Source: Plicaturopsis crispa FD-325 SS-3 (taxonomy: Eukaryota > Basidiomycota > Agaricomycetes > Amylocorticiales > Amylocorticiaceae). Taken from it: DNA of 64,000 bases. The notes beneath the pieces were generated by a model. The model did not search any database, was not told where the DNA came from, and saw nothing but the letters and a program-made list of their open reading frames with translations. The position numbers and the translations under genes are program-made. Each line of letters begins with the position of its first letter. Position 1 is the first letter of the stretch. Below are positions 1-64,000 of the stretch, one piece after another. The stretch covers positions 457,525 to 521,524 of the forward strand of contig KN832565.1 in the NCBI GenBank assembly GCA_000827205.1, read 5' to 3'.

Positions 1-1470
1 ATCCCTAATAATATATATTCAGCATGGCTACTGCAACAACTAACGATATGAAAACTCACGGAACCACCGGGAAGAACAACGGGAATATAATCAATATGCT
101 TGTGGCCCCCCTCCTCGTTACGCCGCTGGATAAGCTCAATATCACCCTTAATCTTCTCCTCAGCAAACCGGTCCGCATCCTCCTCGTTTCCGTACCTCCC
201 AATTGTCCATGGTGAGAGCGCGTCAAACTCATTGAGCCATATGTCGAGGAACTCTGGGTTTGGATCCGCATCACTTGTGGACGTCCGCCAGTGTGCAGGC
301 ACTCCGGCCATAAGATAAACACCGCCTGGCGTAACATTGCGAATGAAATTGGTGATTGCACGTACGGACTCCGGAGTGTGATTGCGATCAGCAAAGCCAA
401 ATCCTGCGGAAAGATGCTCAGTGGCGAGCGGATACAGGAGAGGAGGACGCACCCCAGATTACCACGACAGGCTTGCCTTTCTCGCGAAGATAGTTGGGCG
501 AATCGAGGACGGCCTTTTCGCGTATGAGATGGACCCAGTCCTGCTCGAAGACGGCCTGCATCCGATCTGGGGCGACACCAGAGACATCATACCTATCTCC
601 AATATAAGCACGAAGTCTGCATGCTTAGACTTTCCTTCCAGCCTGCGCACGTACATGATCGCAAACGCCCTTCCCTCCTTCTCGGCTGCATCGCGTACGT
701 AGTCGCCAATCTCGTCTCTCTCGTTTCGAATGCCCTCGTTTCCCGCGGTCACATCGCACTGTCCCAGAAATCGTTGCAGAAATGCTCCATCCACACCGTG
801 TGTAGCCATCCAGTGGAAGTGCCTGCGAGGTACACCGATGAGGGGGGGGCGCGAGAGGACGAGGAGGCGCGATTTTGGGTTTACCTTTGCACGGTTTTGG
901 GGTTCCGTGACGAGAACACGAACGCTTGTTCTCCGCTTGGGTACTTGAGTCCCGGGACGGGGTATAGCTCGGACGGGGAGTATTCTACGGAGCATGCTAA
1001 GTAAGGCATGATGTCTAACGGTTAACGAACGCGTACCTGAAAAGTCTGGCCATAGATCGGTGTTGATTCGGCCGCCGTTCGGAATAGGTTCACTCAGCCA
1101 ATGTAGCCAGCCGTGATGACCTTTCACAGTGGCAGAAGTTAGGTGCAATACAAGCAAGATAGCTAGATACTGTATACCTTCGTAGATAGGCGGCCCGTCT
1201 CCTGGGCATGTAAACCTGTGCGCGTCAATCCGAAGTCAAACCCGAGAGCATCTGTCGCAGTATCGGACTGGAAAGCCTACCATCCTTGATAGCCCACCAT
1301 GAACTTGTCCTGGATGGTCGAAGTGTTGGCCCTGCTTCTCGGTCAGCTTCAGAATTGTGTGCACGTAAGATGAGAGCACACCTTTTGATCGTCTTGCCCC
1401 TCATGGTGGACGACATGATAGAGAGCACTACTGCGCAGACGAGTACGGTCCAGAAAGCCGTAACGTTCAA
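1..1470 (-). CDS. GH99-like glycoside hydrolase (xylosidase/arabinosidase-like), 3' end cut by window edge
   Basis: The minus strand encodes a probable secreted or membrane-anchored glycosidase of the GH99/GH71-like group common in wood-decay fungi. Joined exons give, in order, a hydrophobic anchor (FWTVLVCAVVLSIM), ANTSTIQDKFMVGYQGW, HHGWLHWLSEPIPNGG, TDLWPDFSEYSPSELYP, KTVQRHFHWMATHGVDGAF, FAIMYDVSGVAPDRM and GYKG-free C-terminal blocks such as PGGVYLMAGVPAHWRTS and LSPWTIGRYGNEEDAD. At least seven short introns fit gt-ag rules. The last visible intron ends 4 nt from the window edge, where GGAT restores the family sequence PGGSGY, so the C-terminus lies outside. The 5' end is unresolved: the anchor frame has no ATG upstream in the same exon (first in-frame ATG at 1416). 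An initiating exon further 5', perhaps near 1709, is likely. The family is convincing; the exact substrate is unknown. Confidence 0.75.
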
Positions 1471-1844
1471 GATTCCTCTACGAGTGTTAGAGTCGAGTAT
1501 GAAATCACTATTGCGTCTTCGCTGCGCTGGGAGTCTCTGGGGAGTCTTTCAAGCACAATTACGAGGCTGCACGGTGGATTCCGAGCGGATTCTATACGAA
1601 ATTCTGTTCGCTTGCGATCGCAAATCGGTGCACTGAAAGCGATCGCGTAGACCAATACTGGCCGCAGTGAGTCGCGTCTTGTGGCGTCCTGTGTAAGTTC
1701 CTTGTTCATAGGATACGGTCAACGGTCAGAGTGCGTAGTAGTTTAGAAACAGAAAAGAGGCTTGCATGCAAGCTACGTACGAGATTCGAGGGAATCAAGA
1801 GGTGTTCAAGCTCAAGATGAGCGGCGTAAACAAGATACTTTGGT

Positions 1845-4250
1845 GGTGGACACCGGCGCCACCGTTGCATTTGAATCATCGCCCGGGCTAACCCTAGCCT
1901 AGGAGTTGCCCTTTCCTCCGCTTTAATTTCCTCTACTACGTTTTCTCGACAACCGCAGGCTGCAGCTACTATCCTCTACGTCTCCCTTGTTCTGAACGTT
2001 GCACCGAGGTCTATGTGCCGTTTCTACTGTTGCTTTTGTGCGGGAACTCGTACTGTCGTGCAACCAGTCCCCGCGGAGGAAGTCACTTGCAATAATGTCT
2101 GGGCAATGTGATTTATCTTGCGCGCATCAACACTGCACAGGCTGCAGGCGAAGTCAGGCTGCTCTTGCTATAAGTACCATGGTTCATCGATATCCTTGCT
2201 TGATTTCGCCCGTCAGGTTCAAGTCTTCACGTCCGGCATCGAACGTCAATCGCTGAACATCGATCGACAGTGGACACAGTCCGCGACTCCGAAATAGTTC
2301 GTACTATCCGCATTATACTGCCTTTATGCTCGCGCTTACTCGACCTTCAAGCAACGCTGCCACACATGCACCCGTGCCTAGAGACTTTCGACATCCTCTT
2401 GCTGATCTGCACGTCCGTGCGCGATGATGAAGCTGGGTCTGGGACCGAGGGAACCCACCCGACCCTAGCGTCACTTGCACGCACATGCCGTGCATTCCAC
2501 GAGGTGGCGTCGGACCTGCTCTGGGAAGAGCAGATGGGCGTGCAACCCCTGATCAAATGCATGCCCCCCGATCTTTGGCACGAGGAGCGGCTAGAATCAG
2601 GGGAGATCCAGCTGGTACGGACCGCGATCGCGATCCTCCGTCCTATCCGCTGACATTGGCGGTCTACGCACATAGACACTTCGACGGCCGATGCAGCTGG
2701 CGGACTGGCAGAGTTGTCGGCGGTACAGGGACCGCGTCAAAGTCCTGAACCTGCCATGGAGAGAAATTCCCTACCCGCCCGGGATGTACGACGAGGACTC
2801 CGTAGAGTGGTACCACTTTCCCATCTCGCCCGAGCTCTCCCTGGCCATGCATGCATCCCTTCCAGAGGAGGGCATTTTCCCCAACCTGCACACCTTGAAG
2901 CTGCCGTGGACCGAGCTTGTCCAGTTCCTCTGCTCCCCAGCGCCTCATCTGCGTTCCTTAACCATCTGTGTCAACCAGTACTTTCTGCCGATTGGCCCAG
3001 AGCTCAGGCTGCCGGCCATGCTTTCCTTCCCATCATACTGCCCGAACGTCAAAAATTTTGTGGTGGCTTTTGAAGGGCTTGGTGATTATCCGCGTAGTGC
3101 TGTCCCCGTCGACATGGCCTGTGAATGGGCCGGACTCACAAATCTCCTCCTCCTTCTCGCAAAATTCGACGATTTGCAAAAGCTGTCTCGTCGACTGCAC
3201 AATGTGCGGCAGCTGGGTTTCTTTTGGGAGGACACTATTCCGGAGTCTCCGTCCAAGCCACGTTCTCTCCCGTTTTTGCATCTTCGCAATTTGAAGATGG
3301 CAATGATCATCAGGGAGCACGGTGGGTCAGTTGGCTACAACATACTCGATGCACTCGAAGTACCCGAGCTGGAAGTTCTCTCACTGTTCCTGTTACGGCG
3401 TCCGACATCCTCCGGATGGCTGTTGCCCTCGCTTTTCACGTCTCTGAGCAGCCTGAACCCCGCGTCCATGCGCACCATCCACTTCGAGGAGCTCACTAGA
3501 TCCCCGCACAACCCGCACAACAGCCTGCGCCGCGAGACCATGCAGCCACTCTTCTCCTGCCGGTATATCACGGTATTCCGGTGGACCTGCACAGACGGTT
3601 TTGACCTGGATGACGGTGACCTAGGGGTGCTGGCTGCGTCGTGGCCGTCCTTGCGTTTGCTGGATCTCTCGGCCGGCATCGATTGGGCCACGCCGTCCCG
3701 GCTTACGCTGCACGGGCTTGTGAAGCTCGTGCAGCTGTGCCCCTGCCTGGAGAGCCTGGGCATTGTGATCGATGCGGCGGACGTCGTCTTAGCGGACTTT
3801 GCCGCATACACGACACCCAACACGGTGTTTGAAAACCTGAACGTCGGCAATTCGCCCATCACGGATGTGGAGGCGGTGGGTACTGTCCTGGCGCGTGTTA
3901 TCCCGTGTGTTCACAATATCACGGCACGGAAGTCGTCAGGGTTGGGCACCGAGGCAGCCAGATTTATGTTGCGGTGGATGGAGGTGGGGCAGCTGATCAA
4001 CCCATCGATGCTGCCTATCGAGAACTATTAGGCGAGTGACTGGCGACGACCAGGCTATGCATGCGCAGTCGGCGCGGGTGCTATGCTCAGGTATGCGCGC
4101 GTCGAGTCGTTACTTCGAATGGCACCCCTCGAGATGTATCCTCGGTGTATACTAATAGTAATACTTCTAACATCCGGCGACGTCGTAAATGCATCCGCAA
4201 AGTGTAGTATTTATTTATGTTACAGATTGAATGAATACCCTGTTCAAAGT
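1845..4250 (+). repeat. Segmental duplication copy 1 (F-box-like unit)
   Basis: This block, with gene, upstream region and 3' flank, recurs in direct orientation at about 42980-45240 and inverted at about 59600-61860. Shared upstream landmarks include a GGCTGCAGCTACTA stretch, GCACCGAGGTCTA, a GCTATAAGTACCATGG box about 200 nt before the ATG, and a TTGATTTCGCCCGTCAGG box. The 3' flank shares GATGCATCCGCAAAGTGTAG with copy 2. Outer boundaries are approximate, judged by eye. Confidence 0.8.
2366..4031 (+). CDS. F-box-like/LRR-type protein, copy 1 (intact)
   Basis: This two-exon gene encodes about 534 residues. Exon 1 (2366-2614) starts at MHPCLETFDILLL, a start conserved in all three copies, and carries the F-box-like helices TLASLARTCRAFHEVASDLLWEEQ. 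A 61-nt intron (2615-2675, gtacgg...gctgac...atag) joins in frame to exon 2 (2676-4031), giving TLRRPMQLADWQSCRRYRDRV. The rest is a leucine-rich body typical of the very large basidiomycete F-box families, ending at a TAG. Such proteins are expected to be SCF ubiquitin-ligase adaptors that bind Skp1 through the N-terminus and substrate through the C-terminal repeats. No target can be read from sequence. Copies 2 and 3 lie elsewhere in the window; this copy has no frameshift or stop. Confidence 0.8.
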
Positions 4251-4793
4251 TAACGCCCAGTGTTACGAGTTTTGTGAACCACTTTATCACTAAGTACATA
4301 GCTATACAAATGCATAAGTACATAGATCATCGTGTGGGCTGCCTAGGGGAGACTATACCAACGTAGTCCTCATTCACAGTGCAAAAATTACCATCATAGT
4401 CATATGCTTGTCTCTCCGCGTTGGTACCGCGCCGGAATACACCTCGTCCTCCTCCTCCTCCCTTGCAAACAGTGCAATTTATGGTGCGTATGTGGATAGA
4501 CACTCCGGATACCAGAACTGTTGTGTTTTGAAAATTTCCCCGACCTTTGGCCTTCAAGCATCCAGAGAGATCCAGAGTTTACCAGAGTTCCACTTCACGG
4601 CCTATACAGGCCTTTACCTGACCGCGTGATGGAAAAAAAGGTCAGTTGCTCTGCAGGCACATGTATCCCTATCGGCTCATCAAAAGTCCTGTGTTTCATT
4701 CCCATAATTACACCTCTGTCCCACAGCCCCGATGCCTCTTAGCTAGCGCTTACGAGGCGTATCTCCCTCGACACTTTGATCGCGACGCCAAGC
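4251..4793. other. Intergenic, no gene supported
   Basis: Short reading frames here lack family motifs or splice support. A CTCCTC-rich microsatellite-like patch lies near 4447-4465. The right end is presumably the promoter of the GH16 gene. Confidence 0.5.
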
Positions 4794-6447
4794 ATGAAAT
4801 TTGGACGGCTGTTAACACTCCTCGGTGCCGCGTGTCTTCACTCGACCCTTACGGACCATCGCGTCAGTGCTTACGATCTTGTACGCGACTACTCCGGAGC
4901 CTCGTTTTTTGACCGATGGGCTTTCTACGGCAGTTGGGATAACTTGACCGATGGTGCGTTAGTTATACGTGCTACCCCCTTAAAACACGAAATATCTAAC
5001 GCGGAATACTCCAGGCGATGTAAACTTCCTTGACCACGACGACGCGACCTCGCAGCGATTGGCGTACACGAACGATGCTGGGAACGCCATCATCAAAGTC
5101 GACAACACGAGCAATGTCGCGTTCAACAACAAACGAAATTCGGTGAGTATCGTCCCCGCGCCACTAATCATTTGTCTCACACGGGACGGCTTTCTTGTAG
5201 ATACGTATAACGTCCAACGATTTCTACGATTTGGGCAGCTTGTGGATCATAGATGCGAATCACATCCCGTATGGCTGTGGGACGTGGCCCAGGTATGTCT
5301 GTGGCGTATCTTCGGAAACACGTCGCTGACCGTTCTCAGTATATGGTCCGCTGCACTTCAGACATGGCCGATAGGGGGCGAAATCGATATCATCGAGGCA
5401 ATCAACTTGATGAGTAACAACCAAATGGCGCTACATACGACGCAGGGCTGCACGAAGACGACTCCGCCGAACCAGACAGGAAGGTCCGGGCAAGGAGACT
5501 GCAGTCAAGGCTCCGGGTGCGTCGTCTCCGAGACCAAACCGAATAGCTGGGGAAGCGGGTTCGCCCAGGCTGGTGGTGGTGTATTGTGAGTTGCCACATT
5601 TCATTCATGCAGACGGCCGGCTAAGTGCGTTTGTCGTATGCAGTGCCGCGCAGTTCGATGTGGCAGGCATCTAGTGCGTCGTTTTCCTCGTCTATTTCTT
5701 ACACCTCACTGAGTGTCATGTTTCGAATCACAGCATGTGGTTCTGGAGCGTGAGTCACTGGGTCGAAATGCAAGTCTCCGTTTTCTTTCTAAACTTGGGA
5801 TTGAAAAATAGCGGCCTGACGTACCGGCCTCCATCAAAAACTCTACCTCAACGTCTGGAATTGACATCTCGGATTGGGGATCGCCTTCTGGCGCGTGGCC
5901 AACCTCGAGCTGCAACATCACCGAGTTCTTCACGGCACAGCAACTAGTGATCGATATAACCTTATGCGGTGTCTGGTGAGCTACCTTAAAGCGCGGTTTA
6001 GGAAGCTTGAAATGGGCCACAATACTCATGCATACTTTGTTCGTAGGGCGGGAGTCCCGGCATCCTATAATGCTACGTGCGCTAACCACGGGTCGACAGG
6101 ACAATGTGTGCGTGACCTAGCATATATTACAGTGTTCCCTATATTCAATGTTGTCACAGTATGCGGATACTGTAGTGGGCCCTGGGAGCCCGGCCATGGA
6201 TAACGCATACTTCGAGCTGCCGTTCATTCGCGCGTACACTACCACGGCTGCGGCGCCTTCTTCTACGTCCACACCCACGTCCACATCAGGGGCGGCCACC
6301 AGCTCGCCTACGACTTCTGCGGGGACGCCCGCAGGCACATCGCTGTCCGATAACGGGAGCCAGACGTCTGCGGCGACTCATCAATGGGGAGGGACGTATG
6401 CATGGCCCGTTCTTGCGTTCACTGTTGTGGGTGTTTTCTTTTACTGA
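4794..6447 (+). CDS. GH16 family beta-glucanase-like protein with C-terminal GPI-type signal
   Basis: The gene encodes a secreted glycoside hydrolase family 16 protein, probably acting on beta-1,3(4)-glucan of the fungal wall or plant material. The N-terminus MKFGRLLTLLGAACLHSTL is a signal peptide, followed by YDLVRDYSGASFFDRW, the usual start of fungal GH16 laminarinase-like enzymes. The catalytic block GGEIDIIEAINL has the E-x-D-x-x-E arrangement of nucleophile and acid/base. Cys-rich loops (GCTKTTPP, SGCVVSETKPNSWG) and FFTAQQLVIDITLCG match the family. A Ser/Thr-rich linker (about 6240-6390) and a final hydrophobic stretch YAWPVLAFTVVGVFFY suggest GPI anchoring. Eight introns were placed by gt-ag signals. 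The start is the ATG directly before the signal peptide. Endoglucanase versus wall-modifying activity cannot be decided. Confidence 0.87.
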
Positions 6448-6868
6448 TTTTGGGATTTTGGGACTTTCGGTGCTTTTGGTGGACTACTTACTATGGTTTT
6501 CCCGGAGTATTCTTTTGCTTATTGAAGGACTACTATGTACTGTCGCGGACGGATGTATCTTCAATTTATAGCTCTTTCTTACTATATTGTTTTGCAAGCA
6601 TTAGTAATTGCACCATTGCGCTCACGTTGACGTCGGTGTACTGCTTTCCGACGCGATAGATAGCCTACTATCCACATTCTTGCTCTTGGCCATCACCGTC
6701 GTATGCCACATCTACTACTGCAGCGCAAGATTCTGAGGACCATGTGTGCTTCCACGGTCCACCCAAGACGACAGCCTCGATTCGAAATATGTGCAAATAA
6801 CTAATTACGTCATCTTTGCCCAGAGTCTTGTGGCACTTCCTCTGCTTTCGCTCAGCACCGCCGTAACA

Positions 6869-9800
6869 ATGATAACTGCACAACAAAAAGCTGCCATCGA
6901 AGAGATTATCCACATTATCGTGTCTGTCAATGCCGCGCGCAACAAACGCCAACTTGCGGGGATGTTCATGGACTTGGTGTCGCGAAAAGATTGGCCGGAG
7001 TATTTCGAGGTGGGTGTCACCTTACGACGCGTTTCTTTATCCATTTCTGTAACGCGTTTGCTGTAGATCATTCCCGAGCCCCGGTGCTTGAATGACATCA
7101 AATCAAATGTCGAAAATGACAGGTACAAGGATCCTCTGGATGCATACACCGATTTGTCGCTCGTTTTTTGGAACGCACTCTTTTACAACGAGGAAGGCAG
7201 TGGGATATCGTTGGATGCAGAGACCTTGAAGGCAAGTCGTACTCGTCACCCTCATTCAGTACCGCCCGTCGAGCTCAATGGTTCTGCAGTCCGTACTAGA
7301 AGCGGAATGGAAGAAACGCCCCGTCCTACCAGCGCCTCATCGCACGTCTCCTCCACCCTCCTCCGCACAGAAAGTGCACTCAAAGAACACTGATAAACAA
7401 TCAACGAAACCCTCCGTGGCGTCGACGTCGACGACGACCCCTGCCCGAACGCGTACAGCGACACCTGCCCGCACCACAACTCCCGCACAACCACCACCGA
7501 CTTTGCACGCTCCTACACCGCGTCCAGTGCAAGCTTTCACGCCCACTGCCATCGCACCAAGACCCCCTCCCCGTCAATCAACACCCGACATGGACGTCGA
7601 CGTCGCTGGCATGTCGCCTGAGCCCGATGGTCAGGGCGAAGACGCGGGACCAAGTGTCGGCACTGCGCGTGACGATGAAAGCGAAGAGATCGTACGACAA
7701 CTAGAGAAAGGCCTGCCCAGATGGCAAGGCTATGGCGACGCAGGGTGGATGGAAGAAATTGATCCCGTTCGTCAGGTATTGCAACGAAGAACAGAATCCG
7801 CCACTGATACAGCTCTTGTAGGAACGCTTGGTAGACATAGTGCATACTATCAAGAGTTACAAAGACATCATGTACGTTTCTCTGCCAATTTATCCTGGTG
7901 TCGCTAAATTTCTTCTAGTGGTAATCGTCAGGCCGTTTCTCTGGAAGCCATCCCCGAAGAATCCACGTTACCTAATCTCTCGTACACGGTACGTATGACG
8001 TGTGGACCTGCGTATTGTCGCTGACGTACCCGTGGATAGACTCCTCTGTCCTTGAAAATAATCGAGGTAAAATCACTTTCCCATGCTACATTTCTTCAAA
8101 GCACCAATCAGCACATTAGGGCAAAGTACGCGCCAAGAGCTATGCGTCGTGTAAAGAATTCGATTTGGACATGATACGGTTGTTTGAAAAGGCGCGTAGA
8201 TGGCATGAGCCTTGCACTGAACCATACGGTCGCGTTCTACTTCTGCAGGTTGGGACACTTGTTCGACAAAAATGCATATTATTAACGCCCCCCTCAGCGA
8301 CTATATCAAGCGCTCACCTCCCTCTCTCCGCCTCCCGGCCCACCGTACTCGTCGAATACAAATTTCGCGTCCCTACGTGCAGGACCTGGGACCGCCAAAC
8401 CTCTCCACACGAACGACACGGAAGGTGTTCCGGGCGTGACGACCTTCCGTGTATCAAACAAGGACCGCACTTTCGTAGACGAGGTTGTCTATAAGGGCTG
8501 GAGCATCCGGCTGGCTGACTGGATCCACTTGAGCAACCCAGATGACCCAAGCAGACCCATCATTGCGCAAGTATTTAAGGTGTGGACATCGGACGCGCCG
8601 TGAGTAGGCTGTATCGTCCTTTTCGGCTAGACCTCGACTTATCTGCACCCTAAAGTCCCTCCAAGGGGCAACCCGGCGTCACAGCCTGTTGGTACCACAG
8701 ACCAGAACAGGCAGGTTCATCGTATGCATCGTGCATTTCTTTATCTAATTATGGAAGTAGACGTATCACCCAGCCCATCGGCAATTTTGGGAGGGCGAGG
8801 TTTTCAAGACCAGTACGCACTCGCCGTTTACTTGAAGTGATCGGTAGCTAAACCGTGCACCAGGCCATTTTGCTGACCATCCCCTCGAGGACCTCATTGA
8901 GAAGATCGCCTGCCAGTTCACCGCACGCCACATCCGCGGACGACCACGGCCCCCGTTTTGGTACCCCGGTTGGCCGCTCTACGTCTGCGACTCGCGATAC
9001 AACGATCGCGAGCGTGTCTTTGTCAAGATTAAGAACTGGAACTCCTGCGTGCCCGAGGAAGTGCGCAAAAGCCAGGAGTTCATGCCCATCTATGAGTTCG
9101 AGCGCATGGTGTTCCCCCGACGATTCGGCAGCCCGTTTTTGACAGCGAAGAGTGGCAAGACGGCGCCCGTTAAGGGACCAGGGGGTATCGGGGATGCTAT
9201 TGAGCGGCCCGAGGCTGAGAAAGGCGACGGCGGGACCGGCGGTCGCAAGAGGTCCAAGAGAACTGTCGGCGCCGGAGGCGACCACGCAGGGCCCAACAAG
9301 GGTCTGTATGTTGGACTGCCCGGAAACCCTGCATCGGGCTCGCAGCATGCGTACCAGCCCTCGCATCTATCGCAGCAGCCTCATCAGCAGCGTTTGACTA
9401 CGGAAGACAGATCCGTCATCACTGCTGCAGGCGGGGCGGCCAGCCTCGGAGGCGCAGCATCAATAGAGAAGTTACCAGCTGAGACAGGTACGATCTCAGT
9501 GCGTAGATGGGGCATCATGGCTGATATTCTTTTACAGCAAAACACTTTGACCGCGATCCAGTGACAAACGAGGTGTTGTGGTTCGCATCCGCACCGACGA
9601 ATGCTCCGCGTCCTGCTGCTCCCAAGCACAGTCTGGCTTACCTGCACTTTCTCGCCACCAAGCGCAAGCGGCAGGTGGACGACTCTAGCATGGATGTTGA
9701 TGACGATGAGTCCTCGCCTGCTCGGAAGAAGCTCCCTCGGACCTCTACAGAGTCACTTATCCGGGCGATCGATAAAGTCTTCGGGAGTGCAGCCGGCTAG
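6869..9800 (+). CDS. RSC1/RSC2-type chromatin-remodelling subunit (two bromodomains + BAH)
   Basis: The product is a nuclear subunit of the RSC SWI/SNF-class remodeller; bromodomains read acetyl-lysine and the BAH domain contacts nucleosomes. Bromodomain 1 covers roughly residues 5-110, with IIPEPRCLNDI and the LVFWNALFYNEEGS Asn helix. A Thr/Pro/Ala-rich linker follows. Bromodomain 2 includes PLSLKIIEGKVRAKSY and FEKARRWHEP. The BAH domain spans VVYKGWSIRLADWIHLSNP to FWEGEVFKTSHFADHP, then CQFTARHIRGRPRPPFWYPG. The C-terminus is basic and Ser-rich. Two introns need GC-AG splicing: donor AAG|GCAAGT near 7230 and CAG|GCAGGT near 8710. The nearby GT alternatives break the family sequence. The ATG chosen (MITAQQKAAIEE) directly precedes bromodomain 1. 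Confidence 0.88.
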
Positions 9801-10264
9801 AGCTGTGGTTCATATCAACTTTGCTCGACGGTGTACCAAATACTGTACTTGTATCCATTCTTGTTAATTCTGTATACTCTTTCTCACGGCTGGTGAGCAG
9901 TCGTCATTCTGCTATATGTGTAATGCCCGCTGGTTGAATTTTCTAGGTGCGCTTTGTCTTAGCCATCAGGACATGCCATTTCCGCCAGACCTCCTACGCC
10001 AACGTTGCGCATTTGAGGTGCATCGCATGTCGGCCCGTCTGGTGCGATGCCTATTCGATGGCGTGTCATTCGTTCTCACACACAAGCAGCAGTAGCTGGG
10101 TGCCTATGTAATCTCATAGCCCTCAATCCGATCGGTCAGGAGGAGGGTAATGCGCTTCCTGGCATATGACCGAGGATTCTCCTTATTAAACTAGGCGTGA
10201 GTTTCATAATAAAGCTAGCCGCCCTCCCTGCTTTTCCTGAGTGCTCTTCTTTATCATCGGCGAT
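9801..10264. other. Intergenic, no gene supported
   Basis: This holds the 3' end of the RSC-type gene and the promoter of the DUF1479 gene. No reading frame or RNA motif is convincing. Confidence 0.5.
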
Positions 10265-12203
10265 ATGGCTGACGAGACTAAAACACCCCTCCCTCCTCGG
10301 TTCGCAGAACTCAAGCAACAGATCGCGTCGACGTATCCTAATTTTGAGGAGAAAGTGACTCGCGCGTGGAATGAGATTCTCGCTGAACTTGAGCAAGTAA
10401 CGAAGAATATCGCACGCGCAGGACCCGACGTGCGTTGGTCTGATCTTCCTAGATACCAAGATCCTGATACGACCAGCGGATAGTCAGTGCCCCAAGTCAG
10501 TTTCGCGGACCTGTCGACCTTGTCGCAGGAAGAAATTGCAGCGATCAAGCGAAAGGGCTGCATAATAATCAGAGATGTCGTCGACGATGCCCAGGCCTCG
10601 GGATGGAAAACCGAGCTCGAGAAATATGTGACAGCTAACAATGCTCCAGGTCTGCTTACTTTCGTTCTGATTTAACCCGTCCTTATATTCATTGACCGCC
10701 TGTCAAGGCTTTCCGGAGGAGAACAAACAGTTCTACCAAGTCTAGTCAGTGCTGATCTTGTCTTTCGTCAGAGATCGATTAACTAACGAATGTACTTATG
10801 ATATGTAGTTGGAGCAAACCTCAGGTCCAAGCACGATCACATCCGAATGTGCTTCAGGTTTCCTCGTGGCTCAACGGGTTGTATCACTACAAATCGAGTG
10901 ACGCAGAATCTAAGAATGCAGGAGTAGACCTAGCTACACCGCTATCATATGCAGACCGTTTCCGTATACGCCACCCGAGCCCGGAAGACTGGGGGCGCTT
11001 TCCTCCACACGTTGACTGTAAGTGCCTGCTTGCCTTTTATACTGTGCGGCAACGTAGTCGAGGTTGAATCTGATGCGGGCATCTTTCAGGTGGTGCTATC
11101 GAGCGTTGGGAAGACCCTAATTTCCGCTCATGCTTCGAGGACATTCTCCGCGGGGACTGGCGCTCGCATGATCCGTACAAGCTCGAGGGCCGTCTCAGCG
11201 CGCGGACATCCATGTACGGACGGCCCAATCAGGCGAGCAATATGCTCTATTCATCTCACTTTCGTACATGCACTCAATGTAGACTTGCAGGCGAATGTGT
11301 TCAGGACGTTCCAGGGATGGCTATCTATGAGGTTTGTACTCACTCTCATGCTCTTTCGCATTTTATCTCGTTCTTTGGCCTGCTAAATAGGCCCTACCTG
11401 CAGCAATACTGGACCCACAGAAGGCACGCTGAAAGTATTCCCGTATGTTGGACTCTCCAACGCCTACTTGATCTTGCGCCCTTTCTTCCGGCCCGTCGCC
11501 TCCCCTAGCTCACCCGGTCTACTTGCTGCGAGTGATTGGGAGTATGGTGTGTACAGACTGTGTTGTATCTTCTTTACGACTTATCTGATCTCTTGTTCGC
11601 CCGAACTTCATGATCAGACACCTCGTCGCCCGCCTTCCCTGGCATATTTCCTCAAGGGGACGGGTATGCAGGTCCGCGTCCGACTGTGGCAGAACATCCG
11701 CACCTGAAACTGGATACGACGATGGTATCCGTACCGCGAGTGAAGCCAGGAGACATGGTGAGAGTTCCTTTCTTTCGAAAGCGTCCAGGATTGACCAAGT
11801 GTGGATTTTGAAGGTATTCTGGCACTGTGTGAGTATACCTGGCTCCGTTTGTAAACGCATCTAAATCATGGAACTCGCAGGATGTAATCCACTCCGTCGA
11901 AGGTACTCATACTGGTCCAGAAGACTCCGCCGGTTCGTCCTCTCCTCTCACGTTCTTGTAATTTCACTGACTCCAGATTCCTCGTCACAAGTAATGTATA
12001 TTGGCGCTGTGCCCTATACGCCCAAGAATGCGGCCTACATCGAGCGCCAGAAGGCAACGTTCCTCGCTGCACAATCGCCGCCGGATTATCCACCGAGCAC
12101 AGAGAGCGGGTTTATCGACGTCGGGACGCCTGAGGATATTTCTGGGTTGAGGTCTTTAGGCGGGAAGGCGATGGGTTTTGCTGCCCAGATACCAGTTGCT
12201 TGA
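10265..12203 (+). CDS. DUF1479 family protein (probable Fe(II)/2OG-dioxygenase fold)
   Basis: The gene encodes a DUF1479 protein, a family in bacteria and fungi with a double-stranded beta-helix expected to bind iron; its reaction is not established. Recognisable blocks are RFAELKQQIASTYPNFEEKVTRAW, IKRKGCIIIRDVVDD, FPEENKQFYQVYWSKPQ, PPHVDCGAIERWEDPNF, NVFRTFQGWLSMSNTGPTEGTLKVFPY, GDMVFWHCDVIHSVEG and VMYIGAVPYTPKNAAYI. The HVD and the later CDVIH histidine are candidate metal ligands. About ten introns were placed. One, beginning CAG|GCGAGC near 11236 and ending ttgcag near 11290, appears to be GC-AG. The start ATG fits the N-terminal family sequence (MADETKTPLPPRF). A plasmid or operon context is absent, so the physiological role stays open. 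Confidence 0.82.
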
Positions 12204-12298
12204 ACGAGGGAGTAAACGCCTGCACCTGTATACTACTGCCGCGACTGTACGACTAAGGCTCTTCCCGATGTGATGCTCCAAATCGTAGTGCTCTTCAA

Positions 12299-12414
12299 GC
12301 CCGGCTAGCTCAATCGGATAGAGCGTCAGACTCTTAACTGAGTACGGGTTCTCGGTCTCCTCGACTGATACACTTGCCATCTGAAGGCTGCGAGTTCGAC
12401 CCTCGCGTTGGGCT
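12299..12414 (+). tRNA. tRNA-Lys(CTT) with a 42-nt intron
   Basis: The acceptor stem pairs GCCCGGC with GTTGGGC, with T as discriminator. The D arm carries TAGCTCAATCGGATAGAGC and the T arm GCGAGTTCGACCCTCGC. The anticodon stem TCAGA/TCTGA closes a CTCTTAA loop with anticodon CTT (12333-12335). The loop is split after position 37 by an intron at 12337-12378, the standard site for nuclear tRNA introns. The mature RNA lacks the encoded CCA, as expected in eukaryotes. Confidence 0.93.
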
Positions 12415-12833
12415 AATGGTTAAACATTTTTGCCTGACATTGCCCCGGACGGTTTCAAATCCTGTGCACTTTGCACCAATATTGGACGAATGAAAAAAAA
12501 ACGTATTTCCTATTTGGGAACTCAACGCCTGCGATATTGCCACGCGACCGAAAAGGGGCATCGTCCAGCCAGTATGAGGTTCTCGAATTGTATAGGCAGT
12601 AAAGGCCGCAAAATCTGAAAGTACATTGATACTTGCTAGCCATAGTAGTACATACGGACAACGCATCTAGAGGACGTGGAAGTGTCCCGCTGGGTTTGAG
12701 TACAGGTTGTAGCGATGAATTTGTACAGCAGTCCAATCTAAGAGTACACCAAGTCAAGAAGATTCCGGGGTATCCTAGGCAAGCCCACCCGTACCGTGAG
12801 TAAAAGAAAGAGACCTAAAGGGTAGACGTAAGT

Positions 12834-12865
12834 CATAAATCGTAAATCGTGAATCGTAAATCGTC
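12834..12865. repeat. Short 7-bp tandem repeat (TAAATCG-like)
   Basis: About four imperfect head-to-tail copies of TAAATCG/TGAATCG lie between the tRNA gene and the 3' end of the proline dehydrogenase gene. Apart from this, 12415-12989 shows no supported gene. Confidence 0.6.
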
Positions 12866-12989
12866 GAAGCCATGGCTACCGGTCCGCGTCCATTCACACA
12901 CGGAGTCAATGGATCCCACCAGATGAGCGCTGGAGGACAGCTTGCAGTCCAATAGCTGTTCTGCCTGTGCGATCAGAGCCTACCCAACA

Positions 12990-15698
12990 TCATAGCCCTA
13001 TCCACGCCCGCATCCGCCTCCGGATCTCCTGGCCTGCGCGTCTCCGCTCCGCAGGAGCACCGTTATCGTCCTCTGCAGCCGCGCCCCCGAAGAGGACGGA
13101 CTTGTTCTCGATAGCACGCCGGGCGAGGTAGGGCATAACCTCTTCGAGAGCTCCGTAAGGAATGTATCTGTGTGAAGCAGTGTATGTTAGCAAAGAGCGA
13201 GGACGTTTATAGTCTGTGGCCGGCTATATAGCCAGGGCGGAGCCTTCCATAGCAGACGTGATACGCACTTAATCACGAATGGCGCATCACACCGCGTCCT
13301 ATTGACCAGCGATGCCGTCAGTGCATCACTCATTCCGTAGAGCTGGCCCATGCACACGCGCTCCGCCACGTTGTTCGGGATCCTGACGACAGTCGTGTCC
13401 GCTACACCGCTGCCGCTTTCCTTCGATGCCAGTCCAGCTGCGACCATCTCCTCCAGCACGTGCCGACAATTTGCCCAGTTGTGTGTGCCAAAAAGTACGC
13501 CGATCCCCACACCAGTTACGGCCTTGCTCGAGTCAATGCTGGTATCGGCGTAGGTTTGGTTGACAGTCGTCCCACGCGCACGCCACACATCTTCCGCAAC
13601 CGCCCACACAAGTAGCCGCAGACATGCGTGGTAGCATGCGTCAGTCTCCGCCTTTGTGAGCCACACTGGCGGGAGTGTGTCCGGTGAAATGCTTTGCGCG
13701 TGCGCGGTGTAGCTATCACTGGCATGGTTATCCGAAGAGGATGCGATGGAGGTATCAGAGGACGAGGACGAGGGGTGCGCAGCAATCTCATGTGGGTGGT
13801 ACGCTCCGCGCACAAGCTTCACGCCCAGTGCATACCCGTTGGCCTGTGCATCTGCAAGACTATGAGCAAGGTGCAAAGGAGTGCTATACGGAGAGGGAGA
13901 GTATTTGAGCCTGGTGATAAGTAAAGATTGTGCAAAACACGTACCGCCGGAGATAAGCCTGGTATGTCGCGTACACGAGTGGCTGGACGTGTCCTGCTGT
14001 TGTCCCGCTGTCCGCCTTCGCGTAGTCCGTGGCTATATCCGGTCTCGCACCTGAGGCATCGGAGGCACCGGTCGAGTGCGTAGAGAAACTCAGCCATTGC
14101 CCGATTTTCGAAATCACTGACACAGCTTCGGCTTTCGACGGCGACGAAAACGGAAGGGTAGCAGCCTTGGGGAGAGCGTTGAACTTTCGCATAAGGGAAT
14201 GAGTGAGCGCATCGACGGCGGGCTGGTACCAGCTGCACAGGATGCCATCAGTCCATGCAAAATAAACATCATCACTCCAGAGTCGATGCCATCGTCACAA
14301 AGGCGCTTCAGCCCGCGCTATGCCATAGCGCGCTGGTACGCGAAAAGCCATGAAGGCACCTAAGAAGATTTTTGGGATGGAAAAGAAGGAAGCAGACACT
14401 CACGTATACTCGGCGTCCACGATGATTCGTACCCCACGGCGCTCTGCTGTCTCACAGATGCGCACGAGATCTGCGTGCAGCGCGCGGAGGGCAATGATGT
14501 CAGCGGGTGTGAGTGGGGCGTCTACGCTGACATGCGTGAGCTGGTCAGCAGCTTCGAGCGTTGAGGCATCACCCCGAGCGCCAGTCGTGGGATAGAACAC
14601 GTCTAAATCGTGAGCAGATGGTGTTCCCGGGAAGGGCACTTTGAGGCTACCCGATTCCAGTTCTCCGATCCCTCTGTGAAAGCCGATACTGCGTTCCCAT
14701 GACTCCAATTGTGCAGACCCTGGATCAGTGAAGGTGCTACGCTCCAGCGTCCGCTGCTGCACAATCCAAGCGGATAATCTGGCAAGTGAGGCCGCGGAGG
14801 GGAGGAGTGCGGTCTATACCATAGTCAGGGATTACGGTGCTGCAGGCCAAGTAGAGACACAGAGGTGCGCACCATCTTAACAGCGACCCAAGTTCTCCTT
14901 CCCGTCCCACCGCCCTCCACTGATCCAGGCAATCCATCCTCAAAATCCCCTGCGACATCTATCGAGCGAATCATTTCCTCGACCGCGCGTTTGTACGCGG
15001 GCATCTGGCCCTCTCCGGACAGACTCGTCTCAGTGCCATCCTGCTCTTGGTGCACTCCGTCACCACCTGGGCGATGTACATCGCTCGTCGAAACCCCCGG
15101 CACATCCTCGACGCCCCGCGGCTCGCCCACCTCAACGCTATACGCGAATAGCGCGCCCACGCCTTCTTGCCGCATGCGTGCAAGTAAAGGTGTACACGCG
15201 GCAGCGGTTTCCCCGCCGACAAACTAAGGGGTAGGAGAATTGAGTAAGCGACGCGTGCACTTGTACGTGAATATGCACGCGTATAGGGGTGCAGGCCAGG
15301 AGACGCGGCAGAGCGCCGAGGCGAGAACGCGTAGACGTAAGCCCGCTCGCGTCGCACACGAATCAGACCCATCGCGCATGGAGACTACGCACCTGCTTGA
15401 AGAACGTCGCGCGTACGACTGCCCTCGTGAGCTCGCTGACGCCGGGCAGGGGCGAGGCGAGGAGGGCATCTAGGATGCGCGGGGCAGCGTCGACAAGAGA
15501 GGGGAGCGATGTGAGGGTGTAGACCGCATATGTGCGCAGGAGGTCAGAGAGGGGTGGCTCGTGTAGAGGTGTGGGTGTCCGTGGGGTTGCAGGGGACGTG
15601 GCATCGGATGCAAGGTAAACCCCGGCGCCAGCGAGGGAGAGGCCGACTGCTAGCGGACGTGGGCGGAGACGCAGACGGGGGAAACGACGAGGGCGCAT
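12990..15698 (-). CDS. PUT1: Proline dehydrogenase, mitochondrial
   Basis: Proline dehydrogenase is a mitochondrial flavoenzyme that oxidises proline to pyrroline-5-carboxylate, the first step of proline catabolism. The N-terminus MRPRRFPRLRLRPRPLAVG is Arg-rich with no acidic residue, as in a mitochondrial presequence. Core motifs are RTWVAVKMTALLP, RGVRIIVDAEYTWYQPAVDAL, VYATYQAYLRR, NGYALGVKLVRGAYHPHE, FGTHNWANCRHVLEEM and VCMGQLYGMSDALT. The last exons give PFVIKYIPYGALEEVMPYLARRAIENKSVL, the C-terminal substrate-binding helix with its Arg pair. A Ser-rich loop follows RGAYHPHE, as often in basidiomycetes. The start is the first ATG in frame before the presequence. The gene is convergent with the upstream tRNA side and tandem with the P450. 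Confidence 0.9.
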
Positions 15699-16099
15699 GG
15701 GACTGGGTACAGATAGCACTGACTGCTAGTAGTAAGTAGTGAGATAAGTAGCAGCCGTGCAGACTTGATATAGGCGCTCCGCGTCGATAGGATCCGCCCG
15801 GTCCGAAGTTAGGGGCGAGAGGAAACAAACCTGGACATCCGACGACTGGCCGACGACAAGATGTCCCGCGGGCAGAGGCAGGGAGAAGGTCACGATGATT
15901 CTGTGAAAAAGGGTAAGGATCCGTGCGCGCGTGCACCGCGATACCAGGAATTGAAATGCCGGCGAGTACGTGGCGTCAGCTGCAGGGATATGACGTGAAT
16001 TGGGAAATATCTACGAATACAATATAAACACGATAAGTAGCCTTTTCATAGTACAATGAATGAACGAAATACCAATAGCAAATACAAAAACAAACCCCC
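15699..16099. other. Intergenic, no gene supported
   Basis: This spacer separates the proline dehydrogenase start from the P450 stop. It holds promoter sequence for the former and no convincing reading frame. Confidence 0.5.
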
Positions 16100-18089
16100 T
16101 CACTGCACGTACCGCCCGACGCGAAGATCCAGCCTCGCCCCAAGCTCGAACCGGTCCTCCAGAAACGGCCGCGTCAGTATAGCGTTGAACTTCTTGATGC
16201 TGTCCGCGGGCTTGAACACGAAATGCGGGACAAGCACGGACAAGAAGCACTTCATCTCGAGCACTGTAAATTTCCACCCTGGGCATGCATGCGGGCCTAA
16301 CGAGAACGTCATCAAGCCCGCCAAGCCAAGTCCCGGCGGCGCACTCCCCGCCATCCAGCGATCAGGACTACGCATCAATCAGTACACGCGCACGGCAGAC
16401 ATACAACACCAGCACGCACTTGAACACCATCGCGTCCGGCCCCCAAATGTCGGCCGAGGTGTTGAGCCCCTCGATCGGGATGTGCACGTACGAGCCGCGG
16501 CGGACAGGCACGGCGTGCACGAGCGTGCCGTCGCGCAGGAGGAGCGGGTGTGCGAGCGGGACGGCCGTGTCCTGCGTTGCGACGCGAATCGTGCCGTGCA
16601 CGGGCGGCGCAAGGCGCAGCGCCTCGCGCACGACAGCATCGAGCAGCGGCAGCGCGTCGATGTGCGCGGCGAGGTGCGGAGAGTCAGAGTGCGTGGGCGT
16701 GGGTGGGGGCGTCAGGGGGCGTGGCGTAGGATGCGCAAAAAGCAGCTCGGCGCGGAGGCGCGTCTGGAGCTCGGGCTGGAGCGAGAGGTGGTGCAGCGTC
16801 CATACGAGGGCGAGCGCCGTCGAGTCGGAGCCCGCGAAAAGGAAAGTGTTGAGCTGGTCGAGCAGCTCGGTGTCGGAGAGGCGTTTGGACGGGTCGGACG
16901 AGAGGTTTGAATTAACTATGAAGGCGGTGAGAGTGGTCGACAAACATGGCAGGGTAGGGACGTACTGAGGAGGCTAAGGATATCCTTCTCCGTGATAGCC
17001 TCGGCGCTCGCCTTCTCCGCAAGAATCGCCTCCTTTTTGCTCTGGATGACTTTCTGTCCCTCTTCCCCGATGATCTTCAAGCTCGCCCGCGTGATGCGCG
17101 TCCCTTCGTCTGGCTGTGGCAACATGAATGAGTCTGGCATAAGCCAAGATGTGCGGACTCACGTATATCCAGTCGAGGATGGGAAAGTACAGTCTGAGGA
17201 TGCCTAGGAACCCGGGGCCTTTGTCCTGGACGGTAAACATATCACGGTACGCGCGATACACGCGCTCGCGCTCGTTCTCCAACGCGCGAAACGCGTAGTC
17301 GAAACCTGCGAGACCTATCACATCGAATGTCGCACGCGAGAGCCAGTGTGCCACGTCGATCACCGTAGACTCGGCGTCGATTGCGTCTTGGCCTGCCTTT
17401 GGACTATTGGCATCGATAGTAATATCCCACCGCTCGAGAAGCTCCTCTGCTTTTTGCAGAAATATGGGCGACATGACGTTGACGGCATTGGTCGAGAACG
17501 CGGGAGAGATGATTTTGCGCTGTCGTTTGTGTTCCTCGCCTTCCATCGCAAAGACGCCTGTGGAGATTCCGTTGAGTGGAAGTAGTCACCGGAACGAAAA
17601 CTGCGTACCGCGTCCGAGTAACTTCGACAGGATGGAGCGCGTCTGCCACGGTTTTTCGAATACAGGGGAGTTGAGGATGTGCGAAACGGCGCACAGATCC
17701 AGCGACATAAGACGGTAGTCGTGCTGGAGTTTTTTTAGACGCGGTCTCTCGTCAATCAAGAAACGAACACACCCTGCCAAAACCATGGAACCTAAACGTC
17801 CTCCCGTACACTTTCGTATATTCAGCGTGCGTTTCAGGTGTTGTATTAGGACTGAATGCACGTTTAGTATACGATACGAGCGATTAAAAAACGCGACATA
17901 CTCCATGACCTCTCGGAAATGATTCTGGAACGGGGACGCATCCGGACCTGGGAGCTTGCGGAGAGGGTCCGTTAGCGGTGCGACAAGAAGCATGTTCACC
18001 AGCCATACGCCGCCTCTGGCTAGTAGTAGCAGGGCGACGAATGCTGCAGCTTTGAGCGCGCCTAACGCGAAGACGGCTATTGATGTCAT
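16100..18089 (-). CDS. Cytochrome P450 monooxygenase
   Basis: This is a microsomal heme-thiolate monooxygenase needing a P450 reductase. The N-terminus (residues about 5-45) is a hydrophobic anchor, followed by the proline-rich hinge LRKLPGPDASPF. Other landmarks are GRHDYRLMSLDLCAVSHIL, EEHKRQRKIISPAF (C helix), FAGSDSTALAL (I-helix oxygen-binding motif), the K-helix ExxR in VVREALRL, and the heme loop FSLGPHACPGWKF with the Cys ligand. Small exons near 17760-17950 rebuild DPNTTPETHAEYTKVYG and GRTFRFHGFGR. It resembles the expanded fungal P450 clans, but I cannot assign a CYP family or substrate. It is divergent from the manganese peroxidase gene, with about 870 nt between the starts. Confidence 0.88.
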
Positions 18090-18963
18090 GACAGTGGTTG
18101 CTAAACCAGTTTTCTAGGTTATCCTGGCTCGAGGCTATTCCCAGCTATTCCATGGAGAATTGAGCGCGTTTTTGGACGAAGAGGCAGTGAAACGGGGACG
18201 CCGTTCATGTGAACATGGAGGTCCATATTTGTTCAGGGTTGAAATTGCTTCCGGCCCGGCGTAAGTACTATGCCTTGTTTGGGGCGTCGTTTGTAGCTCT
18301 CGTTTGTAGTGGGCTCGTCGGCGATTGTCATCCAGTAAAGGTTTGAATAGGTTTGACCTGGCTTTGAGGTATGTAGTCGTTGTCGTCGCCGTCGAAGAGC
18401 AAGAACAAGAGCAGCAACCCCAAAAATGTTGCAAATCCAGGAAAATCCAGGGAAAATGTTAATGTCATCCTGCCGGCGCGGGCCCGTCGACACTTTCGAC
18501 CGTCGTTTCCCTCTGACCACTTTCTTGGTTTACAAGATATCTCCTGTACGCTATTGCACTTCCTGGTTCTGAATATTGGAACATTGTCTGCCGTGGATCG
18601 GGCTGTCAATAGTCGAAAGAATCGGGAGCCTCAAGCTCGGCAGTCAGCATGCAAATTTGCTCGACAACGAAGACCGACATAGCGCGCGCTCTGCTCTAAC
18701 GTCGAGCATCGGATAATTTCTATGGAAAACTCTGCAGCTCCAAGGGCATGTACGGAGAGGCGCTGAAACCAGATAGCCGTAATAGCCTAGACGCTCATTA
18801 AAATCGGCGTCGGGCGTTTGAGCAATGCTTCTTGAAACGGGGACGCAAGACGTAACCGAAATTGACAGGGTTCGCGGCTCTGGATTTTTATACTTCAGTC
18901 TCCTTCCCTGTCGTTTTTCTTGTTCTCGAGTACTCCCCGTTCCCTAGTCGTTCATTACACAAC
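18090..18963. promoter_or_regulatory. Shared upstream region between P450 and Mn peroxidase genes
   Basis: The two genes are transcribed away from each other from this 874-nt spacer. On the peroxidase side a TTTATAC box (about 18887-18893) sits about 70 nt before the ATG. I found no clear gene inside, and metal-response elements would need a motif search. Confidence 0.5.
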
Positions 18964-20557
<1,594 letters not shown>

Positions 20558-21549
20558 AGACAGGGACCGCTGTCCTTCGCTTCTTTTTGTTGTCGGGTTA
20601 TACGTTGTTGTGCATATGCCAAGGGACTATGGAGCTACCGATTGCTTACGCACGAAACAAAAGTTGACATCGATATCTTGTTGGGTCCCCGTCGCCGCAT
20701 ACAGTTACAAGATACTACTTACTTCCTAGACACTGTACGCACCTTGCTTGCCCTCTGTCGTCTACATTCTTTGCACTTAGTCGAATAGTTTAATTGCTGT
20801 CGTCGTGACACCGTCAATGGCCAGTTTTAGCATACCCCGCTCTCAACAGCTCTCTCAACCTCGCAAGTGTTGAAAATTAGTTATAGGAAAGTCAATTTGG
20901 CGTGCGCCACAAATTGAACAGCTCCTACAAACGAAACGCTCACCACTGCCTTTTGACTCGGATCCGCTCTGGACCAGAGTCCCGTGCGCACCCAGTCGAC
21001 AGCTGTGATGAAACTTGGATCTTGTGTATAACCAGGCCATGCTAGCAAGACTGCGCTCAGTGCTCACCCAGTCTTGCCACTGGCATGCATGATGCTTCCG
21101 AGTCCTGGTCGTTTCTGAATACTTGAGTGGGTGTAGCTGCTGGTGGTATTGTAGCCTCGTCCCACAGCGCCATTCGTTTAAATGCACTACTAGGCAGCTA
21201 AGCCTGCAGCTTTGAAGCAGTGGCAGGAAGAGATCACAGTGGTCGGCGAGCCTGGGTGGTTTACTAGGCCGGCTCGGGACTCGGAATACAGTGTTTGGTT
21301 CCGGGCCCGGATCCAAACAACGCCTACGAGATTTCTGAGCACCATTCTGGGATTTCCCCCTGTCGTTCGTATTTCGTTTTGCGGCGTCCGCAAAATCGTC
21401 CCAGGGGCCGCAGTTCGCATCCAATCGCCCTCAAATTGCATTGCGTCGCTCGGGATGAGATGCACGCACAATTGTTGGCGCGGCACCTGCCACCACTTCC
21501 CATCAAATCTGAGCGTAAACATAGAATTGGTCCGTGCATCTTCCGCGCG
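20558..21549. other. Intergenic, no gene supported
   Basis: A minus-strand reading frame of about 190 codons lies here but has no recognisable domain and no splice or start support. It overlaps the promoter of the U2 gene. I treat the stretch as non-coding. Confidence 0.45.
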
Positions 21550-21556
21550 TATAAAA
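21550..21556 (+). promoter_or_regulatory. TATA box of the U2 snRNA gene
   Basis: A TATAAAA sequence lies about 30 nt before the predicted 5' end of U2 snRNA, the spacing of a polymerase II TATA box in fungi. Confidence 0.7.
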
Positions 21557-21581
21557 CGTTTCCCTGGATCTTCCTGGACTC

Positions 21582-21848
21582 CTTACCACTCTGGCCTTTT
21601 GGCTTAGATCAAGTGTAGTATCTGTTCTTAATAGGTATGCGTTTTAAGCCAAGAGGCGGGCGTTCGAGCCCGTTTGAAGGAGTTCTTTGCTGACCGCCGT
21701 TTTCTTTGTTTTTGCAGTTTAACCACTATTATGGAGGCACCGCCTCCATTCTTGGTTATCTTATTTTTGCCGCCCTTGCTCCTTGTCCTCTGCTTGCACG
21801 ACGAGGACGTGATGACCTTGCCGCTGCACTACTGGCTTGTGTCGTCGG
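21582..21848 (+). ncRNA. U2 spliceosomal snRNA gene, interrupted by an intron
   Basis: U2 snRNA pairs with the intron branch site in the spliceosome. The 5' part matches conserved U2: GGCCTTTTGGCTTAGATC, then AAGTGTAGTATCTGTTCTT with the branch-recognition GTAGTA at 21615-21620. After removal of 21635-21717, TAATAG pairs with CTATTA to form stem IIa with a TTTAACCA loop. A perfect 8-bp stem IIb follows (ATGGAGGC/GCCTCCAT, 21732-21750). Next come an ATTTTTG Sm site (21764-21770), a GTCCTC/GAGGAC stem III, and a loop GCTGCACTAC resembling the U2B''-binding loop IV. The spliced length is about 184 nt, near the usual 187-196. Both ends are estimated. Confidence 0.9.
21635..21717 (+). other. mRNA-type spliceosomal intron inside U2 snRNA
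   Basis: This 83-nt insert starts GTATGC, has a TGCTGAC branch-point motif (about 21688-21694), a T-rich tract and a TTGCAG end. It splits the 5' strand of stem IIa from its loop, so the stem can form only in spliced RNA. It has no U2 homology itself. Confidence 0.87.
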
Positions 21849-22470
21849 GGGATTCCCTTTCTTTTCTTTGCGGCGCCGCTTACTCTCATCAGTCGATGTG
21901 GAGCAGATGTGCCGCAAATGAAGTATGGGTGCTCCATGGGTAATGGCTTAGGACTTCTCTTCACTAGGTGGTTCAGTTACGGAGAGCATTTGGGTATTTT
22001 TCGGGGGCACGATGATTCTAAGTCGTGGGCGATACAAAATGGAAGCACATCTAAATATTTTTCTCGAGATCTTTTCTACTGCTATGCAAGGAGGATTGAT
22101 GCGCGTACTCTATGTTGGCTTTACAATGTACACACTGTGGTGCACAAGAAATGGATCAGTTTTTGTCCAGGATTCTATGGAACAAATTGTCCTGCCGCGA
22201 TGTCCCATTCCATACAAGAGTGAGCAGTTTGAAGAGCATGGTGGATATGTACATACCGTGAGCCATCCACGTTCAGCTCATTCAAGACCAAGCTAGCACG
22301 CGATAGCCATGCTCGGGGTGTCTGGGACAATTCAAAACCATTGTCATTGTATGGAGAGGTATGATGAGTACAGGAGCACGGCGTAGGCCAGGTATGAGAT
22401 ATGCCGAGAGATGGTCCAAGATGACAGTAAATGAATCAGAAATAAATGCACGCCCTTCGCACTGAGGAGT
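21849..22470. other. Intergenic between U2 and the SprT-like gene
   Basis: No reading frame is supported. The left part may hold the 3' processing signal of U2. Confidence 0.45.
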
Positions 22471-24562
22471 TCACAACCCTCCAATCCGCACCCCACCGAA
22501 TGTAGTCGCAAGCACCTCGACGTCGTCCTCATCCGAGTCGTCGATGGTGTGCAGAGCACCGCGCGTGCCAATGCCCCCTGTTTTAGACAGAGAGCGCGGC
22601 GAACCTACATGTGCCGCGCAATGAGAGCGATGAATTGCTATGCCAGAGCGTAGAAGACACACCTTGTGGAGTACCCGTGGCCAAACGGCTGTTCGCCTTG
22701 GTCTTGGGCGCCTTGGGACCCCCGAATAACGGAACAAGCCGTCCAACCTTGCATGCACCGCAAACTAGATTCCACACGGTGAGAACACGTGAAGTATGGC
22801 AGATGCAAGACACGTACCACACTCGTCCGGTCGTATCGACTTGCTGAATCGGCCGTATCTAAGAGGTGGTTAAGCCGAAGGTTGCATCCAAGACCATAAC
22901 GATTCGCATACATCTTTGCGCATTGTCCGCATTCTGTGAATCGCCATGAGGACCATGTATACGACAAGAAAATGCACCACTCACCCCACTCGTACGGATA
23001 CGATATCTCGTAATTATGTTTCGTCTGTGGGCGTCATTCAGCCCGGAAGCTGCCGTGACAAAGTGAGAACATGTACGCACCGATACTTCGATGTCAGGCC
23101 TCTTGCGCATCATCTTCGCACCCCTATGAGCCGCGAGCGAGCAATGACTTGAGCCAAGCAGAAAAATCATCAACAAATTGGACGGACCAGTCTTTAAAAA
23201 TGCGCCCGTGTCCCTCCTTCGGCTCCCCATTAATGATCCAGCAGGCAAGATGGATCATCTCGTGGGCAAGCGTATTGCGTATGCGCTCTGCACCGCCTTC
23301 AGTACTCCGACTGGACAAAAGATGAATCCAAACGCACCGTCGCAGTCTAGGATCTTGACCGCCAATTCGATCTCGGTCGTGTGCACGCCCTCGCGGTTGC
23401 GGTGCCACTTCGCTCTTCCAGCAGTAGTGAGCAGCCGCACATTCCACTTGAGCGCGGTGTTCGCAGGCAGGCCATTGTTGAATACCGTGCGGTTCAATTC
23501 GGCGAACAGGGTCTGCGCGTAGATCTCGCGTCGCACTTGTTCGGCGGCAGCGGCTGTCTTCTTCATTACACGCGGGGGCTTGGAAGCGGACGCGGACGGA
23601 AGGCCTCCCAAGCCCGTCGCTGCTGAGGCGGTAGTCGTTGCCAGAGCGTCGCCGCGCTGCACCCTCTTCCGAGGCGTTTGGGGGATAATCGACGTAGAGG
23701 CAATGGGTAGCGAAGGCGTGGACACAGTTGCATCGCGAATGGGCTTGCGCGCGCTGCGTGGCTCATCCCTAGCGGATATATCGTAAGTTCAAATGGCTTG
23801 GTATGGCCAAAATATACGTGCAATGTGAGTATAGAGCCATCATCCGCGTCCCATGGATCCTCCGTTTGGTCCACCGGCGCGGGGGCAGACGCGCTCGGGC
23901 CCTTATATGTGGGTCTGGGCGCAGGTTTGCGTGGGGAGCTACCTTCACTATCCGACGAAAGCTCGATGATTTCGCGGTCTGACTCGGAATCAGAGCTTTC
24001 GATAATACGGCGGGAGCGGGCTGTTACGCGGGGACGCGGCGTCGCGGTAGCCTTAGGCGGAGCGGTGGACCTAATTGTCACGTACGATTCGTGAAGATAT
24101 AATTCACTGTTTGGACATAGACGCACCTCGCCTTCGCGGCCGGAGTACGTGGCCAGGCGCCAGGTATATGCGCATCCATGGACATATCAGCCCCTTCGCT
24201 ACAAGTGCTCTGCCTTCAGAGAACGCGTCAAGAACATGTATCGACGTGCGTACCGTCCGTCCTCTTCGTCCGACGATATCTCAATCACCTCCGCTTCATT
24301 CAGCATCACGGTTTCTCTGGTAGTAGTATACGATTGAAAGTCAGTGGGATCCAATGTGTTTCATACTTAGCTCGACTCACCTCACGCGTTCCTCCTCGCT
24401 GTCCGGAACCACAGAGTTCATGCTCTCCTCGCGAAGGACCTGTTTGCCATGTTTCCGCATGGTGTTGCTTGTGATCGGCGCGTTGAGGACAAGAGACGAG
24501 ACTTTGTGGAGAGGCCTGGTGTGGCTCAAAGCGACGGTACCGGAAGGTGCCTTTGATGCCAT
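22471..24562 (-). CDS. SprT-like zinc metalloprotease, GCNA-like acidic protein
   Basis: The product is a SprT-like protease of the kind that degrades DNA-protein crosslinks. It starts MASKAPSGTVALSHTRP and has a long acidic, Ser-rich, disordered N-terminal half (VIEISSDEEDG, RIIESSDSESDREIIELSSDSEG) like animal GCNA. The SprT domain starts near REIYAQTLFAELNRTVFNNGLP and contains the zinc site LAHEMIHLACWIINGEPKEGHG (HExxH plus downstream His). A C-terminal zinc ribbon reads ECGQCAKIYGRFSKSIRPDEC and VCGACKVGRLVP. The tail is acidic (DDSDEDDVEVLATTFGGVRIGG). About nine introns were placed; the splice near 23760-23810 and the one just before ECGQC are less certain. It is probably nuclear. Confidence 0.85.
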
Positions 24563-25317
24563 GACCGAGGTACTTATACCGCACCTATACGTCAAGTAAA
24601 ATGCCTGAGGGCCGTACGTAAGTAAAAGCCCAGCAAGTCCCTTGTCTCCAACGAGCTATAATGTAGTCAAGCAAGCAGCTCAAGAGCAGAAAGCATGCGC
24701 AATCTCAGAAGGTGTTGACTGGAGGTGAACGGAGAAAGGACGCGCCACAGGAAATGAACCGCGTCTGTGAGTCTGACTCTCACGTTACCGCGTTGACGGC
24801 GCCTCAAAACTCCAAAAAGTTGCACTAAGCAAAGACCATAGATTGGACGGGGAATAACTACAGAAGGACAGACAATAGTGCTGCGGCGAGGATACTATTA
24901 GACAGACAACCGAGTTAGGGGATGGAATCAATGAAAATAAGCTGTACAAATGAGGTTTCAATAAGAAGTGTTCGGAAAGGGTGACATGAAAGCAAGAGAA
25001 AAGCGACAGAACGGATGTTAAATGTATGATGCCGGGGCGGAATACAATTGCATGGTGGTATGATAAGGGTGTGTCGGATGATGGGTGGGTGGTGGGAAAC
25101 ATATATAGAACAGATGAGGCCGAGTCAGGTCGAAAGACAGAGATTTAAGATAGGTTTATAGAGGTATCGAGTCGGCGCAGGAACCGGGGAAGTAATATGT
25201 CGGGTGTTCGAGGATTTCATAGAGTAGAAGAATATGAAGACAGCCATAGAGTCGAGGCAGAAAAGAGCGGCGGACATGAGAGCATGGTCTGCATGTTGTA
25301 GTAGGCGTTCGACGCGT
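24563..25317. other. Intergenic, no gene supported
   Basis: This contains the SprT-like gene promoter and the 3' UTR of the Pumilio gene. The reading frames here are low-complexity and without start or splice support. Confidence 0.5.
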
Positions 25318-28300
25318 TTACATGCTGTAGCCAGCGAAGGAGGACCTCTGATATGGGTCGTTGATGGAGGAGGCGGCGAGACCATTGGCGAAAGGACCGA
25401 CGTTGGCGAAGCCGCCACCAATACCGTTGGAAAAGCCACCGCCCGGGGCGTGCGAATGCGACGGAGAAATGCCCTGGTTGTGGCTCGAATTGCCCTGCAG
25501 TACGTAGCCGTCGATGCTCTGTGGCTGCATGCCGTGCATACCACCGCCAAGATGGGCCTGGCCGAAGGCCTGCTGCACCGAAGGGAGGGCGTACAAGCCA
25601 TTTTGAGCGCCGTAGACGTCCGCGAGAGGGTTCGACGAGTGGAGGCCCGCTTGAGGCAAGTGGCGAGCAGCGGAAGCATGTCCAAGACCAAGAGCTTGAC
25701 CGCCGATGGCCATGTTGACGAGCGCCTGCTGGTTCTGGTAGCCTCCGCCTCCGTTACCGAAGTGGTCCATCTGCTCGCGCTGGAGCTTGTTCTGGATACG
25801 CTTGCCGTAGGGTGTGTTCCGGATAAGGGGCAGTACCGGGCGGATGCCCTCGACGAGCAGTGCTCGCTGACCAGGTTCCGCGTAATCCAGAGCCGTCTGT
25901 GAATGTGTTAAGAGGGGCATGGTGGACAAGACAGAGCTACATACCTGGACACAGTAGTTCCCATAGGAGTCCCGAAGAAGCTTCTCGAGGCGAGTGCGGT
26001 TCAACAGCTCCTCAATGAGCATTTTGCGCGTGCTGTGCTCAGCGACTCGGATACACTGGAAATAATATATGAGCAATGGAGATACAATCACGATAACAAT
26101 AAAACCAACCTTTTCGATGACGTTAGAGCTAAACTTCTGTACAGACAGAGCGCAGACGTTGCCAGTGAACTGACGAATGACAGCGTCGCTGAAACGGTTG
26201 TCGTTCAAGTCCAAGATGTATTGGACCACCTATAGAACAGTCAGGTCCTGCCTTTAGCACGGTTAACAGTGACACCCACGTAGTTGCCGTAAGGATCCTG
26301 CACCAAGGTCAGCGCATTGTAAGTGATCTCGTTTACGAGCTGAATGCGCTGATGGTCCGACGCATGGTCGATGCAGCGCTGCAATACGCAGCACCCGTGG
26401 CGATGGGTAGCCACTTCTACGCAGTTCGCAGCCACAGCATTGTAAATGAACTGTAGGCACAAAATAAGTCAGCAAGGCAAACACGAAATTACGCTATACT
26501 TACCTGGTTGTCTTCAGGCGCCAACTTGTTCAAGCACTTCTGAATGACATGATTGCCGTTCAAGTCCTTGATCAGCACGACAACATGCAGGCTGAGCGCG
26601 ACAATGATAGAATGGATCTGAGCGTTGTATCTAAGATCAGCCTGCGGTCACTCCCGTAAGTGTGGAAGGGTGCGATGATGCAGGAACAAGACTCGCCTGC
26701 CTCCGGGTCGACAGGAAGTCGATCATCTTCTGAACCGCGCGTGTGCCGTGCATGTTCAGGGAGATGTTGACGAGGTCCTGGGCGACGGACTCGCAAATGA
26801 CATTGCGCTGCTCGTCGGTCGAGTACTCCAGCAATTTCTGGCACAAATAGTTGCCGAAGGGATCTATTTCGAAGGCGATTAGATAGCAGTCGCACAAGCG
26901 GAATCGGCGAGACGTACCGGTCATGAGGTCCGCCAAATGACCAAACGTTTCGCGGAAAATCATGTCCCGATGCTCAGGAATACCCTCCTCCAGCTTCTTC
27001 TGCAGGTAGCGACAACCATGCTGGTCCTTGCACAAGGCCGGGATCTCGCCCTGGAGGTCCTCAAGACGAGTGCCAGCGAAGCGGTTGACTAAAGATATGC
27101 AATGAGTCAATCTCCACGCAACGTAACTCAAAACGTTGGGCTCACATTCGCGATCAATGTCACCCCGCTTATGCTTGGGACCGTGCAACCCGTTCATTTT
27201 GCCGTCGGCGCTGCTGGGAACACGTCCCGGAATGCCCAGTCCGTATCTAGTGCCGTTGTGGTGATAAAGCGCCGTAGAACCACTAGTGCTCATTAGAATG
27301 ACGGCAGACATCACAAAGAAAGGGAACTCCCGTACCGGTTGCTATCGATACCTCCGTTAAGGCCGTACACAGAATCGCCGTACTGTTGCTAGTATGCGCA
27401 TCAGTACCTATGCTATCATGTAGACAAAGTGACTGACCTGCAGAGAGTCGTCCATTCCGGCCTGGATAGAGCTGAACGTGAGTCCATTGTCGTACTGGCC
27501 AGAGGGCAGTCTCGAGAGCGATGCCTGGAGGTCGCTGGCGTTGACCGCGCTGTCTCCCATCTGCGAAGCGAGACGTCCACTCAGTCCCTGAGCATCGGGG
27601 GTACGGGGAGTGCCCGTGCCCGGGGTACCGATGTAGTGCGAAGCGGTGCTGTTGCCAAGCCCTAGGGGGGTTGCTGGCACGGAACGGGTCAAGCCCTCCA
27701 AAGTGTTCGGAGGAGAGCTGCGACGCGACGACGGGAGGATGCTCGGGTGGAGTCCCTGCGGGTGTTGCTGCACGTGGGGTGATCCGGAGGCGGAGACGGT
27801 GGCAGCCATCTTGGTGCTGGCGAGGTCCCCAAGGGCGGACGAGAGCGTAAGAGTCGGGTTGGTGACTGTGCGTCGGTCCGCACGAAGACTGTCAGCGCCA
27901 CGGGGGGCACCAGAGAACTGCGGCCACTCGGAAGACTTGTCGCGGGAGTCCCCCGTGCGTCCTGAGAAAGAGCTACGGGGCGACGTCTGCGAGAGGTGGG
28001 CCAAATCAAGAGCAGCCGACGCGGCAGACATCTGCACAAAGGACTCATTAGACATGACATTGGGAGGGAAGCCGATGCGACCCACCTTGCTGGAGTAGCC
28101 ATTATGGTATTTGTCGTCATCAGACGTGGGGAGGTTGCGCATGGCATCTAACAATGGTTCAACGACGACATGACAATCTAAACCAATGCAACTCACTGTG
28201 CATCTCCTTGTCCAATTGCTCGTCAAACATCATCACCGCATTGTAGGAGTTGTTCCCGTAATGCACACCGTCGTCATCCCCATACCTTCCACCGCGTTGA

Positions 28301-29102
28301 AGAATGGACTGTGGGGCCCCTACAGGTGCGGGGGAGGCCCTGCTCGAAAGCTCTCCAGCCAGTTTGAGACCCTGCAGATGACCAGCGAGTTCTTCGTCTT
28401 GGCTGCTAGCGGACGTGCGGCGACTGGCAGGCATGCTCTTGGCACCGGCAGCACGCGAAAAGTTGGAGTTCCCGTTCCCGTTGGTGCTAAGCTCGGGTGA
28501 GTGACCGACGGACGGGGCGTACGTGACCGATTTCCGCTTGTCAGAGACGGCAGAGCCAACTGCCCTCGACAGGACCTCGGCATCCACGGACGAGTGGGAG
28601 AGGCTGGAGCGAAGCCCGGACCCGCCATCACCGTTAAGGGAGGCGTTTACGCGGGGAGGAGTGGTGGGAGCCGAGGCAGCAAGGTGCTGCATCCCGGACG
28701 CCCCGTTGGGGGCATTAGGATCGTACGGGAGGGTGAGCAGCTCTTGTTGCTGCTGCTGCTCGAGCGCGCGCATCTGGTCCTCGAACATTTTGCGCTGAAG
28801 GGCTCGTTGGCGCTCGTGTTCTATGCGTTTGAGCTCGACGCGCTATGAGAAGAAATGATGTCAGAACTTGAACTGCACTCCCTGACTGCACGCAGCCCGG
28901 ACGCGTCCGTCGTGTCCGACCCCAAATGAGCGTTCCACGCAGGGTACAAGACAGGCGGGACCAGACCCGAACTGCGCCACGAGGGTATGAAAAACGTGCT
29001 CACCGAGTCTGCAAGGTCCAGGAACGCGGGGGGACTCTGCTTCCTCTCGTCCGAGTGTCTATTATCGGTGGGTGAAATATGGTTTTCCAACATGGTATTC
29101 AT
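25318..29102 (-). CDS. Pumilio/PUF-family RNA-binding protein
   Basis: This is a cytoplasmic regulator that binds 3' UTRs and promotes mRNA decay or silencing. The start MNTMLENHISPTDNR has a good context. A long Ser/Pro/Gln-rich region follows, with a charged coiled segment (RVELKRIEHERQRALQRKMFEDQMRALEQ). The Pumilio domain begins at RFAGTRLEDLQGEIPALC and has eight repeats with recognition helices CRYLQ, NYLCQ, TRAVQ, NHVIQ, CCVLQ, NYVVQ, SNVIE and NYCVQ. By the known PUF code, repeats 8 to 5 (N-Q, S-E, N-Q, C-Q) read U-G-U-A, so a UGUANAUA-type site as for Puf3/Pumilio is expected. The C-terminal tail is Gly/Asn-rich and ends FAGYSM. The 5' UTR may contain another intron. Confidence 0.88.
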
Positions 29103-30774
29103 GGCGAACAAATAAGGCGATAACTTTTTTCTTCCGGGGACTGAATGGGTGAGACAGAAAACAGAATGACGGAAGCGAAAGCGAGAATAGAGAAGAGTGA
29201 GCCTAGTTGCACAAGGGTAATCCTGGAGGTATGTATCATCAATACGGCTCGAGTGCATGACAATGAAAAGACATACCTGCAAAGCCGATTTTTGAGCCCG
29301 TCTAGAAAGGACTGGTGGTACAATGCGGCTGAATGGGCTGTAACGCGACGACGATGAGCTCCACGCTGCCCGCAACGACGGCGACGGCGACGACGAGAGC
29401 GAACATACCTGATGTTTTTTAATTCTCCAGTTTTGCAAAGAGAAATGCGGAGAAGAGATACGGTTGCTGCAGGATGGCGACGGTGAATATATGGGCCCTC
29501 GGTTGGACGCGTGGCAGGGAACTCTAAAAGAAACGGCGTTACCCTCTTTTTTTGATCTCCTCTTCAATAAATTCCTTGCGACGGCGTTTGCGTAACAGGC
29601 CCCTGATCATTTCCTCTTTCTTCACCACACTTCACCGTGAAGAGCACCGCCAATACGCCCGCAATATCTCTCTGTTTCAGCGCTGCCTTCTTTGTCCAGC
29701 CCGCAGGCGGCAAGGCAAAACTAAGGGCCAGACGCGTCGGGCACCGCCGCAACACACAACGCGTCGGTGTGGCCCTATGTAGCGGCGCTTGCGCATAATG
29801 GGAATGTTATCTTTCGAGTCTTCCCGCACAAAGGCGTGCCTTCTTACGGCCCTGCACCAGTGCATGTCAGGCGGCACTCGCGCCTGCAGGAATTTCTCGT
29901 TTATGATAGTTGCCGCCCACGGTCAGCGCCCCCAGAGGCACCCGCAAAGTACGTATGTGCGCTTCCGCTGCATCCTGCCATATCGTGCACGCAATTTGAG
30001 GTAATTTAACGCAAAATGAGGCCGCCCAAGCGGCGGGCAGGGTCGCGGGACAGTGTCCAGGAAGTATTCGGGGCCTTCGCGAACAACGGAACCAAATGCG
30101 GACTGCCGCCACGCCTCTCGCGTCCGCCATACAGGCAAGGCTTCGATTGAGAGCTGCGTTTTCTTACTCCTGATCGTGGTTGCTATATTGCCAGGCGACG
30201 GACGTTCTGCCAGTGTCTTCTGGTACGGACGAAACCCTAAAGCAGCCAAATTGACAGGCGTAGTGAACAGGAATATTGACAAGTGATCCCTGAATATCAT
30301 CGGTTTACGCCGTACTATACAAGGACAAGGAAAAGCCTCAAGCAAGGCATATCTTTGTCTTCTTGGAGCGCTCAGCGCTGTGACAAGGAATAGCGAGTGA
30401 AACGAAGTCCCTTTGCAGGAAGTAGTCGGCAAACTTAGTCGCACTAACGGTGGTTGTACACCGACGCGACGTCGATTCTCCCGGTCGAACACCAAAGAGC
30501 ATCAACGCCGGCAGCCGACACCACGGAAAAGTGCCTACGGTACCTTGACGGTACAAGTTCAATTTGCGCCACCCTCGGACATGGTAAGGTGCCGGTACCG
30601 ATGCTAAATGGGGTCTGACATGGGTACCCAAGAGCTGAGACAGACCCTGAAGGCTTGACGAGACGGTGTCGCTGTCTGGTCGCTGCTCACGCGCCCAGTG
30701 CGGGCGCTTAAGCAAGCGCTCAAGAGTAAAACATAATGCTATAAGTGAAATCCGGGGATACATATCGTACGCAA
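29103..30774. other. Long intergenic stretch, no gene supported
   Basis: The left part is the 5' region of the Pumilio gene, with possible UTR introns. A minus-strand frame of about 190 codons at 29923-30495 has no recognisable domain or splice support. Confidence 0.4.
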
Positions 30775-33700
30775 CTACCCAATGCTTGCACTAGTCGTGA
30801 GTGGAAGGGACGGCGGCAATGGCGACGACGTAGCCGACGATTTTTCTTCGTGCACCACGTCCTGACCAGGGGGGTCAACAGCATGCCCGTTCGTGTGCGC
30901 CGTTCCATTCTTGTCCTCAGTCCTCTCGCCGGCAGCACCCCGTATCGTGCGGCGGTCGTCCTCGTCCTCGTCGTCGGCCCCGGTCGCAGTCGCCTCGTCA
31001 TGGGGCGGTGAGTCGCCGGGGGACGCGTCAGCGTCCTCGTGCGCGTCTTCCGCCAACGATTTAACGGTGGGCTGCGCAGACGCAGATGGGTAGCGGCCGC
31101 GTAGGAAGCCTGCGAGCGGTGAGAAGCCTAGGAACGAGATGCGCGAGGAGCTGCCGCTGCTCTCGCTCGGAGTCAATGGGGCAGCAGTCGGGGTGGTGGA
31201 GCCGCTGGCCGGGGGGCTGTCACTCGCGGCGGCGTCGCCGTTGGGAGCGTCCCCAGAGGTGGTGTCGGATGAAGAGGGCGAGAGGTTTGGCGATTCTAAG
31301 CTAGCTATGGACGACGAGGAGAGCAACGATGCGGCGGAACGCGAGCGGGGTGGTCTAGTGCAGAGCAGTAATTTAGCATCAGAATATCGGAAATGACATG
31401 CCAAATAAGCTCACTCGAGGGGGGCACAGTCGCCGTCTGTCAGTGTCAGCAAGAGATTCTTGAGGTTTGGCAACGTATGTCGCATATCCAGTGCGCGCAG
31501 GTCACGATCCGCCATAAGCTACACACACGACAGTAAATCACCGTGGAGAAATTGGATAGAAGGAACGGGTCTTACCAGCTCTATGTCCTTATTGAGAAGA
31601 AACACTCCGTACTCGAAGCGGTACGTGTCTACGCCTTTGGAGAAAAGAGGAAACCTACCAACATTACCCGGCGATCGGTGAGTTCCTTGAGACTACTATC
31701 GATTGAAAGGACTCACATTCTAGGACCCACCATGGCAGATATCGCATCCCGTATCAGGCTTTTACTCCCGACACAAGTGACAGGATATACGAGCCCTTTC
31801 CCAAGGTACGCAGCAAGAAGCTGCACAACCTGCGCGACGTATCCGAGGGCGGTTGCGACAGCATCCTCGGTAACGTCTTTGTGCGCGGGGAGGGACAACG
31901 GTGGTGCGGGGTCAGAGGAGGAAAGGGGTATAGGTAATGGGACGGAAAGGATGGTATAGAGCAGATCCGGAGGAGATAGCAGCTCGATAGGATATATTGA
32001 AGAAAGGGTCGTAAGGAGGGTGGTACGTGTCGGAGGGAAACGCAGTCGGAGGGAATGCAGGCGGTCTCTGTAACATGGCCGGAAAGTGTTAACATCGGTA
32101 AACGGGATAAACGTGGCTAGATAACTCACCTTTCGTCGGAGATAGCATCCGCGAGCTCGGTCGCGTGCGCAAGGTCTTGCTGATGATGCTCTCTGGCAAG
32201 TTCAAGCATCTCGCGGCGACGGATCAATTGCTCTCTACGGTGCGCGATCTCACCTCTTACTGCAGATATCAGGTCATCCCATGAGCACCACCTCGCATGG
32301 CATATTACGCAAAACCACATAACTCACACTTATCAGAGTCCTCGAGCACGCTGGCGCTCTCATTGGTTAGCTGGTCCACCCATGCCTGACGTTCGGAAAC
32401 CTCGCGTCTCTTCGGTTATAATGTTAAAACCGTAACATACCGAGGAGATTGCAGGCTGAAACTTACCAGCGGGGCGGCTTCATCAGCTTCCAATATGTTT
32501 TCTATACCGCGCACGATATCTGATAATGACTGTTCAGTGTCGACTATATTCGACTGAACCGTCACCAATCTAAAAGCATCACAGATAGTGAGTATGCAGT
32601 CCATCCCACTCGCAATGTACGCACGTGAGGATATCTTGCCACCCGGCAGTCCGTACGCCTTCTCGGCGAGAGACCCGACGTTGAGCACCACTACCAGGTA
32701 CAGAGAAATTAATCGTGTCTTTAGCCCATAACCGGGCCGCAGAATCAGGCAGGACCAGCGGACCGTTCGTTTTCACTTTCCGAACGTCCGTTTCTGGATC
32801 AGAGTTGTACCCCGTACCGGCAGGCGAGGAGGAGCGCGAAGACGCAGCGTGAGCAGGGGGAAGGTAATAGAGTTGCCCGTTTGGCGACAGCGTGAATACA
32901 GGCGTATTGAATGGTAAGCGCGACGGGTGCGATGCTAGCTAGAAAATGCATGGGTTGGTGAGCTTGCAGGGTCTCAGCACCCAGCATATTCGTGGCTATC
33001 ACTCACGTCCTCGGGAAGCGGAACTAGCTGGTCCAAATGTATGTTCCACTCGTCCAGTACCCGCCAGTCGTCCTCATCTCCCAGATGAGCTTCTATTTGC
33101 TTCTCCTTCCCCTTCACCGACGGACTTGGTGGACCTTCCCAAGCCCGAGTCTTCCCCCATATCTCGACTCTGAGCTGGTCGCCACTCAAATCTGTCCATT
33201 CCGCAAAGTCATAACCAGCGCGTGCATCGACTGGGAAAGTAGGATTTGTTGACGGGCGGTGAATAGGCGATAGGTAGTTTGGTATTGAAGAGAGTGGGTT
33301 CTGAGTTGTTGGTCCCGGTGATTTTGACGGCCTCGATTGGAGAGGTGACGGCGCATGAGGTGCGGTTTTTGTGCGGGACGAGGACGGGAAATCGCCTTTA
33401 GTCGGTCGTATGGCCGAAACAGATGCTGATTTCGAATGAACGGGCATCTTGGCTGTAGAAGATTTTGTCGAAGCCGAGGATTCGCGTCGAGCGGATGGTA
33501 TGGGCTGTTTCTCGGAGACATTAAGGGACGCCTTTGCACTCTTGCGCGATGTAGAGCTACTGGTTGAAGAGTTGACCTTATGCTGTGCATTGGTCGGAAA
33601 TTTGCTACGGGATGGAGGGGCGCTATTCGGTGGCGTAGCTGCGCGGGAGTGTGACAGTGGTGTCTCCACTGGTGGGGGTGTTTCGTCGGTAGGTGGCGAG

Positions 33701-34385
33701 ACAGTAACGGAGATGAATGTCTCGACTAAACGGGAGCTTATGACCCTCTCCAGTCCTTTCTGCGAGTTATCCGGCATCATAGTCGCGAACGACGCGTTTC
33801 CGGAAGCACTGGCTGGCACGGCTGCGGATGTGGTTGCAGTTCCCGATGATTTCGCGAGCTGGGAACTTACGGAGGACGCTGTCGAAATCGTGCGCACGCG
33901 GTTCCCGGGACGAATAGTTGGCCCTCCCCCTGAACCACGTCTTATAGAGCTCGGAGTAGAACCCACTCCCGCACTTGCCGCATCCGAGAAGCTGACCCTT
34001 GAGGCCGTCCTCGGTCTAGCCTTGGGTTCCGGTGGACCTCTATCGTCTTTGGAAGGACTACCAGAATTTACGGAGGCCTTACGACCGCGTTTGCAACCCA
34101 GGGTGACGTCAAAATCGTCGGAAACGTGACCAGCGGAGGCGGCCAGCTGCGATGCCTCGGTAGGCTGAGCGAGGGCGGATGTGAAAGCGTCGCGCACGGG
34201 GAAGGGGGTAAGGTTTCGGATTTGTATGGACGTTATATGCCGTATACGACGCTGTGAAAGGGCAGATATATTCACGTTATGGCACAAGCTGCATACAGAC
34301 ACGGAACTCAAACCTGAGAAAGCCCTTCTCCATCGTGTTCCCCGTCGGACGCAGTCGATCCATCGACCTGGTGGTCGTCCGACAT
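30775..34385 (-). CDS. UVRAG/Vps38-like subunit of the Vps34 PI3-kinase complex
   Basis: The protein is expected to act on endosomes with Vps34, Vps15 and Atg6/Beclin to make PI3P for endosomal sorting and autophagy. A short first exon (MSDDHQVDGSTASDGEHDGEGLSQ) is joined across an intron to RRIRHITSIQIRNLTPFPVRDAF, the family N-terminus. A long Ser/Pro-rich insert follows, then WRVLDEWNIHLDQLVPLPED. The central coiled-coil exon near 32130-32320 has RREQLIRRREMLELAREHHQQ. The C-terminal BARA2-like part includes LATFIPFTDVNTFRP and YRFEYGVFLLNKDIELLMADRDLRALDMRHTLPNLKNLL. The tail is disordered and acidic, ending TTSASIG. Atg14 is the main alternative, but the EWNIHLDQLVPLP and GVFLLNKDIE blocks favour UVRAG. 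Confidence 0.8.
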
Positions 34386-34968
34386 ACTGCAATTCGTGTT
34401 TCACGTATAGGCCACGGCCACAATTTGTGTATTGAGAGGAAATGCCACAGAGTCGACCGATATGCTCAGGATGTGTTGCAAGAGGATAAGGAATGAGTGG
34501 ACGATTGGGCAGGTTTCGAACGGGAGATTATTGAGAGTTTTCCTCAGCAGTGGTAGATAAAGCAGAATTATGTCCGAGCAGTGTTCACAGCGAGCGTTTC
34601 GTAGCCATGAGGTCCGAGTCCAGGAGCCGCGACGAAGAAGTCAAGTCAAGTGACATGAAGGGGAAAGTCAATGACTGAAATAGAAAGGGTCAACAGTAAA
34701 TCATTAGGATATTTCTAATGATTCAAACTCAGATGTAAGCCTTTGTGACTTTCAATACAAATTTGCTAATGAAGACTACAGAAAATCTGATTCACATTCA
34801 AGCGCCGATTATAAGTCCCAATTCCGCGGCTGAGGGCTCTGAGCGCTTGAGCAAGCTCTGATTCAAACCTCGTGCGCAACGCAGACGCGACAAACATACC
34901 CGGCTTCCCAGGAAACATCAATACAGCAGGGAATTCGCGCCCACGAGAATACACGACACGCCGTTAAC
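34386..34968. promoter_or_regulatory. Divergent promoter region
   Basis: This 583-nt spacer separates the start of the UVRAG-like gene (minus) from the start of the acidic-protein gene (plus). No gene is supported inside it. Confidence 0.5.
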
Positions 34969-36586
34969 ATGCCCCCGAGGCCGCGCCCACGCAAGATCTC
35001 TTCTGCTGTGGCTAAAGATGCGCCTGCTGCTTCCAAAACAAACGGCCAGGACTCTGCTGCTGCAAAAGACGCCCCGATGCCGCCACCTCCCGATCCCTTG
35101 CCGCCGCAGGGTATACTTGAGCCGGAAATGAATGCGCTATCTACTTGTTTGAAGGTGTGCCACGGTCGTATCTATAACTGGACCGTTCTTATCCTCCTTC
35201 CTTCTTTGTAGAATGCCGTGGTAAAGACAGGACAGGTGTATGGATTCTACGCGGATACACGCAAGCTGTATGTCTCGGGCTGCTCGTCAAAGAATGCACA
35301 AGAAATGACTGTGTCATTTGTAGGGGAATTCAGAAATACGCGCCCAAGCCCCCACGCTCTCTAACGTCGTCTCTTGGCCGGGAGATAGAGAAATATGACC
35401 AGCTGTGTGACGCCATGGAATCACAGATGGTATGCGATCCACACTTTCGGCGACGTTGTTGGCTCACCAGGAAAGATAGCTTCGAGCCATCGCTGTCCTC
35501 CAACGCGACCTACACCGCGAAGAGACACGGATTAAGGACGCGGAAGCGGCCTCAGTGGCGACCCGCACGCGCTCAAAGTCCCTGTCAGGCTCACCCAGTG
35601 CGAGCCGCATACCGCTCCCACCCGTTTCTGGCTCGTCGATGGGTCCCCCCTCCGACGCGCCACCCTCTTCAGACGCAGCCGATTCGAGCGGCCAGCCACT
35701 CGCACGCACACAAACGTCGCCGACACTGTCTGACAGCTCGTCGCGAGGGCGCCGGCCCTCGTCGATATCGCTATCGTCCCTAAATCGACCAGCATTCCCG
35801 CTGAAACTCGATCTCTCCTCTACCGCCCTACGCCTCACTGCCGATGAGGCGTCTATATACACGAACGGCATCGCCTCGCCCGTCACTCTCGCGCCGAAAT
35901 CTGCGCGGCCTACCAACGACAACGAAATACCGGACCTGATGGCAGCCTTCTCGTCATCCAGTGATCCAGCCAACAGACCAGTCGATATCGATTTGACTCT
36001 GCCCGAAAACGACGACGCCGCCGTCATGGACATGGACGTCGACGCCGGGACCTCCGCCGAGAAGCCCATCGAGCTCGACCTGGAGGGTATGGAGATCGAT
36101 ATGGCATCTATATTCGGAGACACCGGGGGAGACTCCAGCTCGAACGACGGGAACGCAGGTCTGTTCTCCCCACCGCCGGAGGGCAAAGAAATTAAGGAGG
36201 AAAATATAAACATGGAAATCCTGGACGCGCTCTCGAATGCAGAGGGCGAGGAGGACCTGTTTGCGTCTCTCGAACGACCAGCTTCGTCTGGAAACCCTCC
36301 TGAAACACAGCCTACCGAAGGAGCGAACAACGGTCCCTCCCCCGGTTCCATCTTGTCAAATTTTGCTGCAGAGAATCCGCCACCCGAGAATACCGACGCT
36401 CCCGGCCAGTTTGACCTGGAGAATATTGACTTCTCGAGTTTCTCTGGTCTTTTTGCTGAAGGGCAAACCTCGGACATGAACTCGATGGATATGGATATGG
36501 AGAATCTGTTAAATATGAATGGTGAGAGTGGACAGGATTCTGCAGCTCCTTTGAATGCACCGGATGGAAAGGCCGACGGCTCGTAG
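34969..36586 (+). CDS. Acidic, largely disordered protein of unknown function
   Basis: I do not recognise this gene's family. Five exons join in frame. They give MPPRPRPRKISSAVAKDA, a helical part (EPEMNALSTCLKNAVVKTGQVYGFYADTRKLGIQKYAPKPPRSLTSSLGREIEKYDQLCDAMESQ), a charged helix (LRAIAVLQRDLHREETRIKDAEA), and a long Ser/Pro/Asp/Glu-rich region with repeated short acidic blocks (VMDMDVDAG, IELDLEGMEIDM, MNSMDMDMENLLNMNGE). The arrangement, an N-terminal coiled-coil with acidic hydrophobic blocks, resembles transcription co-activator subunits such as fungal Mediator tail subunits. That is only a suggestion. The start ATG precedes a basic N-terminus. The gene ends at TAG. Confidence 0.7.
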
Positions 36587-36946
36587 GGATGTTGTGACTG
36601 GCAATATCAGGCGTCATACCGTATTTTCCTCTGTTTCTATTCAACATATCGACCTTCAGGCCTCAGGCTTTACCCTTCAGGCGGATCTTGTAAGTGTGTC
36701 TCGGTGTGGGTCTTCTAGCATCCGAACATAAGTGATTCGCGTATGAGTCCTGACGTCGGGGGAGGAGCCATCTTCAGTGGGCAATCTCAGCTCGCAGTGT
36801 TAACGGACGGTTCAGTGCAGAAGTCTTGTTGGGCATATCATAGCAACGCATACAAGCAACACAATGGCCGGCTTTTCATGATGTAGGTGGAGAGCAAAGG
36901 ATAACCAAAGGATAACAACGAAATGCGGGATCGGAAGCGACGAGCT

Positions 36947-37295
36947 TCACCGGTTCTACAGGGAGAAAACAGTCAGTATCACTACATAGAGCAGGGGACA
37001 TCACGACGCACCTTGACGAATCCGATGGCAGCCGACTTCTCACGGAAACATTGACGGCAGAGGTCGATACCGTACTTGCGGATGAGACCAGCCTGGTGGG
37101 CGCAGAGGCGGCTGTAAACGAGGAACTGCCGTCAGTATTGCCATACCAAACAGCCACGACGCAGTAAATCCTCCTCTCCACTCCTCTCATCTTCAACCAC
37201 CACCACCGCACCGCGAACAGGACATGCACTCACCACTGACGGCTGCCCTTGCCGTACTTTCGGGGGCGCGAGAACCAAACAGCGTCGTGGGTCAT
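36947..37295 (-). CDS. RPS29: 40S ribosomal protein S29 (uS14)
   Basis: This 56-residue protein binds zinc in the head of the small ribosomal subunit. Exon 1 encodes [20 protein letters not shown] plus part of Cys21. Exon 2 gives [19 protein letters not shown] and [15 protein letters not shown]. The last exon holds only AAC CGG TGA (36947-36955), ending VKNR. The two CxxC pairs are the zinc ligands. The length matches the family exactly. It was found by joining frames; no single frame covers it. Confidence 0.93.
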
Positions 37296-37686
37296 TTTGG
37301 GAGGATCTTGAGGAGTGCTGCAGTCAACAGTCGTAAGTCCAGAGATTTCAGAGACCAAAACGATGGCAGTTTATCACCTTGCCCGAGGAGCTGGTTGTTG
37401 TCGATGTCGCCGCCAACGATGTCTGCGTGAATTCCACATATTGGCTTATGTAAACTGTACAGTACCAGAAACTGTGGTTTCCCACGATCATGACTGCGTC
37501 ACGGACGTCGCGTCGCGCAACAGATCTGTTTTTCTCATCTTTCCTACATATTCCTATTCTCTGCGGACGTGAAAATCATTTCTTGACACAACGAATCCAC
37601 ATAGAAAACGTGGCAAGCAAAGCATTTCGAAAACATGTATAGTGGATGTACATTAGTGAACGGGTATCACAGTCAAATCCATGTAC

Positions 37687-39617
37687 TCAGGACCACTCCG
37701 CATGCCGGCCGTCTGCATCCCTGCTCACCAACGGTTTCATGACTTTGTTCCAATTGTCCTCCCACGAATTCCACGCCCACGCCACGCCTTCCCCGTCGCC
37801 CTCGTCCCCGCGCGTCATGAGGTGCTCATCAGAGGCCCGAGACGACGAGACGAGGGAGTCGCGGAGCACGGTTAGCGCAGGGGCGGACGGGAAGTCGCGC
37901 AGAAGGGATGCGAATTGACCGGCGAGCTGCTCGGCATCCTTGAAAATCAGCCCATTCACCCCGTCTTTGACAAGTTCGTCGAGGCTAAGACATGGTGAGC
38001 AGGGCAGCTAAAAGGGGCAGAAATAAAGCATACCATGCGAAGTCGAGCGCGCATACCGGGAGCCCACACCCGAACATGTCGACTATCTTCATCGGGAGGT
38101 CCAGCGCAGACGAGCTCGAGTGAAGACAAACCCCCAAGTCGGCCGTGCCTATACGACTATCAGCCTCCACGTTCGAACGCACGGGTGTCGCTCGGCTCAC
38201 CTAAAAGCAGCGGATAGTCCTCCGCCTCGAGCCACAGGCTGATACACCTCACCCACTTCCACTTCTTCTGCAACTCCCTCACTGCACTCATGTACGTGTC
38301 TTTCAACGGTCCTTTCCCCGTTACCACCACCATCAATTTAGGTAGCCGCGCATCCGGCTTGGTAGCGCGCTCTTCATACAGTGCTAGCGCCTCGAGGAGG
38401 ATGCTGAAATCCTCGTCTGGTGTCCAGCTCGTGCTGCTTACCAGGAGCGCAGGCCGGTCGTCCCGGAAGGTCGGCATCTCGAGGCGTGAGAAGGGGTCGG
38501 AGGGCGGTGGCTGGGCGGTGGAGTGCGTAGTTGTCGACGGGGTTACGGTGGTGAATGGTGTAGAATAGGGTACACTATAGGAAGGGAGGAACGACGCCAG
38601 CTCTGGGATAGTGATCGATGGCCATAGCCGGACAAAGAGCTCGTGGAATTCCTCGGGCGTACAGCGATGGAAGTGCGCCGGAGGTCGGTCGTGGAGAACG
38701 GCTTTCAATCCTCTGGACGTTTGTGTTAGATAGCCGCAGAATACAGAGGAGATGGGGCGTCCGTACTTTAAATCCCATTCACGGACAAGATGGTCGCGCA
38801 TAGCCTGAGTGACGAATAGGTGGGCATACGCCGTCCGGCCAAAATACGCCTCAAAGCTGATGTGGATTGTTAGCTTCGTCATTCAAATATTACCATCACT
38901 CTACGTACCGTTCCGCGATCCTTACAAACGGGTGCTTTTTGCCGAGCTTGAGCGCAAGGATACTATATCCCAGGTTGTGCCAATCGATGATAACTTTGGA
39001 GCCGAGAATCCTTCCGGTAAACCATACGAGTGCTAACGTAGGGATGCTAGGAGGATTCTTCGGTCAAAAATGAACGCGTCTTTGAGGACGATGAAAGCAG
39101 GAAATGACGTAGCGAGACGAAACGCACCTGGACGAGGATGAACTCCGGGGGATGCTCAATACGGATGAGGAGCGCAGTGAGGACCGCGGCTACCTGGTGA
39201 ATGATTTTGATGGGCGCAGTCACGACGAAAGGCGACTTGGCTAGCAAAGGCGGTGGCTCGGTGAGCTTGGAGAGGTATATCGTCCGGAAATTAGGAGTCT
39301 CTCGGAGCGAACGAATGAGTTTAGATCCTTAATGAAAAGTGAGATCTCGTCTGTACTTGTATGTAGATGAAGCACGTACCTTTGTAGCCCACTAGATATG
39401 TCTTGTAGCCATTCTTCGCGAAACTTTGCGCATGGTACATCATGCGAGGACTGCGCCCGACGTCTCCTAAGACAAGGATGGCTACAGACCGCAGCACAGG
39501 GCCTTCACGCGGACCCTTCCTCCATCTCCCGACTAGAAACACGAAGAACAAAAACAGAAAGACATGCAGCCCAGTGAAGCCATAGGTCACGCTCGTCTTC
39601 GACTCGGAATCGGACAT
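37687..39617 (-). CDS. ALG1: Chitobiosyldiphosphodolichol beta-mannosyltransferase
   Basis: ALG1 adds the first mannose to GlcNAc2-PP-dolichol on the cytosolic ER face in N-glycan assembly. The N-terminus has a membrane anchor ([20 protein letters not shown]). Family blocks follow: [123 protein letters not shown] and the C-terminal GT-B donor site [35 protein letters not shown] Pro/Ser/Thr-rich loop (about 38490-38570) is inserted in the middle. Several short introns were placed; the start ATG is 9 residues before the anchor region. Confidence 0.92.
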
Positions 39618-41147
39618 GCTGACGATTTGGTTGGCCGTCGCAGCGCCTGGCGTACTCTAGCGTACTATACAGCGTCCCAGAGGATTTCCTGTAGCGCAGT
39701 GTTTAGACGGTCTGTAGACGTTGATGAGGTTCGCCTGCAAGTGTATACACTGCGTACTATAGTTTCGTGACTTTCGTCATGAAAGGCCTGTGAAAGACGC
39801 CTTGACAATGAAATCTCCGATTTTGCCACGTGGCACCGTTCATCTGAATCTGCGCTGCCTTCCAAATTCTAATCCTCCTCTTGACTCTTGCCGTCCAATC
39901 TGAAGTCTTAGCTTTTGCATGTCTTCATCGTCCTTATTCACGATTTCTACATCAACGGGAATGTTCTCTCTGGGGCTATGCACTGCTTTCGATATGTCAG
40001 CGTTCTCGGAACTGGCAAACAAGTAGCACCCGGCCATGTTCAACGTGCTGTATGACACGGGGTCGTTCTGTTGCTTCCCACAAATCCGATGGAACAGGAG
40101 GATACATGGCTTGAGTATATATAGACGGTGCGTATGGTGTGCCATCTTGCTTAGGATATGTGCTCATAGCCATCGTCTATGTCAGCAGCCGCGCACATTT
40201 CACGTCTCCCTTCTTTTCCTTTATATACCGCGCAGTCGCGGTACGACCAATGGGCGATCCTGCATACGAGCCACGAGGGTATACAAAGCAACCATGTCAA
40301 TTGGTGGATGACCTTGACGCCAATGCCGTCACCCATCGATATATTGCCAATGCGACATACCTTCTGAGCAGCCACAAAGCGTACAACATCCGCCACTCCA
40401 CCCATTCAGTCTCGCTCTGCGCTTCCTATCGTATTGCCTGGCCCCCCAAACACGTAACCCCATGTGTATGGATGGGCAATACTCACGCTCGTCGGATTGT
40501 TGTCCCTATTCAGCGCAGCCCAGCTTCCTCTTTCGCCTGCCGTTTTGTTCGTGGATTGGCCGCCGGCGAACATATGTGCAATGACGACAGCCATGGCATG
40601 CCTAATATAATTCGCTGACCTCCACGGTCCTACCTTGCTGTGATCATGCGCTTATCACTGGCGTTCGTTCCCTTCAAGTTCGATCCAATTGCGCTGTGCA
40701 AGAATACAGGGCTGGCTGTCAGTCCTTGATATCATATATGGTTTGATGTTGGGTCTGACGTGCCGTTCTATTTTTTTTCAATCCCCAATTGCACGTCGTA
40801 CCTGCGTCTTTTCTGCGATCTGCTACCAGGTCGACGGGAAGCGGAACATATGCCGCATGCGCCGTGCGGCACATATGACTCTGCTGAGTGCGGTTTTTGC
40901 GCGACACACTAGAGGTTTTCTGTTTTGTACGTAGCTGTGTTTGCTAGGGTACAATCTGTATAAGAAACCCTCCCTTTTGCGAGTTACCGAGGACACTGAG
41001 GATTTATCTCGAATTTGAAGACCAGATATCGATTGCGGGGAAGGATGCAGGATGAAGATTACGTAACTTTGTGCCTGCGTGCGAAGATCCATCTCACGGG
41101 AGCCGGTGGCGTCGCCGTTGCAGGATGGGCCAGGACTCGAGCTCCTC
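39618..41147. other. Long intergenic stretch, possible unresolved minus-strand exons
   Basis: No gene can be assigned. Two minus-strand frames look mildly protein-like: one starting MAVVIAHMFAGGQSTNKT near 40594, and one with GCYLFASSENADISKAV ending at 39843. I could not join them with confident splice sites, and they match no family I recognise. Confidence 0.35.
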
Positions 41148-41154
41148 TATAAAG
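41148..41154 (+). promoter_or_regulatory. TATA box of the copper-fist gene
   Basis: A TATAAAG sequence lies 44 nt upstream of the inferred initiator ATG at 41198. Confidence 0.6.
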
Positions 41155-41197
41155 TTCCCCGTCCCCGTCTTTAAGCCTGGGATTGCGGTTCAGTCTG

Positions 41198-42680
41198 ATG
41201 GTAAGAATCTTCGTTACACAAGGCTCTAGTCTTTTCTGACAGAGATATAGGTCTTTATAAACAGCCAGAAATTCGCCTGGTGAGTCTAGGCAACCTGTAA
41301 ACCTTTCCAGTATTTGACATGGTCTCCGTGCTTTCAGCGAGTCGTGCATCAAGGGACACAGGTCCTCGTCTTGCCATCACACGGACAGGCCGCTTTTTGA
41401 GATCAAGAAGAAGGGCCGCCCGGTCTCCCAGTGCGAGCGGTGCCGTGAGCTTAGGCAGCGGAAGCAGGTGCACTCGAAATGCTTGTGCAAAACTGCGGAG
41501 GGGAAGGAATTGTCGGACCCACCCGTAGCAGAGGGCTCGTCTGCAGGAAAGAAGAAATGTGCGTTGGACGTATGGATTCTGTGTGGCCTCTGCTAACGTC
41601 GATATGGATGCACCAGCACGGCGATTGCTCCCTGTTACTCCTGCTTTGCCTAATGGGATCAAGGATTTTGCATCGACCTCTGCGGTGTTTACCTCCAATG
41701 TAGACATTACTTCGCCGAATCCGAGGCAGCGAGGTACGTCTTCGAACCGGATACTATTATTTATGACAGTGCTCACGGATATCGTAGTCGATTCTCTACT
41801 TAATCCATGTCATTGCAAGGATGTCTGGCGTTGCAAGTGCCGCAACGATGCCTCAGGAGTTGCTGCGCAGACAGGTCTAGCGACTCTCGCCCATGCAGCC
41901 GCACTATTTAGCACCAACGGCCTCGAAAATCCCTCACTCAAACCGACACACACGCCGGGTACAGGACTGTCCGTATCGCGCGAAAATAAGCGTGTGAGCT
42001 CGCGTCCCAACTCACCCACCCCCAAGCGGCCGAAATCCGCTCATCCTATCGTGTCGCCTCCCCCACGGCATGACTTACCACCCATCCTCTTCGACACCCC
42101 CGGACTGTCGTCTGCCGCGCCACCCATGTTTCCGACGATGCCAAGCATGAGCAAAGTCACCTCGCTCGCCGGCTCGGGCTGCACCTGCGGCTTCCAATGC
42201 GCCTGCCCAGGGTGTGTCGAGCACCGTGGCTCGGACCACGTATCGCGAACCCACAGCGACTGCACCTCCGGCTGCGGCGACTGTGTAGACCGCTCCGGCG
42301 GCATCGCCCTCCCCTCCGCAGGTGCGCCCTCAAGTCTCGCGAGCACCACAACGACGAGCTTTCTCGACCGGTTCTTTGCGCGCGCCGCAGCGCTGCCGCC
42401 GCCACCGCGGAATCGCCGCCCCGACCCGATGGACGTCGCCGCGTGGCCGTGGCCGTACCCCGCGGACGCACCGGTGCAGCTGCCGAAGCTGGAGTGCTGC
42501 GGGGGGTCGTGTGGGTGTCCGGACGGGCGCTGTGGGTGCGGGAAGGCGTGCAACGGGTCTTGTGCAGAGCACAGGCAGGGCGAGGATGCGCCGGTGCAGG
42601 AGGCTGCGGTTGAGGTGCCGGCACAAGAGGAGGTTGTCGTTCAGGTCCCACCGGTGAAAAAGGGTTGCTGCTGCTCCTAG
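41198..42680 (+). CDS. Copper-fist DNA-binding transcription regulator
   Basis: The protein belongs to the Ace1/Mac1/Cuf1 copper-fist regulators that adjust copper uptake or detoxification genes. The initiator ATG (41198-41200) ends exon 1 and is followed directly by an intron (gtaagaatc...gatatag). Exon 2 then reads VFINSQKFAC, and exon 3 continues ESCIKGHRSSSCHHTDRPLFEIKKKGRPVSQCERCRELRQRKQVHSKC. This is a complete copper fist with Cys/His zinc ligands and the minor-groove KKGRP motif. Cys clusters follow: NPCHCKDVWRCKCR, CTCGFQCACPGC, CTSGCGDC, and near the C-terminus CCGGSCGCPDGRCGCGKAC, then KKGCCCS. These are candidate Cu(I) sites. Without the split ATG no start fits the family N-terminus. 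Confidence 0.9.
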
Positions 42681-42979
42681 GGTGGCTCCTCTGTCACCGG
42701 ACGGTTTCTTATTCTTTTTTTCCCTACGGTTAGAATTTTCCCCGCTTATGTATGGATGTGCTGGTTTTTTTCCCCGGTTGGATTTTTCGTATCTGTGATG
42801 TCGGTGTTTAACACATCTTGGCAGCGTGTATATCACTGGCTTGCCGACCGTTCACATATCTGTCCGATGTACAATTTATTTAGCAGCTACTTTCTGCATC
42901 GTTCTTCGGTGCGGCATACATATGCATAAGCGCAAGTAACGGACGGGTACCGGTAAGGTCTTGCGAAAAAAATATCATT

Positions 42980-45240
42980 TGGTGGACACTGTTGCATTAG
43001 TTGCATTTTGACCCAGTACTAGTGTTGCCCGGGCCGCACGGCAGGCTGCAGCTACTACTTATTATACCACATTCTCAACTTCGTGCACCGAGGTCTACGT
43101 GCTGTTTCTACTGTTGCTCTTGTGCGGAAACTGACACTGTCATGCGACCAGTTCCTGCAGAGGAAGTCACTGGCAATGTCTGGGCAATGTGATGCATCAA
43201 AGCCGCACAGGTTGCAGGCGGAGTCTGCTATAAGTACCATGGTCCATCGATATCCTTGCTTGATTTCGCCCGTCAGGTTCAAGTCTTAACGTCCGGCATC
43301 GAACGTCAATCGCTGGACATCGACACAGTCCGCGACTCGGAAGTAGTACGTATTCGCACTATATAACCGCCTCCATGCTCGCGCTTACCTGACCTTCAAG
43401 CGACGCCGCCACACATGCACCCGTGCCTAGAGACTTTCGACATCCTCTTGCTGATCTGCACGTCCGTGCGCGATGATGAAGCTGGGTCTGGGACCGAGGG
43501 AACCCACCCGACCCTAGCGTCACTCGCGCGCACATGCCGTGCATTCCACGAGGTGGCGCTGGACCTACTCTGGGAAGAGCAGATGGGCGTGCAACCCCTG
43601 ATCAAGTGCATGCCCCTCGATCTATGGCACGAGGAGCGGCTAGAATCAAAGGAGATCCAGCTGGTACAGACCGCGATCGCAATCCACCATCCTATCTGCT
43701 GACATTGGCGAATTTCTACGCACACAGACACTTCGACGGCCGATACAGCTGGCGGACTGGCAGAGCTGTCGGCGGTACAGGGACCGCGTCAAAGTCCTGA
43801 ACCTGCAGTGGAGAAAAATTCCCTACCCGCCCGGGATGTACAATGAGGACCCCATAGAATGGTACTACTTTCCCATCTCGCCCGAGCTCTCCCTTGCCAT
43901 GCATGCATCCCTTCCAGAGGAGGGCATTTTCCCCAACCTGCACACCCTGAATCTGCCGTGGACCGAGCTTGTCCAGTTCCTCTGCTCCCCGTCGCCTCAT
44001 CTGCGTTCCTTAACCATCTGTATCGACCCGTACTTTCTGCCGATTTACCCAGATCTCAGGCTGCCGGCCATGCTTTCCTTCCCATCATACTGCCCGAACG
44101 TCAACATATTTCATGTGACTTTTGAGGGGCTTGGTGATTATCCGCGCAGCCCTCTCCCCGTCGACATGGCTTGTGAATGGGCCGGACTCACGGATCTCCT
44201 CCTCCTTCTCGCAAAATTCGGTGATTTGCAAAAGCTGTCTCGTCGACTGCACAATGTGAGGAAGCTGACCTTTTGGTGGGAGGACGCTACCCCAATGTCT
44301 ACGTCCAAGCCACGTTCTCTCCCGTTTCTGCATCTCCGCCAACTCAACATCTCAACGATTATCAGGGAGCACGGTGGGTCAGCAGGCTACAACATACTAG
44401 ATGCACTCGAAGTACCCGAGCTGGAAGGTCTCGCACTGTTCCTGTCATTGACTCCGACATCCTCCGGATGGCTGCTGCCCTCGCTTTTCACGTCTATGAG
44501 CAACCTGAGCCCCGCGTCCATGCGCACCATCTACTTCGAGGAGCTCACCAGATCCCCGCACAACCCGCACAACAGCCTGCGCCGCGAGACCATGCAGCCG
44601 CTCTTCTCCTGTCGGCATATCACGGTATTCCGATGGACCTGCACAGACGGTTTTGACCTGGATGACGGTGACCTAGGGGTGCTGGCTGCGTCGTGGCCGT
44701 CCTTGCAGTTGCTGGATCTCTCGGCCGGCATCGATTGGGCCACGCCGTCCCGGCTTACGCTGCACGGGCTTGTGAAGCTCGTGCAGCTGTGCCCCTGCCT
44801 GGAGAGCCTGGGCATTGTGATCGATGCGGCGGACGTCGTCGTAGCGGACTTTGCCGCATACACGACACCGAACACGGCGCTTGAAAACCTGAACGTCGGC
44901 AATTCGCCCATCACGGATGTGGAGGCGGTGGGTACTGTCCTGGCGCGTGTTATCCCGTGTCTTCGAAGTATCATGGCACGGAAGTTGCCATGGATGGAGG
45001 TGGGGCAGTTGGTCAACCCATTGTTGGTGCCTAACGAGAATATAGGCTGGTCGTCGCCAGTCGATCGCCAATAGTCGTTTCTTCGAGTGGCGCCCCTCCA
45101 TATGTTTCATCAGTATATAGTACTTGTATCAGTCGGCGACGGTGTAGATGCATCCGCAAAGTGTAGTCACTATGCTGACGCGCTAATGTGCACAGATTGA
45201 ATGGATAGTACCTACCCTGTTCTACCCTGTTTGAAGTTCC
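42980..45240 (+). repeat. Segmental duplication copy 2 (F-box-like unit)
   Basis: This is a direct-orientation duplicate of 1845-4250 with conserved upstream boxes and 3' flank. Immediately after it, 45240-45290 holds a 50-bp sequence (CACCCAAGACGATAGCC...) that is also found at 6757-6806, detached from copy 1. Confidence 0.8.
43415..45074 (+). CDS. F-box-like/LRR-type protein, copy 2 (intact)
   Basis: This paralogue of the gene at 2366-4031 has the same structure. Exon 1 is 43415-43663 (MHPCLETFDILLL...). A 64-nt intron follows (43664-43727), then exon 2, 43728-45074, for about 531 residues. The F-box-like helices are nearly unchanged. Near the C-terminus it lacks about 14 residues present in copy 1 (SSGLGTEAARFMLR), giving ARKLPWMEVGQL, and it ends with a different tail (IGWSSPVDRQ). 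The role is as for copy 1: a presumed SCF adaptor with unknown target. The reading frame is open throughout, so it may be functional. Confidence 0.8.
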
Positions 45241-45557
45241 ACCCAAGACGATAGCCTCCATTCAAAATATGTGTAAATATGATAATTGTCTCTGCATGCA
45301 CACAGTAAAAAGTAACTAGTGACGTTTCAGCCTGCTGTTCACTGTTGAACGTTGAACGCTGAGCGCTGAACTTTGATCCTGCCAACTGGACCAGACACAA
45401 TTGCTTGAGACTAGACCCGAAGTAAAGTTGCAGTTATAACGAACGATTGACGGATGTTACATTGATTACACACTTCCACCCACAACAGAGTACAGCACAA
45501 GAGGAGAGAAAAGGACCACCGGACCACGTATATGTGTAGTAAAAGATTAGCACGACG

Positions 45558-46484
45558 CTAGACGGTATCATCTGCAAAACGGTGAGGATCAGCTTGACTG
45601 ATCAGTCGACGACTCGCAAGCTTACCATCGTAGTGGAAACGCGTCTGAAAGAGAACGAAGGCGCTCTGTCGGTTAGATCGCGGCGATGAAGGCGTTCCGA
45701 CACATACCTTCTTGGGGTTTTCAGGCGCGTGGGGTACATACCGATCATTATCGGGTGGTCTGGCGAGTAAATGAATCAGCGTCGAAAGTAATAGGATCTA
45801 CTAACCCTTGAGCGCACCGTTCTTTCTTCTGTACCATCGGATAAAACAGTAAATATCCAGCCATTCGGAGGGTGCAGCAGCGTACCTTGCAGGAAGCCAA
45901 CATACTCTGAAGCGTTACGCACACCGCTGTAACGCTGAGGACAGGCGACCACTCGTTCCCGAGAATCGAGGCGCATATCTGTGTGCAATCCATCGTGTTA
46001 ATACCGCGTCTCAAGGTATTGTGTCCGAGACGCTTCTTACGTGTCCGTTCGAGTAAACATGCTGCAGCACAGTGAGAAATGGCGTCCACAGTGATAGAGC
46101 ACTGGGTGAGACGCACCGGGTGCACAGGGGACTGTTTGGTCGCGTCGACCACGAACTGCACCGCCGGCGCGGATATTGGATATTGATTATCGAACCGGAA
46201 CATCAGTGTGAACACCTCTCCCTGGCAAAACAGCATGGGATTGGTCACGCAGTCCTTTGATACCATAGAAAGATGGGTATCTCACCTCGTACTGGCTCTC
46301 GCCCATGACCTCTATCGAGAACAGCCAAGTCTCGAAGTCATCAGCTTTGAGTAGTTTTATGCCTGTCAAATTCCTGTTAGTTGAGCTCCGAGCGCTGCAA
46401 TCAAGTGCACTCACCAACCGGAGTCCCCTCGGACTGTATTTCAGCCAACTCCTTGCGAAGTCGTCTGGAGGATATGGAAGCCAT
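45558..46484 (-). CDS. UBE2W-like ubiquitin-conjugating enzyme E2
   Basis: The product is an E2 enzyme similar to UBE2W, which attaches ubiquitin to protein N-termini. Joined exons give MASISSRRLRKELAEIQSEG, GIKLLKADDFETWLFSIEVMGESQYE, GEVFTLMFRFDNQYPISAPAVQFV, HPHVYSNGHICASILGNEWSPVL with the catalytic Cys, and VTLQSMLASCKKKER. The C-terminus is PPDNDRYVPHAPENPKKTRFHYDDDTV. The position before the catalytic Cys reads HIC where many E2s have HPN-derived residues, as expected for UBE2W. About seven introns fit gt-ag signals, including the short exon HVYSNGH. The length, about 160 residues, is normal. Confidence 0.9.
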
Positions 46485-46909
46485 GCAAGAGCAGACGATC
46501 CAGCAGCGGCAAAGCAGCGGCGTGTTTCTGCCCCCAACCGATCTCCGTAGTTCCGACGCGATGCAAACAGCGCAAAACACACGCCTGTATAAAAGCTGTA
46601 CTTTTTTCTCTTAATCTTGTTTTCTTCAATGTCTTTTTTATACCTCCCCGCCATAGAGTCACTTGCCGTCCCATAAAACCAGGAGGGACATGCAGGCGCT
46701 CGCGGAGAGGCAGATTATCATTCTTGCTTCGTCGCAACTTTGGCCGGTGCAGTTTCTACCACCATACGACGCGATCTAGCGAGAGACATCTCTATGTAAC
46801 TTCACGATTCTGTGCTAGGGATAATACACTTTCGTTCTCCTCGCAATGCGGTCTAGCAGAACATTGTAAATATGAGAGGGGTTTCCGTATACAAGCATGA
46901 ATGAATAAA

Positions 46910-48133
46910 TTAGTTTCGGGCAGCAGTGCCCTCCATCATCGTCTCAATGTTCGCCACCTCATCCGCAGATTTCGCCTCCCCGACTCGTCGATCTCGGTCC
47001 TTCGTGATATCGTCCAGAATGGCCTTCGCCCCAGTGGACAGCAGCGTCCTCGCCAGCTGCACCCCAACCTCCTCCGCCTCCTCCACCGAAGCCACCTCGA
47101 CACTGACCACATGCTCCACCTGCGTCTGCCCATCTATCGCGGTGACACACCCCGCGAGCCGCAGCAGCGCGCGCTTCTCGCCCGCCTGCCCGCGGTGCTC
47201 CAGCACGCTCTCGACGCCGACGGGCACGCTGCAACCGCCCTCGAGGACGCGCAGGCACGCGCGCTCGGCGAGGCAGCCCCACTGCGTCTCCCAGTGCATC
47301 AGCGAGGCGCACAGCGCGCGAGACTCCGCGTCGTCCGAGCGGATCTCGACGCCGAGCGCGCCCTGCGAGACGGCGTGGTAGAGCGTGGGCGCGGTGAAAT
47401 TGTGGGTGATCCGATCGCCCATGCCGAGTCGTGCGAGCCCTGCGTTCGCGAGGATGAGCGCGGCGTAGGGTCCGTCGGGGTCGTCCAGCTTTTTCATCCG
47501 GGTATTTCTATTTTACGAGCGTGTCAGTAGAGTAACGGTAGAGTCCAGTGGGAATCGATGCGCACAGATTTCCACGCTAGATTTTTTGAGAATTTCCTTG
47601 CGATGAGGACTCTGGGCGAAAAGAATAAGACAGATAGTGCTCACCACGTCCAGAAAGACAAGCTGAGGGTACGCTTTTCGCAGCTGCGATACCCTCCGTA
47701 CACTGCTAGTGCCCACCACGCTGCCGTCCGGGAGATCGTCCAGGCTCGTCCACGGAGTGCCCCTCTTCACCACCAGACTATCTGCCGCACTCTCCCGCTT
47801 GAGGATGGCGGCGATCTCGCAGCCCTCGGGCAGCGTCGTCGGGACGTCCTTCAGGCTGTGCACGAGCATATCGACAACGCCCTCCCGCAGCGCGACCTCG
47901 AGCTCCTTCGTCCATAGCGCCTTGCCGCCGAGGAGATAGAGCGCTTGCGAGTTCTTGTCGCCCTCTGTCCGCATGAAGGACGTGCCAAAGGCAAGATCGG
48001 GGTGGGCGTGCTCTAGGGCATCGCGCACGATGTTTGTTTGGATCTGTGCGAGCTCGGAGGTGCGAGATGCGAGGACGAAGGTGCGCTTGGGTGTGGGCAC
48101 GGCGGGGCTTTGTTTGCGATCGGTTGAAGCCAT
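46910..48133 (-). CDS. HEM3: Porphobilinogen deaminase (hydroxymethylbilane synthase)
   Basis: This cytosolic enzyme polymerises four porphobilinogens into hydroxymethylbilane in heme synthesis. Motifs are FVLASRTSELAQIQT, DKNSQALYLLGGKALWTKELEVAL, VDMLVHSLKDVPTTLPEG, GSVVGTSSVRRVSQLRKAYP, YAALILANAGLARLG and the cofactor-binding GGCSVPVGV, whose Cys holds the dipyrromethane. Between FLDV and NTRMKKL the sequence RGNL, with a conserved active-site Arg, comes from an 11-nt microexon at 47566-47576. It is flanked by introns of 68 nt (47577-47644) and 58 nt (47508-47565). The start is MASTDRKQSPAVP. The same strand carries NFU1 just upstream. Confidence 0.92.
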
Positions 48134-48441
48134 GCCTCACTATTTTTTGCGGTTTTTATGGAGGGGGAAAGCTTAGACGATCGGTGGTATGGACAAGAGA
48201 TTTTTAAGGACCACTGCAAGGCTATCGTTCGTGAACGAAACGGCTGATGATTGTGGAAGACAACATGATGATCTCCGGCTTCCGCAAGCAGCGTCCTTCA
48301 ATTTCACGCGCTGCCGTTCGCTGCTCAAACGTTACAGACGGCCGTTGCGTACTCACACAAAAAACAGCTCGCACAGGACATGGGAAATGAGATAGTATTA
48401 GGGATACAGATATCTAAAGTTATCCGGTACTGGGTACCCAT

Positions 48442-49499
48442 CTACACCGACATGTACTGTGCCATGCTGCCGTAGAAAGGCAGTCAGATCGGTCCACGAA
48501 ACTTGAGAACGACCGTGCTCACCTAGGCTCCGGCTTTGTATCCTTGTGGGAGAGACGCTCCTCGAGTTTCTGGAACTCAGTATTCGCGATTTCCTCCTCC
48601 AGATCCAGTACCTAGGGCGCGGTTAGTCTCTGTATCAAGTGTATCAGTTTGGAAGGCTCACCTGCTCGACGCCCTTTACTTCGGGGATGTAGTGCATCAG
48701 CATCCGTTCTATCCCGGACTTGAGGGTGACGGTGCTGGAGTCGCACCCTCTGCAACTTCCCTTCAGTTTCACCTTCACCAGTCCCTCTTCATCAAACCCA
48801 CGATACTCGATATCTCCTCCATCCTCCATAATTGCGGGCCTCACCCTCGTCTCGAGCAACTCCTTGATCATCGCGACCGTCTCCGAATCCGTGTCCAAGA
48901 TCCGCGTATCCTGTGGTCCCGCATTCTCCCGATCCTCCGCAGACCGGAATAGCGCCTGCCCGGACGAGAAGAACTCCATGAGGATGGAGTATATCTCAGG
49001 CTTCAGGACCGACCACGGGTTCTCGCTGTCCTTCGAGACCGTGACGAAATCGGGTCCGTAAAATACGGCCTTGACGCCCTCGATGCCCATGAGGCGGATC
49101 GCGAGCGGAGACGAGATCGCGGAGCGCGTGTCGAGGAATTCCGCGCTGCCGTCGCCCATGACAGTGACCCCGGGTATGAACTTCAGCGAATCGTCATTCG
49201 GTGTGGTTTCGGTCTGAATAAACATGGAGCGGCCTAAAACCACAAATTAGCACTCCGAGTACATTGCAAGGCTTAAGATGCATGCTCAACGTACTGAGAG
49301 GAGGGTTCTGGCGACTTGAAGATGCTCTCGGGGTGGTGCCCAGCAAAGACGGTCCTGACAGTGTCTGGCCATGGTGTATCGCTGCTGACCGCACCGATGT
49401 CGATGAAATGCAGCGGGAAGCGGGGCGCAGATGCAGAGTCTGCGGCGACTTGACCGCTTTTTTGGATAACGCTCTCAGAGACAAAGTGAACGAGGACAT
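48442..49499 (-). CDS. NFU1: NFU1-type mitochondrial Fe-S cluster scaffold
   Basis: NFU1 delivers 4Fe-4S clusters to mitochondrial enzymes such as lipoyl synthase. The N-terminus MSSFTLSLRALSKKAVKSP is a mitochondrial presequence. The Nfu N-domain follows (MFIQTETTPNDDSLKFIPG, GIEGVKAVFYGPDFVTVSKD), then the NifU C-domain (IKELLETRVRPAIMEDGGDIEYRGF, KLKGSCRGCDSSTVTLKSGIERML) with the CxxC ligands. The 3' end has two readings. A strong intron (gtgagcacg...ctgact...ggcag) gives a tail MAQYMSV with the stop at 48442. If it is not spliced, translation ends EPR at 48519. The spliced form is preferred on signal strength. The first intron falls between presequence and mature part. Confidence 0.9.
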
Positions 49500-49871
49500 G
49501 ATCGTTTTCTGCAAGTTAGAAATCGTGTTGTTGGGCTCAAAGTATGAGCTTGCGAATACGAGCGAGCACAACGCGTGCTTTCTATTCAGCGTGAACTGAG
49601 TCGATTCACTCACGAGCCGGGAACGCAGTTCCGCGGCGACTGCTCTGCGTCTCTCGTCTTCTCCCACACTCCCACATCTCAGTTTCGACATCGCTCAGTT
49701 TTCTCTTATATGTATTGCTTGCTGGTGCTCTCTAGGATCTCTGGGCTGTCTATAGTAAACTCCTAGGCAACAAGCAATGTTTGGTGGAAGAACTGAAGGG
49801 GTTGGTCTCTTGATCAACCGACCATTAGGATGCGTCTGGCATAGCTTGTACGCTGCGGGACGCGTGTTACG

Positions 49872-50750
49872 CGTCGGAAGGACTAGCAGAGGAGGCTCGG
49901 GTGCGTTTTTCTTATACTTTGAGTCATGTATCGCGCGTCGGGGATGCTTGGGAAGCGGAGCAGTGACCATCTGTGGCGAGGCGGACGCGTCGTCGAGCGC
50001 GTTATCGCCTCAAAGTCGTAGACGACGGTGCATGTGCATACCAGATGCGTTCCGTGGGGATCCAGGCTGAAGCAGGACAGGAGGAGCGGCGTCCGCAGGC
50101 GGGAAGGACGCGTCAAACGCGTAGCAGCATCTGAAGGATGCTTAAAAATGCGTGCCATGCCTCTCAGATAGAGCTGAGGGCGCGTCGTATCACTAGTAAA
50201 CGGGTCGTGGTACTCTAGTGGTCACCTGGTCACTGGCAGAGGTGGGACTTTGCGAACGACCGGTGAGCGTTAGAGCGTCCCAAGGACGTATGGCGCGGAC
50301 GGCGCGATTACTCGGCGGCTTGGGGCGGCTAATAGATGGACACAAGGACGCTCTTTGCGTCTCTTATGTCAGCCCGTGTGGTTTGGGTGACAGAACACGC
50401 ATCCAAAGGACGGGGGGTATTAAGCTTGGTTGACGGCGAGCGCCTGCACGTCCGAAGGACGCACGGTAGCAGTGCATGCTGCGCTCACGTTGTAGACGAT
50501 TGCGGAGTGCCTGGCCTTGGGGGCGAGGCGGTGTGACGGCTAGAATCAGCGCGGGGCGCCTGGAGGTTTTGTTCTAGCGCGTATTCGACGGCGTACACGG
50601 GTGCGTCTAAAGGACGTATACGTGGGCTGTACATGAGCGGCTTGTGCACCTAAGACTAATTGGGAGCAACGAGACCTGCAACGGTCCCAGTTAGCAGGTG
50701 TCAACGAACACGAACACGCGAGGGGAAAAAACTCTCGCGTCTGAAGGACG
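49872..50750. repeat. Dispersed array of short hairpin motifs (CRTCY-RAA-GGAYG type)
   Basis: At least six copies of a 13-17-nt stem-loop lie in non-coding DNA: 50126-50142, 50276-50288, about 50399-50412 (one mismatch), 50449-50461, 50604-50616 and 50738-50750. Typical members are CGTCCGAAGGACG and CGTCCCAAGGACG, with a 5-bp stem and a 3-nt loop. A weaker relative lies at 49872-49883. The arms of 50126-50142 changed together (GCATC/GATGC), so pairing is kept. The spacing is irregular, between about 50 and 155 nt. Confidence 0.6.
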
Positions 50751-51179
50751 AACCATCAACGGTCGATGGAGAGTGGCCGCCTTTTGTGAAGCTACCGAAG
50801 CGGTACTCTGGACGCTATGAAGTGTTGTTTCTCAACAGGATCCGGCGGCAGCGGACTTGTAAGGACCGATTTGTCGGTAGAGCATAAGCTCTGGGCCCGC
50901 GAGGGGTCGGTTGTTCCTTTGTTGCAATCACCGCCTTGCGACATAGGCAGTGTCGTCTGACATGCACGCAGGGGTCGCGGTGTGACACCGCGCCTTCACG
51001 GTCTACTAATCGTGGTCGTTATTTATGTCTTAGGTATCATGGCGATCTGCCGTGCCGCCGTGTTAGCACGACACTGGCGGGTGGAACGAGCGTGCTATAA
51101 GGTGAGTCGTCAACTTATTCTTTCCCCCTCTCGATCCCACATTCTCGACGTACTTCGTCAAGGGGATGCTACCCATCTT

Positions 51180-52390
51180 TATATGAAGTGTGGTTTTTGT
51201 TGCCTACGCGCACTCGGCAGCACCGTCTGTGCGGGTGTCTGTGCGGGTGTGCTGCAGTGTCGTCTGCTGGAGTTGATGTGCGGTGCCGTCCGCACCTCTA
51301 CGGCAACAGTGTAAACTGTCCGTAGCGTTACAGTGTTGGCTGGCGCAACTCAACACGTATCTCGGGTACGTTGCGGTGTCGTCCGCTCGGGTTGGTGTGC
51401 GTGAGTTGTCCGCACACCTGCGGAAACAGTTGCAGGCTGTCCGTAGCGCTGCAGCACAGGCTGGCGCGACCCTTCGTTCTCAAGGCGTATCCGGCAGCGT
51501 GGCTGCGCGGGTGCGTCGCGGTGTCGTCCGCAGGGGTTGGTGTGCGTGAGCTGTCCGCACACCTGCGGAAACAGTTGTAGGCTGTCCGTAGCGCTGCAGC
51601 ACAGGCTGGCGCGACCTTTTCATTCTCAAGGCGTGGTTGCGAGGGTGCGTCGCAGTGTCGTCTGCGAGGACCGGTGTGCGTGAGTTGTCCGCACATCTGC
51701 GGAAACAGGCGTTGGCTGTCTGTAGCGCTGCAGCACAGGCTGGCGCGACTGTTCGTTCTCAAGGCACATCCGGCAGTGTAACTGCGTGGGTGTGTCGCGG
51801 TGTTGCCCACATGGGTCGGTGTACAAGAGCTGTCCGCAAATCGGCGGAGTTGTCGGCTCTCCATGGCGCTGCAGCTTCAGCTGGCGCTACTTATTTCTTT
51901 CCCGAGACGTGCCCGGTAGTGCTGTTGCGCGGGAACATCATATATTATCCCCTTGAGCGGGGTACAGGTTTCTGTTGGTAGCGGCGCTACAACACTGGTT
52001 GGTGTGGCGTTGTCCACATTGCAGTATTGGCCGGCGTGTTGCAGCAGTGTTGTAGCATCGGCTGGCACTGAGCTGGAGTATGAGGGTAGAATAGTCTGCC
52101 CCGCAGTGTTATCCGCACGGGTGCATCGCGGTGCCGTCCGCACGGGTCGGGTGCGGAAACAGAGGGGGGCTGTCCGCGGCGCTGCAGCTGCGGCTGGCGC
52201 GTCTCTTCGTTCTCTCTCGAGGTGTGTCCGGCAAAGTAGCCGCGCGGGCGCGTCACGATGTTGTCCCGAGCGGGGTATGGGTATCCGTCAATAACAGCGC
52301 TGCAGCACCGGCTAGCGCTGTGTCGTCGGTCACGTTGCAGCAATGGCTGGCGTGTTTTCGGTGGTGTTCCAGCATGGGCTGGCACTAGAT
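51180..52390. repeat. Degenerate tandem repeat array, unit about 120-160 bp
   Basis: A unit containing CTGTCCGTAGCGCTGCAGCA, CAGGCTGGCGCGAC and a GTGTGCGTGAG/CTGTCCGCACACCTGCGG segment repeats head to tail. Anchors lie at 51316, 51437, 51582, 51716, 51857 and 52170, the last gap being about two units. Divergence grows to the right. Long open frames on both strands here are translations of the repeat and are not taken as genes. Confidence 0.75.
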
Positions 52391-53535
52391 GGTTGTGTGG
52401 GTGAGTCGTAATAGTCTCCGCGAGGATACTAGAATGGAGTGTAGTGCTCTAATGGCAGGTGATATGTTCGGGTTTGTTTATTGTTAGATCTTGTCGTATG
52501 GGGTCCGTAGGTGCCTTCTTGGCCGGCGCACATTGGGACAGGCGGCGAGTTGCATGCTGCACTGTCTATGTACAGTTTAGATTGTGCCGTTGGGTAGCCG
52601 TGGTGTACACGACCGCCGGGAAATTTAAGTGGAAGTCGTACTACGGGTTGCGTTTGCATCGCGCAGTTGTTCAGTATCGCCTGAGTGCTCTCACAGCATA
52701 GGTTTTTAACTGCGAGCTGAATACCAGCGATTTCGCGTGTTAAGTTACGGGTTGCAGGCTGCGATAGGTGGATTATGCGGTCCATTATTGTCACTGACAT
52801 CTTCACCCGAGGCCCGGGTGGTACCAAGTATAGTACCTGTGTAGCGGTGTTTCTCTATGCTCGACATAGGGTAATGATGAGGCCATCCATGGGTCGCAGA
52901 CATCGTATCCCACGTTGCTTAGTTTGTATAGGTGGTCATTGGATAATGCTTGCTGAGGATGAGCGGACAGGTCTGTCAGTGTCTGATGACATGCATGCAT
53001 CCGTCTTATGAGTGTTAGATCATAGTCTACGGGCGGTGTATTCTAGTAAAGCGAAGGCCGAAGACTCAAAGCGGCACGGTTGCATCTTGCTCATTTTGCT
53101 GAGTTTCCGGCCGCGTGCCTCAAGGTGGCGACGTTTACTAGCACGTACATCACCCTGTGTAGCCGGGACGGTCGTGGATAATCGGGGGCCGTGGATACTA
53201 AGTATTCTTGCTGGCTGTATGCAAATTGACGTCCTCCTCGATGTCGGAGTACCTTTGGGTTGCCAATGCAGTAGCACAGATTTGCTGTGTTTTTGTTTGG
53301 CACGATATCTGTCGGCCATTGAAGCTGCAGCCACAATAGACTAAATTCGGGCTGGTAAGTTGGGCTATAAACCGGCTCATAACATCATATCGGCCCTCTC
53401 TTGACTCATGGTTTTGGGTGAGTCGGATCTTCGGAATGAAGTTTCGACTGTTGTTGAGCCTTCGCTCGGGTTGGGTATAGTCTCACTTCAATTTGGAAGT
53501 GCAGCCGCTGGACTTTACCTGAACGCTTCGCGCTC
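52391..53535. other. Gene-poor stretch, nothing recognised
   Basis: No reading frame, RNA motif or repeat with support was found between the tandem array and the fold-back sequence. The stretch may hold old transposon remains. Confidence 0.4.
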
Positions 53536-53654
53536 AAAGGTTTTGTTTCTGCGAATCCGAGCTGCCCGAGCAGGCAGCGTCGAGGTACGCGACCTTACGC
53601 GAAGGGGTCGCGTGATCCGAGGATTCAGTTCTCGGTCTCCAGAAACAAACCTTT
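53536..53654. repeat. Imperfect fold-back (inverted repeat) sequence
   Basis: AAAGGTTTTGTTTCTG at the left is matched in reverse complement by CAGAAACAAACCTTT at the right, one base shorter. Inside, GAATCC pairs with GGATTC and GCGACC with GGTCGC, so the segment could form a long bulged hairpin. It lies 45 bp left of the MITE. Confidence 0.55.
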
Positions 53655-53698
53655 CCCCAAAACCTGGAAAACAAATGAAATAAATTCTGAAAGAATTA

Positions 53699-54358
53699 CA
53701 GTGTAGCCCAGGTCCTTGGGCCACCCCAGGTCCTTGGGTCACGTCTGATAAAACATTCCGAAACCTGTTCCAATCATCCTGAGATTTTTATCCCTGCATG
53801 TACCATATATGTCTGACCTTCCCTGAAATTTTCAGCATTTTACGATGTCCCAGACCTTTGGAGCAGCGCCCGGTAGGGTAGGAAAATGGAAAACTCTATA
53901 ATTTTGACTTTCATTTTGTCTGAGCCATGAGTTTGAGCCAGAATTGTGCAGTGAAAATTTGACTAGCAAATACAGAGCTCCTTTGAGTCCACCCTTGAAA
54001 AAAAAATCGAGGCAAACAGGGCCAGGATGAGTTGACGAGGATAAAATTTCGTTTCGGCCAGGTGAGTGTGACACGCCGCGATGGAAAAGTACATGGCCGA
54101 CGCGGCGTGACTCTCTCGGACTCGACTCGTCCTTGCGGGGTCACACGCGCGTCACGCTGGCCCAAGGACCTGGTTTACTCGATTTCGAGCACTCCTTCGT
54201 GCTGATCAGTAGATGATACCACAAACTTTGTATTACAAGCTGAAAATTTAAGACAGAAACTGTGGTACAGGTTCTAAAGGAACTGTGTCTTCAGAGTGCG
54301 AGAAAAAAATGCGAGAAAACATTTTCATTCTCGTGGCCCAAGGACCTGGGCTACACTG
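53699..54358. mobile_element. Tc1/mariner-type MITE, 660 bp, TA target duplication
   Basis: Perfect 26-bp terminal inverted repeats lie at 53699-53724 and 54333-54358. They begin CAGTGTAGCC, typical of Tc1/mariner ends. TA dinucleotides flank both ends (53697-53698 and 54359-54360). A second, shorter copy of the repeat core (CCAGGTCCTTGGG) follows the left end and its complement lies near 54160-54178, as expected for subterminal transposase-binding sites. No transposase frame is present, so the element is non-autonomous. The perfect ends suggest it is young. Confidence 0.88.
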
Positions 54359-54716
54359 TAAATGCTTTGTAGAAAGCTTTCATTTGTTTTCCTTGACGAC
54401 GTCTACCTCACGCTATTAGAAAGCCAGCTGCGACGGCTGGGGGAGTCGTCATATTAGTCACCCGGACGACCACGTGGCGGCGACGCCGGCGACTGTGAGA
54501 CTCACGAAACCTCAAGAAACTCAGACCGGGACGCAGAGATTATGTATCTACAAGGGCTAGAAAGTTCGCCAGAAGTACTAGGCGAATAACTGATTTTCTT
54601 GCTATGAATGTACAACACGAGACCGAGGGCGAAGAGGAATGTCCATACGCGCCAATAGAATAAGTACCGATACACACAAGCACCCTTGCTCGAAACGAAT
54701 GGAACAATACCGTCCA

Positions 54717-56553
54717 TCATGTATCCTGGACGTAGTTTCCTAAGACGCGACTGGTCAGTTACATTATTCATGGAATAAACCACAAGAGAAATATATCTTA
54801 CCTGGGAAAACTCCTTGCTGGCCGTTAAGCCGGCCCGTCCACCAGTCTTCTGCGCTGGCCCCACGCTCGACGACCTCGATACGATCGCCGGTGTTAAACG
54901 ACAAATCACCGTCCGCCTGCGCAGCAAAGTCATACAGCGCAACAACATACTGCACAGGGGGCTCGACTTTTGGCTTCGGCTTCAGCGGTGGGGGCGGAGG
55001 GGGTGCCTTTCGAGCAATCGAGCCGGAGCTACTCGCGCTAGGCGCACTGTACGGGGGCGGCGCCGCGACGAAAGCTGGAGGTGGGGGTGGTGGAGCCTTT
55101 TTGGAGAAGGTAGATGCATTCGAGGCTGCCCGCGAGGGGGGAGCGGCGCGCGAATGAGACGTAGAGGCGGAAGAGGTTGTCGTAGCAGAGGGAGAACGAC
55201 CTAGGCTTGCACCTCCTGCTCCTCGGTTTGCTTGCACTAGTCTCGCTACGAGTGGGTGAGGTCAGTGGGTTGGCTCCAGTGGTGAATTGATTCTCATACA
55301 TGTGGATATGATGCGCTTAGTGATCGCCATTTCTTCTATAGTCTGCCAGGCATCCGTACGTTTTTCCTCGTAGTCGGCTTGGATTTGTGCGCCAGGGACT
55401 GAGGTCACGTCATACTTTCCTTCTGCATATGTATTGAGTTTGTCCAGCAGGAGATAGTAAATGTTAAGCCTAGACGGGCACCTCAGCATCGTATGGACAA
55501 TTACCTGGGGGAGTACTCACTGCATGTAAAAGAACGAATGGAAAAGGGGATCGATGAACTGCGTTGAAAGCTGCATGAAGCGTGGAAGATCTTGTTTCAA
55601 AGCATTGTTGATGTAGTCGTACTCTGTCGTCGCGATTTCAAAATCTTGTTCAAGCTGGAAGGTGGAAGGAAAGCGAAGAATAAGCAAGAAACGGGTTAAA
55701 TCGGACAACGTGATAGACGCACTTTAAAGAGATTCTTCTCGTCGCTGAGTGATTTCTCCTTCTTGTCTCGTAGTTTAGTTAACGAATTATTAAATCGATC
55801 ATAATCCATTAGCTACGCAAATCCAGAGATTAGTCCATTTAACGCAAAACATGACGCGGGTCAACGTACTTTATGGTCTCGCTTCGTTATGCTCTTCCTG
55901 ATCAACTTCAGCACGCCCTGCATCTCCTTCGTTGGGCCCACAATCCTACTCTCGATCAATTCAAGCTCGGGCGCCACGGCCGAACGCAGCTCTTCGAGAG
56001 CAATGCTGTATGCGTCCACGTTGCGGACGGTCTCCGCAGCCTCGGGGTGCTTTCCAATGAGATCGTATTCCCCGGCAATGGGATGAAACAGCGCCGCAAA
56101 ATGAGTTGCGAACCCGGCACCAGAGGTGAATAGAGCTATCACACGGGCGTGACACGACGACACGCGACAGGAACAGCAATTGCGGTATTTAGTGAGCAGG
56201 CACGTATGCCATAGACTGATGGGAGACATACAGTTCGTAGCATCCATGAATGCTTTAGTGTCCTTCAGCAGCTTCTCCGTAGCCTGTTCCATGGTCCCGA
56301 TGTGACGCTGATATTCATCGAATTCGGGATCCGCAGACTCTACCACAGAGCAACGCAGAACAACGTCAGACGATCCCCGATCGAAGGCACCTGTTCGCAG
56401 CGGAGACGACTCTCACTCTTGGACATCCCGACCTTCGTGGTCAGCATGTGCGGCGTCCTGGCGCGAACACAAACAGCATCAGCATTCGGACGACAATAAT
56501 CGCGCGTCATTGGGGAGGACGTACCGCTTTATCGTCTTCGTGAAACCCTTCAT
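54717..56553 (-). CDS. RVS167: Amphiphysin-type BAR-SH3 protein (Rvs167/Hob1-like)
   Basis: The protein shapes membranes and links to actin during endocytosis. The start MKGFTKTIKRTPHMLTTKVGMSKKS is the family N-terminus, rebuilt over two introns. The BAR domain runs from DPEFDEYQRHIGTMEQATEKLL through GVLKLIRKSITKRDHKLMDYDRFNN, FKLEQDFEIATTEYDYINNALKQDLPRFM and YYLLLDKLNTYAEG. A linker rich in Ser, Ala and polyproline follows (KAPPPPPPAF, RKAPPPPPPLKPK). The C-terminal SH3 domain is [48 protein letters not shown], finishing at QDT. About nine introns were placed. It is divergent from SBDS with 265 nt between the starts. Confidence 0.92.
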
Positions 56554-56818
56554 ACTGGCAGGAGATGAGTGTCAAGACCAAAAGCTGTACCGACGCCCGA
56601 CGTTGACCGCCTGCGCTTGCAATTGCAGTCCGGAACTGATACAGCCGCTGACGTAATCCTACCATCTTTCTCCGCGAAATTGCGCCGCCGCGACCGAAAT
56701 CTAATTTCTTGACTCTCCTTGACTCTGACTTCATCTACAACGGCGATATAAAATCCTCGAACTCATTTAGTACGCCACCAGTACACGCCAGTACACGCCG
56801 CAGCGATTGCCTCTCGCG
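56554..56818. promoter_or_regulatory. Bidirectional promoter, RVS167-like / SBDS
   Basis: This 265-nt spacer must hold both 5' UTRs and promoters. A repeated CCAGTACACGCCAGTACACGCC sits just before the SBDS start, near 56778-56800. Confidence 0.55.
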
Positions 56819-57865
56819 ATGGTGATTCAACAGCCCTCCAACCAGATCAGGTGAATGACATCGATATTCTCCTTTTCGTTCAGCAGACAACTCATACACG
56901 TTCTTCAGACTCACAAATGTCTCGATAGTCCGCCTCAAGAAGGGGGGAAAGCGGTTCGAAGTGCGTGCGTATCTCCGGTCAATCCGGCAGCTCCTACTTA
57001 CCTGATCGGCCCCTGCAGATCGCGTGCTATAAGAATAAAGTGCAGGAATGGCGGAACGGCGTGTACGCATCCTCCGTACCTGCAGATCTAACCGTCAGAA
57101 CTGACGATCGTGCATATGTATCGATAGCGAGACCAATCTTGACGATGTCCTGCAAATTGCAAACGTCTTCGTAAATGTCTCGAAGGGCGAGTTCGCGAAG
57201 ACGGGTGACCTCCAAAAGGCATTCGGATCAACCGAGGTGAACGACGTTGTAAAGGAGGTATGTGGAATCGGATATCTTCACCGCTCTTTTCTCTCGCTGA
57301 CTTGCTCGCCAGATCCTGAAGAAGGGCGAAGTTCAAGTGGGTGACAAGGAGCGCGAACACGATCTCACATCGCTACGAAAAGAGATCGCGACGCTCGTCG
57401 CCGAGAAATGCGTTGATCCGTCGACGCAACGGCCTTACCCCGTAGGCATGATCGAAAAGGCGATGACAGAAGCAGGCTACAGCGTCAAGCAAAACAAGAC
57501 AGCCAAATCCCAGGTATGCGCCACTTATGTACTCCCGCAGTGTATGCGCAGCCTCCTCACGTACGTTATTCAATCAGGTCTCCGAATGTATAAAACTCCT
57601 GCAATCGGATTCGCAATTGCCAATCCAGCGCGCACGTATGCGCGTGCGCGTGACGATGCCCACGAAGGACGGCAAGCGCCTGCGCGAGGGTATCGTCGAC
57701 GGCGCAGAGAAGGTCGAGGTCGACGAGATGGGCCAGGAGGAGTGGGAGACCGTAATGCTTATCGATCCCGGCCAGTTCCGCATCATCAACGAGGTGCTGC
57801 AGAAGGAGTGCAAGGGCCGTGGGCGCATCGAGACGCTGACGTTTGCGGCGACTGCGGATTCCTGA
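56819..57865 (+). CDS. SDO1: Ribosome maturation protein SBDS/Sdo1
   Basis: SBDS works with the GTPase Efl1 to release Tif6/eIF6 from pre-60S subunits. Exons join to MVIQQPSNQIRLTNVSIVRLKKGGKRFE, IACYKNKVQEWRNGVETNLDDVLQI, VFVNVSKGEFAKTGDLQKAFG, EVQVGDKEREHDLTSLRKEIATLVAEKCVDP, RPYPVGMIEKAMTEAGYSVKQNKTAKSQ and the C-terminal domain ARMRVRVTMPTKDGKRLREGI. All three SBDS domains are present and the length, about 250 residues, is normal. It ends FAATADS. About five introns fit gt-ag signals. The start is the ATG just before the family N-terminus. Confidence 0.93.
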
Positions 57866-58175
57866 GCTGCGGGTGTGCCTCGCGGTTGTGTATATGGAGG
57901 AATGGAGGCTGGTTTTGAATTTGGAAGAAATAAATGTATGTTCGAATGCTCGCCGATTTTGTTCACGTTCTTACGCGCAGCTGTAAAGTTGTATCACCTG
58001 CATGTGAATTGCACGGTTGTAGTTTGCATCAAAGGTTAAACTGGCATCGATCCATGCCTCTTGCGCCTGAATAGAAGAAAACTGGGCGCTTAGGAGAACA
58101 CGCTGTAAGTGCGAGGGGAGTTTGAACGACGTTATAAGCGTAGAGAACGTCTGCTCCGGCCTCCCCAACAGTCCA

Positions 58176-59070
58176 ATGCCATCCACCCTATCCGTAGACC
58201 CCGCACCGGGACCATTAAATTCATGGGACCCATCACGCCCACCCTCCTCCCTAGAGCCTGCATCTGAGCCATCAACCGGCCAGATACGACGCGACCCACG
58301 ATTCTTTTTCGATGACGGAAACATCGTCTTCAAGGTGCGCTCTCCGAGAGCCACTGCTCAGGTCTGCATGAAGCTGACTAGCTGCGGTGTATCTCTTTTA
58401 TTAGGTCGAACATACTCTGTTCAATTTGCACCGCTACATTCTGATACGCCATGTCGGTGTTCTCCGCGATATGCTTTCCGTCCCCCAGCCGGAGACAGTC
58501 GTCGAGGGCACCTCTGCCGATTCCCCGATTGAGTTGCCGGGAATAACCAGCGTAGCCTTCAAAGCTTTCATTCAGTTTCTATACACCCAGTAAGTCTATA
58601 CGCTCTGCGTGCTCGGGGTTTCTTTCTGACATCCTCGTGGTCCTAGGAAAATCGAACCGGACGTGCAGTATACTCCTCAAGAATGGTACTTTGTTGCGCG
58701 GATCGCGCACCTATACGTTTCTCGGGACGTCGAAATCTACGCTATCCAACAGCTTAGGGAAACAAAAACCTTCGTCAAGCTTGTCATGCTGGGCGTAGAG
58801 TTCAGCGACGAGGAGCTTCGCTTCGAAGGGTACAAAGGATATTCGAGTCGTGAGGATTGCCTTTCCCGCGATGAAGCCGACGGTCTGGACAAAAACGAGG
58901 TTCTGCGACTTACTGCTTACCGTGATGCTATCCTTCAACATGGCCAGTCCGGTTCGTATCCTATTCATGCTCAAGCTGGGGCTGCGGCCCCGGGGAAAGA
59001 TAATCGTCGCAGGTCTCAGCTAGCGGACAGAAAGGCACTTTTCACGCATTGCATCTCCCGTTATTACTAG
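58176..59070 (+). CDS. BTB/POZ domain protein
   Basis: This small basidiomycete-type BTB protein has three exons. After an acidic, Pro/Ser-rich start (MPSTLSVDPAPGPLNSWDPS), the BTB fold begins at RRDPRFFFDDGNIVFKVEHTLFNLHRYIL and continues with VGVLRDMLSVPQPE and ITSVAFKAFIQFLYT. A C-terminal helical part includes EWYFVARIAHLYVSRDVEIYAIQQL. The BTB fold mediates dimerisation or binding to Cullin-3; the partner and function are unknown. Introns lie after IVFK and at YTQ|K. The first in-frame ATG in a plausible context was chosen. The next 583 nt (59071-59653) hold no supported gene. Confidence 0.78.
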
Positions 59071-59599
59071 TTGTTTCGGTAATCTAAAACTATATTGACA
59101 TTGATACCACCCACTCCTTCGCTCCTTTCCCGCCTGCGGATAAAGTCCTTGTCACGGTCGCGTCTACCATCACAATCAAAGGCACAGGGCAGAGCGCTGC
59201 GGGCGTAGTGTCTGGCAGGTCCAAAACGCGGACAGTCCACCGCCAGTTTCATGCGGAGGGTCACCGGTCACCGTGTCAATGCTTGAAACTGACTCGGAGG
59301 GAGAGGAGAGCATGACCGATTTCAGTCGGGCATGATCCTCAATACTTGGGGTTAACATGACGCCTCCGCACGGTTGGACATACGCACCACGATTTACACT
59401 GCATTGAAGAAAACTTGACTACGATGGACGTTTGTGCACCGAAGAAACAATGATCTATGATAACTCGAGACACTGGGCGTTAAACTTGAGACAGGGTGAT
59501 TCATTCAATAATTAATCTGTGCGCATAAACGCATCAGCATACATGCATGGAAAATGCTGCCAAACGGACGTTACAAGTGCTGTATACTGGTGACACACT

Positions 59600-61860
59600 C
59601 GGAGGGGGGTTTCAGTAGAACGCCTCAGATGCGCACGTACCTGAGCATACTGACTACACATCCGTAGCCTGGTCGTTGCCAGTCACCGGGCTACTGATTG
59701 GGTCGACAAGCGAAAAGAGCGGATTGATCTTCTTCGCCACCTCCATCCACCGCGCCGAATATTGCTCTGCTTCAGTGCCCAACTCTGACGGCGCCCGTGG
59801 CGCCCGTGCCATGAGTGTAAAAAGACACGGCACAACATGTGCCAGGACAAGAGCCACCGGCTCTACATCCGTTATGGGCGAATTGCCGACGTTCAGGTAG
59901 TCAAGCGCCGTGTTCGGTGCCACGTCTGCAGCTGCAGCGAAGCTCGCGAAGTCGACGTCCGCCGCATTGATCACGATGGCTAAGTGCCTCAGGCGGGGGG
60001 ACAGCTGCGCGAGGCTCACAAGCCCGTGTAGCGTGATCCGGGATGGCGTGGACCAATCAGTGTCGGACAAAAGATCCATAAACTCCAAGGATGGTCACGA
60101 CGCAGCAAGCACCCCTAGGTCGCCGTCGTCCAGGTCGAAACCGTCCACGCTGTGCCACAAGAATGTCGTAAGATGCTGGCAGGAGAAGAGCGGCTGCATG
60201 GTCTCGCGACGCATGCCATCGTGCGGGGGGCCACCGAAGTCTGAGTTGATTTCTCTAAACTCTATGACGCGCAAGGACGCGGGGCTCACGTTGCTCAGAG
60301 ACGTGAAAAACGAGCGCAATAGCGATCCGGAAGAGGTGTTCCGGTACAATGTAATGCGAGCAGTGTCCAGCTCGGGTGCTTCGAGCGCACGGAGTATGGT
60401 GTTGCCTACATCTCCGCGCTCCTCCTTCTTTATCATGATTGTGAGTGTGCGAAGATGCAAAACAGGGAGAGATCGTGGCACGTAATGCTCGGACGGAGAT
60501 GCGGTGTCCAACTCCCAAGTGAATTACAGTACAGGTCTTGCAGATTGTGGAGCCGGCAGGACAGCTGTTGCAGATCATCGTAATCCACACCGAGGAGGTA
60601 AGCAACTTCGAGACTGGCCCATTCACAGGCCATGCTGGCATACTTGACATGGTTCTCCGCAAACAATGCGGTCAGTCGTTTGACGTTCGGGAAGTATAAT
60701 GGGAGGGAAAGCATGGCCTTCAACCCAGGGGCGCTCGGTACACCGTCCGAGAACATCTTGATGTGTAAGTTACGCAACCGAGGCGCTGGGGAGAGGAACT
60801 GGGCACGCTCGGTCCACGGCGTATACACGGTTTCCAGATTGGGAAAAATGCCCTCTTCTGGACTGGATACTCGTATGGCCAGGGAGAGTTCGGGCGAGAT
60901 GGCAAAGAAATACCGTTTGGTGGACAGATCGTAATTGCGTATGGCGGACTCTCGGATCCAGGACAGCGACATGTTCTTGATGCGGTCCCTGTACCGCCGA
61001 CAACTCTGCCAGTCTGATGGCTGTATCTGCCGTCGAAGTGTCTATCTGCGCGGCCGGCCAATGTCAGCGGACGGGACAGACGATGGCGATCGCGGTAGGG
61101 TCTCCGTACCAGCCGCATCTCTCCTGAGTCTAGCTCCTCCTCTTCCCATAGGTCGGGGGGCATGCATTTGATCAGGTTTTGCACCCCCAACTGCTTTTCC
61201 CAGATCAGGTCCAGCGCCAGCTCGGAAAATGCACGGCAGGTCCGAGCGAGACACGCCAGGGTCGGGTGGGTACCTTCGATAGACCTGTCATCCTCTTCGC
61301 GCAACAACTTGCAGATCAGGAAGAGGATGTCGAAAGTCTCGAGGCACGGGTGCATGTGCGGCAGCGTTGCTTACAGTTCGGGTAAGCACAAGTATGGAGG
61401 CGGTAGAATGCGAATACGCACTGTCTTTGTGAGTCGCAGACTGTGTCGATGGCAGATGCTCAGCTGTCAACGTTCGATGCCGGACGTTTGTACTTAAGCT
61501 TGACGGGCGAGATCAAGCAAGCATATCGATGGACCATGGTACTTATAGCACGGGTAGACTTCGCCTGCAACAAGGCCTGCAGTGCAGTTTTGATGCGCGC
61601 AAGGAATATCATCGCTTGCCAGTGAATTCCTTCGGGAACTCGTCGTACGACAGGGCGAGTTCTCTCACAGAACCAAGGGTAGAAACTGCACGTAGACTCC
61701 AGAGCAGGTTCAGAACATGGAAGATGTAGAGGATAGTAGCAGGACAGCAGCTGCAGCCTGCGGTTGTGGAGAAAACATAGAGGAAAGCGGAGGAAAGGGA
61801 AAGCCCTAGGCTAGGGTTAGCAATATTTGGCAAGAAATCCATGAGCCGTGATTGGCCTGC
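59600..61860 (-). repeat. Segmental duplication copy 3 (inverted F-box-like unit)
   Basis: Upstream boxes shared with copies 1 and 2 are read on the minus strand at 61500-61820, including the GCTATAAGTACCATGG box and the CTAACCCTAGCCTAGG sequence shared with copy 1 (about 1886-1904). Limits are approximate. Confidence 0.75.
59654..61355 (-). pseudogene. F-box-like copy 3, inactivated by frameshift and stop
   Basis: This copy is more diverged but keeps the start MHPCLETFDILFL, the F-box-like helices (LACLARTCRAFSELALDLIWEKQ) and the intron (gtacgg...cagatag), giving TLRRQIQPSDWQSCRRYRDR. It is broken twice. Near 60520, after LHNLQDLYCNS, a net gain of 11 nt relative to copy 2 shifts the frame. 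At about 60089-60091 the Trp codon of LAASWPS has become TGA. Beyond these the homologous sequence continues (DGFDLDDGDLGVLAAS, then DWSTPSRITLHGLVSLAQLSP, NVGNSPITDVEPV) to the same C-terminal region. Each defect alone would remove the C-terminal repeats. Confidence 0.85.
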
Positions 61861-61940
61861 CGGTGAGCGGCACCGGTAGTGCCCGGGATCGGCCCACCGA
61901 CGAGAAATGTAATCAGAGCACTCTCTCCTCAACCGCCACC

Positions 61941-62696
61941 ATGGCCTCCCCAGTCCTCCACCGTCTCCACCGCGCCTCCCGCCTCCTAGATGCCGTCTTT
62001 CTGCCATCGTACCCCGCAATACACGCACCGCACCGCCGTGCGATGATGTCCGCCTTTTCCCGCATCGAAAACGAGTCACTTTTGGCTTCGTCATCCAAGA
62101 CCCCGCAATCGCAGAAGCCGCCATTGGCAGATTCGCCGCCGGTAGTCGTGCCAGCGCTCAGCGCAGATGCGGCGTCGCCACAGACCGCTGCACGACCACC
62201 ACCTGCACCGAAAGTGGAGCGGCCACGGCCAAAGATTAAGGCGACGAAGGCTGCGCTGACGATGGTGCGTACATGTTTCGGTATTTGGTGCATTGCCCCG
62301 TTACTGACGCCATGAAAGACGCCTGCTGCTGTGCAGCGTCTGCAGGGGCTGCTCCGTGGGCCCACACCACAGCTCATTCGGATCGGGGTGCGCAACAAGG
62401 GCTGCGCAGGACTGTCGTACCACCTCGAGTACGTAGATAAGCCAGGGAAGTTTGACGAGGTTGTGGAGCAGGACGGTGTGAGGGTGCTCATCGATAGTAA
62501 GGCGTTGTTCAGCATTATTGGCAGTGAGATGGACTGGCACGAGGACCAACTCAGGTGCGTTGTACTCATATTTATGAATTTCCACGGTGTCCAATTGACG
62601 ACCCCTTGCACTTGCAGCTCCAAGTTTGCGTTTAACAACCCGAACATCAAGGACGCATGTGGATGCGGGGAGTCATTCAATGTCGGCTCTCCGTGA
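61941..62696 (+). CDS. ISA1: ISA1-type mitochondrial Fe-S assembly protein (A-type)
   Basis: ISA1 with ISA2 and IBA57 matures 4Fe-4S proteins in mitochondria. The N-terminus MASPVLHRLHRASRLLDAVF is a presequence, followed by a long Pro/Ala/Ser-rich linker. The A-type domain reads KATKAALTMTPAAVQRLQGLL, IRIGVRNKGCAGLSYHLEYV, DGVRVLIDSKALFSIIGSEMDW, SSKFAFNNPNIKDACGCGESF. The three cluster-binding cysteines (GCAG and CGCGESF) are present. The start is in a strong CCACC ATGG context at 61941. Two introns fit gt-ag signals. The linker is longer than in yeast. Confidence 0.9.
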
Positions 62697-63611
62697 TCAT
62701 ATTGCATGCTTGTATACTGCCATTCATTCACTCCATACCTACCACCCTCCGTCCTAATGCCGACACAACCAATTTACCCATGTATCCATAGGCACTTACC
62801 ATATCTTCCTCTGTGCCGTAGCAATAGATGTTACGCCCTCGTCTCACAACTCGCCTCGTCCTCGCGCCATATTTTGTTAGCAGCAGGTGAAGTGTTCTGT
62901 GCCGGTGTTTGAGCGGCGTAACAGTGCTCCGGCCCAGCAATCAGAAAACACGGCATGGGGAAAGCTGCTCCCCGCATTGCACAAGGCCATTGCACTTCCA
63001 ACTCAGGTCGGGCGGTCGTGTGCCGCACGCGCAAGTGCAAGTGAAGCTGATTGCAAAACTTATTTATATTGACCATGGTAGAGAGTAGGTTCGGTTCAAG
63101 CCCCGTCTCCTTTTTCGGGTGGATATTTCGTGCTCCGCAAGCTCCGCAACACCTGAGGAGAAGGGGCTTGTACCAAGATGGGGAAATATCGTAGGTTTTT
63201 AGAATCCACTTCGCGGCTCCAAACAGCCTTCAAATAATGTGTGCTTGGTGAATAGAATGCTTAGAACGGTTTTGACAAGATCTTTGTCTCTTCAGTTTTT
63301 CGAGAAAATGAGCCCGTGTTACACTCTAGACAGCGGAAAGTCGGCTTTGCACGGCCAAGATTTGGCCTGGGTCACTACACACACAGCACCATGAAGCATG
63401 CATTATTAAAAAAACGGAAAAGGCAGTCACCTAGCGAGAGGTCTTATAAGCATCTCGTACACCAGAACTTAAGCATTTGATTGAGTATTGAGGCTTCAAT
63501 ATACTCCGCTGTGCAAAATGAGCATTTCGGACTTGACTTTGACGCGTTGAAAACGCGTCGCGTCGCGTTCTTTCTTTACCTCGATTCATTCAACATCACC
63601 GCACCTCTAAC
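62697..63611. other. Intergenic, no gene supported
   Basis: No gene or RNA is supported. A TTATAAG sequence (63444-63450) is a candidate TATA box for the helicase gene. Confidence 0.45.
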
Positions 63612-64000
63612 ATGCAATCTGCACGCTCTGGCACGCCTCCTCGTACTCCCGGAACGCCTCGCCGTATTCAGAGGACACCACCACGACAGCGAACGGCGCC
63701 GTCCGCGGCACCCAGCACGCCTCGCCGACACAAAGCGCCGCCCGCTCCAAACCGTTCGCGAGGACTCGTAGCCCTCCCGGCCCACCTCTCTACCTACGAA
63801 AAAGTCGAGCAAAAGCTCGTCAGTAGCCTCAAGCTCTCCTTTTTGCCCGATAAATGGCAGGTGGAGCTCATTATGCGGGTCCTCCAAGGGTACGACTGCA
63901 TATTCTGTGCTGGTACTGGATACGGCAAAAGCCTTGTATTCCAGGGCCTTGCAGCGCTTAGGGCTGATAAAAAGAAACTGGTGATGGTCATAAGTCCCCT
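63612..64000 (+). CDS. RecQ-like DEAD-box helicase, 5' part (cut by window edge)
   Basis: This frame is open to the window end. It starts MQSARSGTPPRTPGTPRRIQ, a basic Pro/Thr-rich stretch, then HLSTYEKVEQKLVSSLKLSFLPDKWQVELIMRVLQGYDCIFCAGTGYGKSLVFQGLAALRADKKKLVMVISPL. The Q-rich preceding region, Walker A GTGYGKS and motif Ia start are those of superfamily 2 RecQ-like helicases. Such genes are often multi-copy in basidiomycetes and may be linked to mobile or subtelomeric DNA. The 3' end and function are not visible. Confidence 0.7.
   Translation, partial: MQSARSGTPPRTPGTPRRIQRTPPRQRTAPSAAPSTPRRHKAPPAPNRSRGLVALPAHLSTYEKVEQKLVSSLKLSFLPDKWQVELIMRVLQGYDCIFCAGTGYGKSLVFQGLAALRADKKKLVMVISP

Follow-up and report, generated by a model that had tools for sequence, protein, structure and literature searches.

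U2 snRNA genes with a spliceosomal intron in stem IIa in the basidiomycete Plicaturopsis crispa

The U2 gene in the window

I will refer to the stretch of DNA considered here, 64,000 nt of contig KN832565.1 of Plicaturopsis crispa FD-325 SS-3, as the window. A covariance search of the whole window with Rfam yields a single U2 match, to RF00004 at 21583-21854 (+), with a score of 92.3 bits for the unspliced sequence (gathering score 46) and an E value of 4.2e-17. The U2 snRNA gene, with its intron, is placed at 21582-21853 (+). All 192 positions of the model are covered, and the loop of stem IIa holds 90 bases instead of 7. GUAGUA, stems I, IIa, IIb and III and the Sm site are present, and every tested pair forms. 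An initial annotation, made from the letters of the sequence, had proposed a U2 snRNA gene at 21582-21848, and the match to the full model bears this out: its coordinates are off by no more than a few bases, and the 83 nt that it gave for the intron are exact. The missing half of stem IIa, stem IIb, the Sm site and stems III/IV, which it had assigned to the second exon, are each found there. The features are collected in Table 1.

Table 1. Features of the U2 snRNA gene and its upstream region, in positions of the window.
Feature	Position	Strand	Basis or remark
Promoter element TTGGTCCGTGC	21527-21537	+	Upstream of U2; comparison with other snRNA genes
TATA box	21550-21556	+	About 30 bp upstream of the RNA start
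U2 exon 1	21582-21634	+	Rfam match; stem-loop I, GTAGTA and 5' strand of stem IIa; 5' end approximate
Branch-site recognition GTAGTA	21615-21620	+	In exon 1
Stem IIa, 5' strand TAATAG	21629-21634	+	In exon 1
mRNA-type intron, 83 nt, GTATGC...TTGCAG	21635-21717	+	Interrupts the apical loop of stem IIa
Conserved 27-nt intron block, AAGCCAARAGGCGGGCGTTCGAGCCCG	21646-21672	+	Comparison of intron copies
Branch motif GCTGAC, branch A at 21693	21689-21694	+	Fungal consensus RCTRAY, from passages of PMC5832005
U2 exon 2	21718-21853	+	Stem IIa loop and 3' strand, stem IIb, Sm site, stems III/IV; 3' end approximate
Stem IIa, 3' strand CTATTA	21726-21731	+	In exon 2
Stem IIb	21732-21748	+	In exon 2
Sm site ATTTTTG	21763-21769	+	In exon 2

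The boundaries of the intron were assessed by considering every GT-AG pair in 21582-21853 with a spacing of 30 nt or more, 60 in all, with three intronless eukaryotic U2 5' halves as controls. Against each of the three, the removal of 21635-21717 ranks first of the 60. The sequence so joined reads ...TTCTTAATAG|TTTAACCACTATTATGG..., at the place where the controls have CAG|UUUAA, which I take to be the junction between G52 and U53 in human numbering. Removal of the intron re-forms stem IIa and restores the U2 consensus. The branch A lies 24 nt before the end of the intron, the acceptor being TTGCAG, and so falls within the interval of 6-36 nt before the acceptor in which an RCTRAY branch was sought (from passages of PMC5832005). 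The proposal of an mRNA-type intron in stem IIa is thus upheld by the GT...CAG ends, the GCTGAC branch motif and the first rank of the exact removal.

Elsewhere in the window, a Pfam search of 20 of the 122 open reading frames of at least 130 aa found one PUF protein, one P450 and one SprT-like domain; one further frame had a weak PUF match below the cut-off, and 16 had no family.

The U2 family and the other snRNA genes

The assembly comprises 33.2 Mb in 49 contigs and contains stretches of N. A genome-wide search with the U2 model, in which 46 of 257 candidates were scored, found at least six intact U2 genes over the Rfam cut-off (L001 to L006, the last being the window copy), together with two weaker matches. 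All six carry an intron at the identical base, with lengths of 64, 69, 83, 82, 81 and 83 nt for L001 to L006, and both of two broken copies, on C8 and C4, carry one at that position, within their 3' halves. A DNA search with exon 2 gave 10 matches, of which six are the intact genes, two are pieces of the C8 copy, one is the C4 copy and one is a 40-base fragment on C7. The uninterrupted junction, TTCTTWATAGTTTAACCACTAT, was not found within 3 mismatches anywhere in the 33.2-Mb assembly. The initial annotation had called for a search for a second, uninterrupted U2 gene, and none was found with the Rfam model, for which 46 of 257 candidates were scored, with the DNA of exon 2 or with the junction pattern: the six intact and two broken copies are all split in the same place. 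The N stretches and the scoring of only 46 of the 257 candidates leave room for an intronless copy outside the readable sequence. Plasmid sequences gave no match to U2, and an exact U2 pattern, run against genome contigs, met three eukaryotic U2 genes in records of bacterial metagenome-assembled genomes, all intronless at this point; run against viral contigs, it met none.

The exons of the six intact copies have been conserved while their introns have diverged. Pairwise identity is 87-100% in exon 1 and likewise 87-100% in exon 2 (exon 1 of L002 being identical to that of the window copy), as compared to 67-92% in the aligned columns of the introns, whose lengths differ by up to 19 nt. GUAGUA, the Sm site and most helix pairs are kept in all six. 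In stem IIa, pair 49-66 joins bases on opposite sides of the intron; five copies have A-U there and L004 has U-A, a compensatory change that spans the intron and represents a single event in one copy. Pair 119-140 of stem III shows a second two-sided change. Broken pairs are found in stem I of L004 (11-25) and in stem III of L002 (121-138), and loop I is changed in L004.

All six introns have GT...CAG ends. An exact RCTRAY branch lies 21-24 nt before the intron end in four of them, and L001 (CTTAC, 16 nt) and L004 (CTGAA) have near misses. Ordinary introns of the genome were sampled from HSP70, where they were placed by protein likeness among GT-AG candidates of 38 nt or more that were in frame and free of stops. 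Of 13 junctions tried, 10 were kept, with A1, B3 and C1 dropped for want of a clean single intron. The ten introns measure 48-63 nt, and seven of them start GTAAGN or GTATGT. The U2 introns (64-83 nt) exceed all ten in length, and their ends are comparable. The predicted fold of the precursor leaves the 5' splice site largely in pairs, with a mean unpaired probability of 0.02-0.27, so that splicing could be slowed. A predicted hairpin within the intron is the sole point in favor of a different fate for the insert, either removal by a tRNA-type endonuclease or by self-splicing, or retention as an expansion segment. I regard these as extremely improbable, given the splice ends and branch motif and the variation of the introns in length and in sequence outside the conserved block. 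Retention, moreover, would disturb stem IIa, which covaries across the insert.

Might introns be a general property of snRNA genes in this fungus? That idea was rejected, as the intact-looking genes found for U4, U5, U6 and a probable U1 are uninterrupted. At least two U4, three U5 and six U6 genes lie over the Rfam cut-off, without an insert of intron size; these counts are lower bounds, from first-look searches in which 41-48 of 1072-1663 candidates were scored, and the U5 gene L032 was judged by its span, 118 nt for a model of 117 positions. U1 was not found in the assembly by RF00003 nor by two sequence patterns. Four copies of a probable U1 (L050, L052, L053 and L054), each running without a break and conserved over about 180 nt, came to light through the combination of the promoter element with a U1 5' end, and the element upstream of them is therefore not independent evidence. 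Rfam does not recognize them even at an E value of 10; I call them U1 because of their 5' end, ATACTTACCT, the conservation of four copies, and a partial likeness to the known U1 sequence. The fungus may have a diverged U1. Counting all four kinds, introns were found in none of 15 intact-looking genes.

The element GGYCCGTGC and a TATA box stand upstream of all six intact U2 genes, and GGTCCGTGC with a TATA-like stretch also stands upstream of both U4 genes. These features bear on the possibility that the six loci are a family of pseudogenes, the true, uninterrupted U2 gene residing in unassembled or N sequence. The two clearly broken copies, the N stretches of the assembly, and L004, with its lost stem I pair and altered loop I, are what one might expect in that case. 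The six copies, however, have kept their promoter elements, GUAGUA, Sm site and most helix pairs, and a compensatory change has been maintained across the intron. Furthermore, the assembly did yield six U6, three U5, two U4 and four probable U1 genes, and a working intronless U2 gene would have to have escaped it. I therefore consider a pseudogene family to be highly improbable.

It is very probable, rather, that the window copy is one of six intact and probably functional U2 genes, each divided, at one shared base in the loop of stem IIa, by a spliceosomal intron of the ordinary kind that all six inherited from one ancestral gene and that is removed by spliceosomes that contain U2. The shared position and the block that the introns share indicate that the intron predates the divergence of the copies. 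The genes would be transcribed from a promoter of the U4 form, with a PSE-like element and a TATA box, and the precursor would be spliced by spliceosomes already containing mature U2. Stem IIa would form only after splicing, and a working U2 snRNP, with the spliced RNA as its presumed functional form, would then assemble. The supply of U2 would in this way depend on pre-existing U2. If every U2 gene is interrupted, rebuilding the spliceosome requires pre-existing spliceosomes, and U2 is inherited in part as a working machine. The family offers a natural test bed for the idea that snRNA genes acquire introns by reverse splicing, and for a feedback linking the capacity of the spliceosome to the supply of snRNA. 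With its diverged introns and the one block conserved inside them, it also lends itself readily to mutational tests.

The kind of arrangement is not new. Takahashi et al., cited in PMC2586383, reportedly described in 1993 an intron of the mRNA type in U2 of Rhodotorula hasegawae. That case, in a basidiomycete yeast, is likewise a spliceosomal intron in a fungal U2 gene; what differs here is that all six intact copies are split and that their introns include a conserved 27-nt block. Introns in fungal U6 snRNA genes, said to have been treated by Tani and Ohshima in 1991 and by Canzler et al. in 2016, are similar in that an RNA of the spliceosome is made from an intron-bearing gene, but in the present genome the six U6 genes over the cut-off are uninterrupted and U2 is interrupted. 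Passages of PMC5832005 describe introns in fungal U3 snoRNA genes that have GT-AG ends and an RCTRAC branch, are very similar among paralogues, and lie toward the 5' end of a structured RNA, and they name U3 snoRNA and U6 snRNA as the only small structured RNAs so far known to be often interrupted by introns. The U2 introns resemble those of U3 in their ends, branch, similarity among paralogues and 5' location. U3, however, is not part of the spliceosome, and its introns do not entail the circular dependence expected for U2. No report of a U2 intron in a mushroom was found in the literature searched, most subscription papers lying outside its scope, which makes this weak evidence of novelty; the citation of Takahashi et al. 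was the one trace of any U2 intron there. As far as checked, then, this fungus adds to the known case a new host, the presence of the intron in every U2 copy found, and the conserved block.

Some minor observations concern the other snRNA genes. By their upstream regions the genes fall into classes, U2 and U4 sharing GGTCCGTGC and a TATA box, and U5 grouping with U6: the U5 (L030 to L032) and U6 (L022 to L027) genes share an element close to CCCGTGGCTCAAACAAAATGCARGACTTTGATGA in the 130 bp upstream. The four probable U1 copies begin ATACTTACCTTGATGG, and a telomere-like sequence, GTCCTAACCCTAAYC, is conserved downstream of all four, about 200 nt past the U1 start. Three U6 matches fall under the cut-off, one on C21 and two on C7 (L028 and L029), the latter being halves of one copy (C7:1134597-1135024) that has the promoter element and is split by about 0.3 kb near the ACAGAGA box. 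It was considered as an intron-bearing U6 gene and rejected, since inspection by eye showed no GT-AG pair whose removal would restore U6, and since the ACAGAGA box is changed; it is apparently a broken copy.

The conserved block within the intron

The 27-nt block is 89-96% identical in all pairs of six of the eight copies (L003 to L006 and those on C8 and C4), and the rest of the intron, splice ends excluded, is 43-90% identical in the same six. L004 matches the other five at 89-93% in the block as opposed to 43-47% in the remaining intron. Much of the first half of the block is lost in L001, and the second half is lost in L002.

The first half, AAGCCAAGAGGC, is antisense to stem-loop I of exon 1. 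The longest exact match between exon 1 and intron is 13 nt in L002 and 10 nt in L005 (equaled in 0 of 500 shuffles in both cases), 10 nt in L003 (1 of 500), 8 nt in L006 (7 of 500), 7 nt in L004 (54 of 500) and 5 nt in L001 (353 of 500). By the longest Watson-Crick match, L002, L003, L005 and L006 thus stand out, and L001 and L004 do not. For duplex energy, the corresponding counts are 81, 49, 44, 353, 8 and 12 of 500 shuffles for L001 to L006, respectively, which is below 3% only in L005 and L006. Pairing of exon 1 with the intron in every copy was rejected, since the matches in L001 and L004 are not exceptional in length among shuffles. Exon 1 and intron of the window copy together fold better than 196 of 200 shuffles (z -2.29). 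The notion that the block hides the branch-recognition sequence until splicing is unsupported: in the predicted folds, the precursor makes GUAGUA less accessible in L004 and L006 only, and more accessible in the other four copies (L001, L002, L003 and L005).

The second half is predicted to form a hairpin, GGGC-GTTCGA-GCCC, that includes GTTCGAGCC, a match to GWTCRANNC, which I take to be the B-box pattern of tRNA genes. By eye, the pattern occurs in seven of the eight introns, L002 being the one without it, and the diverged L004 keeps it with R changed from G to A. The block might therefore be a promoter element for Pol III and TFIIIC, the intron being kept because it carries the promoter, an idea compatible with six functional, spliced genes. 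The intron of the Schizosaccharomyces U6 gene is a precedent for a promoter so placed, and TGGCTTAG in exon 1, judged by eye against the consensus, resembles an A box. I nonetheless think a Pol III element quite unlikely. A motif of 12 bits is expected by chance in an estimated 2-4% or so of such introns, the T runs in the introns and the Sm site should stop Pol III, the upstream promoter has the form of that of U4, and L002 lacks the motif, yet has the same exon 1 as the window copy.

The block may serve as a structure that aids or delays splicing, may be a promoter element, or may be an inverted duplication left over from the birth of the intron. One could also imagine that it regulates, the block pairing with stem-loop I and burying the 5' splice site, so that the supply of mature U2, or of a factor that opens the fold, would set the rate of pre-U2 splicing and U2 dosage would regulate itself across the whole family. 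This last scheme is speculative, and I would give it only a small chance of being right.

Inserts in the broken copies

The copy on C8 is broken after GTAGTAT by an insert of 2,205 nt (C8:519770-521974; L010 4771-6975), and U2 resumes at the same base. Its exon 2 contains a second insert, of about 216 nt (L010 7116-7331), with ATCTTAT on either side, which resembles a small transposon with its target duplication. The copy on C4 also breaks off after GTAGTAT, and U2 resumes about 3 bases later, at GTTCTT, 59.4 kb away (C4:784073-843505). I take the break in both copies to be at nt 39 of U2. The same site is given in passages of PMC4640811 for the U2-targeting retrotransposons Keno and Utopia, whose hosts named in those passages are animals, oomycetes and an amoeba, with no fungus among them.

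The C8 insert contains no open reading frame over 152 aa. The two inserts have their first 38 nt in common, and both contain degenerate repeats of the U2 5' end, CCACTCTGGCCTTTTGG, those in the C4 insert noted by eye. Both inner flanks of the C4 insert run into N, amounting to 3,961 and 3,915 bases in the parts examined, which lie on either side of the middle 49.6 kb. Near these N stretches, inverted copies of about 370-400 bp can be seen by eye (L009 about 4390-4790 and L021 about 5620-5985), as would be the case if the C4 insert contained a large element bounded by long terminal inverted repeats.
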